Assembly (NCBI RefSeq): GCF_020509005.1
Contig: NC_063012.1
Location: forward strand, 5,952,001-6,016,000
DNA from: Fulvia fulva
Taxonomy: Eukaryota; Ascomycota; Dothideomycetes; Mycosphaerellales; Mycosphaerellaceae
Length of the DNA: 64,000 bases
Direction: 5' to 3'
The notes below the pieces were generated by a model. The model saw only the letters and a program-made list of their open reading frames with translations. It was not told the origin of the DNA and did not search any database. This document shows positions 1 through 64,000 of the stretch, piece by piece. Each line of letters opens with the position of its first letter. Position 1 is the first letter of the stretch. The translations under genes were made by a program, and so were the position numbers.

Positions 1-585
1 CCGCTCATACCACGTACAATTGGCCTCTTGCAGGACCTTGGGAACCAAACAAGTCTCGAGGCCGCGACGCAACGATACACGACATCTACCAACAGCCTGA
101 CTGCGCATCTCGCCAGTCAGAGCAGGAGCTTACAGGCACTGGTGCAGACACTGTACCCCATGTTCGCTTTCACCGCACCTTTGGATCCGGCCATCATCGA
201 AGAGACCCTTCCCTTGGTCGATGCACTCTCGACCGAGATTCCACAGCCGGATGTGATAACCCTGCAAAAGCTTCAGAAATTGGACCGAGAGACGGCAGAT
301 GTGGTGCATGCCCTGTCCCAGCTCACCGACACACTTCAAATGGGCAAACAGAGCACAGCGGCCGCAGCGCGACATCTCCGCAGTACACAGACTCTGGTCG
401 AAGATCTACGCCTGGAACATGAAAGAGCGGATATAGCGCGGCATGAATTGACGAAGAGCGATTGGGAGGATCGATTGCGAACTCGTTGGTGCGCAACAGA
501 ATGCAAGGACATCATATCTGGCTTCGAAGATAGATGCAATGCTTTGCGCGGTGATTTGGAACAGGCGATTCAGGCTGGAGCTTGA
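1..585 (+). CDS. 3' end of a coiled-coil protein gene (partial at window edge)
   Basis: The frame is open from the first base to a TGA at 583-585, giving about 194 residues, so the gene starts outside the window. No internal methionine near the edge is an obvious start; the open frame simply continues leftward. The visible part is polar and helix-prone: stretches of Leu/Gln/Glu/Arg/Lys with heptad-like spacing (for example around LQALVQTLYP and VEDLRLEHERADIARHEL) suggest coiled coil. A short Pro-rich break (FAFTAPLDPAIIEETLPLVD) lies about residue 50. There is no signal peptide, membrane segment or catalytic motif in view. I do not recognise the family. The length and helical character would fit a scaffold or complex subunit, but that is inference only. 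It is codirectional with the next gene, with about 1.2 kb between them. Confidence 0.72.
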   Translation, partial: PLIPRTIGLLQDLGNQTSLEAATQRYTTSTNSLTAHLASQSRSLQALVQTLYPMFAFTAPLDPAIIEETLPLVDALSTEIPQPDVITLQKLQKLDRETADVVHALSQLTDTLQMGKQSTAAAARHLRSTQTLVEDLRLEHERADIARHELTKSDWEDRLRTRWCATECKDIISGFEDRCNALRGDLEQAIQAGA

Positions 586-1811
586 CGCTTGTGGCGGAGA
601 GGAAATCGATGTGAGAAAGATAAAGATACCCCTGTTATTCGCACGTTGACATTGGCTTTTTGTTTTGGCTGCTACCTCTTATGATGGCGCATGATGGAAA
701 GGGAGAGTGGCCTGGACTGAGAGGTTTCCCGTAATCGATTACCAGCTGGCTGGCTAAGGTTTAGAGCTGGTGCTTGGACTGGCACCTTATCAGATATGAG
801 TAGCTGTTATTGCCATGGCGGTGCACTCGACAGCAGCTGTAACACAATTTCTAATGTCTCTTTCTTCTCGAGGGGCACCCGAAGTGAGTCCATCTGTTGT
901 TTCCTCGGTGCTTTCATGGCGTCGTGTTCACCTCCTCGTGCCCATAGCCAGCCCAACCTTTGCCAGCATCGATGCTAACCAGGTTGCGGTTCTTCTGCTC
1001 CCGCATAAAACCGTCCAATAAGACTCGTTGTAGTGCTGCCTCCATGGAGCACCACCTGCTGGAACCAGCTGATACCAGGAAATGGAACAAGGATTTCGTC
1101 TGACCGGAGAGGTTCACTCATGATCAATTCCAAAGATCGATCTCTCGCATACGGTTGCTTTCTCCCCAGCCTCGAGAGACCAAGTCGACAGAGTCGGCAA
1201 CCTCGTGAGACCACAGAGCCCGGTCTCTACAAACAAGACGCCTTGGAAATATCTGGAGTAGTTGTCTCGCAATACATACCTGCCGGCTCCGTCTGTGGTC
1301 TCAGTGTCCGAGGGCCCCGTCAGCTGAGGTCACGGGCGCACCAGGGAAGCTGTTCCTGCCGCCATAACTTTATTGGCTCTTAGCGCTATGCGCAGCTGTG
1401 ATTCGTTCCTACAGCGCTAATCCTGCAGCTCTGCTTCGCTCGAGGCTGAACAGGATTCCCACAGTGCAGCGAGATAATCGTGACGGGTCTGCGTGTCGCG
1501 CGGCAGTGTACCGTAATGTGCGTGGCCTGTCGTGCATGGAACATCTAACGGCACATTGGTAGTGCTTGTACTTCATCCCCTGTACTCTTCTCTCCTTCTA
1601 CTTCTTCTTCTAGCCAAAATGCTTCGATGTAAGTGAGACCCACGGCGCCTTGGTCGAGCGACGACGACGACGACAACGAGAGCAGTGCCGGCTTGACCCA
1701 CAGGACGCGCAGTGCGCCGTAAGCCACCGACTGCAACCATCGGACCTCGAGAGGTACCACGAACGTGCGAACATTCGCCAGAAGAGTGCGAGATCGCTGC
1801 GTACAAACACC
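586..1811. other. Intergenic region with a pyrimidine-rich leader upstream of the membrane-protein gene
   Basis: No ORF here has protein-like composition. From about 1,570 the plus strand becomes CT-rich, typical of a fungal transcription start region. An ATG at 1,619 in a good context (CCAAAATG) is followed within seven bases by a strong donor-like GTAAGT (1,629-1,634), so a short upstream ORF or a 5'-UTR intron is possible. Nothing else recognisable is seen. Confidence 0.5.
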
Positions 1812-2815
1812 ATGGCGAGGATCTGGTTTGCGCGGCAATGGCGGTGGCCGAAGGTCATGGCGGCCCTTTTGGCTGTCGAGTTCCTCTTGACTGTCGGGTG
1901 CTTGACATTGACGGGCATCGCCCACCCGAATACATATCGAACGAAGCTCTGGCAAAATGGATCCGACAAAGGCTTCAACAGTGCACCGAACTCCATCCTC
2001 TATGCCTATGCCAACTGGCAGACACCGCATACGCCGATAGTGTGGAGTCACTAGTGAGACTGCCGTGCCCCAGCAGACGATGCATCACTGACAGTACCAG
2101 CATGACGACCTTCAACGTAGTGATATCACTGTTGAGCATGTTCATCTTGCTTGTGAAAGCTTCAATGTACGTGCTGCATTGCTTCATCCCGGCTCTGAGC
2201 GTCTTTGTACACGCCCTTCTGGTCGCCCTGTACTGTGTCAGCATATACAACCAGTCACGACCCGATATGACCGATCTGGAAAAACCATCGCCCGGCTTGC
2301 CTTGGTATATCAGCAAAGGATGTAGCTATGCTACGCCGGGCAATCATGGGTATTGCATGCAAGCGCGAGCGACCTTCGCTGTAGTCATTGTCATGATGTG
2401 AGTAGCGACTGTGTACGTTATGGCTTCGAGCTACAGCTAATGAAAGAGCAGGGTACTTTTCGCCACGTACCTTTTCTACTCCATATGGAACCTGTGGCCC
2501 ACGGCGGAGGAGAAGACTGCGCGAGACGCAGAGTACGAGAGTGATCTCGAGATGAAGAAGCTTTCCATGTACGGCTACGAAGACGACGATGTGAGCAAAG
2601 AAGAAAGGCGAGAGCGAAACAGGCAACTCTTCTTGAACCTGCCCAAGACGCCGAATACACCTGGATTCGGGGATCACAACCCAATGACACCTAGGACGAC
2701 AGCGTTTTCGCAGCTCAATGGCGGAGAGCTGCCTTATACTCGCAGTACAGGCCCGAGTGGCCCACTGCCAGTCAGGGAGGATATGACCTTTCCGCCGCCT
2801 CCAGATGGAAGGTGA
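1812..2815 (+). CDS. Fungal integral membrane protein of unknown function, three exons
   Basis: I build exons 1812-2053, 2095-2397 and 2452-2815, total 909 nt, 302 residues. Intron 1 (2054-2094) starts GTGAGA and ends ACAG after CACTGAC. Intron 2 (2398-2451) starts GTGAGT and ends GCAG after GCTAATGA. Both keep one frame. The ATG at 1812 sits in a good context (CACCATGGCG) and opens directly into a hydrophobic helix (MAALLAVEFLLTVGCLTLTG). Further hydrophobic helices follow in exon 2 (VVISLLSMFILLV; FVHALLVALYCVSIY), at the exon 2/3 join (FAVVIVMMVLFATYLFYSIW), giving about four membrane spans. A conserved-looking WYISKGCS...YCMQA segment, probably an external loop, lies before the last span. 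The C-terminal ~90 residues are charged and Pro/Thr-rich (TPNTPGFG, TPRTTAF), likely cytosolic and disordered. This layout matches a widespread uncharacterised family of ascomycete membrane proteins; the function is unknown. Confidence 0.8.
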
Positions 2816-3698
2816 TGCTGGAGCGTGGGGGCTGCCGAGCAAGGTGCGATGAAGAGGTGCAGATTAATGTGAAGTCGAAAGTGATACCCGTGTGTACATA
2901 TCCAGAACGATCAACGACTCTCTTGTACCAGCTGTGTCATAATGTTGTATGCGAACGAGCACATTTATTAACAAAATGTGCTGTTGGCGGTTGTGAACCT
3001 CCAAAGGTAAGCGTAGCGGAGTGGAGCTCTCTACCAACCCTTCTAGACTGCAAAGTAGCGTGCGATCCACGCTACCGCTACCCGACGTACAGTGCTTATT
3101 ATACGACGACATAGGCGTTAGCGACGAGTATATGTTTGCGAGTTCGCCAACAGGCACAGTGCGGTAGGTCACGTGACCCTAAAACTTGAAAGTTGACCAA
3201 ATCAGAGCGGGCGCCAAGGCTAGTTCAGGGCTGGTATAGAGCTTCACTCCCTCGCTGACGCCTCACCTACGTACTCGCAAGCTCGTACTCCGGTGTGGCT
3301 AGCGCTCGGTCGCTACGCTTAATAATTGCCGTTAGCGTAACGTGGTGGGGCCAAAGTGTTTTCCATACTAAGGCTCGGCTCGTCACAAGACATTGCAAGA
3401 CAGTCAAGCAACGCACCTCACACTTTCCACATCCACTCTACGCCGGATTCTCCCTCGACAACTGCAGATCCACTAGCAGCACAGTATCCTGCTCCCCACG
3501 CAGCACCGCAGGCATCGCTCAATCGCGACTCACCGCCCGGGGCACCAAACGACAGTCTGCCTCGAACACCAACCGTCTCCGTCACCATGTGCACATAGGG
3601 CCCCTTCCAGCTTGCAGCGTGGTGTACCACGCTACCATGTTCACTCCAGCATCACATAGCAGCAGCATCACGATTACGCACACGAGACGGTAGTTAAC
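2816..3698. other. Intergenic region and LOS1 promoter
   Basis: The 880 bp between the membrane-protein gene and LOS1 contain no reading frame with protein-like composition. The last 250 bp are C-rich on the plus strand, as expected for a fungal promoter and leader. No recognisable regulatory site is claimed. Confidence 0.45.
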
Positions 3699-6600
3699 AT
3701 GGATTCACAAGTTGAGAGCGCCATCGAGCTTGCGTTCAATCCCACCACCGACCAAAGCGTCAAGGCGCAGGCATACGACTTCCTCGCCCAGTTGAGGGAG
3801 GCTCCAGATGCCTGGCATGTATGCCTGACACTGTTCATACGGCGTCCCACGCCCTCGGAGGTGGTGCGGCTAGTGTGCCTAGAGATAGTCAACACAGCTG
3901 TGCAAACACGACGGCTGGATCAGGCAGGACTCAACGATGTGCGGCACAGTCTGATGGAATACATCCAGGCTCGGTACACCCCAGGCTCCACAGAAATCGA
4001 CACACCGCCCATTCAGAACAAGCTCACCCAGACCATCACCTATCTGTTCACATTTCTGTATGCTTCGGACTGGACCACCTTCTTTGACGATTTCATTGGT
4101 CTGGCAAGCGCCGAGGGTGATTCAGGTGGTGTCGCAACGGTCATGTTCCTGCGTATCCTCAGCTCCATCCACGATGAGATTGCGGATGTGATGATTCCAA
4201 GGACACCAGACGAGCAGAAACGAAGCACGGAGCTGAAAGATTTGGTGCGAGTAAGAGACGTCAACAAGATCGCAGCAACATGGCAAGAGCTGTTATCGCG
4301 GTGGAGACAGTTAGACCTTGGACTGGTGGAAATGTGTCTGAGAACAATCGCAAAGTGGGTCAGCTGGATCGATATTTGGCTGGTGATCAATGAGAGGATC
4401 CAGACTGCTCTGTTGGAAATCGCAGGCCAACAGGGTACATTCAACGCAGACAGTAGAGAGGCAAGAGCAAGAGATGCTGCCATCGACACCTTCACCGAGA
4501 CTGTAGCCAAGAAGATGCCGCCCAACGACAAAGTCGAGCTGATCGGCTATCTGAATCTTGGCGGTATTGTCGGACAACTGGTATCGAGCACAGTGCTCAC
4601 CGATCTTCGAACGACACCAGACTACGACACCGACCTTGCCGAGACAGTTGCGAAGCTCGTCAACAATGTGATCTTTGACATTGTCAAGGTCCTGGATACC
4701 GACAATGTGGACGAACAAACGAGGTCGAAGGCCGATCAGCAGTTGCAAAACTTCATCCCTCATCTTCTGCGGTTCTTTGCGGATGAGTATGATGAGATAT
4801 GCTCTGCGGTAATCCCCTCTCTGACAGACCTGCTCGCCATGTTCCGCAAAGTGGTTCAAAAGTCAAAATCGGTCCTTCCGAGTCATTATGCCAGCTTGCT
4901 TCCACCCATTCTAGACGCCATCATTGCAAAGATGAAGTACGACGAGACTGCGTCCTGGGGCGATGATGACGACCAAACCGACGAGGCCGAATTCGAGGAG
5001 TTGAGGAGGCGCCTGCATGTCTTGCAGCAAACAGTAGCAGCTGTGGACGAAACACTCTACATCGATACGTTAACCAGAGTTGTAGCCAGTACACTCGGCA
5101 AACTCTCTTCGAACGATGCCGACCTGAACTGGCGAGATCTCAACCTTGCATTACTGGAGATTCACCATTTCGGCGAGCTTGCCATCAAAACCGGCGGTAT
5201 ATATCACAAGAGCAAGCCCACCTCCGAGGCCTCGACTAGACTAGTGGAGATGATGTTCACGCTTGTGGACTCGGGCCTGGCTTCATACCCCCATCCTGCG
5301 GTACAGCTGCAGTACATGGAGATATGCGTTCGTTACGTTCAATACTTCGAGCAGAATGGCAGTAGTATACCCAAAGTACTGGAAAGCTTCGTCTCGCTGG
5401 TGCACAGCAGCCACAAGAAAGTACGCCTGCGGTCCTGGTACCTGTTCCAACGCTTCGTTCGACATCTGCGAGCGCAACTCGGCGAATTCGCTCAGACTGT
5501 GGTTCAAGCCATTGCCGATTTGCTTCCGATCAAGGCAGAGCTGCCAGCTGATAGAGACGACGATGATGCTTCTTCTGAGGATAATACACAGTCCTCAGAT
5601 GCCACGTTCCAGAGTCAACAGTATCTTTTCGAGGCTACTGGACTCGTAGCATCTACTCAGAACGTACCGGCCGCAACCAAGGTCACCATCGCGAAGTCTG
5701 TCATTGGCCCTCTTGTCAGCGATCTCAATAATCACCTGTCGGCTGCTGGCAACGGAGACGAGAGAGCGGTACTGCAAACGCACCACATCGTCACTGCTCT
5801 TGGCTCCCTTGCCAACGGCTTTTCGGACTGGACACCAGGTATTTCTTCCGGCGGACCGCCAGCTGCTGAGGTCTCACAAGAATTCGTGGCTGCAAGTGAC
5901 AGTATCCTAACGGCCCTAGAAAGCTTGAAGCAACACTCCGAGCTGCGAGCTGCTTCTCGACATGCATTCTCACGTCTACTTGGCGTCCTCGGGGCTTACG
6001 TTCTGCCACAACTGCCTCGTTGGATCGAAGGACTACTCTCTTCCGCATCATCAAATGACGAGATGGCATTGTTCCTCCGAACTTTAGGTCAAGTGGTGTA
6101 TGGCTTCAAGACCGAGATTTACGATATTCTTGATCAGCTGCTGTCGCCACTGTTCCAGCGAGTTTTCAGCGGCCTATCGCAAGATATCACAGGAACTGAT
6201 GACGAGATTCAGTTGCGTGAAGTCAGGCGCGAATACCTCAACTTTGTTCTGGTCATTTTGAACAACGACCTAGGCTCCGTGCTGGTGAGTCCAGCGAACC
6301 AAGGCATGTTCGACACGTTCATCGCCTCAATCACCCGCTTCGCTTGCGATCCCTCTGACCCACAGAGTGCACGCCTGGCTTTCTCAATCTTGACCAAGTT
6401 GACGACCACATGGGGAGGTCCCGACATATCCCTCGATGCCGCCCCACAACCTGCGCTCCCAGGCTTTGACAGTTTCATCCTGTCCCAGTTTGCGCCGCTA
6501 CCCTGGTCCTTGATATCTGCTACCAACTTCAATGCAGGAGACGCTCAGATGCGAACTTTGCTGCAAGAAGCTGCAAATCTGCAATGGACGATATTGCGTA

Positions 6601-6755
6601 AGATCGGTATCGCGTACCAAAACCAGCTCGGCAACGAGCTTAGGACTCTTGGTGCCGGAGATGATGGTGTGCAGTCTTACTTCACCAGTATCGGCGGTGA
6701 TATGGTGAACTTCAGAAAATTCATGGTGTCATTCCTGTCTGGTGCGAAGCGGTAG
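3699..6755 (+). CDS. LOS1: tRNA exportin (exportin-T, Los1/Xpot family)
   Basis: A single uninterrupted ORF of 1,018 codons, the usual length for fungal Los1. Exportin-T is a karyopherin-beta that binds mature tRNA with Ran-GTP in the nucleus and carries it through the pore, releasing it when GTP is hydrolysed. The N-terminus (MDSQVESAIELAFNPTTDQ, then KAQAYDFLAQLREAPDAW) is the helical importin-beta-like start of the family. The segment around residues 175-205 (LKDLVRVRDVNKIAATWQEL) is characteristic of exportin-T, and the rest is a chain of amphipathic helix pairs (HEAT repeats). Two acidic linkers are visible, around residue 420 (DDDDQTDEAEFEEL) and residue 620 (DRDDDDASSEDNTQ). The C-terminus ends FRKFMVSFLSGAKR, consistent with a complete protein. 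The ATG at 3699 follows GTTAAC, and no upstream in-frame extension is needed. It lacks introns, unlike its neighbours. Confidence 0.93.
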   Translation: MDSQVESAIELAFNPTTDQSVKAQAYDFLAQLREAPDAWHVCLTLFIRRPTPSEVVRLVCLEIVNTAVQTRRLDQAGLNDVRHSLMEYIQARYTPGSTEIDTPPIQNKLTQTITYLFTFLYASDWTTFFDDFIGLASAEGDSGGVATVMFLRILSSIHDEIADVMIPRTPDEQKRSTELKDLVRVRDVNKIAATWQELLSRWRQLDLGLVEMCLRTIAKWVSWIDIWLVINERIQTALLEIAGQQGTFNADSREARARDAAIDTFTETVAKKMPPNDKVELIGYLNLGGIVGQLVSSTVLTDLRTTPDYDTDLAETVAKLVNNVIFDIVKVLDTDNVDEQTRSKADQQLQNFIPHLLRFFADEYDEICSAVIPSLTDLLAMFRKVVQKSKSVLPSHYASLLPPILDAIIAKMKYDETASWGDDDDQTDEAEFEELRRRLHVLQQTVAAVDETLYIDTLTRVVASTLGKLSSNDADLNWRDLNLALLEIHHFGELAIKTGGIYHKSKPTSEASTRLVEMMFTLVDSGLASYPHPAVQLQYMEICVRYVQYFEQNGSSIPKVLESFVSLVHSSHKKVRLRSWYLFQRFVRHLRAQLGEFAQTVVQAIADLLPIKAELPADRDDDDASSEDNTQSSDATFQSQQYLFEATGLVASTQNVPAATKVTIAKSVIGPLVSDLNNHLSAAGNGDERAVLQTHHIVTALGSLANGFSDWTPGISSGGPPAAEVSQEFVAASDSILTALESLKQHSELRAASRHAFSRLLGVLGAYVLPQLPRWIEGLLSSASSNDEMALFLRTLGQVVYGFKTEIYDILDQLLSPLFQRVFSGLSQDITGTDDEIQLREVRREYLNFVLVILNNDLGSVLVSPANQGMFDTFIASITRFACDPSDPQSARLAFSILTKLTTTWGGPDISLDAAPQPALPGFDSFILSQFAPLPWSLISATNFNAGDAQMRTLLQEAANLQWTILRKIGIAYQNQLGNELRTLGAGDDGVQSYFTSIGGDMVNFRKFMVSFLSGAKR

Positions 6756-8397
6756 ATAAATCGAAGTGAGTTATGAGGTACAGTTGCGTTGCATGAAAAG
6801 CGCTGTAAGTATCGAGCGTCAAGGAGTATATCGGCGATCTATGGCTAGGAAAGAAGATACCCAGGGTACCTTTGGTAGCGTGAGATAGCATTCAGTCAAT
6901 GAATAGATTGAGTGGACGGTCGACGATCGACGATCGCGCCCATCTTGTCGTAGAGAACCGTTACAAAGACACACCGCATCAACCTAGTATCGCTATCCTG
7001 CAATATGCACTCGAGATAGCAGCAGGCATGTTTGCGCTTTTGACGCTCGGCCCAATGCCATCGAGAAGGGCGACATTGGGCTGGATCGCTGCATGCTTCT
7101 CGAGAGCATAGGAAGCACCACCAGTGCCGAAGACACTACTGAATCCTTGCAAGGTGGAAAGAGGCAGACACAACGCCTCCGTGTAGCCACCAGCGATAGT
7201 AGAATATTGGACTGCGGTGTATCTTATAAGCAACGCTTTGCATGACAGGCTTATAGCATCTTTACAGCCGCATGGTTGAGGCGAAGAGCGTACAAACCTA
7301 AGTTGGAAGTGCGATCGATTATGAGCCCCTTGTTAGACCAGGACTTTGTTCCGCGAGTTTACAGTGCACATGATCTGCTTCTGTTCTACTCTGGCGGTTA
7401 GCGAGCCCATTCTGTTGAAACGATCTGAAGGTCGCAGGCACCTCGACACAGCCGACGTGCATACGCTGAGTACAATTTGCCCGCCGGTCTTTGAAACTCG
7501 TCGACTCGATTGTTCCATCACCGTGGACACCTACATCCTGCAGACTGGTAGAACCAGCTTCCTCGCGTTACAGGCCTTGACGCTCCATTAAAGCAGACGA
7601 CCGATGAGCAGTGGAGCCGTGACTACCCCAAGAAGATTGCCAGCCCGGTATAGACGATGAGCCGATGCGCCAAGGCATATGCGTGGGCCTCGACGCCTAA
7701 TCTCGAAGATGCCTGCAGTCAATCTATTGTGTCGACGTAAAGGTGTGTTCCACCGACGAGCGTCTGCATCTTCGAGATTGCAGATCCGGCCGCTTTAACA
7801 GTCGTGGAACAACACACGCGACGTCCATGTGTCCAGGTGACACGTCCACGACACAGGAGAGGATCCATGGGGCGAGTAGCGCTGAGGGGCTGCCGGTATC
7901 CCTGCGTGCAGCGTGGCAGCGTTCCAATCGACATCATCACCTCCTGCACCTCTCAGTCTCTGGATCGGAGAGTCGGTCCAGATTTGTGGTAGCCATCTTG
8001 TGGTGTCAGGTGTGATACCCGTTGGCGGTTGTTGAAGAGTCTCGTTGATCATCTATGATGTTTCTGGCAACTCCTCGACCATCGGAAGAATACCGACACG
8101 ATACTGCGTTCTCAACGATTCTGCATCTGGGAGCACAAGTTCTACGTGCCCGAAACGCTGTCATTCACAGTATCTCTGAAACTGCAGCATCATGCACGCA
8201 GGACGACGGAGGGTGGCAGGCCGTGTCGGAAGACATTGATAGACTGTACCCGCAGTTACTGCCACAACGGTTGCACACCCAGGTTGGATGCGACCCCTAG
8301 CAAGCTTCCCTGTCGACAATCGTCTCTAGGCAGTGGACTCGCTGGAGGACTGTTTGGCGGAACGCGTGTGTTGCTGATGACGTACAAGGTGTTGCAT

Positions 8398-9099
8398 TCA
8401 ATTTCCGTGGGATTGGTCGGAGTTTTCTCTGGAGCCATATTTCCAGCGAACATCCACGAATAGAGACAGTTCCTCGCGCCGATGCTCCAAGACATCTGCA
8501 CCGCGGGTGGTACCCTTAGCATGGGCTACGCCGCCATGGCCTCGAGGTAGCGTCTCCACGACGCACTGCCGCAACGCACACCGAACAGCAGACTCCACCA
8601 GGGCGTTGAGATTGACTTGGGAGCTATTGTTAGGCGTCGTGTTGCCTCGCAGCGCGCAACTTTCTGTGTGAAAAGGACCTGAGGTATACGAGGTGGGCGG
8701 TACCGAGAGGATTGGGGGCGCGACGCCGAGCTCTCCGCTGTGGTTGAAAGAAGGATGAGCAAGTCCGCGCGCTTCACGTGCAGTGCGCGTGAAAGTCTGC
8801 GTTGCCGGTAGATCCGCTAGCTTTAATTGAGGCGCATTCGTGGCGAGGCCGAGGCGCCGATCGCTGGTCACGATGAACCTTGTCCTGAGCATGGCACCCA
8901 TGAGGCTGGTCGTGATTCGCGTGTGCAGCTCGCAGGATTGAGGGAAACAGTAAACTATTGGCGACATGCCGCGAGCCCGAAGGCGTGGTGCGGACAACCG
9001 TGTTCTGCACCAGCGCATGCTGTAGAATTCGTCCTCTGCGTGTAGCATGAAAGGAGTGGCGATGGCTGATGAGAGTGTTCCTGGCTCACAGGTTGGCAC
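8398..9099 (-). CDS. Doubtful orphan ORF (233 codons)
   Basis: This is the longest open frame in the gene-poor region. The translation begins MPTCEPGTLSSAIATPF and has one helix-like stretch (NALVESAVRCALRQCVVETL), followed by an Arg/Glu-rich tail. There is no recognised domain, signal peptide or membrane segment, and the amino acid mix (Ser, Thr, Arg, Ala, Pro) is close to what non-coding GC-rich DNA gives. No intron is required. The frame length is somewhat greater than expected by chance in a stretch this size, so I list it, but I would not call it a gene without transcript support. Confidence 0.15.
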   Translation of the reverse strand: MPTCEPGTLSSAIATPFMLHAEDEFYSMRWCRTRLSAPRLRARGMSPIVYCFPQSCELHTRITTSLMGAMLRTRFIVTSDRRLGLATNAPQLKLADLPATQTFTRTAREARGLAHPSFNHSGELGVAPPILSVPPTSYTSGPFHTESCALRGNTTPNNSSQVNLNALVESAVRCALRQCVVETLPRGHGGVAHAKGTTRGADVLEHRREELSLFVDVRWKYGSRENSDQSHGN

Positions 9100-9280
9100 A
9101 TGTCACATGTAGCTTCTTGAAACCAGAGCGACGATGATGAGCGGCGGCAAGCAGCACGATCTACACGCCGCGTGCCGCGCTCAGCTCGAAGGCGTTGCCG
9201 AGCCCTCAGCGGCGTGCACTCTTCAGTTGATCTCGCAGACGTCGTTCGCCAGGGTGCATCTGCCATGCTTGATGGACATC

Positions 9281-9325
9281 TGGCAAGACCATCTACTAGC
9301 AAGACCATCTACTAGCAAGACCATC
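9281..9325. repeat. Short tandem repeat, 16 bp unit
   Basis: Almost three head-to-tail copies of a unit reading roughly CTAGCAAGACCATCTA. It lies in the gene-poor region and overlaps no supported gene. Confidence 0.75.
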
Positions 9326-10308
9326 CTCTGTGGACATGTCACCTTGTCGCGGACATCTAGCAGATAGCGGCACTCTCTCCGAGCACCGTCCCTGGAACTA
9401 GAAGCCTTGCACTTTTCTGTCCCATGTCCGCTGCAATCAGCAATTCTGAGGGGGTACGTGTACTGGATGAACGGCGAACGCGTCCAGAGCCACTGAATCG
9501 ATCGTTTCATCGGATATTACCGCGCCTTCCAATAGCTCTACCTGACGGCACATTGCAAGCCATTCCTACGACGAAAATGTACTACAGAGTGCAGTGTCTC
9601 GTGTGTGATGAGCTGCCCGTCATGACGCTGCACACACAAAGATCACTTCCAGAGTCGTCGCCCAGCCAGCATCTTCACCACATGCAGGTGACACGCGGGA
9701 TCCACCTGGCATGCTTTGACTGGACGCTAGCATGCCATGCATGCTAGTCCTTGCTCTGCCACGCTTCGGGCGATCGACATTGCTGCAGCCTGCAGGCCTG
9801 CACGGCACGGCATGATCCAACACAACGTCGCGTCGCTTAAGCACAACCTTGCAAAGTCCCCTCTCAAGGCTCTGCACACCTGTACAGTACACCTACCAAG
9901 AATTCCAGATAGCCTCTGTGCTTGCTCGTCAGCGGCCACTGGCCAGGCCAAACGCTGCCCGGTGGACCTCGCGCACGCCTGACTGCGATTCCGTGAAACC
10001 TCCTCCACCCACCTGCGCCGACCGCGTGCGGATGGCGTGGCAGCCCGGCAGCCCGAAATGATGACGGGAGCCGCTGTACGAGCGCCCGCGATCTTCTGGC
10101 GGGCCCCTCGCTGCTTAGCGGCACCAAGTGTTCAAGTCCAACAGGGCGCACCTGCAGCTGGTCCAATGACATCTTCCGACATCCTGTCGTCGCCGCCGCC
10201 CCCCAGTCGTAGTGTGCAGCACTGCTGCCGATCATGAGGAGGTGGCCGCAGACGCAAAGCTTCGAAGCTTTCATGCAGGCCAATGGCTCACATCATACGC
10301 CGTCTTTG

Positions 10309-10337
10309 GGGCGTGGGCGTGGGCGTGGGCGTGGGCA
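10309..10337. repeat. GTGGGC hexanucleotide microsatellite
   Basis: Four to five consecutive copies of a GTGGGC/GCGTGG hexanucleotide. It is simple sequence with a strong G bias on the plus strand. Confidence 0.85.
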
Positions 10338-11567
10338 TGCGTGAAGAAGACAATGCCTCGTGTCTGACCAGAATCAGGCTGTAGTGCAGCGTGCTAGAGC
10401 GCATGGTGCTGAGTCTAGGCAACGGGCGGTGGGGAGCGGCGTCTGGCGAACAACGAGATGATGCGAGTCGAACCCTTTCCACCACCCCACCGCGCTCCAC
10501 TTGGACCGGGTGTCAAGGACCCTGCCAGTGCCAGCGACTCAAGAATCTTCCGGCCCAGGTATCGGCGGCACTGACCGCGACGCTTTGGGACGCATCACCG
10601 TCCGGCCATCATCACGGGCATGGGTGATGGCCTGCTGCGTGTTTAGCCAGCGCCCTGCTGCTCCACTCCACACCCACATTCGCATCCTGCACGGCGTCCA
10701 GCCGTAGTCGCGGCTTCATGTTGCAGATAGAACGACAGAGCAGCAGTGTCGTCCAGCTACCACCGGAACATCTGCTGCCCATCACCAGCTTTGCAAGAGC
10801 CACTCCGTCTGCCCAGCAGCCGACGGCATTGCAGAGTCTATACAGCCGCCGACGACACCACTAGGCCATCCTTCGTCAACTTTCAGCGTCACAGTCCTCC
10901 GGAGGGTCGTGACCGTCTCGGCGCTACAGGGTGCTTGCCGAGATCGCCAAACTGCTCCTCCTCCACGACTAATAGACTACCACATACTACTACCCAGTCC
11001 TTACTTTCCACCTGTCGATCCTCATCGCATCTCTGACCGACACGCCGACCACCACTGGCCCCTGGTAGACACCACACCACGTCACGTCCCTGAATGGTGA
11101 TGCTCCCGGTGCCGATAGATTAACAGCCAGGATTCATCCGCAAGTCAGCACTCTTAGCCTCGCACAAAGCACGTTGTCCAGAGTTCCTGCGGGACGTTGT
11201 GAACCGATTGCCCATGCGTTGGTCACCTCATTGCCGCCGACAAGGGTTATTGTTCTGGTGCTTCTTTCGCACGCGGCACACTCTCAAAGAGTAGCGACCC
11301 GCTCTCCAAGGTTCTGACTCCTGCTGGGCAAGCCAAACTACGCCATTGCCGACTGCTGTGCCTCAGACCGACCTCCTCCATCTCGCTTGCGACAAGTACT
11401 CGAACTTGACACCACTGTTCGTCACGCTGGACAACCGACTCGCAACAACACACCCAGACTAACCTTAGCCCACCTGAGAGCACCACAAGGACGATCTATC
11501 AGTACCAGGCGCATACTACGCGGCCTTCAGAGCACGACGGCACGCTTACATTGACGGTCATTATCCC

Positions 11568-12819
11568 ATGGCTACTGTTGGTATGATGGCATATCCCAGC
11601 CGCGATAGCTTTCACGCATATCCGCAGCACTATGCCATGTACCGGGCTCGGCCACACCAACCGCAGATGGAGGTTGCTCAATCGATACACGTCAATCCGT
11701 ATGCGAGTTACAGCGTTCCGCAGCATCAACCTCAGCAACAGCAACAACAGCAATCCATGCTCGCTCCACCACCACAGCAGTCACGTCAACAGACGTACTT
11801 ACAATCGTCACAACAGGCTTCACCACCGACTAGCTCGCCAGTGTCCGAGGATGGTTTCAAACCGTCGTTGCCATCGATCTCAAATCTGCTTGGCATTGCC
11901 GACCGACCAGCGCAGATAAACTGTACGTCAGAAGATGCTTCCTATTGCAAACATGCACTGACATGTAGATTTAGCTGCCGCAGTTAACCAAGCATCGCCA
12001 CAGCAGCTGCAGCAATTCCCACACCAGGTAGACTCGGCGCAGTCTGCTCAACTCAGCGATGAGCCCAATTCGCGCACCTCTCAGTCAGCACAAGACCTCT
12101 CTGTCAGCCCGAGATCTGCTGTGCCTCCACCTGCTGCATTGCGAAATGAGTCTGTTCAGGAAGTGACGCAAAGTCCATCTGTCGGATCTAGCGGATCGAG
12201 CCTACTCACTCAGCCTTCTTATGTTGGCTCAGCAATCAACAACCTCGAGCCTACTGGTCAAAGAACTATGCAAATGCAGACGACGATGAAGCGGCATTCG
12301 GTGCCCTCACAACCAAATGTGTCCCCCTATCACAGTGCTCGGTATACAAACTCTCCTTATGCGACGTCCCCAGGAGCAGCATCGGCGCATTCGTACTACT
12401 CTCCGGCCGAACCGTCATATGCAATGAATCCAGCGCTATACCAACAACGATCGTTACCATCAAATTTTCCCCCTGCTCCTGCAGTATCCGGACAATCGAG
12501 CAACAACTTACCGACAAGCAATCCGTGGCAGCATCACCACTACATCGGCCCTTCTTCACAAACGACATTCGCACAGTCACAGGATCGATACATTTGCCCT
12601 ACCTGCAACAAGGCTTTCAGTAGGCCTTCGAGCCTAAAGATACACTCCCACAGCCACACTGGTGAAAAGCCATTCAAGTGCCCTCACGCAGGCTGCGGCA
12701 AGGCATTTTCGGTGCGTAGCAACATGAAAAGGCATGAGAGGGGCTGTCACGGCGGTGTGGGCGCTGGTCATTTGCCTTCTGCACACGCCCACCAGCACGG
12801 CCACGTCAATCTTCTTTGA
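11568..12819 (+). CDS. C2H2 zinc-finger transcription factor, two exons
   Basis: Exons 11568-11922 and 11969-12819 (1,206 nt, 401 residues). The intron starts GTACGT and ends TGTAG after CACTGAC; a second in-frame acceptor, TTTAG at 11,974, would remove two residues. Two adjacent zinc fingers lie near the C-terminus from about residue 326. Finger 1 is C-x2-C-x12-H-x3-H (CPTCNKAFSRPS...), followed by the linker TGEKPFK. Finger 2 is C-x4-C-x12-H-x4-H (CPHAGCGKAF...). This is the DNA-binding pattern of fungal C2H2 regulators. The N-terminal 320 residues are Gln/Ser/Pro-rich and disordered, with a poly-Gln run around residues 56-62 and a short conserved-looking motif, LPSISNLLGIADRPAQ, just before the intron. 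Two-finger proteins of this type include developmental regulators such as FlbC, but I do not claim orthology. The frame stays open upstream to 11,478, so an earlier exon is possible. Confidence 0.85.
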
Positions 12820-15197
12820 CCGCGAGTTCCGGTGGATGTGTTTTCGGCGCGGTGTTCACTTGCAGCGTTCTGTACCGCCAGCGAGGAGTTTCGGGCGCAT
12901 CCTATGGACAAGGGTATGGGATGACGGCGTTGTTCGATTGGCAAGGGTTAGCACGACCGGCGAAGACCTGGCGTCGCGGCTCTTCTGGAAGCAATTCGGC
13001 GGGAAGGTGCACGACGACCAAAATGTCTTGGGCAGCAACGCGCATTGTATACTAGTAGAGATAGTACGTGCGAGCAATTGCTTGGTCGGTAGACCGGAAA
13101 GGTCAACGGATCTGACAAGGCATCTGTCTCACCAAGTCGTCATATGCCTGTGTAAAAGCTCAAATCTTGCCCTGCGATCACAGCAGATGTGCCCCGGACC
13201 ATACAGTATGACAGTTGTAATCCCGTGCAACAACGAGTCATTGTGACCCATATATGGAACTCAGCTGCCTATAAGCAGAAGCCTGTTCCTAGCATTGAAA
13301 GTACATTCCTTGTCACTGATCTCGGAGATCGAGGTTGATCTCGCGCATGATCCACGAGCCAAGTGGACGCTCTGGCTGCCGTGAACCTTCTATTGCAAAC
13401 TCTGATGCTGTTAAGCACTGATGCAACACATGGGATGCTGGCCATGCGGTTCAAGGACGGGCCATCCTCGTCGTCTCACGGTGTGCTTAGGCCTTTGTAA
13501 GTCCAAGACCACGGACATGGATCTAGCTGGAGAGTGAAACATTCATGCTCGAGACCTTCAACCACCAGCCCTTAATGCTCTGGCAAAACTTGCTGCCGCA
13601 CTGTCCGAGACAGACATCATGGCTGTTCGTCAGTCCTTCCTCATTAGCCTGTTATCGACATCCCCAGGCTGCGCTGGTCGATACAACACCCGCCTGCACA
13701 CGATGTCACCCACATCCGTGTCTAATGAGACACCTGTCCGCTCACTTGAGGTTGGCCGTAATCTAACCATGGCTGTATGATTCCTGCATCGGGGCCGAGA
13801 ACGCCTCGACCTGATTATGCTTGCTGAACGGCAATTGTGTTCACCGCGAAATGGGAGACCGTAGAAGCTTAGACCGTTGCACATGCTGGATGTACATACT
13901 GACTTGGGCAAAGTATGCTCCAACGGTGAATGAGGACATCGTAAGAGGATTGAAGTGGCAGCGCCAGTTTTGGAGGGTACCTGTACTGTACCTTGGTTTG
14001 TGGTTTAATCGAGTTTGTGACTGGGTCGGTATTGCTTAATTCGTATGACAGTCTCATGCAGTGTGCGAGATTCGGGTCTGTGAGAAAGCAAGCGACGCCA
14101 GGTCGTATTCTGATACTTCGTCAAGATACTTGCTGAAGCACCTCTCCGCAATCCTCTCGTGGGGCCGAAGTGGCTCCATGACTTGGTGTTGTGGCCGAGT
14201 GATGAATTTTGTTCCCACGCCCGACCTCATATGAGCTATCCCTTTATGGACCAGAGGGTGATTAAGTCATCGGCAGTGACCTGCCTGGCATTCATCCAAG
14301 TCGACACTTGTAGGGCTATGTAGCCAATCGAGTGACTGACATCGGGGTTGCACGGACTCGAAAACTGGGTCCGCTATCGCTTTGAAAGGTCAAGATCGCG
14401 CATAAGCTGCGGAAGCTATATGAGCATGAGTTTTCAAAGGGATGGTCATAAGGAGCGCCAAGCTGCGGTCTTCTCGGGCCAAAGGGATTGGGTGGTTTGA
14501 GTGACAAGAGAACCCGTCCGCCCGCTAGCAAGCATAAGCTGCTCCAGGACGCACCATGTTGCTGCGTTGTAGACACTGGGCGGCTTCAGTCTTCGGCGGC
14601 CTTGCGAAGCTTCTGCAGAATATTGAGCCGTCGGCTATGTTAATAACTGGAGGCATTTATGCAGGGCGCAGATCTGTCAAATGTGCAGACCATATTGCAA
14701 GAAGGCCGGTGTAGCTTTCGTCGAGAACAAACACCCTGATATCCATTGATATAAGCATGAGCACTGCATCGTAGGAACACTGTGCCACCCCTTGGTTACG
14801 TAGATGCTGCAGCAACTAGCAGCGGCTGGTGTGTCGTACAGCCCGGTCCGGACACATTTTTCATGGGATGCAGCACAAACCTGTTGCCAGACCCAGAGAA
14901 CGCGCAGGACGCGACGGCCGATGACAGCGCTGTGGCGCGTCAACGTGTCGCATCAGTCTTCCACTGATATTGGACCCAGGAAAAGGCGCAGCTCTAGTCT
15001 CGACTGCTCCATCGCACTGAGGCATGCATCGCCATCGTTCAGTACGGCAGGTCCTGCAAGCTCAATATCTGAACTACTCGGCTGAGAAGGGATGTAGATG
15101 GCATCGCAACAGGCGGATCCTGAGACAAAAATGCCAGGGCAGCTCGGTACTCATATATACAGTGACTCTATGGAACAGTGGTAGCTGCTGTGTCCGC
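12820..15197. other. Intergenic region between convergent C2H2 and ATP7 genes
   Basis: About 2.4 kb between two genes that end toward each other, so it should hold both 3' UTRs. Open frames are short, overlap on both strands and look like random reading. I see no recognisable RNA gene, repeat or conserved protein. Composition is normal and not RIP-mutated. Confidence 0.5.
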
Positions 15198-16003
15198 TTA
15201 TAGCACAGAGAGGTTGCCGAACTTCTCCTATAGCATGAATCAGTAGATGTGCTGACCGCAGGATACTTGCGCATGTCTCTGCTTACCTGGTAGCCTGGTA
15301 CTTGCCAGCGGCCCTTGGATACGAGCTGTTCAACGCGCTTGTCGATGTCTGGACGCGCAGCGACGACTTCATCCTGCTCCGAGATTAGCCGATGCTCGTC
15401 ACGTGATATTTGACCAGAGTGAACATTGCGCTGCCACTGTTTCCTGGTACATACCACGGTGAGGTCCTCAAATGGACGAGCAGACTCGATGTTCTTCAAA
15501 GTCTTCTCCAGATCCTCCAGCTCAGCATCAACTTTGCCCTTGGTCTCCTCGGCGCTCTTGATGGCCTGCGCCTCGAATGCCTCAATGGCCTTCACTTGTC
15601 TTTGCACGTCATACTTCTTGGGCTGGAAGGAGGTGAACTGCTTCTCGAGGTCGTTGACGATGTCCTGGTTCTTCAAGAGGCTGCGGTACTGGGCAAAGTC
15701 GACAGTCTGTGGCTGGTCGGAGAGGACTTGGACCTTGCGACGGGCAATATCGTTGCGCTGCTTGAATGCGGCAAGGGATTGCGCAGTGCTGCCTCTGAGG
15801 CCGAGCTTGGAGCCCAGATTGGCCCAGTCGATCTTCGTGGAGGCCGAACGCTGTCGTCGCTATGTTAGCTGCTAGTCACCACATCATCCTCTCCGCAGAA
15901 AAAGCGTGGTGCTCGGCCGTTGGCGGGAGCTGCGCACATCTGGGGTGCGCAATCGGGAACTGGGACCAGCCTTGACAGACTTCGTACATACCGTAGCCGC
16001 CAT
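15198..16003 (-). CDS. ATP7: Mitochondrial F1Fo-ATP synthase subunit d (peripheral stalk), four exons
   Basis: On the minus strand: exon 1 16003-15992 (MAAT), exon 2 15850-15455, exon 3 15373-15287, exon 4 15227-15198; 525 nt, 174 residues, the same length as yeast Atp7. Introns start GTATGT, GTATGT and GTAAGC and end ACAG, GCAG and ATAG, with CTAA-type branch sites. The protein reads [20 protein letters not shown]..., then [20 protein letters not shown], then [11 protein letters not shown] | [26 protein letters not shown] and ends EKFGNLSVL. These are hallmark segments of subunit d, which forms part of the stator stalk linking F1 to the inner-membrane Fo sector. The acceptor of intron 1 has an in-frame alternative nine bases upstream, which would add RRQ. 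The first exon encodes only four residues. Transposon sequence begins roughly 130-200 bp upstream of the start codon. Confidence 0.93.
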
Positions 16004-16420
16004 TGTGAGGATGTGATGGTGTCGGGTGGATTAGAGTGCTGAGTGTAGTTGCCGTGAGGTGCAATGCTCGAAAGCGCTCCCGCGGTTATACCCGCTCAAC
16101 GGTCTGTGCACAAAGGGCGGTACCTCAAATCTCGGAAGCCCCTAGGACTTCCTATTACGTTAGAAGTGTAGGAAGTTATTGTACGGACTTATAAAGGGTG
16201 TCTCAAAAGCAGACTGTGTATTATATATATCTATCTAGAATAGACGAGTATTACTATTTAAGAGGCTATAAGTAACTAATCAGTTACTTAATTCTTAGCG
16301 TACGTAGCCTTAAGTTTTAATAATAGGCTATTACCTATATATATGCTTAGATCGCGATACACCCCCTTAGCTTGTACGCTAGAGTAAATAAGCTAATCTT
16401 ATATAATCGCGTATACCCTA
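16004..16420. other. ATP7 promoter and the gene/transposon boundary
   Basis: The first ~120 bp upstream of the ATP7 start look like ordinary genomic DNA. From about 16,130 the sequence becomes TpA-rich with few CpA/TpG, the same mutated pattern as the rest of the window. No TIR, LTR or coding remnant is recognisable between 16,130 and 16,420, so its source element is unknown. Confidence 0.5.
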
Positions 16421-16479
16421 ACGTACTTTACTACCGAGCGGGCTACTTTTGCTAAGAACTGTACCACTTCTATAGATAC

Positions 16480-17960
16480 AGCTATACAACCACTATTACA
16501 GCGTATATTGTCTTCAAACGAGGCCAAACTAACCTTAGCTATCTAGGCTACGAAACGCGACGCGATAATTACGAATCGACTTACTATAAAGGTATACGAC
16601 GCGTCTCGAACTATACTAGGGTATCGATTGAATAGACGACCTCCTCGGGGTGACTACGAGCCTAATTCGAAGAAGCTTATAGAGCTAGAAGAGAGGGTGA
16701 TACTTAAGTATATACTCGAGCTAGATCTTAGAGGTTTCCCGCTATTAAAGGCTAGTATACGAGTAATAGCCGATTCATTACTATAAGAGAAGGGTCTTAA
16801 GCCCGCTAGTCTCAATTAGACAGACAGGTTCATTAGGCGGTATCGTGAGCTAAAGGTTCGTATAACACGTAGATACGATCGTTAGCGAGCCCTAATAGAA
16901 GATCTAGACGTTATCGAGAGGTAGTTCTTACTTATACGTAATATAAAGGAGAAGTATAGTATCCTTGACTAGGACACCCACAACTTCGACGAGACAGGGT
17001 TTATAATAGGTGTCATTACGTCTTAGAGCGTCGTTACGGGTTTAGAAAGGCGTAGTAGAAAGAGAAAGGTCGTTTAATAGGGTAATAGAGAATAGGTAAT
17101 AGTGATTAAGACTATCTATATAGACGGAATAGTTCTCCTACCCTACGTTATCCTTATAGGTAAACAGCATATTAGTACCTAGTACTAAGACGGCAACTTA
17201 GGTCTAGACTAGACAATCGGGCTAATAGAGAACGGCTAGACTAATAATAAGTTCGGTATACGGTAGCTAGAGCATTTCTAGAAATATACTATAGCTCGTA
17301 CGACTAGGGTATAGAGACTGCTTATTATCGATAGCTACGAGAGCTATAACTCGAAGGCATTCTAGAATCTATATAAGGAATACAAGATCTTGGCCCTATA
17401 TATACTATCGTACGCCTCGTACTTACTCTAGCTATTAGATATAGGTTACTATTTGCCTTTGAAGAAGGTATACGGTACTAAGCTCTCGGGCTTAGTACGC
17501 TAGCGTATTACTTATATCGATAAAGTAGAGTTCCTACGCGCCTTCCGGGCAGCCTATAACGCTATATTTAGACAGGAGAACATCCTATCGAGCTTTAGAG
17601 GCGCTAGTTTGGTTCTATTCAATCTATAGGTAGTGATAGATAAGCTTAATATTAAGCTACGTACGCTAACCCCTCTAGCTCCGGACTCTACCCCTTAGGA
17701 GTCGAAGACACTACGAACTACAAGAGAATTCGACTCTTAATCGATACTAGTAACGAATAAAATGCGTGCCCGGGCAGGTTCATCGCTAAACTCGTTATAG
17801 GAAGGGGTGTATTAGCTTATAAAAGGGAGTAGAGAGATAGCGTATTAGATAGCTCTTATACGAAGCGAGATTAGTAAGCTACGTAAGTCTAACGAGGCCC
17901 TTATATAGCGAAAAGCACGAAAGCGCAAGTATATTTAGTCTAGAGGGTCTCTAACCTTCG
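16480..17960 (+). pseudogene. RIP-inactivated pogo/Fot1 transposase (DDE_1 type)
   Basis: One plus-strand frame gives a transposase interrupted by many TAG/TAA codons. The first catalytic Asp is in NFDETGF (Asp codon at 16,988). The second is in LLIIDSYES (17,330). The third is in LLDIGYY (17,438). All three are in the same frame, and the last two are separated by 35 residues, the DD35D spacing of pogo/Fot1 transposases. The upstream part would carry the helix-turn-helix DNA-binding region. Stop codons fit Trp and Gln codons changed by CpA-to-TpA mutation. It cannot make a working enzyme. Confidence 0.88.
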
Positions 17961-18049
17961 ATAAGGCGTTGTAATTAATACCTCTAGAGGATACTAGGAG
18001 GTAGGAAGTGAGTAGAGAGTTGCTAGATAGTATTCGGCTAGTACTAAGG

Positions 18050-18416
18050 TGTTATGTCTCGTTCTAGGGCTAGTCTTAAAAGGGAGATTAGTCAAGTCAC
18101 GTAGCGGTATTCTTTAGAGAGGCTGAAGTAAGCTAAGCGAAGATAAATGATTGAGATAAAGGTCGTATTCTAATTAGTAAGATAGTAACATAAGTTAAAC
18201 GCCTCGAAGCTATAAGGGCATCTCGTCGTTCCTAAATATAAAGGAGATTCGCGAACTCCTCTAAGCAGTCTGATTAGTCTAAGCATAAGCAGTCTAATTA
18301 GTCTAAGCATAAGTAGTCTAAGCACTCGTTATCTAAGCGCTTAGGCAGGATTCTATATAACTAGGTCACGGGAGCGTAGGGCTAATAAACGGCGGGCCCG
18401 GGATCATTCCGTAACA
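18050..18416 (-). repeat. Gypsy-1 3' LTR (left copy)
   Basis: It is 367 bp and matches 28,057-28,423 along its full length, with scattered transitions. It contains a 24 bp tandem subrepeat (18,263-18,325, about 2.5 copies, core CAGTCTAATTAGTCTAAGC). Confidence 0.92.
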
Positions 18417-18489
18417 CTATCCCCCTCCTAGTCTAGCTTCGTCCCGAAGCTATATAAGTAGTAGCCTTCTCTTTCGTGCCCGTTAGGTA

Positions 18490-19040
18490 ACGATGACTTC
18501 TTCTTCCTATAAACGTCGCTAACGCCTCGTCCTAGACACTAAAACTTCTAGAATTGAGATAGCGCCGTGTTTGAACTATTAGAAGGCTAGGTCCTTAGGG
18601 GCCGTAGTGAAATATATCGTAGGGTCGCGGTCGGGAAAGTATTCGGCGTATATCCGTAAAGGTTACAAAGACTACGACGTACGGTTGTCCCGTCCGGAGT
18701 AGGAGCGTCTACGTGATTCTCGTAATAAGCTTCGTCTTAAGCTTAAACAAATTAAGGAGGAGGAAGTACGGCTAAAGATACGTAAAATCCGTCTCCGAAA
18801 ACAACTACGGCTGGCCGAGCGTCGTACCGACGACGCTATAGCTAAAGAACTAGACGACCTAGAGGCAGAGGAGGTGCGGGAAGAGATGTCGCGCCTAGAA
18901 CAGTCGTCCGGCGTAGAGGCTTCTTCCTCGTTAGTTCCGTTTCTCGACGTCCTAGAGATACCGGTAAATAACTAGGCGGCTATCTCGGACGTTGCTCCCT
19001 AGGAGGGCTTCTTAGATATAGAGGTCTTATCTAGCTCGTA
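18490..19040 (+). pseudogene. Antisense accessory ORF of Gypsy-1 (Cys-rich plus coiled coil)
   Basis: On the plus strand, opposite to gag-pol, one frame starting near ATGACTTCTTC (18,491) reads as a protein of about 180 residues with only a few stops, all at RIP-compatible codons. The first part shows PCLNY-x-KAR...KYSAYIRKGYKDYDVR. Several Tyr codons sit where Cys would make a CxxC...CxxC-like zinc-binding pattern (TGC/TGT becoming TAC/TAT by RIP); this is inference. The next part (LRDSRNKLRLKLKQIKEEE... to ELDDLEAEEVREEMSRLEQ) is a strong charged coiled coil. It is convergent with the integrase-chromodomain end. I do not recognise a named family; similar extra ORFs occur in some LTR elements. 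Confidence 0.6.
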
Positions 19041-19049
19041 ACGGTACGT

Positions 19050-20517
19050 CCCCTTCGTTCTCGTAGTATTCTTGTAGCTTCTACTAATAGTTACGTAGGT
19101 TCTTCTTATGTTCCTAGGTATTTTCCGAATCGTCGTATCCTTTCTACCTAACGAGGTATCGCCGACCTTGTCTATCTAGTATTCTCTCGACTTCGAACTC
19201 GTTTTCTTCTTCGGCCTAGTAGTAAAATGTTTCTTAGCACGGTGTCCGGGGGTCCGCTAGTTCTAGTATAGATATATAGAATACTAGGTAGATCTTAGCG
19301 TCCTTTAGTAGTCGTAGTCGGTAGTTAACTAGTCCTCGAGGTTCTTTAACGAGAAATGGTCCGACTTTTATATAGTCTAGCTTTTTGGTCTTCCTTCGCG
19401 TCCTAAGGTTTTTTGTAAGAAGGTAGACCTTATCCCCCCTCTATAGCTAAGGTGCTATTTATCGTTTCTTACGGGATACCGAGAGCTTGTTTTGATTACT
19501 CCCGATTGTTCTTATAATGTTTTTATGTATCTTCTTTAGGCTCTGTGTAGTAGCAATAGCTTTGTCGGCCTGTAGGTACGTCCCTTCTTCGCTAAATAGG
19601 GTAGGGTGCCTCCCGTAGTTTGCGTAGAATAGTAACTCCCTTATAGTCTCGGATTAGTAATTGTTGAGTACAATTTGCGCTATAGGTAGGAGTAATACCT
19701 AATTGTCCTACGCATAGTTGATGTAGTGTCGGAGGTATTATTCTAGCGTTTGGTTCGCTCTCTCCGTCTGTCTATCTATCTATAGGTAGTATACGGTCGA
19801 TAACTTATACTTAATTCCGATCGTAGCAACTAGTGTCTTCTAGTAGTTTGATAGGAATAGCTTGTCTCTGTCTATAATAAAGACCTTTAGAAAGCCGTAG
19901 TATCGTACTAGTTAGTCTAGTACGAGGTATCCGAGCTATTCTACTCTATATGCCTCGGAGGTAGGGATGAAGTGTGTATATTTAGTAAGCCGGTCGACTA
20001 TTACTAGTATTATGTCGTATCGTTGTGACGTGACCTTGTCCTATGACGTTAGTAGCTTAGTAATAAAGTCTATCGTGACTTCCTCCTAAGGCTATATTAG
20101 TGGCTCCCTAAACTATATCTCTCTATACTTAGCGTATCGAGAAGCCTTATTAGTCTAGTAGTCTATACATCTCTTAATGTATTATAGTACCTTCTATCGC
20201 ATCTATAGGAATACGAAGCTTCGTTATATAAGGTCGATTATCTTGTTTGCTCTAGGGTGTCCGTATATAGGATCGTCGTAATGTTGTCGTATATATTCCC
20301 GCTCGCGATTAGGTAGTACCTAATATTTACCGTATACTATTAGGAATTGTTCTTCCGTGTCCTAAAGGACTTACACTATATTGTTGAACTCTAGTGTGTT
20401 AGCGCTAAGACTTCCGTCGGGGTTGGTCTTTAATACCTTCTACTATACTAGTTCCTTTCCTTCTATATAGTCGCTTCTTCGGCTTAGTACGTCGGCCCTA
20501 CCGTTATCTTTTCCGGG
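19050..20517 (-). pseudogene. Gypsy-1 integrase and C-terminal chromodomain (RIP-inactivated)
   Basis: Read on the minus strand, the frame contains DRQTERANQTLE (end of the integrase core, near 19,775), a DKVYLLTKNLRT segment typical of the integrase C-terminal domain, then VERILDRQGRRYLVR-x-KGYDDSENT-x-E (about 19,120-19,210). The last is a chromodomain, which in chromoviruses guides integration to marked chromatin. Stops replace Trp and Gln codons. The upstream part of integrase is continued beyond the LINE-A insertion. Confidence 0.85.
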
Positions 20518-20531
20518 TATATAGCGGATTT
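20518..20531. repeat. Left target-site duplication of LINE-A
   Basis: TATATAGCGGATTT, repeated exactly at 23,847-23,860 after the tail of the element. The 14 bp direct repeat defines the insertion and shows that both ends are intact. Confidence 0.9.
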
Positions 20532-21608
20532 GGTCGACGACGAGAATCACCTGTACGTGGTGTCGGCTACGAACCTCTCGTCTAGCTACGAGAGAGCCAA
20601 GTATTCTCACGCTGGAGCGTCGTGGGCGCGACGGGCGCGTAGCGTAGGCGAAGCCGCGGCGAACAGAGGACTACCAGCAAAACGGGTATGAAAACCATCC
20701 GACGAGCGTGTACTCGTCTCGGGAGCGAGTCCCTCTTCTTTCTACGTGTAAGAAGGGCGCGGAACCGTGGCCTATACGCTCGACAGGACACCTCTGGTAT
20801 GAGTGCAGAATTTTCACCTCCGGAGACCGCAAACCGAGCGGGCTAAGCGACGAACATTGGACGAGCGGACTACAGAACAACAACTGAGCGGACTATGCAA
20901 CGGCGTCGAGCGGACTACGAAACAATCTGGTGTTTGCCAGCGGGCAATGCGGTGGGTAGGTGGACACGCGACGAAGCCTGTAAGGGCCTGTTGAACACCC
21001 GGTATGGGAACGAGGGTTTTGCCTGAGGCACTGCCTGTCCCGCTACACAACGCACCTAGTCTGACATGGTAGATTGCGACGAGGAAAAGACGATAGCCTA
21101 AGCAAGGAAAAGACGGCTGTTAGGACGGGGAAAAGACGTACAATGCAAGTGGATTAGTTCTGTGATCGGGGAGGATCGAGGGCAGGGTGATAACGAACTT
21201 CATATTGGTTAGTAGGTGGAAACGCAAGGAGTACGCTGCCCGGCGTGGTGTGTGCCCCGAGCAAACCTGCGAGGCATGGACGGCCGCTTTCTAGAGATAG
21301 GCTGCGGTAACGCGAAGGGCGTCAAAACCTGGGGCGTGGTGTACACTGGCAGCGACGGCTGACACTGTCTGTACAGCCCGAGAGGACGGATGCGCATGTC
21401 GGTCAATAGAGAGCACTAAAGGGCTTAGGCCTATGGAGGTGGATATTGGCTTAAGGAGCAAACAGGGAGGGAGGGCGTAGAGGGAAGCTTTTGCTCCGGG
21501 CTAACCTCTCGAAACGAGGCTACACGGTGGTGCTAGATGAGTGGGAAAGCGCGGTTAAGACTTGTCACCTTATCTCGTAGCTAGCTTGCTAAATACGATT
21601 CCTTCCTT
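20532..21608 (+). other. Non-coding 5' module of LINE-A (WEIRD-like)
   Basis: About 1,077 bp with no plausible ORF. A RIP-mutated second copy (39,321-40,378, ~1,058 bp) is fused to a different LINE body, and both copies end at the same CCTTCCTT. The sequence is rich in short hairpins: CTCTCGTCTAGCTACGAGAG (20,576-20,595), ACTCGTCTCGGGAGCGAGT (20,712-20,730) and CTTCTTTCTACGTGTAAGAAG (20,734-20,754 region). It contains three copies of a GGAAAAGACG motif (about 21,082-21,140) and three related GAGCGGACTA units (about 20,865-20,920). The properties suggest a structured RNA. Whether it is a LINE 5' UTR or a separate transcript captured by template jumping cannot be settled here. Confidence 0.75.
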
Positions 21609-21617
21609 GCCCTGGAC

Positions 21618-23648
21618 ATGGATTGGGCGGTTAGCCCTAACACAGTAACAGGAGTCATAAGTAAGCTAAAGGGACGAAAAGCCCCAGGCCCAGACAGGAT
21701 ACCAAACGTACTGCTAAAAGAGTGTAGAGAAGAGATCGCGCCGAGCCTTGCAAACCTATTTACCGCGTGCCTACGGCTAGGGTATCACCCGAAGCCGTAC
21801 AGAGAGTCTATGACAGTAGTGCTACGCAAGCCACAGAAGGAAGACTATACTCAGCCCAAGTCGTACAGACCAATAGCACTTCTAAATACGATAGGGAAGG
21901 TCCTAGAAAAGATAGTAGCCCAGAGACTTACGCAGCTTGCCGAGGACAACCACGTACTCCCAGCAACACAGATGGGGGGAAGAAGCCAGCGATCGACACT
22001 AACAGCAATGGAGCTAATTACGGAGCAAATCCAGACCCTCTGGCACTACGGCAGGAACCGAGCGGCGTCCTTACTATCCCTCGACATCGCAGGGGCCTTC
22101 GACAACGTCTCACACCAAAGGCTAATACATATCCTACAGCAGAAAGGCATCCCCCAGTGGGCAACGTCGTTCGTCTTCTCCTTTCTCCAGGAACGGACGA
22201 CATACCTAGTCCTAGGAAGGTACACGTCCGACCCGGTGAAGGCAGAGACTGGAATACCTCAGGGATCTACTCTCTCCCCTATCCTGTTTCTAATATTTAT
22301 GTCGGATCTAATCCCCCTACTCACCTCTCCGCAAACCTCAGCATCGGGGTTCGTAGACGATACAAACATCCTAGCCTGGTCAGACTCGACAGAAGAGAAC
22401 TGTCGCCTCCTTGAAGATAGGCACAAGAAATGCGAGGAGTGGGCAAAGAAGCATGGTGCCCGGTTCGCCCCTGAAAAGTACCAACTTATACACTTCAGTA
22501 AAGCGAGAACACACCATAATATGAAGGCGGCGGTAAGAATCCAAGGCTACGAGACCAAGCCATCAGCGGAGCTACGAGTAGTAGGGATCTGGCTCGACCC
22601 GAAGCTAAGCTGGAATGTACAGATTAAGAAAGCCCAGAGTCGAGCGCAAGTCAATGAAGCCTCGATAAAGAGGCTTACGGCATCTACATGGGGAGCAACA
22701 TTCGACAAGGCAAGAGTAATGTATAAGGCGATCGTCAGACCAGCTATGTTGTACGGGGCACAGATTTGGGGAACAGGAGGCGCAGGCAAGCCGATCCCGA
22801 AACGGATAGAGCAACCCCTAAACAGGACACAGGCAGGCAACCTACGTAGGGTACTAGGCGCATACAAGACAACGTCAACAAGCACGGTAGAAATGGAGAC
22901 AGGAATACCACCAATCGGCCAGTACATCCGGGGAATGAGAATTCAATACGCGGCAAAGACGACAGGTTACCTAGCACAAACCACGATCCAGGAGGCAAAG
23001 AATAAGATAGAAAGCCGCTACCGGAGAGGGGCAGGATATAGGACAAGCCAAAAAGAGGATGACCTTACGACCTTTACGGCCGTACAGACAAGCACCGAAT
23101 GGCTAGCACGAAAGGAGGAGGAGCGTAGGACTCGCCAGGCCGGCGGGAGCAAGGCTAAGACCCAAAACCTAGCGGAACAGATAGCGAGCTGCCTATGGGA
23201 GCAGGACTGGAAAAGGAAGCCCCCTAAGACAACAGGCCCGATAGCGCTCCGAGCCTTCCAGAGACACAATTACCAGCTATATAGGGACCTGACAAGGGCC
23301 GAAGCAAGCATAGCGATCCAAATCAGGTCCGAACACATTGGATTAAGGGCCTACCTGTTCAGAAGACGCGCACTAGACATCTATAGCCCAGCCTGCCAGT
23401 GTGGCTACCCATCGCAAAACCCAGAACATATGCTACTACGATGCCCGCAGTGGGCGAGAGGCAGGGGAAATTGGAGGCACCAAGCGGGAAGGAGAGACTA
23501 CAAGTCAATTATTAGGGACAAAGGCAACATTCGCCGAATCTCTCGGTGGATACTACAGCAGGGATACCTCCAGCAGTTTAGCCTCGCGAGCGAGACGGAG
23601 GAGTGGATAGACAAGAGGCGGAAGCGAGGGGGGTTGCAGATAGGGTAG
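21618..23648 (+). CDS. Intact LINE reverse transcriptase ORF (676 aa), no endonuclease
   Basis: An uninterrupted frame of 676 codons. The start of the RT domain is at residues 13-30 (SKLKGRKAPGPDRIPN). KSYRPIALLNTIGKVLEKI follows, then LLSLDIAGAFDNVSHQRL with the first catalytic Asp, GIPQGSTLSPILF, and SGFVDDTNILAW with the FVDD catalytic pair. The C-terminal region has a Cys/His knuckle (CQCGYPSQNPEHMLLRC), typical of the end of fungal LINE ORF2. The ORF begins just before the RT domain, so the endonuclease normally upstream is missing. The frame is open a few codons upstream of this ATG, into the junction. Codons are intact at all motifs, in contrast to every other transposon gene here. The enzyme could in principle be active in RNA copying, but would need endonuclease from elsewhere. 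Confidence 0.92.
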   Translation: MDWAVSPNTVTGVISKLKGRKAPGPDRIPNVLLKECREEIAPSLANLFTACLRLGYHPKPYRESMTVVLRKPQKEDYTQPKSYRPIALLNTIGKVLEKIVAQRLTQLAEDNHVLPATQMGGRSQRSTLTAMELITEQIQTLWHYGRNRAASLLSLDIAGAFDNVSHQRLIHILQQKGIPQWATSFVFSFLQERTTYLVLGRYTSDPVKAETGIPQGSTLSPILFLIFMSDLIPLLTSPQTSASGFVDDTNILAWSDSTEENCRLLEDRHKKCEEWAKKHGARFAPEKYQLIHFSKARTHHNMKAAVRIQGYETKPSAELRVVGIWLDPKLSWNVQIKKAQSRAQVNEASIKRLTASTWGATFDKARVMYKAIVRPAMLYGAQIWGTGGAGKPIPKRIEQPLNRTQAGNLRRVLGAYKTTSTSTVEMETGIPPIGQYIRGMRIQYAAKTTGYLAQTTIQEAKNKIESRYRRGAGYRTSQKEDDLTTFTAVQTSTEWLARKEEERRTRQAGGSKAKTQNLAEQIASCLWEQDWKRKPPKTTGPIALRAFQRHNYQLYRDLTRAEASIAIQIRSEHIGLRAYLFRRRALDIYSPACQCGYPSQNPEHMLLRCPQWARGRGNWRHQAGRRDYKSIIRDKGNIRRISRWILQQGYLQQFSLASETEEWIDKRRKRGGLQIG

Positions 23649-23846
23649 TCATCAGGGCAGGCCCATGACACTAGCGTACCCCTAACAAGGGAAATTTAAG
23701 ACGACAACGAGGAGGAAAAGACAGGCGGGAAGGAGGAGGGGTTTTCACCAACACGGTTTCCCCTCTATATATACAAAAACAAGATAGCATAGCTGCATAG
23801 GCCAAAGGGCACTACAACAGCTTAATGAAATATCTATCTATCTATC
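23649..23846 (+). other. LINE-A 3' UTR and (ATCT)n tail
   Basis: GC-rich 3' UTR with a GGCGGGAAGGAGGAGGGG segment and GGTTTCCCCTCTATATATA, ending in several ATCT units. The LINE-B 3' end (33,660-33,783) has the same architecture and partial identity, so the two LINEs probably share the 3' RNA recognised by the reverse transcriptase. Confidence 0.75.
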
Positions 23847-23860
23847 TATATAGCGGATTT

Positions 23861-25720
23861 CGAACTTGTACTAACCGAGTAGTTCCGATTAGCGGGACTG
23901 TCTTCTTATTAGCATCTTAGTCGTAGTGAAGTAAGTGAGATTCTTGTGATCAGAAAGAATCGTTAGCTTAGGTGCTCCTTCCGTATATACTCTCTAGTAC
24001 TATATTGTAGCGACAATAGCGAGAAGTTCCTTATTATAGATGTCGTAGTTTTGTTCCGCGGGTGTCATTTTTCTTAAATAGTAGGCCACTAGGTGTCGTC
24101 TCCTATCATACTCTTATATAAGGTATACTCCTATAGCTATATCCGATACGTCTGTCTCGATTTGGACTTCTTTCGTACCGTTAAATAGTCGAAGCGTTAG
24201 TACTAAGGCGTATTGCTCTTTTAGTAGCTCGAATGCCTATTGTTCTTTGTTGCCCTAGGTCCACCTAGTATCCTTCCTTATTAGGGCTGTTATAGCTACT
24301 ACGGTCTTAGAGTAGTCCTTAATAAACTTGCGATTATAGTTTGCTAGTCCTAGGAACGATTATACGTCCTTAACGTTTGCCGGCGTCGGCCATTCCCTAA
24401 TAGATTATGTCTTTGCTAGATCGATCTAGATTCCTATTATACTAATAATGAATCCGAGGAACTTGACTTGTTTCTTATAGAACTCGTATTTCTCTAGTAC
24501 CGTCTTGAACCCTAACTTCGTAAGTCGTTCGAAAACGTCTTAGACTTAGGCGATGTGTTTCTGAAGTGATCCTTTCGTATAGACCAAGATGTTATCTATA
24601 TAAGCGATAACATAGACGTCGAGAAGATCTCGTAGCGTCTCGTTAACGAGGTCCTAGCAGGATGCTAGTATGTTAGTCAATCCTATAGGTATAACTAAGA
24701 ATTCGTAGAGTCTATATCTTGTCCTAAATACGGTTTTCTATTCTTCTCCTTCCGCTATACGGATAGTATAGAATGCGTCTCGTAGGTCGATCTTTATATA
24801 CTAGTCTAATCCGGTAAGTCTGTCTTATACTTCTTCGATGTTCGGTAGTAGGTATCGGTTCTTAATAGTAATCTCGTTCAACTTTCGGTAATCTTAGACG
24901 AGTCGTAGTTTCCCGTTCGGTTTCGGAACAAATATATATAGAGCTCCCGCGCTCGAGGTAGATCGTCGTATCTATCCTTTAGCGAGTTTCTCCTTTAGCT
25001 ATTATCGTAGGGTTTCTAGCTCTTTCTCGGACATTTAGTATAGGGGTCCCTATAGAGGCTCTTTCCCTAGCTAAATGTTTATCTTATAGTCCTATAGGTA
25101 GTGTTTAGGAAGTGCGTCTCTGCCTTTTTCCTCTTCAAAGAGCCTCTTCTACTTAAGGTACTCCTTAGGAATACGCGGTTCTAATATGCCGGCATCCTTC
25201 GATAGTACGTTACTTCTATCATTTCTAGTGACTTTGTGATCCGGCGGCCCTACGCTAGTATCTGTCCCGGTCGAAGGTGGTTCTTAGTTCCTTCTATTCG
25301 GCGTAAGCTCGAATACGTTAAGCTGTTTCCTTACCTTATCTACCGCCTCTCGCTATCGACGCGTAGGTTTAATACCGATAACGTAGTTATATTACTTAAA
25401 TATAAGTACTCCTCTTCTCTAGTCGATGACTAGGTTATGCTTTCTTAACTAAGGCATACCTAGTACTATATCATAACTAGCTATATTAGTAATATCTAAG
25501 GTAATATTCTCGTAGTGCTATTAGATAGCTAGTGGTAATAGTGTCGTCTCCTATTCTACGCTAGGTAACGATAACCCGTCTACCGTAATTAACTCGTAAC
25601 CCTATTTCTTCTTTAGGGTAGCTAACCCGTTTCTTCTTATAAAAGACTCGGAGATGAAATTCCCCGCTACTCTAGAGTCGATCATAACACTAGTTCTATA
25701 TCCGTTAACGATTACTTATG
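23861..25720 (-). pseudogene. Gypsy-1 protease, reverse transcriptase and RNase H (RIP-inactivated)
   Basis: On the minus strand, reverse transcriptase is recognisable as PKPNGKLRLV-x-DYRKLNEITIKNRY (about 24,870-24,935), IDLRDAFYTIRIAEGEE (about 24,750-24,805) and VIAYIDNILVYTKG (about 24,575-24,615), where the usual YxDD is now YIDN. The RNase H domain follows downstream toward 23,900. The aspartic protease remnant is near 25,450-25,720. Trp and Gln codons are now stops throughout. The order protease-RT-RNase H-integrase is that of Ty3/Gypsy. Confidence 0.87.
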
Positions 25721-26149
25721 TTTAGAAAACTATGTTTAATGTTGATACCTAAGCTTAAGTGTTATATAACTCCCTTTAGTTACTTATTCCTTAAGAGTCG
25801 ATCCTTTTCCTGAATAGTATACGGTTCGCTATACTTCGTGCCTAGCGGCTTCGGCTAGAACCTATAGCCCGTTGCCTTATATCTATACTTATAGTCTATT
25901 ACGTTCCTAGATCTTCTACGATTCCGAGTAGAGAGCCCGTACGTACTATACTGCTTATCGTAGTTCGTTTAAGACGAATGTTCCTAATAGCGTAAGGTAT
26001 CTAGTACCCGTTATCTTGCTTCCTATAGGTGGTCGTTCCGTGACCGCGTATACTAGATTCTCGGTCGTAGTTATAGTTAGGTAGCCCTAGACTATGCCTC
26101 TTATCGTATCGAGTGTTTTGTCGAACTCGATAGGGTATAGGTGTCTTTT

Positions 26150-28020
26150 CCCCGAAATCTTTAGTAGGAATTCTTTATGCCTTCGTTATAGGTAGATAAT
26201 AAGTTAATATATCTTCCTCGGTATATCTATCGTAAAGGTGAAGGTTTTTTGTTCGTCGTCTAATTCACTCTCTCCCTCCTCGGACGAGTCCTCGCCCGAC
26301 TTATCCGGATCCTATTCCTCGGAGATAGCGCCTAGGGCGGTGTCTTCTTGTGCCTACGGAGGTGGAGACTACTCTCCGTTCTATCCCGGGTCCTAGTTCT
26401 CCTTGTCTTCGTCGTCGAAATAGGATTCGTCTATATCCACTTCTTAGAGTCTAGCGTCTTACCTATATTCTCCTCCTAGGGTACCGCGCGGCTACTACGG
26501 CTAGTATCCTACGCCTTCCTTAGCGAAGTAGTGGGTCTGGCACGAGTCCTAGTAATAGAAACGCTAATGAAGGCTTCCGTGACCGTATCGAGATTCTCTT
26601 TCGACTTTATAGTTAACTCCTCGTGCTATTATACTAAACAATCTTTCTTTCTTTTCTTCTATAGCGATAGTACTCGTAAGGGTCCACTATCGTTCGTACA
26701 GTTAGTCGTAGAATCCCTTATATAGTAACTTAAGTCCCTATATATAGGCTTCTTCTACGACCTCGTCGAGGGATATAATTGCTTCGTCTATATAGGACAA
26801 GACTTCCTTCCTCCGTTATTTCACGTTAGTAGTCTTGATCTGTCGGAGATCCTCTTCGAGAGCTAGTTATACCTAAAGTACCTTCTACGTAATGTCGTCC
26901 TCGGATTGTTAGTTATTCGGTAGTATCGGACGCTATTCCTAAGCGTAGTAACCTCCTCGCCCTAGCGAGGGGTCTAGAAGAGGCGTCGCGACCCGGTCGC
27001 TATCCTTCTTCTCCGTTCTCTAGGTATAGTTGAATTGTCGGGGTCTAACGCTGCTCCTAGATTTACCTACCGTAGGTTATATTATATTGAATTGCTCGCG
27101 GCGTACTATGTTCTTACCGCGGCAATCCCTTACTATATAGCCTTCCTTACTATATATATAGCACGTTAGTTTTCCTTTGCCTTTAAAGGGTTTTCCGTTG
27201 CCCTTTCCTTTATCGATCCTCCTTCCTCGTTAGGTAGCGTCTAGTTCTATTAGCTACGGTCTATAGTAGGGCTGGCTTTATCGTAGGAAACCTCCCTTCG
27301 TAACATACCCTCTAGTATTCTTACGGTCGGGGATAAATCCTACTATACCTCCTACTTTAGAGTCGTATCGTTTTTCCTAGTATCGTTCCTAGAGCTAGTT
27401 ATCGATGTCGATCGATGCCTTTATTAGCTCTTCGAGGTTAGCGATCCGTCCCCCGTATCTTATAAGCTCGTCCTTAACCGAGTCCTTAAGGCTACGCCGG
27501 AACATAGTTATTAGCGCCGTCTAGTCCTATCCGGTGATCTGTCCGTATTCCTCGAACTTAGCCGTATACTCTAAAGTAGAGCTCCTCTACTTTAGGTGTT
27601 AAATGATACGTACGGCCTATTATACTTCGTTCGAGGTTCTAAAGATAGACTTCATCTTGTCCTTAAAAAGGGTATAGTTCCTAAACATCCCGGTAGGGTC
27701 TTATCGTCCTATACTATCGAGGTATTCCTTAAGGTAGGGTTTGATCTAGTTCTACGCACTTCCGCGAAGGAACGTAATAGCGAAGATAGTTCTCTTATCG
27801 GAGTCGACTAGGTTAAATATAAGGTACATGTCTATCTAATTGACCTAATCGTCGTACTTAGCTCTATCGCTATAGAAGAGATCTAGCTTAGTAGCCTTGA
27901 CGTCTTTCTTCCTTAGGATATCGTCTTCGTTATTAGACTTATCGTCCTTCGTAGTAGTCTATCGTAGTAGCGTACGGCGGATACTTCCTACTTCGCTAGG
28001 GGCGGGTGTTCCCCTACTAG
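26150..28020 (-). pseudogene. Gypsy-1 gag with zinc knuckle (RIP-inactivated)
   Basis: A minus-strand frame reads through a capsid-like region and, near 27,115-27,175, a basic stretch followed by C-Y-I-Y-S-K-E-G-Y-I-V-R-D-C. This matches a CCHC zinc knuckle in which one Cys and the His are now Tyr, as expected from RIP. After it, toward 26,200, lie acidic Ser/Asp/Glu-rich segments. Many stops; not functional. Confidence 0.7.
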
Positions 28021-28056
28021 CTACTTAAGTAGCGCTTATCCTAAGGGCGTTTAAAG

Positions 28057-28423
28057 TGTTATATCTCGTTCTAGGGCTAGTCTCAAAAGGGAGATTAGTC
28101 AAGTCACGTGGCGGTATTCTTTAGAGAGGCTGAAGCAAGCTAAGCGAAGATGAATAATTAAGATAAAGGTCGTATTCTAATTAGTGAGATAGTAATATAA
28201 GTTGAACGCCTCGAAGCTATAAGGGCATCTCGTCGTTCCTAAATATAAAGGAGATTCGTAAACTCCTCTAAGTAGTCTAATTAGTCTAAGCATAAGCAGT
28301 CTAATCAGTCTGAGCATAAGTAGTCTAAGCACTCGTTATCTAAGCGCTTAGGTAGGATTCTATATAACTAGGTCACGGGAGCGTAGGGCTAATAAACGGC
28401 GGGCCCGGGATCATTCCGTAACA
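28057..28423 (-). repeat. Gypsy-1 5' LTR (right copy)
   Basis: It has the same 367 bp length and ends as the left copy. The differences are mostly C/T and G/A transitions, as expected from independent RIP of two copies. Immediately after it, the pogo-1 sequence resumes (GGCTACGACGCTATAAG). Confidence 0.92.
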
Positions 28424-28674
28424 CTAGGCTACGACGCTATAAGTAATATAGCGAGTCGGGGTATAACGTACGTACCTATTAAGTAGACTTGCTAGATAGC
28501 GAAGAATCTAAAGAGGAATTGTCCTCCTAGTAACGATTCTATAGAATGTCGTCGTATTAAGATACCGTCGTAATTAAAGTAGAAGTAGTACAGTTCTTAG
28601 CAAAAGTAGCCCGCTTAGTAGTATAGCCCGCTCGGTAGTAAAGCACGTTATTATAACTACCCTCTATACCTATA

Positions 28675-29807
28675 ACGTGCTTTACTACCGAGCGGGCTAT
28701 ACTACCGAGCGGGCTACTTTTGCTAAGAACTGTACCACTTCTATAGGTATAGCTATATAACTACTATTATAGCGTATATTGTCTTTAAACGAGGCTAAAC
28801 TGACCTTAGCTGTCTAGGCTACGAAACGCGACGCGATAATTACGAATCGACTTGCTATAAAGGTATACGACGCGTCTCGAACTATACTAGGGTATTGATT
28901 GAATAGACGACCTCCTCGGGGTGACTACGAGCCTAATTCGAAGAAGCTTATAGAGCTAGAAGAGAGGGTGATACTTAAGTATATACTCGAGCTAGATCTT
29001 AGAGGTTTCCCGCTGTTAAAGGCTAGTATACGAGTAATAGCCGATTCATTACTATAAGAGAAGGGTCTTAAGCCTGCTAGTCTTAATTAGATAGACAGGT
29101 TTATTAGGCGGCATCGTGAGCTAAAGGTTCGTATAACACGTAGATACGATCGTTAGCGAGCCCTAATAGAAGATCTAGACATTATCGAGAGGTAGTTCTT
29201 ACTTATACGTAATATAAAGGAGAAGTATAGTATCCTTAACTAGGACACCTATAACTTCGACGAGACAGGGTTTATAATAGGTGTCATTACGTCTTAGAGC
29301 GTCGTTACGGGTTTAGAAAGGCGTAGTAGAAAGAGGAAGGTCGTTTAATAGGGTAATAGAGAGGGAGTAGAGAGATAGCGTATTAGATAGCTCTTATACG
29401 AAGCGAGATTAGTAAGCTACGGAAGTCTAACGAGGCCCTTATATAGCGAAAAGCACGAAAGCGCAAGTATATTTAGTCTAGAGGGTCTCTAACCTTCAAT
29501 AAGGCGTTGCAATTAATACCTCTAGAGGATACTAGGAGGTAGGAAGTGAGTAGAGAGTTACTAGATAGTATTCGGCTAGTACTAAGGCTACGACGCTATA
29601 AGTAATATAGCGAGTCGGGGCATAACGTACGTAACTATCAAGTAGACTCGCTAGATAGCGAAGAATCTAAAGAGGAATTGTCCTCCTAGTAACGATTCTA
29701 TAGGATGTCGTCGTATTAAGATACCGTCGTAATTAAAGTAGAAGTAGTATAGTTCTTAGTAAAAGTAGCCCGCTCGGTAGTATAGCCCGCTCGGTAGTAA
29801 AGCACGT
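28675..29807 (+). mobile_element. pogo-2: internally deleted pogo/Fot1-like copy
   Basis: A 1,133 bp copy beginning ACGTGCTTTACTACCG and ending with its complement, with TA at each end (28,673-28,674; 29,808-29,809). It matches pogo-1 up to the pogo-1 equivalent of ~17,095, then jumps to the equivalent of ~17,828. The deletion (~735 bp) removes the second and third catalytic Asp. Both TIRs contain two copies of the CTACCGAGCGGG segment. It lies only 26 bp from the right end of pogo-1 and is RIP-mutated. It could only have moved using another copy's transposase. Confidence 0.9.
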
Positions 29808-29809
29808 TA

Positions 29810-30642
29810 GTAGTAATATAAGATCCTTAGTATTACTACTACTATAGTAAGAGTAAGTTAGCTATTTTAAGTAAAATAAGCTAAGGTAAGGTAAGACAAG
29901 CTTTATATACTTTCTTTATTCCTCTATATCTTACTACTACTACTATTATTACCTATATAATAAGGTATAGATTATATTACTATTAGTAGTAAGATAGCTT
30001 AGGTAATAGTCCCGTTATAGAGACTTTCACTTAAGCGTATAGTTATCTTACTTACCGGTAAATATTAGAGGTCCTAAGTTTAATCTAGAAGTATCCTCTA
30101 GTCCTAAAGGTCTAGATATAGTAGCGTCCGGCGGTAGACCTTTTTTTATTACTATAAGGCTATATAGAGATAGCGCTTTAGGTAGCTCGATAGGTAGCTT
30201 CGGCTTATTCGGATATTAGGCGTAGAACTTAGCTAGTATCTCTTTGTACCTAGGTATTTATTACGGCTACGTAAGCGGCCCGCTTAGACCCGCGCTACCG
30301 GCTTACCTAAATAGGCAAAAGATGAGGTCGTAAAGCTCGTAAGCTTTATACTAGCGGAGCCTTATCTAGGCTTACTTCGGATAATAGACTACCCTAAGTA
30401 CCGCCGTAATAGTATTAGATTATCCTATCGGTATATCTATTATTTACTACTCTTATAAAGTATAGTATACTATCCTTACTTATTCTTATACTTTACTACT
30501 ACGTCGAGTACCTTATCTAGTTCCTACTCTTACGTAAGTCCGTCGTATCGGGCGATTTCGATCGGCGGAGGTAGTAGTATACGCTAACCGGGTATCGGGT
30601 CGTCCGAGTCGCGTATAAGGAGGCTAGAGTAAAACATATTAT
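29810..30642. other. Unassigned RIP-mutated stretch
   Basis: TpA-rich DNA with no recognised TIR, LTR or coding remnant. Around 30,020-30,100 a segment with GAGGTCCTAAGTTTAATCT resembles the 3' half of a degraded tRNA (T-loop-like), so a tRNA-derived SINE is possible but unproven. Otherwise I see nothing I can name. Confidence 0.4.
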
Positions 30643-30827
30643 TGTTACCGTACCGGCGTACATTTACTTAAACCCGCGGGTACGTACCTAGACCTCGCGC
30701 CCGCTAACTAATCTAACTAGCGGCTTAGCGCCCGTATATAACTCTCGCGCCCTCCGCGCCTCCCTTAGATAGAACATCTATTCGACTTATACCTTACCCG
30801 ACTACGTACTTATACCTACTTATAACA
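30643..30827 (+). repeat. Gypsy-2 5' LTR
   Basis: 185 bp, near-identical to 38,747-38,931; it begins TG and ends CA. Confidence 0.9.
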
Positions 30828-31129
30828 CTTCGAATAGATTATTACTAACGTATAGAGAGATATAAGAAGCTATATTCGGGAGATTATAGAGAAACCGCGA
30901 TAGTATACGAGGAAGTCCTAAGATTAGGTATCGTACTCGCTAAGTCGTACCTTAAAGTAGATTATAGCTAATATAGTAATAATAGCGAGATAGACCGGTA
31001 CCGGCGTACTAGGCGTAAGTATAGAGAATACTAATAGACGCGTTCATTGCGCGTCCCTTAAGAGATTATCCTTCTTTACCCTACTATCCGATCTACCCGA
31101 TAACGATAGCGCGAACCCGGCAATATAGA

Positions 31130-33060
31130 CTTAAGGACGTAAAGAGGATATCGTAAATAGGCTCCTCGACGAGAATAACTAGTACCGTAAGTAGTATAGG
31201 AAGGTGTTCGACTAACTTAAGGCGATTAAGGAAGAGGAGGTCGAGATAGAGCTAAATTTAGCTAACCTATATAGGGCGGAGTTTATTAAGGATAAGATAG
31301 AAGATAAGGGTACTAAGGTACCGAGGAAGAGGAGGGTTACTATCGATAACTTCTAGGAAGCCTTCGACTCGTTAAACGGGTTAAATATAGACAAGTTTAA
31401 GAAGACGGTTAATAACTATCCCTAGTAGATCTATAAGGTCCTCTATAATATCGAGTCCGATTACCGACGTACGTATAAACTTAATACTACGCTCGATATA
31501 GCTAACCGTATTAACCTCCGTAAGGCGTAAGATACTAAGGACTAGATAGACCGACTTAAGGATATAATCGATACGGAATAGGCGACTAGATAGTCCCTAG
31601 AAGAGGAGGTTACGCGACTAAAGGAGGAGCTTGCTAAGCGCGATAATACTATCGTTATCGACCTAGACGAGCTTACGAGGGCCTAAGATATAAAGAAGGT
31701 ATATCGTACGTAGTATAAAGTAGCGGAGAATAAGCTAGTAGAGACCGAGACTAAGCTCGTAGTAGCCGAGAAGCGTATTACGGAGCTTAAGAAGTAAGAG
31801 ATAGACCGTAGCCAGTCTAAGGAAAAGTAAGACCTACTACCTTAGCGAACCGAGTCTAAAGAGTTACTAGAGTATCGGCAAAATAGAGGTAAACCTAATA
31901 AGAAGAAGTCGGACCCGGATTTATCGGACTTATTAGACGACGAGGACGACGGTAATAAGGGCCGTAAGAATAGCCGTAAGGACGGTAGTTATAAGGGTAG
32001 AAAGAATCGCCCGAGTACCGACTTAGATAGTAACCCTATCTCCGTATACACGACTTACGACGCCGATATAACTACTAGCATTAAGTCCTCTAACGAGCTA
32101 AAGGCCCCTATTAAGTTCAATCTAAAGAGCGACGATATTAAGTTCTAAGAGTAGTAGCGTACTACTAAAGCTAAGCTCTAAGCCTCGAAGTACCGTACTA
32201 TAAAGGACTCCCTTTAGAACGTCTAGAGCTAGTTAAAGAACGGTATATAGACCTATATCGACTTAAAGATCCCTAGTCTTACTAAGTCTACGGAAGGCAC
32301 GACTACTTAGTACGCTTCTATAGATAAGATAATAGAAGATCTAGCCCGGCGCTACGGTACCTATAATGCCTATACTAATGCTATAACTAAGCTTAATAGT
32401 CTAAAGTAGGGTGATAAGGAGAAGTTTAGTAACTTCTACCTATCCTTCTATAAGAACGCCGATATTGTTAACCTTAATAACGGCGCGAAGGAAAAGAAAC
32501 TCGAGAAGGACTTCCTACTCCGTAAGTTAAACTCGCGCTACGACAACCGTATTATAAACGAGGACACGGTCAATATGACCCTTAAGCAAGTTGTGTCTAC
32601 GCTATATAACTACGAGGACAAGTTTAAGGCGTTCGATCTTAAGTATAGTAAGACCGGTAATAGTAATAAGACCTAAGGTAATAAGAAGACTACTAAGGGC
32701 AACGACGATAAGAAGGATATAGCTTCGGGTAGTAGCAATAATAACACTAACCCGAACGCTAAGACTAAGTAGGCTAATCGACCTTAGGCATTTTAGTATA
32801 TCTAACCTTTAGATACTACTTACGCCTAGGAATATATCGATTAGAATCGGTACTTAAAATACGAATAAGAAGGTTACCGCCGTATCGATACCAATTAGTA
32901 CCCCCTTCGAGATGTCGCCCGCCGCCTATTTACGCTAGGCTATAACCTAAGTAATAACCGCCGTAACGGTAGTAATAGTAGTAACGCTAATAATACCGGC
33001 GGCGTAGGAAACGCCTAGTCTACTCCGTAAGCGTAATACGTAGTAGACCGTACGAGTTAG
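31130..33060 (+). pseudogene. Gypsy-2 gag with long coiled-coil N-terminus (RIP-inactivated)
   Basis: One plus frame gives a long, highly charged coiled-coil region (for example LEEEVTRLKEELAKRDNT near 31,600), then an acidic/basic linker (SDPDLSDLLDDEDDGNKGRK near 31,905). A capsid-like region follows (KFSNFYLSFYKNAD near 32,425; LEKDFLLRKLNSRYDNRI near 32,500), then an Asn/Gly/Ser-rich tail. Stops are almost all TAG/TAA at former Trp/Gln codons. The order and length fit fungal Ty3/Gypsy gag. A zinc knuckle is not clear. Confidence 0.75.
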
Positions 33061-33140
33061 AGTTACGAGAAAACGAGAAAAAGTATAAACATAAATATAG
33101 GCCTCCTAAGGGAGGTAAGGTTTTAAGTATATTAGTATAC

Positions 33141-33783
33141 TTAGAGTGTAGGGTATAGTAGACGCCCTTAGCTAGCGGGACAACCTAAGGAATAGTTAGC
33201 TACGAAATCCGCGGTTAAGTACCCCCCGAAGCTTATCTACTACCGCCTTACGAGGGTATAGAGTAGTATAGTAACCTAACTACAAAGCGAACATATTAGC
33301 CTCTAGGGGTACCTATTATAGAGGAAGGTTCTAGGATATACAAATACTAGCTACCCCTACGGCTATTACTCCTAGAACGTACGGTACGTACTCCTTGTCT
33401 ATCCGAGGTAGTCGCTAGGAAGGGGGGAGTAGATAGTAAAGGCGAGGAACCGGACGATTAGGGCACTTCTTAATAACGTTAAGGACCTACGGCGTATTAC
33501 GAACTAGATACTAGAGAAGGGCTAGCTAGAATAGTACCGCCTAGTAGGAGTAGTATAGGAAGAGAGGATACGACGTAGCGCGACGAGACCGGCTAGGAGC
33601 GGGGGCTAACGGGGTAGTAATATAGACTACGTACGTTTAGAGGGAAAGCTAATCTAGATAAAGAGTAGTCGGGGGCGGGAAGGGTTTTTACCTATTCGGG
33701 TTTCCCTTTATATATAATAATAGATATATACCTATATAGGCCGGGTTAGGGCCTAGAATAGGGGAATAACAAATCTATCTATC
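33141..33783 (+). mobile_element. LINE-B 3' fragment (5'-truncated insertion) in Gypsy-2
   Basis: 643 bp matching the 3' end of LINE-B (reverse copy at 51,522-52,160). It ends ATAACAAATCTATCTATC. A 13 bp target duplication, TATATTAGTATAC, flanks it (33,128-33,140; 33,784-33,796). It is typical of incomplete target-primed reverse transcription and is RIP-mutated. Confidence 0.88.
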
Positions 33784-33872
33784 TATATTAGTATACTCCC
33801 TACTAGCTATAAACTACTCTATAGATAAACATAATCCGGTAATAGCTTCTTATCTAGTTATACTATATATAG

Positions 33873-34294
33873 ATAGATAGATATTTCATTAAGCTGTTGT
33901 AGTGCCCTTTGGCCTATATAGCTATGCTATCTTGTTTTTGTATATATAGAGGGGAAACCGTGTTAGTGAAAACCCCTCCTCCTTCCCGCCTGTCTTTTCC
34001 TCCTCGTTGTCGTCTTAAATTTCCCTTGTTAGGGGTACGCTAGTGTCATGGGCCTGCCCTGATGACTACCCTATCTGCAACCCCCCTCGCTTCCGCCTCT
34101 TGTCTATCCACTCCTCCGTCTCGCTCGCGAGGCTAAACTGCTGGAGGTATCCCTGCTGTAATATCTACCGAGAGATTCGGCGAATGTTGCCTTTGTCCCT
34201 AATAATTGACTTATAGTCTCTCCTTCCCGCTTAGTACCTCCAATTTCCCCTACCTCTCGCCCACTACGGGCATCGTAGTAGCATATGTTCTGGG
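33873..34294 (-). mobile_element. LINE-A 3' fragment, minus orientation, weakly mutated, in Gypsy-2
   Basis: 422 bp, the reverse complement of about 23,420-23,840 of LINE-A, including its tail, with few changes. It is flanked by the 15 bp duplication TTATACTATATATAG (33,858-33,872; 34,295-34,309). The truncated 5' end and long duplication are LINE hallmarks. Many CpA/TpG remain, so it escaped most RIP and is young compared with its host element. Confidence 0.9.
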
Positions 34295-34319
34295 TTATAC
34301 TATATATAGTAAATAGAAA

Positions 34320-37300
34320 GATCCCTACTTAAACCCTTTATAATAATAGTACTAACTCTACGTACTTTAATATCGACTTTACGTAGAAGAATAACCTTAA
34401 TATAATATAGCTACCTAATCCGTTAGGGCTAATATTAGTAGATAGCCGACCTACTAGTAACCTTATTACTTATAGAACAACGGTATAGATTCAGATCGGT
34501 AACTACGTAGAGACTAGGTCTAGCTACTACGTATTACTAGAATACGATATAGTCCTCGGCCGTCCCTAGTATAACGAGCATTAATCTACGTTCTACTATA
34601 CGTTAGGAACTATAACCCTATTCTTACTATATTGTCGATAGAACTATATACTTAGAACTAAACTAGTATATATATAGTCTATTAACGATAAGGGTATTAT
34701 ACTAAGAGGCGTTCTTTAGACCGAGATACTAGTACTAGAGAGTTCGCGACCTTAAGCTCTATCTAATTACGCTAAACCCTACGTAGAGAATAAAGACGAA
34801 CCTATAGTAGTATAGGAGACGTATACGACGAAGGTAGTAATACGACATACCGTCGATACCTACGATAAACCGGAACCGTCTTACTACGTCCGCTAGCTAC
34901 TACCCGCCGATAGGGTTAAAACACTTAAGCGCCTAGCGCGTCGAACGAAGAAAGAACTAAAGGTCGAGACTAAGCCGGAGATCGATATCAAGCCTATTAA
35001 TATAGAAGTACTTCGGCGTATAAGCCGGAGGAAGGGCTATAAAGTATATATAATATAGATGTTTAACCCGAAAGAAAATCCTAATAAGTAAGTCGCGCGA
35101 GACCCGCTATCCGCGTATATACTAAAGGCATTCGGTATAAGAGCGAAGCTAGTACTAGGAGGTAACGTAGCGATATTAGTAGATACTAATACTTAAGAAA
35201 ATATAGATAGATAGGAGGAGCCCCGGGGTGACTATACCTAGCGGTAACTTAACGCCTCTACTATATTAGCTAACGACTATTAACGTTTTATAAACGGCAA
35301 GGACAAAGACTAGGATCCTATCCCTTTGTTACTAGTAGAGTTTAGGGAAATGGCTAGGCTATTTAGCTATAAGGAAGTAGATAAGGTCCTACCGCGACGG
35401 CCTAGCGTAGACTATAAGATTAAGCTAAAGAATAGTTAGACACCGCTATTTCGAAAACTATACTCCTTCTCTATACGAGAGAACGAGGTGATTAAGAAGT
35501 AGATCGACGACTAACTTAAGAAAGGTTTTATTTAGAGAAGCGTGTTACTAGTAGTAGTACCTATTCTAATAGTCAAAAAGCCGGGTAGAGAGCTACGAGT
35601 ATACGTAGACTATAGAGCTCTAAACGCGCTTACGACGAAGAGTCGCTACCCGATTCCACTATTTTAAGAGACCTTAGATCGTATTACTAGCGCGTAATAG
35701 TTCACTAAACTAGATGTTATCGCTACGTTTAATCGTATCCGTATTATAGTAGAAGACGAGTAGAAAACGGCCTTTACTACTAGATATAGGCAGTTTAAGT
35801 ACGTATTTATGCCTTTTAGACTATATAATATACTAGGAACGTTTTAGTCATTTATAAACGACACCCTAAGGGAGTTTCTAGATGACTTCGTGTTATATTA
35901 CTATAATGACGTACTTGTCTTTAGTAAGACAAGAGAAGAGTATGTCTAATATATCCTAAAGGTTCTACGAAAGCTAGATACCGCCGGGCTCTAGTTAGAT
36001 ATTAATAAATGCGAGTTCTTTAGACACGAGATTACTTATCTAGGTGTTATTATCATAAATAAGGGCATTAAGATAGACCTAGCTAAGATTAAATACGTTA
36101 AGAATTGGCCTATACCTACGAATATTACCGATATCTTATTGTTTATAGGGTTTACTAACTTCTACCGTAGGTGTATTAAGGATTTCAGTAAGATCTACTT
36201 ACCTATAACAAAGCTTACGAGGAAGAATATCCTATAGGACTAGTCTCTAGTATATTAATAGGCGTTCGAGGCATTAAAGTAAGTATTTATCGATACGCCT
36301 ACCTTAAAACACTTCTACCTAGGGCGAGAGACTATTCTAGAAATAGATGCCTTAGATTACGTAATAGTAGTAGTACTCTTATAACGTAACGAGCGAGGAG
36401 TATTATATCCTATCGCTTATATATCTAAGAAGATAGATCCCTAGTAATATAACTACGATATCTACGATAAGGAGCTCCTAGCTATTATATAAGCTTTCGA
36501 GGAATAGCGACTAGAGCTAACTATTAATAAATACGGTACCGACGATTATAAGAATCTACTAGACCCGGAATCTAAGGACAAGCCGACGCTTATATACTCC
36601 GATTATAAGAACCTCGAATAGTTTATAAGTACGAAGTAATTGAACTATAGACAAGCTCGCTAGGCCGAGTTTCTCTCGTAGTTCTTCTTTAAGATCGTCT
36701 ATAGGCTAGGAGTTCAAGGTACTAAGCTAGATAGCTTAAGCCGACGTTTATAGGACTTACCGAAGCCTAGAGACCTAGATGACCTACGAAACTAATAGTA
36801 GTATTAGGCATTACTAGGCCTAGATCGTATTCTAACCCTATTATCTACTAGAGTATTATCGGTATATAATAATGACGTTATAACCCTACTTACGACCGCT
36901 ATTCAAGGACTCTATACGTAACTAGAGGCTAAGGAAGCCGTTTAATAGCTAGAACGAGATGATCTATATACCTTACTAAGGAAGTACTATATCGATAACC
37001 GTTATATAGTCCTAGTCGGAGGTATAATATATATTAAGAATATATATAGTAGTTATAGCCTATTCGTTCCTCCGGAGTTAGAAGACAATCTAGATAAAGG
37101 TGAAATCCCGGTACGTACTCGTATCGTATAGGCTTTCTATAACTATATAGTAGCTAGTTACTTAGGGGACGAGAAGACGTATAAATTAGTAGCTCGTAAC
37201 TATACCTAGCTAGGCATCGTACGATTTATTAAGAGCTATATACGTACCTACCGCGCTTACCGTACGAATAAGAACACTAACATCTAGTACCTAGGGCTAT

Positions 37301-38490
37301 TAAGACCGCTACTAGTACTATTTAGCGCTTAGGAGGATATCTCTATTAACTTCGTAGTTAAACTACCGAAGGGTATAAGCGTAGTCGACGAACAAACGTA
37401 TAAGAACATTATAACCGTTATATACCGCTTAACTAAGGAGCGATATATTATTCCTATTACCTCGATAATAGTAGAGCATTACGTACTAGTATTCCTTAAG
37501 TACGTATTTAGTAGATATAGGCTCCCGAAGTCTATTATCTCGGATCGTAGTACGTAATAGGTTTCCGTATTCTAGCGTAGGATATACGCGCTACTTAGTA
37601 TTAGTCGAAAGCTATCTTCGTCGTTCTACCTAGAAATAGATAGACAGTCGGAGAACACGAATAAAGTAATAGAATAATACCTACGTATCTTTATTAACTA
37701 TACCTAGGACGACTAGCTAGATTAGACTCTATTAGCTAAGTTTATAGTAGATAATATAGTGTCTATAATAATAGGCGTCTTACCGTTCTATACTAATACT
37801 AGGCGTAATCTAAGGTTCTCTAAGTTCGACTTAGACTTGCCTATACTACTAATACTATATAAATAGCGACTAGACGCCGAGTCCGCGGACAAGTTTACGG
37901 CTAAGATATAAGAGATACACTAATACTTACGATAGTAGATAGCCTTAATATAAGTAGTCTAAGCTAAGTACGTAAACTAGACGCGTATACCTATACTACG
38001 GTACGCCGAAGGCGACGAAGTATAGGTAAGCACTAAGAACTAGACGATAGAGAGACCTTCTCGTAAGATAGACGTAAAGTAGTCTAGACCGTACGTAATT
38101 AAAGGGGTACAACCGGGTAATACTTATAAAGTAGAGCTCCTATCTACTTTAAATATCGATAATCGCTTCTACTTATACCTTCTTATACTAGTTTATCCGC
38201 CGGTTATAGGATAGATATAACCCGTACTACTACCGATCCGAATTGTTAACGACTAATAATACGAAGCTAATCCCGCCGAACCCGATTAATAGGAAGTAAA
38301 GCAAATTCTAGACTATAAGAAGAGATAGCCGCGAGGACTAATACCGGTAGGAGGTAAATAGCTATATTAGGAATACTTAGTAAAATATATTGGATATAAT
38401 AAGCTATCCTATAAAGCTACGAACTAGGTTATTAAGACCGCCGCCGCCTCCGTAGCCGACTTTTACTATAACTACCCGAGAGCGACTAAG
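34320..38490 (+). pseudogene. Gypsy-2 pol: protease, RT, RNase H, integrase, chromodomain (RIP-inactivated)
   Basis: The protease region shows EYDIVLGRP (about 34,540). Reverse transcriptase has [20 protein letters not shown] (about 35,583-35,640), FTKLDVIATFNRIRI (about 35,700) and [14 protein letters not shown] (about 35,890), where YxDD has become YYND. RNase H follows near 36,330-36,620. The integrase core shows TVIYRLTKERY near 37,410 and FLKYVFSRYRLPKSIISDR near 37,495. An integrase C-terminal region follows, then EYLVKYIGYNKLSYKATN near 38,370, a chromodomain with Trp changed to Tyr. Dozens of stops make it inactive. Confidence 0.86.
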
Positions 38491-38746
38491 CTACCTAGTC
38501 TTTAACTATCTATAGACTAGATACCGAATAAGAATACTATAGGTATACGTATAGTACGCTAACTAGTATAAGTAGTAATGACTCTAATACCGGTAGAACG
38601 AGGCCTCCGGGCTTATAAGAAAGAGAGCGATACGTATAGTCTAATAGATAATAAGGTGTTTACGAAGGTAATAGGAGATATAATAGATACGAAAGATATA
38701 AGAGGAGAGGAGATTGCTCCAGAGCGTACTCTAAGAGGGGGGGTAG

Positions 38747-38931
38747 TATTACCGTACCGGCTTATATTTACTTAAACCCGCGGGTACGTACCTAGACCTC
38801 GCGCCCGCTAACTAGTCTAACTAGCGGCTTAGCGCCCGTATATAACTCTCGCGCCCTCCGCGCCTCCCTTAGATAGAACATCTATTCGACTTATACCTTA
38901 CCCGACTACGTACTTATACCTACTTATAATA
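38747..38931 (+). repeat. Gypsy-2 3' LTR
   Basis: 185 bp, pairing with 30,643-30,827. RIP has changed its terminal TG to TA and CA to TA. Confidence 0.9.
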
Positions 38932-39298
38932 GGAGAGGAGAGACTATAAGTTAATTATTAGGGACAAAGACAATATTTACTAAATCTCTCGGTAGATATT
39001 ATAGTAGTAATACCTCTAGTAGTTTAGCCTAGCTAGTAAGACGGAGGAGTAGATAGATAAGAGGCGGAAGTTAGAGGGGTTATAGATAGGGTAGTTATTA
39101 GGGTAGGCCTATAACACTAGCGTACCCTTAATAAGGGAAATCTAAGACGAGAACGAGGGGGAAAAGATAGGCGGGAAGGAGGAGGGGTTTTTACTAATAC
39201 GGTTTCCCCTCTATATATACAAAAATAAGATAGTATAGCTATATAGGCTAAAGGGCACTATAATAGCTTAATAAAATATCTATCTATCTATATAACTA
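38932..39298 (+). mobile_element. LINE-A 3' fragment, RIP-mutated
   Basis: It matches LINE-A from about 23,490 through its 3' UTR and (ATCT)n tail, with CpA-to-TpA changes at most sites. It abuts the Gypsy-2 3' LTR without a visible target duplication, so its 5' end may have been lost through the Gypsy-2 insertion or recombination. Confidence 0.85.
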
Positions 39299-39320
39299 AG
39301 GGCTTACTAGTATTTACTAT

Positions 39321-40930
39321 TAGTCGACGACGAGACTTACCTATACGTAGTATTAGCTACGAACCTCTCATCTTACTATAAGAGAGCTAAGTATTCTTAC
39401 GCTAGAGCGTCGTAGGCCAAAGCCGCGGCGAATAGAGGACTACTAGTAAAACGGGTATAAAAACTATCCGACGAGCGTGTACTCGTATCGGGAGCGAGTC
39501 CCTCTTCTTTCTACGTATAAGAAGGGCGCGGAACCGTAGCCTATATACTCGATAGGACACCTCTAGTATAAGTATAGAATTTTTACCTCCGGAGACCGTA
39601 AACCGAGCGGGCTAAGCGACGAATATTAGACGAGCGGACTATAGATTAATAACTAAGCGGACTATACGACGGCGTCGAGCGGACTACAAAACAATCTAGT
39701 ATTTACTAGCGGGTAATATAGAGGGTAGGTAGACGCGCGACGAAGCCTATAAGGGCCTATTAAGTACCCGGTATAGGAACGAGGGTTTTACCTAAGGTAC
39801 TACCTATCCCGCTATATAACGTACCTAGTCTAATATAGTAGATTACGACGAGAAAAAGACGATAGCCTAAGCAAGGAAAAGACGGCTATTAGGACGGGGA
39901 AAAGACGTATAATATAAGTAGATTAGTTCTATAATCGGGGAGGATCGAGGGTAGGGTAATAAGGAACTTTATATTAGTTAGTAGGTAGAAACGTAAGGAG
40001 TACGCTACCCGGCGTAGTGTATACCCCGAGCAAACCTACGAGGTATAGATAGCCGCTTTCTAGAGATAGGCTACGGTAACGCGAAGGGCGTCAAAACCTA
40101 GGGCGTAGTATATACTAGTAGCGACGGCTAATACTATCTATATAGCCCGAGAGGATTGATACGTATATCGGTTAATAGAGAGCACTAAAGGGCTTAGGCC
40201 TATAGAGGTAGATATTAGCTTAAGGAGTAAATAGGGAGGGAGGGCGTAGAGGGAAGCTTTTGCTCCGGGCTAACCTCTCGAAACGAGGCTATACGGTAGT
40301 ACTAGATAAGTAGGAAAGCGCGGTTAAGACTTATTACCTTATCTCGTAGCTAGCTTACTAAATACAATTCCTTCCTTATTAGTCTAGACATATCGGGAGC
40401 CTTCGACTACGTGTTATACCCGCGGCTACTCTATATCCTAAGGTCGAAAGGACTCCCTAAGTAGCTTGTCAACTTCGTACGGTCCTACCTCTAAAGCCGT
40501 AGCACGTCGATCCTAGTCGGCTAGTATAGAAGCCTATTTTAAGTAGTCTATACTAAAATCCCGTAAGGCTTAACGCTAGTACCTATTCTGTTTCTCTTCT
40601 TTATAGCGACGCTACTCCTAGCCCTAGAATCCTAGAACACCGCTACGAGCGGCTTCGTAGACGACATAAACATCCTAGCGTAGTCTTCCTCGACTAAGAA
40701 GAACTATAGGCTACTAGAAGAGAAGCACAAGATCTACGAGGACTAGGCTAGGAGGTACGGGGCTCGGTTTACCCTAGAAAAGTATAATCTAATATACTTT
40801 ACGCGCCGGCTACGGTTCTATAATATATAAGCTTCTATCTAGATATAGGGGTATACGACTAACCTAGTAAATTAGCTTAGGATCCTCGGACTATAGGTAG
40901 ACCCGGCGCTACGGTAGAGGAAGTACGTAC
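39321..40930 (+). mobile_element. Chimeric LINE: LINE-A 5' module fused to LINE-B reverse transcriptase
   Basis: 39,321-40,378 is a RIP-mutated copy of the LINE-A 5' module, with a ~20 bp internal deletion. After CCTTCCTT it continues as LINE-B reverse transcriptase (LDISGAFDYVLYPRLLYILR at about 40,387; GFVDDINIL at about 40,650), not LINE-A. LINE-B has CTTCCTT at the equivalent point (63,874-63,880), giving seven bases of microhomology. The body is interrupted at 40,930 by the Mutator-like element and resumes at 51,457-51,521 (GGCAATATTACGGAAAGC). It is then cut by the tail of a reverse LINE-B. Confidence 0.87.
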
Positions 40931-41865
40931 CCTCGATACTTCCGTTCCCCCTAGATCGCCGCCTTCCCCCTAGTAATAACCGACGATATATAATATACGT
41001 AGTATAGCCTATTTACGCCTATATCGTATACTTAGTATTATTATCACTTCGCTATAAGGAGCATATTAGAATAAGGCTAAGAAAAGGTATTGTTACTACT
41101 ATCTACTTAGGGCCTATTAGCTTCTACTCTATAGCCCTATATCTACGCGCTATATATACTAGTTTATACTAATCAAGCTGTCGTTACTACTACTAGATAT
41201 AATAGGCCTATTGTTACTATTACTAATATTAATACTCACCTAGCTATTACTACGACTATTAGAAGTGCTATTACTAGACGATACTATAGTATAGAGGCCT
41301 TACCGGCTAAGTCGATAGATATACTATCCGTTACTACTATAACTACTATAATTAGTGTTATTATAGCGTAACCTATCGACGCTATTACTTAGCTAATATT
41401 ACTTACTATCGATAGTAGTTAGCCTATAATCTTACTCGCTCCTCCTTAGTATATAATCGCTACTACTTACGAGCCTCTATCTTAGCGAGTCGTTAGCGTA
41501 GCACATCGACCTTACTTAGCTACTTCGGCGGAGCTAGTTATAAGGACTCCTACCGAAGGTTATAGTACTCGTATCTAGTAGCGTAATAGGTAGGACTATA
41601 TACTCGATTGTCTCGTTAGTAAGGGTATTACTAAGTACGGCATTAGCTACCCTTATAGCTATAATTAGGTACTGTCTTCTTTAATTAAGTAAGTGATACT
41701 CTAGGCTTAAGAATAAAGGTAGTAGTCGTTACTATAGCCGGCTTCGCTCTCTTAATAGTAGCCTTATTCAAGTCGTCTAATTTACGAGTAGTAAGTACTC
41801 GCTTCGTCGAATATAACGTTATACTACCTACTATAGGCTTGCGGTTACTAAAGTAGATATTAGGC

Positions 41866-42049
41866 TGTTACGGGCAGCCCGCGACCCCCTACTATAGCTA
41901 CGTCGGCCCGGCTAAACCGCGGACCTTCCGTATCGGGTTAGCGCGGCTTAGCTTTACTTTATAACTTCGCCGCGCCTCGCGCTCCTCTTTCGTAGCTTCG
42001 TAGAATAATAACTATCTCTCCCGGACCCTATAGTACGCGCGCCCTTATA
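41866..42049 (+). repeat. Gypsy-3 5' LTR
   Basis: 184 bp, starting TGTTACGGGCAGCCCGCG and ending CGCCCTTATA. It pairs with 48,997-49,180 and with the reverse LTR at 56,073-56,256. Confidence 0.92.
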
Positions 42050-42149
42050 GTTTGTTATACTAGCCTACCTAGATTACGGATCTAGGTAAGGGACGCGTAA
42101 TAATAGGAACAGACTTATAGAACTAAAGAATACGCGACTACGAGCGTAT

Positions 42150-44420
42150 AGTAGAATACGGTAAGGCGCTAAGTACGTAGATACCTAGGGAAGTCAACGC
42201 CGCGAAGACCTTAGCAATAGCGACAGGTCGCGATAATAACTATACTATAACGAGTTAGTACGACTTATAGACCTAGAATAGTATACTACTACCGGTAAAG
42301 CCCTTAGGTAAGTATATATCTCTTTTCCTAGATCTCTTATCTTTTCTATAGCGCTAGACTTAAGATAACGACCGGCGTGTTACGATTAATACCGGCGTCG
42401 CTCTTTAGTAGGAGTTAGATATAGTATAGGAGAAGGTACTCGATAGGGAATAGGAAGGCGCTATTAACTTTATAGAACTCTACGAGCTAAAGGAGTACTA
42501 GGAGAAGGGTAGCGACGATATACTACCTATTTACTACTCCCTCGACAAAGCCGAACATATCGCCGCTAGCGATTTCTAGAACGTCGACGCGAACGACCTC
42601 GCCGAGTTAGTCCGAGACTATCCTAAGACTTTATATAACTTTATCCTACGAGGATTTAATACCGCGTAGACCGCTACCGAGCAAGTCGACGTCTTATAAC
42701 GTATAAACGCCCTCTAGAACGACTAGTACCGTAACCTCTACGCCGAATACGACCGTATCTATTAGATACTTAGAACCGAGAAGTCCGCCTTATAGAAGAT
42801 AGTATAGGATCTTAAGAACGTACTAGACCTAGCTAAGATAAAGGAGGTCTAGGACAAGTATAAGTAAGCTAATAATCTATATAAACAATTTTACGATCTT
42901 AGCGAAAAGGAGAAGAAGAAGGTATAAGAGACTAAGAAGAAGGCATAAGATACTAAGAGCATAAACTAGGCGTTATAGAAGGAGATTAATGACTTAAAGA
43001 CTCGACTCTAAGCTATAGAGGACAACACTACTAACGGTAATAGGCGTCGAGGCCGTGGTCCGTTACGCTCGCGCTCTTACCCGCGAGAGACCTCCCCCGA
43101 GAAGCTTTAGCGTATATATTATAAAGCCGCTACCGGGGGCGGTAGGGGTAGTAGTAGAGATAACGATAATAATGACGGCCTAGGCCGTAGCGATAAGGAC
43201 AAGGATCGAGGCCGCGATAATCGCCGCCGTAACTAGCGCTAAGAGACGGTACGTACTAGAGGAGGACGTACTAATCGTATATAGACACCGCTAGTAGACC
43301 TTGCCGAGCGTCTTATTAATATCGACCGTACCTTAGAACGTAGTATAGAGATCGGTAAGGGAGTACTAGATCCTAAGAAGTTTAAGAACGATACCGACCT
43401 ATCGTTCGATAGTTAGTATATAAGTATCCTACTAAAGCTTATAGTAGCGACCTTCCGTACTAAGTAGGATACCCTCCGCTTCCTATATAGATAGACTAAT
43501 AGTAAAGTCTAGACTACTATTAAGCTACGCATCCCTATCCTAGGACATTAGTTATATAACGAGTTTAGTACCGGCGAGGAGCTACTAGACTAGATAACTC
43601 GATAGTACGGTACCCGGAACGAAGCTATAAAGGCTATAGTCGATATTATAACCTATAAGTAGTAGTAGAAGGAATCCTTTGTCGTATTCTTCGCACGTTA
43701 CTCGAAGTTACGTACCTAGATAGACTAGGGGGATAATACCGAGCTAATACTTTTCCGTAACCGCCTAAACCGTAAGTACTTTAGTAGAAGGAATCCTTTG
43801 TCGCATTCTTCGTACGTTACTCGAAGTTACGTACCTAGATAGACTAGGGGGATAACACCGAGCTAATACTTTTCCGTAACCGCCTAAACCGTAAGTACTT
43901 TATTAAGACATTTGGCGACCGAGAGGTTAACCGTTACCTAAATAGGATATAGGATATTATTAAGGAATATACCGAGTTAGACGAGACCTTCTACGAGACC
44001 GAGTAGCTATACCCTTAGTAGGACAATAACCGCCCTTATAGTAGCGGCGGAGGAGGTAACTAGAACCTAGGCCCTACTAGTAACGTAATAACTACTATAG
44101 CTACCGTAGCTAGCGCGACCGGTACGATCGTATAGCGCCTACTATAGTACTTAGGCATTAAGAAGAAGGAAGACTTACTAGTACACCTTTAGAATCTACT
44201 ACCGCTTAACCGCGAGGGTCGCGAAGATCTAAAGAAGTAGGGTAAGTACTTCCGTTACCGTACCGGACTATATATTACTAGTAACCCCGAGTACGAGATA
44301 TACGGCTACGACGGCGACTACCGCCTACCTCGACTACGTAACGTAACTCCGAACTTGAGCGCCCTCGCTACCGAGTAGGGAAATGCCGGGGCCACTGCCT
44401 AAGTGTAGTAGATAGTAGTT
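42150..44420 (+). pseudogene. Gypsy-3 gag region (RIP-inactivated, with internal duplication)
   Basis: Plus-strand frames give charged helical segments (for example DDLAELVRDYPKTLYNFILR-like text near 42,590-42,650 and coiled coil around 42,800-43,020), a basic Arg/Gly/Asp-rich stretch (near 43,030-43,250), then a capsid-like region to about 44,400. A 119 bp tandem duplication (43,664-43,901) shifts the frame, since 119 is not divisible by three. Stops are frequent. Identified as gag from position and composition. Confidence 0.6.
43664..43901. repeat. 119 bp tandem duplication inside Gypsy-3
   Basis: Two adjacent copies (43,664-43,782; 43,783-43,901) beginning AGTAGAAGGAATCCTTTGTC, differing by a few C/T and G/A changes. 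It is absent as a duplication elsewhere in the window. Confidence 0.92.
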
Positions 44421-44639
44421 AGAACAAGAATTAGAAAGAGTATAAGATCGAGAGGTATAGAATATAAGAGACGGACTATAGCGGAGAACTTAAGATATCG
44501 GCCTATATATTAGAACTACAGTTACCGGATATATACCCTTATATAGTACTGCCTATAATAATACAAAATAGAAAGGCACGAGGCCTACTAGATTCTACTT
44601 TAACCTCTCTCTTTCTCGATTAGAAATATATACGTAAAT

Positions 44640-47600
44640 ATAACATCCCTCTAATACCCCTAGTTTAGAGCAAGAACTTAATACTAGGCAATAGGAAGGC
44701 GAGTACTAGACGTATTATATACGTAGCCTTAGTCGAGGTTGTTATCGGCGGTTATTATTACGAGCAAATAATATACTACGTAACCGACCTCGAATACGAG
44801 ATCGTCCTCGGCCTACCTTAGTTAAGCTAGTATAACCCTAATATCTTCTAGGAAACCGGCGAAGTGGCCCTTAGATTAGACTACTACTTTAGTCACTATC
44901 TTCGTAGGAAGACTTCGATAACAGTTCAGTCCCTAAACTACTAATACCGGTAATATACGAAATACGGACTAGAGCCCTTTACCGGGGAGTCGCTAGGATT
45001 TACGGTAGGAGGAGCGGAGTTGAACGTCTCGTCCTTATATATAGACGATGATAAGAAAGTGGACTATTAAGGCGTTAGTCGTTACGCTTAGGAGATATAT
45101 ACGTACCGGCCTAGGGCCGAGTACTTCTATATTCTACCTACTAGTAACGAGTCTAGTAAAACGGATAGTAACGGCGAGTTAAAGCTAAGCGCAATATTAG
45201 CTAACGATCTTAATTAGTTCCTAAACAAGCAATTTAACTATAACCCGAAGGAGAAGCTTCCGCCCGAGTACTATTATATTACGGACGCGTTCTTAGCTAA
45301 AGACTATAAAGGGCTCCCGCCTTATAGGCCGGGCATTAACTATAAAATCTATATTAAGCCCGACGGCCTATAAGAGCCTCCTTACCGCAAACCCTATAGG
45401 CTTATACCGTAAGAGAATAAAGTAGTCAAGAAATAGGTTACTAAGTAGGAGAGCGAAGGGAAAGTCCGTAAGGCTAGTTAGAAGACAAGCTAGTCCCTAG
45501 CTCCTATTCTAGTAGTACGTAAGCTAGGAGGAGGACTCCGAGTATATATTAACTATCGAGGGCTAAATATAATAACTATTAAGAACAGGTACCCTATACC
45601 TTTGATCTAGGAAACCCTTAATAGGATGTATAGTAAGAGGTACTTTACGAAGCTAGACATTGTCGTAGCCTTTAATAAGCTTCGTATTACCGAAGGGCAT
45701 AAATAGCTAATAGCGTTCGCTACGCGGTACGGAGTATACGAATGTCTAGTCTTACCGTTTAGTCTATATAACGGCCCGGTATCGTTTTAGTCGTACATTA
45801 ACAGTATGTTATAGGAACACCTTAACGACTTCGTGTTAGTATACCTAGATAATATACTGATTTTTAGCGATATACTCGAAGAGTATATCGAGTACGTAAC
45901 GAAGATTTTAATAAAACTACGCGACACCGGGTTGACCGTAGATATTAATAAATACGAATTCTATTAGTAGAGAGTCAAATACCTAGGCCTAATTATCACG
46001 CTAGAAGGCATTAAAATAGACCCTAATAAGCTAGAATGTATCTAAAGCTAGGAGGCTCTAACTAACCTAAAGGATATATAAGCGTTCCTAGGCTTCGCTA
46101 ACTTCTATAGACGGTTTATCGAAGCGTTCTCGCGACTCGTATCGCCGCTAACTAACTTGACCAAGTCCGATAGCCCTAGTAACTATAAGAACAGAAGAAT
46201 CGATTAGACACTAGGGTACTAGAAGGCGTTTAACGTATTAAAGGTAGTATTTAGTAAAGCGGGCATAGGAGTATATTACGTACCGGGTAGGTAGATAGTC
46301 GTTAAGACGGACTCCTCGGATTTCGTTAATACTAGCGTCCTCTCCTAATATAACGAAGAAGGCGTCCTATACCCGGTAGCGTTTTACTCTAAGAAGTTAA
46401 GTCTATAAGACTATAACTATAAGATCTACGACAAGGAGCTATTAGCTATTATTAAGGCGTTTAAAGAGTAGAGGCCTAAATTGACCTACGAAGTAGATAA
46501 TAATACTATCGAACCGGTCAAAGTGTTTATAGATTATAAGAACCTAGAGTACTTTATAACGACGAAGTAGTTTAATCGACGTTAAGTAAGGTAGGCTAAG
46601 TTCCTCTCTTAGTTCAACTTCCGTATTGTCTATAGGCCCGGTATTTAAGGTATAAAGCTAGATAGTCTAACGAGACGTAGCTAGGACCTTTCGTAGGGGG
46701 TAGACGATCCGCGTAATTAGTATTAGTACTAGACGTTACTACCGCCTAAGCGATTCCTTAAGATCGACTCTATACGCGTAACCGTAGAAGATGTTACTAA
46801 AGAGACGGAAACTCCGCTAAACCTAGAAGTAACAGAATTTATACTAGCCGAAGCCGCTATACTAGTAGAAGCTACTACCGTATCGAAGCCTACGACAGAG
46901 GCTAATTACGAGGCTAAACTCGAGTATCGAATAGTAATAGCGTACGCCGTAGACTAGGAGCTTAAGGTAGCAATTAAGATGCTATAGAAAGGTAACGTAA
47001 TCCCGCTACTTCTTTAAAAGGCAAAGGTACACCTAGTATACTACGAGGTAGAAGGAGATATACTCTACGTCCGTAATTAGTACGGCGACTAGAGCTTATA
47101 GGTACCGGATAACTAGAAGCTACGGACTCGAATAGTAAAGATAAACTACGACGTACTAGTAGTAGGCTATCCTAGTAGAGCCCGTATATATAAGCTCGTA
47201 GTACGTGAATTTTACTAGCCTAGCTTAGTAAGGTTAGTACCTAGATATACCGTAAACTACCGAGTATACCGTACGACGAAATCTCTATATACCTAGCTAC
47301 CTAGATTATTATATCTACTTTCTATACTAGAACGACCTTAGCGCTATATATTAGTCGACTTTGTAGTAGACTTACTAGATAGCGAACTCGACGGTATGAC
47401 TTATAATAACATTATAACCGTTACGGACCGCCTAACGAAAGAAGTAGAACTTATTCCTATTAGAGCTATAACGGCGAAGAATGTAGCGCGCCTATTCTTA
47501 AAGTACGTATTTAGTCGACGTAGGCTCCCGGATACGATCACCTCTAATAGAGGGAAACAGTTTATCGTAAATTTCTAGAAGTAGCTATATAAGATACTAT

Positions 47601-48560
47601 AGATTTAACGTAAGCTAAGTTCATTATATCACCCCGAGACGGACGGTCAGTCTGAGCGTACTAATTAGAATATAGAATAGTACTTACGCGCCTACGTTAA
47701 TAAGGTATAGAGCGACTAGGCTAAATAGCTATACCTAGCTTAGTTTACTATTAATAACTACGTATTAGAGACTACCGGTGTCTTACCTTTCTAAGTAAAC
47801 CTTAGATATAACCCCGAGTTTACGGAACGTATCGACTTGTAGATAGGCGGGGATTGCCGCTAGATAACGACTCTTTAGCGACTCGATAGTAAATCCGCCG
47901 AAGTATTCGCCCGACGCCTTTACGAGCTATATCAGTTCCTCTAAGAGAACATAAGAATGTCCTAAGCCTTATAAGCTAAGGCCGCTAACCGACATCGCCG
48001 TATCTCGCTCGACTATAAGGTAGGCGATTAGGTATTCCTTAGTACGAAGAATATCCGTACGATACGCCCTTCTAAGAAACTAGATCGACGATATACTAGA
48101 CTATACTAGATCGTAGAAGTCATACCCTCGAAGCTCTCCTATAAGCTAAAGCTCTCCGATACGTTAGCTAGACTTAATAACTGTTTCTATACGTCGCTAT
48201 TATAGCGCGCCGACGATACTAACCTACCGCCGCTAGAGGGATAGTACCTTATACCGCCGCTACCCGTATTTATAGTTCCTAATACGACGGAAGCTAATAC
48301 CGAGGCCGATATTATAGTAGTACCCGCGGCGATCGAGTACGAGGTAGACAAGATCTTAGATATATATACGAGGAAGCGTACTACGAAGGTAAAGAAGGGG
48401 TATAAGCGTAACGTCGATATATAGTATAAGGTGCGATAGGTCGGATATTAGGATATAGAGGATAGTAAAACTTAGTAACCTACTAAGGACCTGTTTACGA
48501 GGGTAGCCGCCGCTATTATAGACTTTTACTATAACCGGCCGGAGTTGTCTACGCCTATAA
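44640..48560 (+). pseudogene. Gypsy-3 pol: protease, RT, RNase H, integrase, chromodomain (RIP-inactivated)
   Basis: The protease region includes YEIVLGLP-like text near 44,795. RT shows [20 protein letters not shown] (about 45,530), YFTKLDIVVAFNKLRITEGH (about 45,640) and FVLVYLDNILIFSD (about 45,830), where YLDD has become YLDN. RNase H includes VVKTDSSDFVNTSVLS near 46,300. The integrase core has an unbroken 60-codon stretch, 47,396-47,578 (TVTDRLTKEVELIPI; FLKYVFSRRRLPDTI), then HPETDGQSERTN near 47,635. Near 48,335-48,470, YEVDKILD and YKVR-x-VGY-x-DIEDSKT form a chromodomain. Many stops. Confidence 0.87.
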
Positions 48561-48996
48561 GTTTCGTAGCTCTATCTAACTAGTTACCGCTAGACGCTAA
48601 GGTGCTCGGACTTAACACGATTAGGATTAATAGAGACACCGTTCCGAATAAGTCGACTCGAGCCTTACCTCTAATAGAATCTACTCCGTATATATTCGAT
48701 ACTCGAGTAGAGCCTATAGAGCCTATAATAATACCTAACTTTGGTTATAAGGATTATACGCGAGTACTAGCTAAAGACAGACTTAGGTCTAGAGTAAGCT
48801 AGCTAACTAGGCAATATGTTTCTCGAAGGAAGCCGGTCGAGGATAGTCTTAATAGAGCAAATACGATGTTATCGGATAACGATAGGGCACTAGAGGATAA
48901 TTAGGTGTTCGCGTAATTATAGAGCTCGATAGGTAAGTGGCCTTATAAGGTAGATAACGCTTAGAGGACTAAGGCGTGTTTTAGGAAGGGGGGTAC

Positions 48997-49180
48997 TATT
49001 ACGGGTAGCCCGCGACCCCCTACTATAGCTACGTCGGCCCGGCTAAACCGCGGACCTTCCGTATCGGGTTAGCGCGGCTTAGCTTTGCTTTATAACTTCG
49101 CCGCGCCTCGCGCTCCTCTTTCGTAGCTTCGTAGAATAATAACTATCTCTCCCGGACCCTATAGTACGCGCGCCCTTATA
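48997..49180 (+). repeat. Gypsy-3 3' LTR
   Basis: 184 bp. It begins TATTACGGG (RIP change of TGTTACGGG) and ends CGCCCTTATA, followed directly by the TAGGC duplication. Confidence 0.92.
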
Positions 49181-49189
49181 TAGGCTCTC

Positions 49190-51060
49190 GTATTCGAGGT
49201 AGTAGCTACACCTTCTTAAGTAGCCTTATCTTATCGAACTTAACGAACTAATAGAGGTCGAAGCGCTATAGTAGTAGCTTCGTAGATCGTCGTCTATTTA
49301 CCTTTAGAAGCTTTATAATATTACAAACGTATAGCTAGCCTAGAGTCTTAGTAGTATAGTCGTTATACTAATACTACTTATAGCCGTAGCTATACGTAGG
49401 GTACTTAATCTTATTACTAGCATCGTCAACCCTATAGTTATTATAGAGCAATACTTCTACGCGCTTATAAAGCTTAAGTACTTCGAGTAGTACGTAGTTA
49501 CTAATATAGCGAGTTACGCTCTACTAGAAGTAACCGGTTAATACTTTATAATAACGCTTACGCTTATTAGCGAGTTTACTACGTCGACGGTCGTAGCCTT
49601 AGTTCTACTAATTTAGTAACGACTCGAAGAGTATAAAGATATCGTAGCGGCTACTATAGTTAAGCTACTCCTTAATACGGCCGTAATATACTTTAACTCG
49701 TAATATTATCTTCTCGCTAAAGTACTTGATCTCGTTTGTCTAGTAATAGACAATACGTATCTTAAAGTGCTACTAGTTAACGTATAAGTACTACTTAAAC
49801 ATTAGATATACTATATCGAGCTTTATAACGTTACTATTAAACTCGCCTTTAGACTAACTCCGTACGGTATAAGTAAATAGCTTTAAGAATTAAGTAGTAG
49901 ATAGACTGTCCGTCTAATAGCCGTCTTGCCTAACCTATCCGAATTCACCTCTCTCCTTCCGTATACGTATAAGGATGTCTTACTATAGATACTAATCGTA
50001 TATAATATTCGTACTTTCTAGAAAGACCTCGTCGGCGGCGAATATAAGTTCCCCTTTACGGTTAGTACCGAAGACCGTAGGCATTAGACAACTAGTCTGT
50101 TTAAGGCCCTTACGAAGAGAGCGAAGTAATTCGATAAAGTATAACTTGTTAGGCTTAGGTCGAATTAAGCTAACGCCTAGCTCGATTATATCGTTTATAG
50201 GACTAGTAGATATAATGTTAATAAGCTCTATATTATATAGGTTTGTGCTATAGGTTAAGTTAATATAGATTATATACGGCGTATTCTTAAAGGCTTTGAG
50301 GCTCTTCGAATAAAGGGCTATTATACTTCGAATTAAGCCTATCTCGGAGTCCGTATAGATGTCATAATATATAGACTTACTATTAAGTAGATTGACTATC
50401 CTCTCTACTTAATTATACTTACGCCGAGCGTTAATATTACGAGCCTAAGCAATATTATAAATGTCGTAAGGCTTTAGTAATACACGCCCCCTAAAATAGG
50501 CTATAATCTTTACTATCGATATACGTGTTTTCTAAAGGCGTTTAAGCTCCTCTAAGAACGTAGTAGTCCTTAAACGTTAGCGGTATATAATAAGCGCTAT
50601 TATATCGTCCGGCTTATAATTATATCGATAGTATTTAGGCTTGTTCGAATGCCGTATCTCCTACTCCCCTTTAGGCTCGTCTAGTATAGTAGTAATAGCG
50701 TAGAAGTAGAAAGGGCAACTATATCGCTTAGACTTCTTCTTCGCCTTGTTCTTATCGGTCTTAGTAAAGCTAGTATAGCAATATACTACCTTATAGCGAT
50801 ACCGCTATCTAGTACGGTTATAATCCTTAGAGCGCTTCGGATCTAGTCTATATTCGAAGCCCTCCTCTTTTCTAAACGCGTAGTAGTAATCGGTCAATTC
50901 CTTCTCGCTAGAGAACGTGTCTTCTCGCGGTATAGGACTATCTAGTACCGGCTTTATAATGAACGCGTACTTCTAAGGCCGTAGTGATATAGAGCGTATC
51001 GAATATTAAGGTCGTATAAAGGTGTAAGAGGTAATAGACCGCGTTCTTCGACGCCTACGC
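49190..51060 (-). pseudogene. MULE transposase (RIP-inactivated), C-terminal part displaced beyond Gypsy-3
   Basis: On the minus strand, near 50,740-50,930, the frame reads as a FAR1/WRKY-GCM1-like N-terminus (FSSEKELTDYYYAFRKEEGF... SKRYSCPFYF). Near 50,206-50,270 it gives INLTYSTNLYNIELINIIS, matching the MULE-domain signature DxTYKTNxYxMPLLxIVG with RIP substitutions. The catalytic region continues toward 49,200, where Gypsy-3 interrupts it. The remaining C-terminal part lies at about 41,450-41,865. Numerous TAG/TAA stops. Confidence 0.7.
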
Positions 51061-51521
51061 GTATCTAAGTCGGAGCGGTCAAAACAAGGTATTTCTAGTA
51101 GTATAGGCGGTTTAGCGGCGGCGGTAAGGTCGATAGTAGGTAGCTATAATGCTAATAACACCGTCTCGTAATCGTCTATATCGCTATTAAGGTGGTAGTG
51201 TTATAATAGATAAGATTAGGCTTAAGAAAGTACGAAAAATAAGGTCCTAGAAGGGCAGATTTCGAGATTACCTCCTAGTACCGCTACGAGCCTATAATAA
51301 CCTAATAACGCGATTAGTCGCGATAACATTAGCTTGAATTGATGCGATATTGAATGCCATTTAATATAGGAGCCTATATAGCTATATCTAAAGTATAAGT
51401 ATTACTAGGGGGAAGGCGGCGATCTAGGGGGAACGGAAGTATCGAGGAGTATATATAGGCAATATTACGGAAAGCTAAACAGAATATAGCTTTATACTAG
51501 AGGCTCACTACGTCTATACAA

Positions 51522-54500
51522 ATAGATAGATTTGTTATTCCCCTAGTCTAGGACCCTATTCGGCCTATATAGGTATATATCTATTATTATATATAAAGGG
51601 AAACCCGAATAGGTAAAAGCCCTTCCCGCCCCCGACTACTCCTTATCTAGATTAGCTTTCCCTCTAAACGTACGTAGTCTATGTCACTACCCCGTTAGCC
51701 TCCGCTCCTAGTTAGTCTCGTCGCGCTACGCCGTATCCTCTCTTCCTATACTACTCATACTAGGCGGTACTATTCTAGCTAGCCCTTCTCTAGTATCTAG
51801 TTCGTAATACGCCGTAGGTCCTTAACGTTGTTAAGAAGTGCCCTAATCGTCCGGTTCCTCGCCTTTACTATCTACTCCCCCCTTCCTAGTAACTACCTCG
51901 GATAGACGAGGAGTACTTACCGTACGTTCTAGGAGTAATAGCCGTAGGGGTAGCTAGTATTCGTATATTCTAGAACCTTCCTCTATAATAGGTACCCCTA
52001 GAGGCCGATATGTTCGCTTTGTAGTTAGGTTACTATACTACTCTATACCCTCGTAAGGCGGTAGTAGATAAGCTTCGGAGGGTACTTAACCGCGAATTTC
52101 GTAGCTAACTATTCCTTAGGTTATCCCGCTAGCTAAGGGCGTCTACTATACCCTACACCCTAGTTGTTCTACCTCTCTTTCTATAGTTACTCTATAAACA
52201 ATTTCTTACCTTCCTATCGTATTACTAGCTATTCGTCCCTTACCCGGTAGTTCGGCTCGTTTCCGGGTCGAATACCCTTATACGCTAGTACTAATTCGCG
52301 GGCCCTTACGACTATACTAGCGATGACCTTCTATACTAGGTACTATACCGACTTGCCTAAGTAGGAGGTCCGTAGTCCCTAGATATATAGGTCGATCGGC
52401 GGTATAGCGGTCTCGTACTTAAGTATCCTCGTTAGTATCGACTTATATACCCCGGTGACCTTCCTTAGGCATTAGTTTTAGATCTTCGCTAGCGGCGCGA
52501 CGAGTCCCTTCGATAGGTAGGCCCTCTCGCCTAAGGACTATACTTAGCTACTATAGGTAAGGACTGGCCGTATAATAGCCGTATATAGAGGTCGTAACTA
52601 CCGGAAGTCCGCCCCCTATATAGACTTAGTAAGCCTCTAGTATAATACTATATTCTGTTTAGCTTTCCGTAATATTACCTATACGTACTTCCTCTACCGT
52701 AGCGCCGGGTCTACCTATAGTCCGAGGATCCTAAGCTAATTTACTAGGTTAGTCGTATACCCCTATATCTAGATAGAAGCTTATATATTATAGAACCGTA
52801 GCCGGCGCGTAAAGTATATTAGATTATACTTTTCTAGGGTAAACCGAGCCCCGTACCTCCTAGCCTAGTCCTTATAGATCTTGTGCTTCTCTTCTAGTAG
52901 CCTATAGTTCTTCTTAGTCGAGGAAGACTACGCTAGGATGTTTATGTCGTCTACGAAGCCGCTCGTAGCGGTGTTCTAGGATTCTAGGGCTAGGAGTAGC
53001 GTCGCTATAAAGAAGAGGAACAGAATAGGTACTAGCGTTAAGCCTTACGGGATTCTAGTATAGACTACTTAAAATAGGCTTCTATACTAGCCGACTAGGA
53101 TCGACGTGCTACGGTTTTAGAGGTAGGACCGTACGAAGTTAATAAGCCACTTAGGGAGTCCTTTCGACCTTAGGATATAGAGTAGCCGCGGGTATAACAC
53201 GTAGTCGAAGGCTCCCGATATGTCTAGGCTAAGTAAGGAAGCTACCTTGTCCCTATTCTTATACTAGATAGCCTTTACCTAAGAGGTAATAAGTTCTATC
53301 GCGGATAGCGTCGATCGCTATAGGCGCGCACCTTTTTAGGTGTCCGGGAGTAGGGAGTGTTCCTCTACCGCCTCGGAGAGTCTCGTTATAACTAGCTTCT
53401 TAAGCGCCTTCCTAAGAGTATTAAGGAGCGTAATTAGGCGGTACGACTTCACCTACGTATAGTCTTCCTTTTACGGCTTACGTAGGACTACTATCGTCGA
53501 TTGTTTAAAAGCTATCGGGTAGTATCCGGTCTGTAGGTAGGCGTTAAAGATCGCTATAACTACTAGGGCTAGTTAATCTCTACACTTCTTTAGTAGCTCG
53601 TTTAGGATCCTATCCGGCCCCGGGGCTTTCTTCGCCGGTAACTTCCTTAGTATAGCGGCAACTTCTCCCTCGGACACCTCCTATAAGACCGCGATACTAG
53701 GGGCTAGAGGAGTAGAGCTGTTTATATCGCTTAGATTAGCCTCGACTAGGGGCGGGAAGAACTTGCTAGCTAGTAGACGCGCCTTAGCCTCGGGGTCGCT
53801 AACCGGGCTACTAGGCGATTATAGCGCTAGGATAGAGAAGGAGGGGCTCTATATAGGGTCCTATCGGGCCTATTTCGCTAGCTTCTATATCCTCGCTAGC
53901 TTACCGGCGATTTCTTCTACTATAGCCCTCTAGCCGACTACTTTCTCCCTCCGTATTATAGCTTTCTTCTATTAGTATACCTCCCTATATACGTTCTAGG
54001 CCTCCTCGCTATAGCTACTCGTCTACACCCGGCGGGCTCTCCTTACTTCTCTTACTACCGTAGTGTACTCCGGCGTCTAGTATAGTTTAGACTATGTCGT
54101 TAGTTAGGTAAGCGGAACGTAAAGTAAGGTCGCTTTTCTTATTTCGTCTATTAACCCCTAGACTACTTCGTCTATCTCGTCTTTACTGTTATATTACTAC
54201 TACGCGATCTAGACTAGCCTCTTAGAGTTATCGAGGTACGCCTAGATGTTAGCCTAGTAGGCCTTTCCCTAGTTTAGCTTAGGGGTTCTCGCTAGTATAC
54301 GTTATATCTATATCGTAATAGAGGTCCTAACTAGTATATAGTCTAACGACGCCTCGAGTTTATGTTCGATCCTATAGTAGGTTATAATATAGTAGTAGCT
54401 ATCTAAGATCTAGGAGAGGTCGATCGTGCCTTAGAGTCCCCCTCTCTTCTAGGTGCCTAGGTCCTTCGGGGTATTAAGGGCAATTACGTTACTCGCTATC

Positions 54501-56072
54501 AAGTCGAGTACTTCGTCGGCTATAGGGTGCGGCTATATAAGGCTTTCCTAGGAAGGGTAGTGTATGTTGAAGTCTCCTACTACGATGTAGCACCCTTGTC
54601 TCTTAAGCGCACTGTCTAGGTGTCTATAGACCCCTAGGTCGCGGCTAGACCTCGAGGCTAGCGGTTATATATATAGGTTGTGTATCTAGGTACTACCTAC
54701 GTAGAGGGAGGTAATATCGCCCCCGCCTTCTTTATCTACGTAGTATACTACCTCCTAGTCGGATTCTAGTATGTCCTTACTAATATAGAAGTACGTACGG
54801 GGTCTACCGTTACCTCGTAGGTATATCGTATAGCCTAGTAACTTATAGGTTATTAGTCTCTTATAGTACGGATTAATCTATAGCTCTTAGACTACTAGGA
54901 CGTAGTAGACGTACGGGTCTACCTCGTATAGGAAATGGTTCTAGACTATATCCTTATTATAGTTAACGTTATACTAGATAATACTAAGCGTATCGAGGCT
55001 AGTTATTAGTATCGACAATTATTTCCTCTATAGCGTCCTATATCCTACTACCTTATACGTCCTAGTCTACGCCTATCGGCTATATACTAAAGGGGAGCCG
55101 GGCCTAGTTAGATTCCCTCGCCGTAACCTATAGAGTACGTAGCCTCCCGTACGCCCTAGGTTACGTATCCTTTATATTATTCTCGGCTCTAGGGCGCTTA
55201 TACCCGACCGCCGCTAGCTAGTTCCGGTATAGGCTAGTCTTACGGTCGCCGTAGAATCTTAGGGCGACGGTTCTATTTGTAATTACCTTGTTTTTTGCTA
55301 GTTTCCGCTATAGGCATTCCGCGCTACACGATAGGTAGTGCCCCGGACAGTTCGCGTACCGTCTCGTAGCTAATATATAGTCTCTAGATATATAGTCTCC
55401 TATATAGTTTAAGTAGGCCTACTTATTTATATACGTATAGGTCTAGTGTCTATACTATTAGCATTTAAAGCGTTAGAGGACACGAAAGGATAAGGAGTAC
55501 TTTTCTACTATCTTAAGGCTATATTACTAGATTAGGCCTTGTTCTATCGCTAGATCCGCCGCTTTCGCGTCTTATAGCTATACTATTAGCGCCGAGGCCT
55601 TCTTACCTTCTAGCCATTTCCTATAGAGCTAAGTCGCCTTCTAGATTAGAGAGTTAAGAGTGATCGGGTTGTCCTCTTAGAGAGTACGTAGGTGACCTTA
55701 GTTAGTTAGGTCGAACTCCTTAGGTATATCGTAGACTAGGATCGTAAATTACTTCGTTAAGACCCTCGCTAATGCCGTAACGTTAGATACCTACTATAGC
55801 TATACCTCTAGGTGCCTCCTAGTAGTAGTAGAGCTAGTATAGATCTATAGAGTACCGTTAGACTATTAGTTCACTACGACTACCCCTAGTTAGTTAATTC
55901 GTTAGGCGAGCTCCTTATTCGGTAGCTTCGTAACTTCGGCCTAGTCTTCCTTTACTATAATACGGATCGTAACTATATCGTACATTAGGCGGGGGCCTAG
56001 TATCGATACCGCGACCAATGCCTAGCTATAGGGGTGTTAATTCCGGGTGGCCTTACTAATCGCCTAAGACGT
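51522..56072 (-). mobile_element. LINE-B, minus orientation, nearly full length, RIP-mutated
   Basis: The tail, ATAGATAGATTTGTTATTCC, lies at 51,522, so the element reads leftward. From right to left: gag-like ORF1 with zinc-knuckle remnants (about 55,300-56,070), an endonuclease (about 54,100-55,100, GDFNIHYP-type motif near 54,560), reverse transcriptase (about 52,400-53,700; GFVDDIN near 52,940-52,970) and a 3' UTR. It is cut at its 5' end by the Gypsy-3b LTR at 56,073. The plus copy (from ~60,780) shows what is missing. All ORFs are broken by TAG/TAA. Confidence 0.86.
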
Positions 56073-56256
56073 TATAAGGGCGCGCGTACTATAGGGTCCG
56101 AATAAGATAGTTATTATTCTACGAAGCTACGAAAGAGGAGCGCGAGGCGCGGCGAAGTTATAAAGTAAAGCTAAGCCGCGCTAACCCGATATAGAAGGTC
56201 CGCGGTTTAGCCGGGCCGACGTAGCTATAGTAAGGGGTCGCGGGCTGCCCGTAATA
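56073..56256 (-). repeat. LTR of Gypsy-3b
   Basis: 184 bp reverse complement of the Gypsy-3 LTR. It directly abuts the LINE-B sequence on its left. Confidence 0.9.
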
Positions 56257-59200
56257 GTACCCCCCCTCCTAAAACACGCCTTAGTCCTCTAAGCGTTATT
56301 CACCTTATAAGGCTACTTGCCTATCGAGCTCTATAATCGCGCGAACGCCTAATTATCCTCTAGTACCCTGTCGTCATCCGATAACATCGTATTCGCTCTA
56401 TTAAGACTATCCTCGACCGGCTTCCTTCGAGAAACATATTGCCTAGTTAGCTAGCTTGCCCTAGATCTAAGTCTATCTTCGGCTCGTACTCGCGTATAAT
56501 CCTTATGACCAAAGTTAGGTATTATTATAGGCTCTATAGGCTCTACTCGAGTATCGAATATATAGGGAGTAGATTCTATTAGAGGTAAGGCTCGAGGCGA
56601 CTTATTCGTAGCGGTGTCTTTCGGAATAACCCTAATCGAGTTGAGCCCGAGTATCTTAGTAGCTAGTAGGGACTAGTTAGATAGAGCTACGAAGCCTATA
56701 GGCGTAGACAACTCCGGCCGGTTATAGTAAAAGTCTATAATAGCGGCGGCTACGTATTCAAGTATGTCCTCTATAGGTTACTAGGTCTTACTATCCTCCT
56801 CGTTCTAATATCTAGCCTATTTCACCTTGTACTATATATCTACTTTGCGCTTATGCCCCTTCTTCACCTTGCCTACCCGCTTACGGGTATATATATTAAG
56901 GATCTTTTCCACCTCGTATATATACGTAGGTGCTACTACTATATCGGCTACTATATTAGCCTCGGTAGTGTTAGGTTCGATAGTTATCGGTAGTAGCGGC
57001 GCTAGATACTACCCTTCTAGTAGTAGGAAATCGGGGTGGTCGGCTCGTTATAGTAGTGAGGTGTAGAAGCAGTTATTAAGTCCTACTAGAGCGTCTAATA
57101 GTTTCAGTCGATAAGAGAGTCTAGCCGGCATAACTTCCGTAATCTAGTAAGGGCCGGTATATCTCCTATCTAGCTTCTTAGATAGTCGAGTCGTACGGAT
57201 ATTCTTAGTACTAAGATATACCTAATTACCTACCTTATAGTCTCGAGGAATGCTTCGGTAGCGGTTTGCTACCTCTACTTAGAGAGCTTATAATATTCGT
57301 ATATTCTCTTAAAGGTGTTTATAAAGCTCGTAAATTCGACGTATAAAGGTTTCTACTAATCGCGCATCTAGTCGCTAGAGAGTGGTTAGTCCTCCCTCCT
57401 TTCTAGCGTTTAGGTCAACTCGCTCTATAAACTTAGGGTTGTATCCTAAGGTAGCGTAGAACGGCGACACACTAGTAGTCTTAGATAGGTGATTGTTGAT
57501 CGTAAACTAAGTAAGGCATAGCTATTCTGCCTAGTCATCCTGTGCCTCGTTAGTAAATATACGGAGATACTGTTCTATCGCCTAGTTAGTACGTTCTGAC
57601 TATCTATTAGTTTCTAGGTAATACGAAGAACTTAGCTTACGATTTATACGGAGCATCTTATAGAGTTTCTTCTAGAAGGTAGCAACCTACTACTTACTAC
57701 GGTCTAATATAATAGTATTAGGAAACCCGCGCCGACAGAACATATGTTTAAGGAAAAGCCTTGCCGTATTCTATACCATCATTACGCTAATAGGGATCAG
57801 CTCGACTTCCTTAGTAAGCCTATTAGTAACGGTCATAATGTTGTTATAGACTATACCGTTAAGAGTACTGTCTAGGAGTCCGATAACGAAGTCGACTACA
57901 ATGTGTTTCTAAGGCCGATCTAAAACAGGAAGTAGCTATAGTAATCCTAGTAGCTAGGAGTATAGAGATTTTGTTATACGGTAGGTACGGCAATTCGCGG
58001 TGTATCTACGTACGGATCTCGCTAATCTAGGCTAGTAGAATTCACGTACTACGAGTTTATAAGTACGAGCTCGTCCTAGATAGCCTACTACTAGAGCGTT
58101 ATAGTTTATCTTAATTATCCTAGTCTATAAAGCTTAGTCATTTAGTACCTATAAGCTCTAGCCGTCGTATTAGTTTCGAATATATAGCAGGTCGCTATCT
58201 ACTTTATAGTATACTAGGTGAATCTTCGCTCTCTATAGTAGTGTAGGAGTACGGTCTTTCTATAGGTCCTTAATCGCGGTCTTAAGCTCGTTATCGGTTA
58301 CGTACGCCGTCGACATTCGATACTCGAGTTCGGCTTCCCGCTAACTTTTACGCGTCGCCGGTTGTTTAGTAGGCGCATCTTGTTCTATAGGCATAAACTC
58401 TTTAGCTTTAGGGTTTAGCGGTACTAGTTCCTCTTCTTCCGGCGTATCTTCTACTATTACCTATAGTAAGGCGATCTTAAGGAATCGCTTAGGAGGTAGT
58501 AATATCTAATGCTAATACTAGTTCCGAGGGTCGTCTACCCCCTACGGAAGGTCCTAGCTACGTCTCGTTAGGCTGTCTAGCTTTATACCTTAAAGTCCTA
58601 GACGGTATATTATCTTAAAGTTGAACTATAACAAGAACTTAGCCTAACGCGCTTGTCGCCGATTTAGCTACTTTGTTATCATAAAGTATTCTAGGTTCTT
58701 ATAGTCGGTATAAATCTTGACTAGCTATAAGTCCTTATTATCTGCCTCGTAGGCGAGCTCGGGTCTCTATTCCTCAAAAGCCTTAATAATAGCTAACAGT
58801 TCCTTATTATAGATTTCATAATTATACTCCTATAGACTTAACTTCTTCGAGTAGAAGGCTATAGGATATAGTACACTATTCTCGTCATACTACGAAAGCA
58901 CGCCGGCGTTTACAAAATCTAAAGAATCTGTCTCTATTACTATTTCCCTACCTAGTACGTAATGTGCGAGTATACCGGCTTTGCTAAACGTAGCTTTCAA
59001 ATTGTTAAAGGCTCGTTAGTAATCTAGTGACTATTGAATCCTTCTGTTCTTATAATTGCTTAGTCCGTCCGACTTAGTTAGGTTTGTAAGAGGAGTAGCT
59101 ATACGCGAAAATGCTTCGATGAACCGCCTATAGAAGTTAGCGAATCTAAGGAAGGCCTAGACATCCTTTAGGTTCTTAGGAGCTTCCTATGTCTAAATAC

Positions 59201-60620
59201 ATTCGAGTTTCTCGGGGTCTATCTCGATACCGTTAGGGGTTATAATTAGCCTAAGATACTTCACCTTCTATTAGTAGAATTCGCTTTTGTCGATGTCTAC
59301 TATAAGTCCTATATCGCGTAGCTTAGTAAGAACCTTCCGTACGTGTTTAATGTGCTCCTCTAAGGTGTTACTAAAGATAAGGACGTCATCTAGGTAGGCC
59401 GACACAAAGTCGTCTAGGTGTTCTTATAAGACCTTATTAATATATAATTAGAACGATGCTAGTCCGTTATATAAGCCGAATAGCAACACTAGACACTCGT
59501 AGATACCGTATCGTGTCGTAAATGCTGTTAACTACTCGTGCCCTTTAGCTGTCCGTAACTTATTAAAGGCTGCTATAATGTCTAGCTTTATGAAGTACTT
59601 CTTGCCGTATATACGGTTAAGCGTCTCTTATATCAAGGGAATCGGATACCGGTTCTTGATAGTAATCGCATTTAATCCTCTATAGTCGATATAAACACGT
59701 AGCCTACCTCTAGGCTTACGTACTACTAGTACTAGTATAGGAGACTAGTTCGTCTTTTGCCCTACTTTCCGTACCTTCCCTTTAGATGTTTACTCGTCTA
59801 GCTATTTCTTAACTACCTCGTTCTCCTTCTTAGCTAGGCCGTAGGGCTTGCGGTATAGTGGCTCTTATAGACCATTAGGCTTAATATAAATCTTATAATC
59901 TACGCCTAGTCGGTAAGGTAGGAGTCCTTTATAATCCTTAGCTAAGAAAGCGTCCGTAATATCGTAGTATATTAGCGGTAACTTCTCCTTCGGGTTATAA
60001 TTGAACTACTTATTCAAGAATTGGTCTAGATCATTAGTAGCTATTACACTTAGCTTAAGCTCTCCGCCGTCGCTCTTACGCCTAGTAGGTATAATATAGA
60101 AGTACTTAGCCCTAGGCCGGTACGCGTACATCCCCTACGCGCGTTAAGAAACGCCCTAGTAGTCTACTTCTTTATCGTCTATGTCTTCTAGGTTATATAA
60201 TAAGACATTTAGCTCTGCCCCTCCTACTATAAAGCTCGCTACATCTCTAGTAAAGGGCTCTAGTCCGTACCGTACTAGTGCCTACTTCTTCTTCTCGCGG
60301 TAGTTTAGGGATTATACTATTATCGGTGTCTTATTCTATAGATAGTGACCAAAGCAGTAATCCGACCTAAATGCCACCTCGCCTATCTCCTAGAAGATGT
60401 TTAGGTTGTACGCTATAAGCTACGGTAGGCTAAAGACAATGTCGTATTCGAGGTCGGTGACGTAGTATAACATTTACTCGTAATAATCGCCTATAACTAC
60501 GTCTATAGGGGCCGCGTATATAATCTACCGCGTAGTGGCCGTTCTATCTCCTAGTGTTAGTCGTCGGCTTTACGTCAAAGGGATCAGGGGTATTGTATAT
60601 TTATATATAAGAACCGTACC
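56073..60620 (-). mobile_element. Gypsy-3b: second Gypsy-3-type copy, minus orientation, 5'-truncated
   Basis: The 184 bp LTR at 56,073-56,256 is the reverse complement of the Gypsy-3 LTR, with the purine tract complement (CCCCCCCTCCTAAAA) next to it. Leftward-reading pol runs from chromodomain (~56,800-56,900) through integrase (~57,200-58,300) and RNase H (~58,550-58,950) to reverse transcriptase (~59,350-59,800) and protease (~60,400-60,600). Homology to Gypsy-3 fades near 60,620, with no second LTR before LINE-B begins, so gag and the 5' LTR are missing. RIP-mutated and divergent from Gypsy-3 in parts. Confidence 0.82.
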
Positions 60621-60779
60621 CGATAACTATAGCGGAATTATCGATCTCTACGCTAAAACACGACATATTCGAAAGCTCTTATTAAGGCTATTCTAACGAT
60701 ATAAAAAGCAGGCCACTGCCCCTAGGACTAAGGGAGTTCTACCTTATTTAATCTAGATAGCTTAAAGCTCTCTTCACCC
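60621..60779. other. Junction stretch between Gypsy-3b and LINE-B
   Basis: I cannot assign these ~160 bp securely to either element. They may be the LINE-B 5' UTR or the remaining Gypsy-3b gag. Confidence 0.35.
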
Positions 60780-61049
60780 TATTTCTTTAGCTCTAAACGC
60801 CGCGGAGGTGCCTAGCTACATTAGGCAACTCCTAGGTAATAGTAGCCTAGGCTACGGTACTAACGGCGCCTACGGCCCTATAGGCGAAGCCCCCCTAAGA
60901 CAACTAGTAGCAACTTATAGAGGACGTAAAAAGTATAGAAACTAACGATTAGCTCCCTTACCGGTCTCTATAGGTAATGATCACTTAGCTACGTACGGCG
61001 CTTATACTATCGTATTACCGAGGGCAATAAGAAATAAGGACGACGTCCT

Positions 61050-61830
61050 AGGCGATTAGTAAGGCCACCCGGAATCAACACCCCTATAGCTAGGCATCGG
61101 TCGCGGTATCGATACTAGGCCCCCGCCTAACGTACGATGTAGTTACGATCCGCATTGTAGCAAAGGAAGACTAGGCCGAAGTTGCGAAGCTATCGAATAA
61201 GGAGCTCGCCTAACGAATTAATTAACTAGGGGTGGTCGTAGTGAACTAACAGTCTAACGGCACTCTATAGATCTATACTAGCTCTGCTACTGCTAGGAGG
61301 CACCTAGAGGCATAGCTATAGTAGGTATCTAAGGTTACGGTATTAGCGAAGGTCTTAACGAAACAATTCACGATCCTAGTCCACGACATACCTAAGGAGT
61401 TTGACCTAACTAACTAGGGTCACCTACGCGCTCTCTAAGAGGACAACCCGGTCACTCTTAACTCTCTAATCTAGAAGGCGACTTGGCTCTATAGGAAATG
61501 GCTAGAAGGCAAGAAGGCCTCGGCGCTAATAGTATAGCTATAAGACGCGAAAGCGGCGGATCTAGCGATAGAACAAGGCCTAGTCTAGTAATATAGCCTC
61601 AAGATAGTAGAAAAGTACTCCTTATCCTTTCGTATCCTCTAATGCTTTAAATACCAACAGTATAGATACTAAACCTACACGTACATAAACAAGTAGGCCT
61701 ACTCGAACTATATAGGAGACTATATATCTAGGGACTATACATTGACTACGAGACGGTACGCGAACTGTCCGGGGCACTACCTATCGTATAGTACGGAATG
61801 CCTATAGCGGAAACTAGCGAAAAACAAGGC
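61050..61830 (+). pseudogene. LINE-B ORF1 (gag-like, zinc knuckles)
   Basis: One frame reads LAKVLTKQFTILVHDIPKEF (about 61,345) and further gag-like text, then Cys/His-rich knuckles (CFKYQQYRY..., NCPGHYLSYSTEC), with Cys to Tyr replacements in several places as RIP would give. Such ORF1 proteins bind the LINE RNA. Stops interrupt it. Confidence 0.7.
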
Positions 61831-62079
61831 AATTATAAACAGAACCGTCGCCCTAAGATTCTACGGCGACCGTAAGGCTAGCCTATACCGGAACTAACTA
61901 GCGGCGGTCGGGTATAAGCGCCCTAGGGCCGAGAACGATATAAAGGATACGTAGCCTAGGGCGTACGGGAGGCCACGTGCTCTGCTAGCTACGGCGAGGG
62001 AATCTAACTAGGCCCGGCTCCTCTTTAGTATATAGCCGATAGGCGTAGACTAGGACGTATAGGGTAGTAGGACATAGGA

Positions 62080-64000
62080 CGATATAGAGGAAATAATTAT
62101 CGATGCCGATAACTAGCCTCGACACGCTTAGTATTATCTAGTATAACGTTAACTATAGCAAGGATATAGTCTAGAACCATTTCCTATACGAGGCGGACCC
62201 GCGCGTCTACTACGTCCTTATAATCTAGGAGCTATAGATTAACCCGCACTATAAGAGACTAACGACCTATAAGTTACTAGGCTATACGACATGCCTACGA
62301 GGCGACGGCAGACCCCGTACGTACTTCTATATCAGTAAGGACATACTAGAATCCGACTAGGAGGTAGTGTACTACGTAGACGAAGAAGGCGGGGGCGATA
62401 TTACCTCCCTCTACGTAGGTAGCACCTAGATACACAACCTATATATACAACCGCTAGCCTCGAGGTCTAGCCGCGACCTAGGGGTCTATAGACACCTAGA
62501 CAGTGCGCTTAAGAGACAAGGGTGCCACATCGTAGTAGGAGACTTTAATATACACTACCCTTCCTAGGAAAGCCTTATATAGCCGTACCCTATAGCCGAC
62601 GAAGTACTCGACTTGATAGCGAGCAACGTAATTGCCCTTAATACCCCGAAGGACCTAGGCACCTAGAAGAGAGGGGGACTCTAAGGCACGATCGACCTCT
62701 CCTAGATCTTAGATAGCCACTACTACACGGTAACCTACTATAGGATCGAACATAAACTCGAGGCGTCGTTAGACTATATACTAGTTAGGACCTCTATTAC
62801 GACATAGATATAACGTATACTAGCGAGAACCCCTAAGCTAAACTAGGGAAAGGCCTACTAGGCTAACATCTAGGCGTACCTCGATAACTCTAAGAGGCTA
62901 GTCCAGATCGCGTAGTAGCAATATAATAGTAAAGACGAGATAGACGAAGCAGTCTAGGGGTTGATAGACGAAATAAGAAAAGCGACCTTACTTCACGTTC
63001 CGCTTACCTAACTAACGATATAGTCTAAACTATACTAGACGCTAGAGTACACTACGGTAGTAAGAGAAGCAAGGAGAGCCCGCCGGGTATAGACGAGTAG
63101 CTATAGCGAGGAGGCCTAGAACGTATATAGGGAGGTATACTAACAGAAGAAAGCTATAATACGGAGGGAGAAAGCAGTCGGCTAGAGGGCTATAGTAGAA
63201 GAAATCGCCGGCAAGCTAGAGAGGATGTAGAAGCTAGCGAAATGGGCCCGACAGGACCCTATACAGGGCCCCTCCTTCTCTATCCTAGCGCTACAATCGC
63301 CTAGTGGCCCGGTTAGCGACCCCGAGGCCAAGGCGCGTCTACTAGCTAGTAAGTTCTTCCTACCCCTAGTCGAGGCTAATCTAAGCGATATAAACAGCTC
63401 TACTCCCCTAGCCCCTAGCATCGCGGTCTAATAGGAGGTGTCCGAGGGAGAAGTTACCGCTATACTAAGGAAGTTACCGGCGAAGAAAGCCCCGGGGCCG
63501 GATAGGATCCTAAACGAGCTACTAAAGAAGTGTAGAGATTAACTAGCCCTAGTAGTTATAGCGATCTTTAACGCCTACCTATAGACCGGATACTACCCGA
63601 TAGCTTTTAAACAATCGACGACAGTAGTCCTACGTAAGCCGTAGAAGGAAGACTATACGTAGGTGAAGTCGTACCGCCTAATTACGCTCCTTAACACTCT
63701 TAGGAAGGCGCTTAAGAAGCTGGTTATAACGAGACTCTCCGAGGCGGTAGAGGAACACTCCCTACTCCCGGACACCTAGATAGGTACGCGCCTATAGCGA
63801 TCGACGCTATCCGCGATAGAACTTATTACCTCTTAGGTAAAGGCCATCTGGTATAAGAATAGGGACAAGGTGGCTTCCTTACTTAGCCTAGACATATCAG
63901 GAGCCTTCGACTACGTGTTATACCCGCGGCTTCTCTATATCCTAAGGTCGAAAGGACTCCCTAAGTAGCTTGTCAACTTCGTACGGTCCTACCTCTAAAA
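62080..64000 (+). pseudogene. LINE-B ORF2: endonuclease and reverse transcriptase (partial, RIP-inactivated)
   Basis: The apurinic-type endonuclease is seen in LYVGSTWIHNLY (about 62,413), VVGDFNIHYPSWESL (about 62,534) and GTIDLSWILDSHYY (about 62,690). A linker follows, then reverse transcriptase from about 63,440: APGPDRILNELLKKC, KSYRLITLLNTLRKALKKL and SLLSLDISGAFDYV. The ORF leaves the window before the FVDD motif, which the minus copy still has. Stop codons throughout. Confidence 0.82.

Follow-up and report, generated by a model that had tools for sequence, protein, structure and literature searches.

The window (the whole 64,000-nucleotide stretch analyzed) contains two copies of a non-coding module, one in front of a LINE-A and one, mutated by RIP, in front of a LINE-B, as the initial annotation had described. 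The first copy lies at 20532-21609 on the forward strand, was delimited by full-copy search, 3′ tag and junction reading, and reads GG...CCTTCCTTG; we regard it as a putative DNA copy of a WEIRD-like acceptor RNA. It is followed on the same strand by a 5′-truncated LINE-A (21610-23846) containing the reverse transcriptase (RT) part of ORF2, the 3′ UTR and a (TATC)n tail. An identical 14-mer, TATATAGCGGATTT, is found at both ends of the module+LINE-A unit (20518-20531 on the left and 23847-23860 on the right, forward strand), so that this element (L001) is a single insertion with a 14-bp target duplication. Its LINE-A part is 99.9% identical to full-length LINE-A from base 2876 of the latter onward and belongs to an open frame at 21585-23648, with LINE-A starting at 21610. 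The second, older module copy (39322-40378, forward strand), identified by sequence comparison, also lacks ~20 bp near its 5′ end. It is followed by the start of a 5′-truncated LINE-B in the RT motif A region (40379-40929, forward strand), and just upstream of this chimera lies an older LINE-A copy, a module-less 3′ end (38927-39294, forward strand). Elsewhere in the window, a long open frame of 1,031 codons (3660-6755) presumably encodes a protein resembling exportin-T/Los1, as judged by eye, and two tandem 119-bp units at 43663-43900 are 97% alike.

The module has no long frame, and its longest stop-to-stop frames are 79 aa on the forward strand and 101 aa on the reverse strand. It is 1,077 nt long plus a terminal G, and the length of 1,077 nt is found in all 50 fetched modules, a sample picked for intact ends. 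The initial annotation had placed a common endpoint of the two copies at 21608; the two copies do have the same 3′ end, and the endpoint itself is refined to the terminal G at 21609, the module ending in CCTTCCTTG, with some RIP-mutated copies having A in place of G. The CTTCCTT pointed out earlier at the LINE-B join is real in LINE-B relatives, which carry it at the corresponding place (GCTTCCTTACTTAGCC), but the 7-nt match at the second copy is no general rule. From the letters, this join, a few bases from a site common to five sampled LINE-B chimeras, can be read either as a RIP-changed module G->A followed by LINE-B from C^TTAG or as a join within the shared 7-nt CTTCCTT. Near the module 3′ end, GGGAGGGAGGGCGTAGAGGG (window 21465-21484, module bases 934-953) fits a G-quadruplex pattern. 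A ribozyme or known structured RNA was considered and rejected, as Rfam covariance models gave no match in 20400-23950 up to E=5. A 3′-terminal helix, CAGGGAGGGAGG/CCUUCCUUG, appeared in a partial fold and was lost in the full fold, and the stability of the module is no greater than that of shuffles (z +1.6 for the whole module and +0.4 for its 3′ 178 nt).

We searched the whole genome of Cladosporium fulvum Race 5 (67,169,167 bases, 14 contigs) for the module, as the initial annotation had proposed, and the phenomenon is larger than first seen. A 27-nt tag of the module 3′ end occurs 543 times with at most one mismatch, and the reversed control 0 times, which excludes chance. In the available part of its description, 39.2% of this genome is RIP-affected and LINE Tad1 makes up 16.3% of it (PMC9453070). 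Full module copies at ~100% were represented by 40 scored among 656 candidates. The 5′-terminal module tag has 339 matches, and internal tags at module bases 32, 188 and 546 have 399, 544 and 519; two RIP-sensitive dinucleotides are contained in the 5′-terminal tag and one in the 3′ tag. The last two internal tags are about as common as the 3′ tag, so there are few signs of 5′-truncated modules down to base 188 and no surplus of internal tags over the 3′ end. The module ends seen number 110 (91 junctions, then 16 and 3 more), about a fifth of the 543.

The 91 junctions come from 89 elements and comprise 30 loci, 60 further exact-tag copies taken in list order from contigs 1-3, and one inner junction, that of L021; L077 likewise represents the inner junction of element L078. 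Among them, 88 enter LINEs of at least four families (86 assigned by LINE protein match, L048 and L057 by overlap), and three enter the module itself. The junction clusters are LINE-A (38), LINE-B (28), LINE-D (7), LINE-C (6), small clusters (9) and module (3), where L032 and L071 are tied into the LINE-B cluster solely via the L014 flank and L032 is LINE-D-like by protein. After CCTTCCTT, the next base is G or A in all 91 junctions; since 60 of these were chosen by a tag ending in CCTTCC, only TTG/A is free of selection. Tripartite module-module-LINE copies are L021, L045 and L077/L078. Two copies are irregular, and later rearrangement or internal entry is possible for both: in L147 (C1:5225600-5226900), a full module precedes an inner module piece (166 to ~402) that gives way to LINE-B, the 3′ end of the inner copy being absent, and the module of L129 is interrupted near base 609. 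Translated LINE-D stretches of 122-134 aa (from L033, L037, L042, L049, L056, L067, L073 and L087) are 98.5-100% identical to a reverse transcriptase of Stemphylium lycopersici (P0002, one 5,143-base contig), which may reflect contamination of the latter assembly or a horizontal transfer, both species being tomato pathogens.

In the sampled copies, module and LINE have the same orientation, with the module on the 5′ side, as would be expected if the module were an ordinary LINE 5′ UTR and the chimeras its internal deletions, the alternative named in the initial annotation. That annotation had also named the finding that would speak for it, a full-length LINE-A in which the module runs into ORF1. 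Three full-length LINE-A copies (L091-L093, 5.1 kb) have their own 5′ UTR without a module match, followed by frames of 470 codons (ORF1) and 1,118 codons (ORF2, with endonuclease and RT domains), L092 having a stop in ORF2; L094, the fourth LINE-A fetched, is rearranged. An unbroken run of the module into ORF1 is therefore absent from full-length LINE-A, the LINE compared, and for LINE-A the 5′ UTR explanation is refuted. Nor does it account for junctions of the module with four or more LINE families, at 52 distinct placed sites, and with itself, or for the lack of a dominant junction (the most-used one accounts for at most 6 of 91), and we consider it extremely unlikely overall. A constant module endpoint would also arise if LINEs used the 3′ end of module repeats already in the genome as a specific insertion site. 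However, the target duplication encloses module and LINE as a unit in all four elements with one found (14, 14, 16 and 13 bp in L001, L008, L014 and L018, respectively; the other 26 of the 30 loci have no target duplication within 1,500 bases downstream of the module), and the insertion sites share TATATA, not module sequence. Site-specific insertion is thus barely credible.

The breaks in the LINEs have a strict signature. Of the 91 junctions, 79 were assigned a position on LINE-A, the module or a longer chimera, which gave the 52 distinct sites; the others (L009, L033, L051, L053, L054, L057, L067, L068, L071, L076, L079 and L087) were left out because they have no parent with at least 88% identity. 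The first uncopied base (Y0) is a pyrimidine at 52 of 52 sites, the first copied base (+1) is C at 47, the base preceding Y0 (R-1) is a purine at 47, and the +2 base is a pyrimidine at 46. Together, RYC is found at 44 of 52 sites, compared with 6.2% of LINE-A positions, and at 18 of 20 LINE-A sites (P=3e-20). A further 20 junctions were tried and 18 of them placed, with Y0 in 18, C in 16 and RYC in 14; ten of these are new sites (Y0 10/10, C 9/10, RYC 8/10), and eight repeat earlier sites or each other's. RYC also occurs in L021 and L078, where the module is the donor; in L045, with the module likewise as donor, the +1 base is G. Three divergent LINEs break repeatedly within the region of RT motif A (LDI.GAFD), at LINE-A 3342 and its counterparts in LINE-B and LINE-D, and a second recurrent site lies just ahead of the FVDD motif (LINE-A 3601). 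Microhomology as the sole rule was rejected: the module G replaces the pyrimidine at all 52 sites and hence is not shared. Matching over 1-2 nt (C, CC) with a module end ...GC(C) is possible, but no extra C is found at the five sites lacking C at +1. Trans-splicing was rejected as well, as the placed breaks follow no AG rule. A jump onto the 3′ end of a discrete RNA, as the initial annotation had suggested, would fit such a spread of entry sites over several LINE families.

Truncated LINEs without the module allow the same breaks to be viewed apart from it. The LINE-A copies that match a 35-nt internal tag exactly (67 on contigs 1-3, not all young) consist of 36 module chimeras, 22 full-length copies by 5′ tag, eight copies truncated without module and one other (L158), which reaches LINE-A base 137 at the edge of the stretch. 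The module is carried by 36 of the 44 truncated LINE-A copies with an intact internal tag, five of the 36 being without the exact 3′ tag (L136, L152, L156, L157 and C2:3121235, the last resting on position only). Another set of 29 copies from contigs 1-4, which have the 3′ LINE tag and no exact internal tag, contains 22 that run through with a mutated internal tag, two rearranged ones, five truncated without module and none with module. LINE-A truncations in the last ~1.5 kb are module-less in these five of five cases, although the breaks of two sampled chimeras, L021b and L139, fall in this part. The signature is present only in part among the 13 module-less truncations, with a CC start in six (7.6% expected, P=2e-4), Y^C in four and Y0 in nine (Fisher test P=0.001). 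The break preference is perhaps partly a property of the LINE reverse transcriptase that is sharper in module jumps.

A strict break signature with a fixed partner nucleotide is also what would be expected if the RNAs were joined before reverse transcription, that is, if LINE RNA were cleaved at RY^C and attached to the 3′ G of the module RNA, by ligation or by transesterification, so that the product would serve as an ordinary LINE template. Because retrotransposition would require a LINE 3′ end, the LINE-only partners are compatible with this explanation, and the entry in L147, which is not via the module 3′ end, slightly weakens the jump explanation. Against RNA-level joining, the Rfam search of the element returned nothing, and the CC start shared by 6 of 13 module-less truncations points to the reverse transcriptase. 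We consider joining at the RNA level improbable.

For INDEPENDENCE and sources, 50 intact-ended modules were compared. The majority lineage is S0; S1 (569G 733G 895C) has seven copies, all with LINE-A as partner, and S2 (109C 111A 314G 569G) has eight copies with LINE-A, LINE-B, LINE-C and one small cluster. The changes at 733 in S1 and 111 in S2 are non-RIP-type in either direction. Each of the three lineages includes members without private changes, so all three are young. Modules of S0, S1 and S2 are found at LINE-A site 3601, of S0 and S1 at site 2874, and of S0 and S2 at sites 2257 and 2840, which shows that a given nucleotide was hit repeatedly. L021 combines two lineages, module(S0)-module(S1, from base 168)-LINE-A, either by an encounter of two RNAs in a single cell or because the RNA of an S1 chimera served as template. 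The coexisting lineages and L021 argue for several module sources. We note that L085 and L090 have a rare module haplotype and a junction in common, the junction being present in four of the seven copies of their lineage, so that some chimeras may be whole-unit copies, against full independence. At positions 109, 314, 569 and 895, TpA in the commonest lineage stands against CpA or TpG in others, a pattern expected from RIP acting on a DNA copy, and this speaks weakly against an extrachromosomal RNA source.

These lineages bear on whether the module RNA comes from one single-copy host gene, captured repeatedly, such as the housekeeping RNA proposed for WEIRD. The module ends are constant, as such a gene would predict, and in the available part of PMC2104539 WEIRD is reported to be highly expressed (in that of PMC3978060, WEIRD transcripts were found only under stress). 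With about a fifth of the copies read, a solo source gene may have escaped. However, three lineages with members free of private changes and one two-lineage chimera imply at least two RNA sources at one time. Solo or source copies were searched among 17 copies with the exact 5′ tag and no listed exact 3′ tag, and the module tail was still present in 16, the exception being L129; of the 16, 15 were placed on LINE relatives, and L135, unplaced, begins like L057. A module followed by plain host sequence was not recognized among the copies read, about a fifth of the 543. We regard a single host gene as rather unlikely.

We therefore favor MINE-type template jumping, abundant, using multiple LINEs and probably multiple sources, as the best explanation, and consider it highly probable. 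The module would be the DNA copy of a discrete ~1,078-nt non-coding RNA with the 3′ end ...CCUUCCUUG. Target-primed reverse transcription would begin on the LINE 3′ end, with its (TATC)n tail, at a TATATA target, and the reverse transcriptase would stop before completing the LINE RNA, typically once it has copied a C behind purine-pyrimidine (R-Y^C). The stopped enzyme would then jump to the 3′ end of the module RNA and copy through to its 5′ end, and the chimera would integrate, producing a target duplication of 13-16 bp. The constant G would follow from an overhang C lying opposite the terminal G of the module. In this way the module would cap aborted LINE copies, and several module sources, most simply earlier chimeras, would be active together.

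SINEs are non-autonomous, multi-lineage RNAs mobilized by LINE machinery, and target-primed reverse transcription starts on the SINE RNA. The module likewise appears to be non-autonomous, multi-lineage and LINE-mobilized, but it has no LINE-A 3′ end (no BLAST match between the module and full-length LINE-A, the only LINE compared) and would be reached second. The closer parallel is MINE, reportedly also treated in Fudal 2005, a study cited by Gogvadze 2007. In the available part of the latter (PMC2104539), MINE elements are WEIRD-MGL chimeras of Magnaporthe grisea/oryzae with a full-length ~1.1 kb non-coding 5′ part (WEIRD, 1113 nt) and a LINE 3′ part that is 5′-truncated at many sites, in the same orientation and with short target duplications; tripartite cases, the repeated use of a few sites and the lack of a reported solo copy are further likenesses. 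The break motif there ends in YC (GCC, GTC and GCT in Table 3, vs RYC here). The three bases before the switch are GCC, GTC, GCT or AGC, of which GCC and GTC fit RYC, GCT is RYY and AGC does not fit, and the authors found no microhomology; the accessions they give for MINE transcripts are EF585235-EF585237. Differences are the 31 WEIRD-MGL copies there vs 543 tagged module ends here, one LINE and a SINE there vs at least four LINE families and the module itself here, and the several module lineages that coexist here. The parallel with MINE drawn in the initial annotation is thus apt in architecture: a complete non-coding 5′ part of ~1.1 kb, variable LINE truncation, short target duplications and a break motif compatible with GCC/GYC are all found, and on this architecture we call the module a MINE-like element.

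Mammalian U6/L1 and U6atac/L1 chimeras (21 U6/U6atac copies associated with repeats in the available part of one survey, PMC4476161) similarly have a non-coding RNA 5′ of a truncated LINE inside one target duplication and involve several LINE clades, but U6 is a conserved host snRNA with known genes. The Bombyx R2 reverse transcriptase jumps in vitro to an RNA 3′ end, best with a complementary cDNA 3′ overhang of 1 or at most 2 nt, and offers a biochemical model, though in vitro, from another LINE clade and without an in vivo acceptor RNA (PMC8857657, available part). LINE-A has endonuclease and RT domains, and the LINEs of this genome are annotated as Tad1 in the available parts of PMC10823647 and PMC9453070. 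The word 'chimeric' is absent from the main text of the former, and titles and abstract beginnings, mostly outside the subscription literature, gave no WEIRD/MINE-like or chimeric LINEs in fungi other than Magnaporthe. Relative to the literature covered, the scale, the several LINE partners in one genome, the coexisting lineages, the capped fraction of truncated LINE-A copies and the refined break rule are new.

A tentative reading, which we hold to be somewhat short of probable, is that the module is a self-propagating parasite of LINEs of a kind not described before, non-autonomous and never priming, whose RNA 3′ end is a landing site for stalled reverse transcriptases. If so, the module would be transcribed from its own promoter within each new chimera and could thereby spread 5′ of any LINE, and WEIRD, for which no source gene was found, would belong to the same class. 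In the papers cited, LINE template jumping in vivo has so far been inferred from sets of a few dozen chimeras. Hundreds of candidate events with one acceptor end and several donor LINEs make the donor and acceptor rules readable statistically: the acceptor end is exact, the donor break (R-Y^C) is strict, and identical nucleotides were reused independently. These observations suggest that WEIRD-like RNAs extend beyond Magnaporthe, that more than one source can supply such an RNA, and that it may act as a parasite riding on failed retrotransposition.
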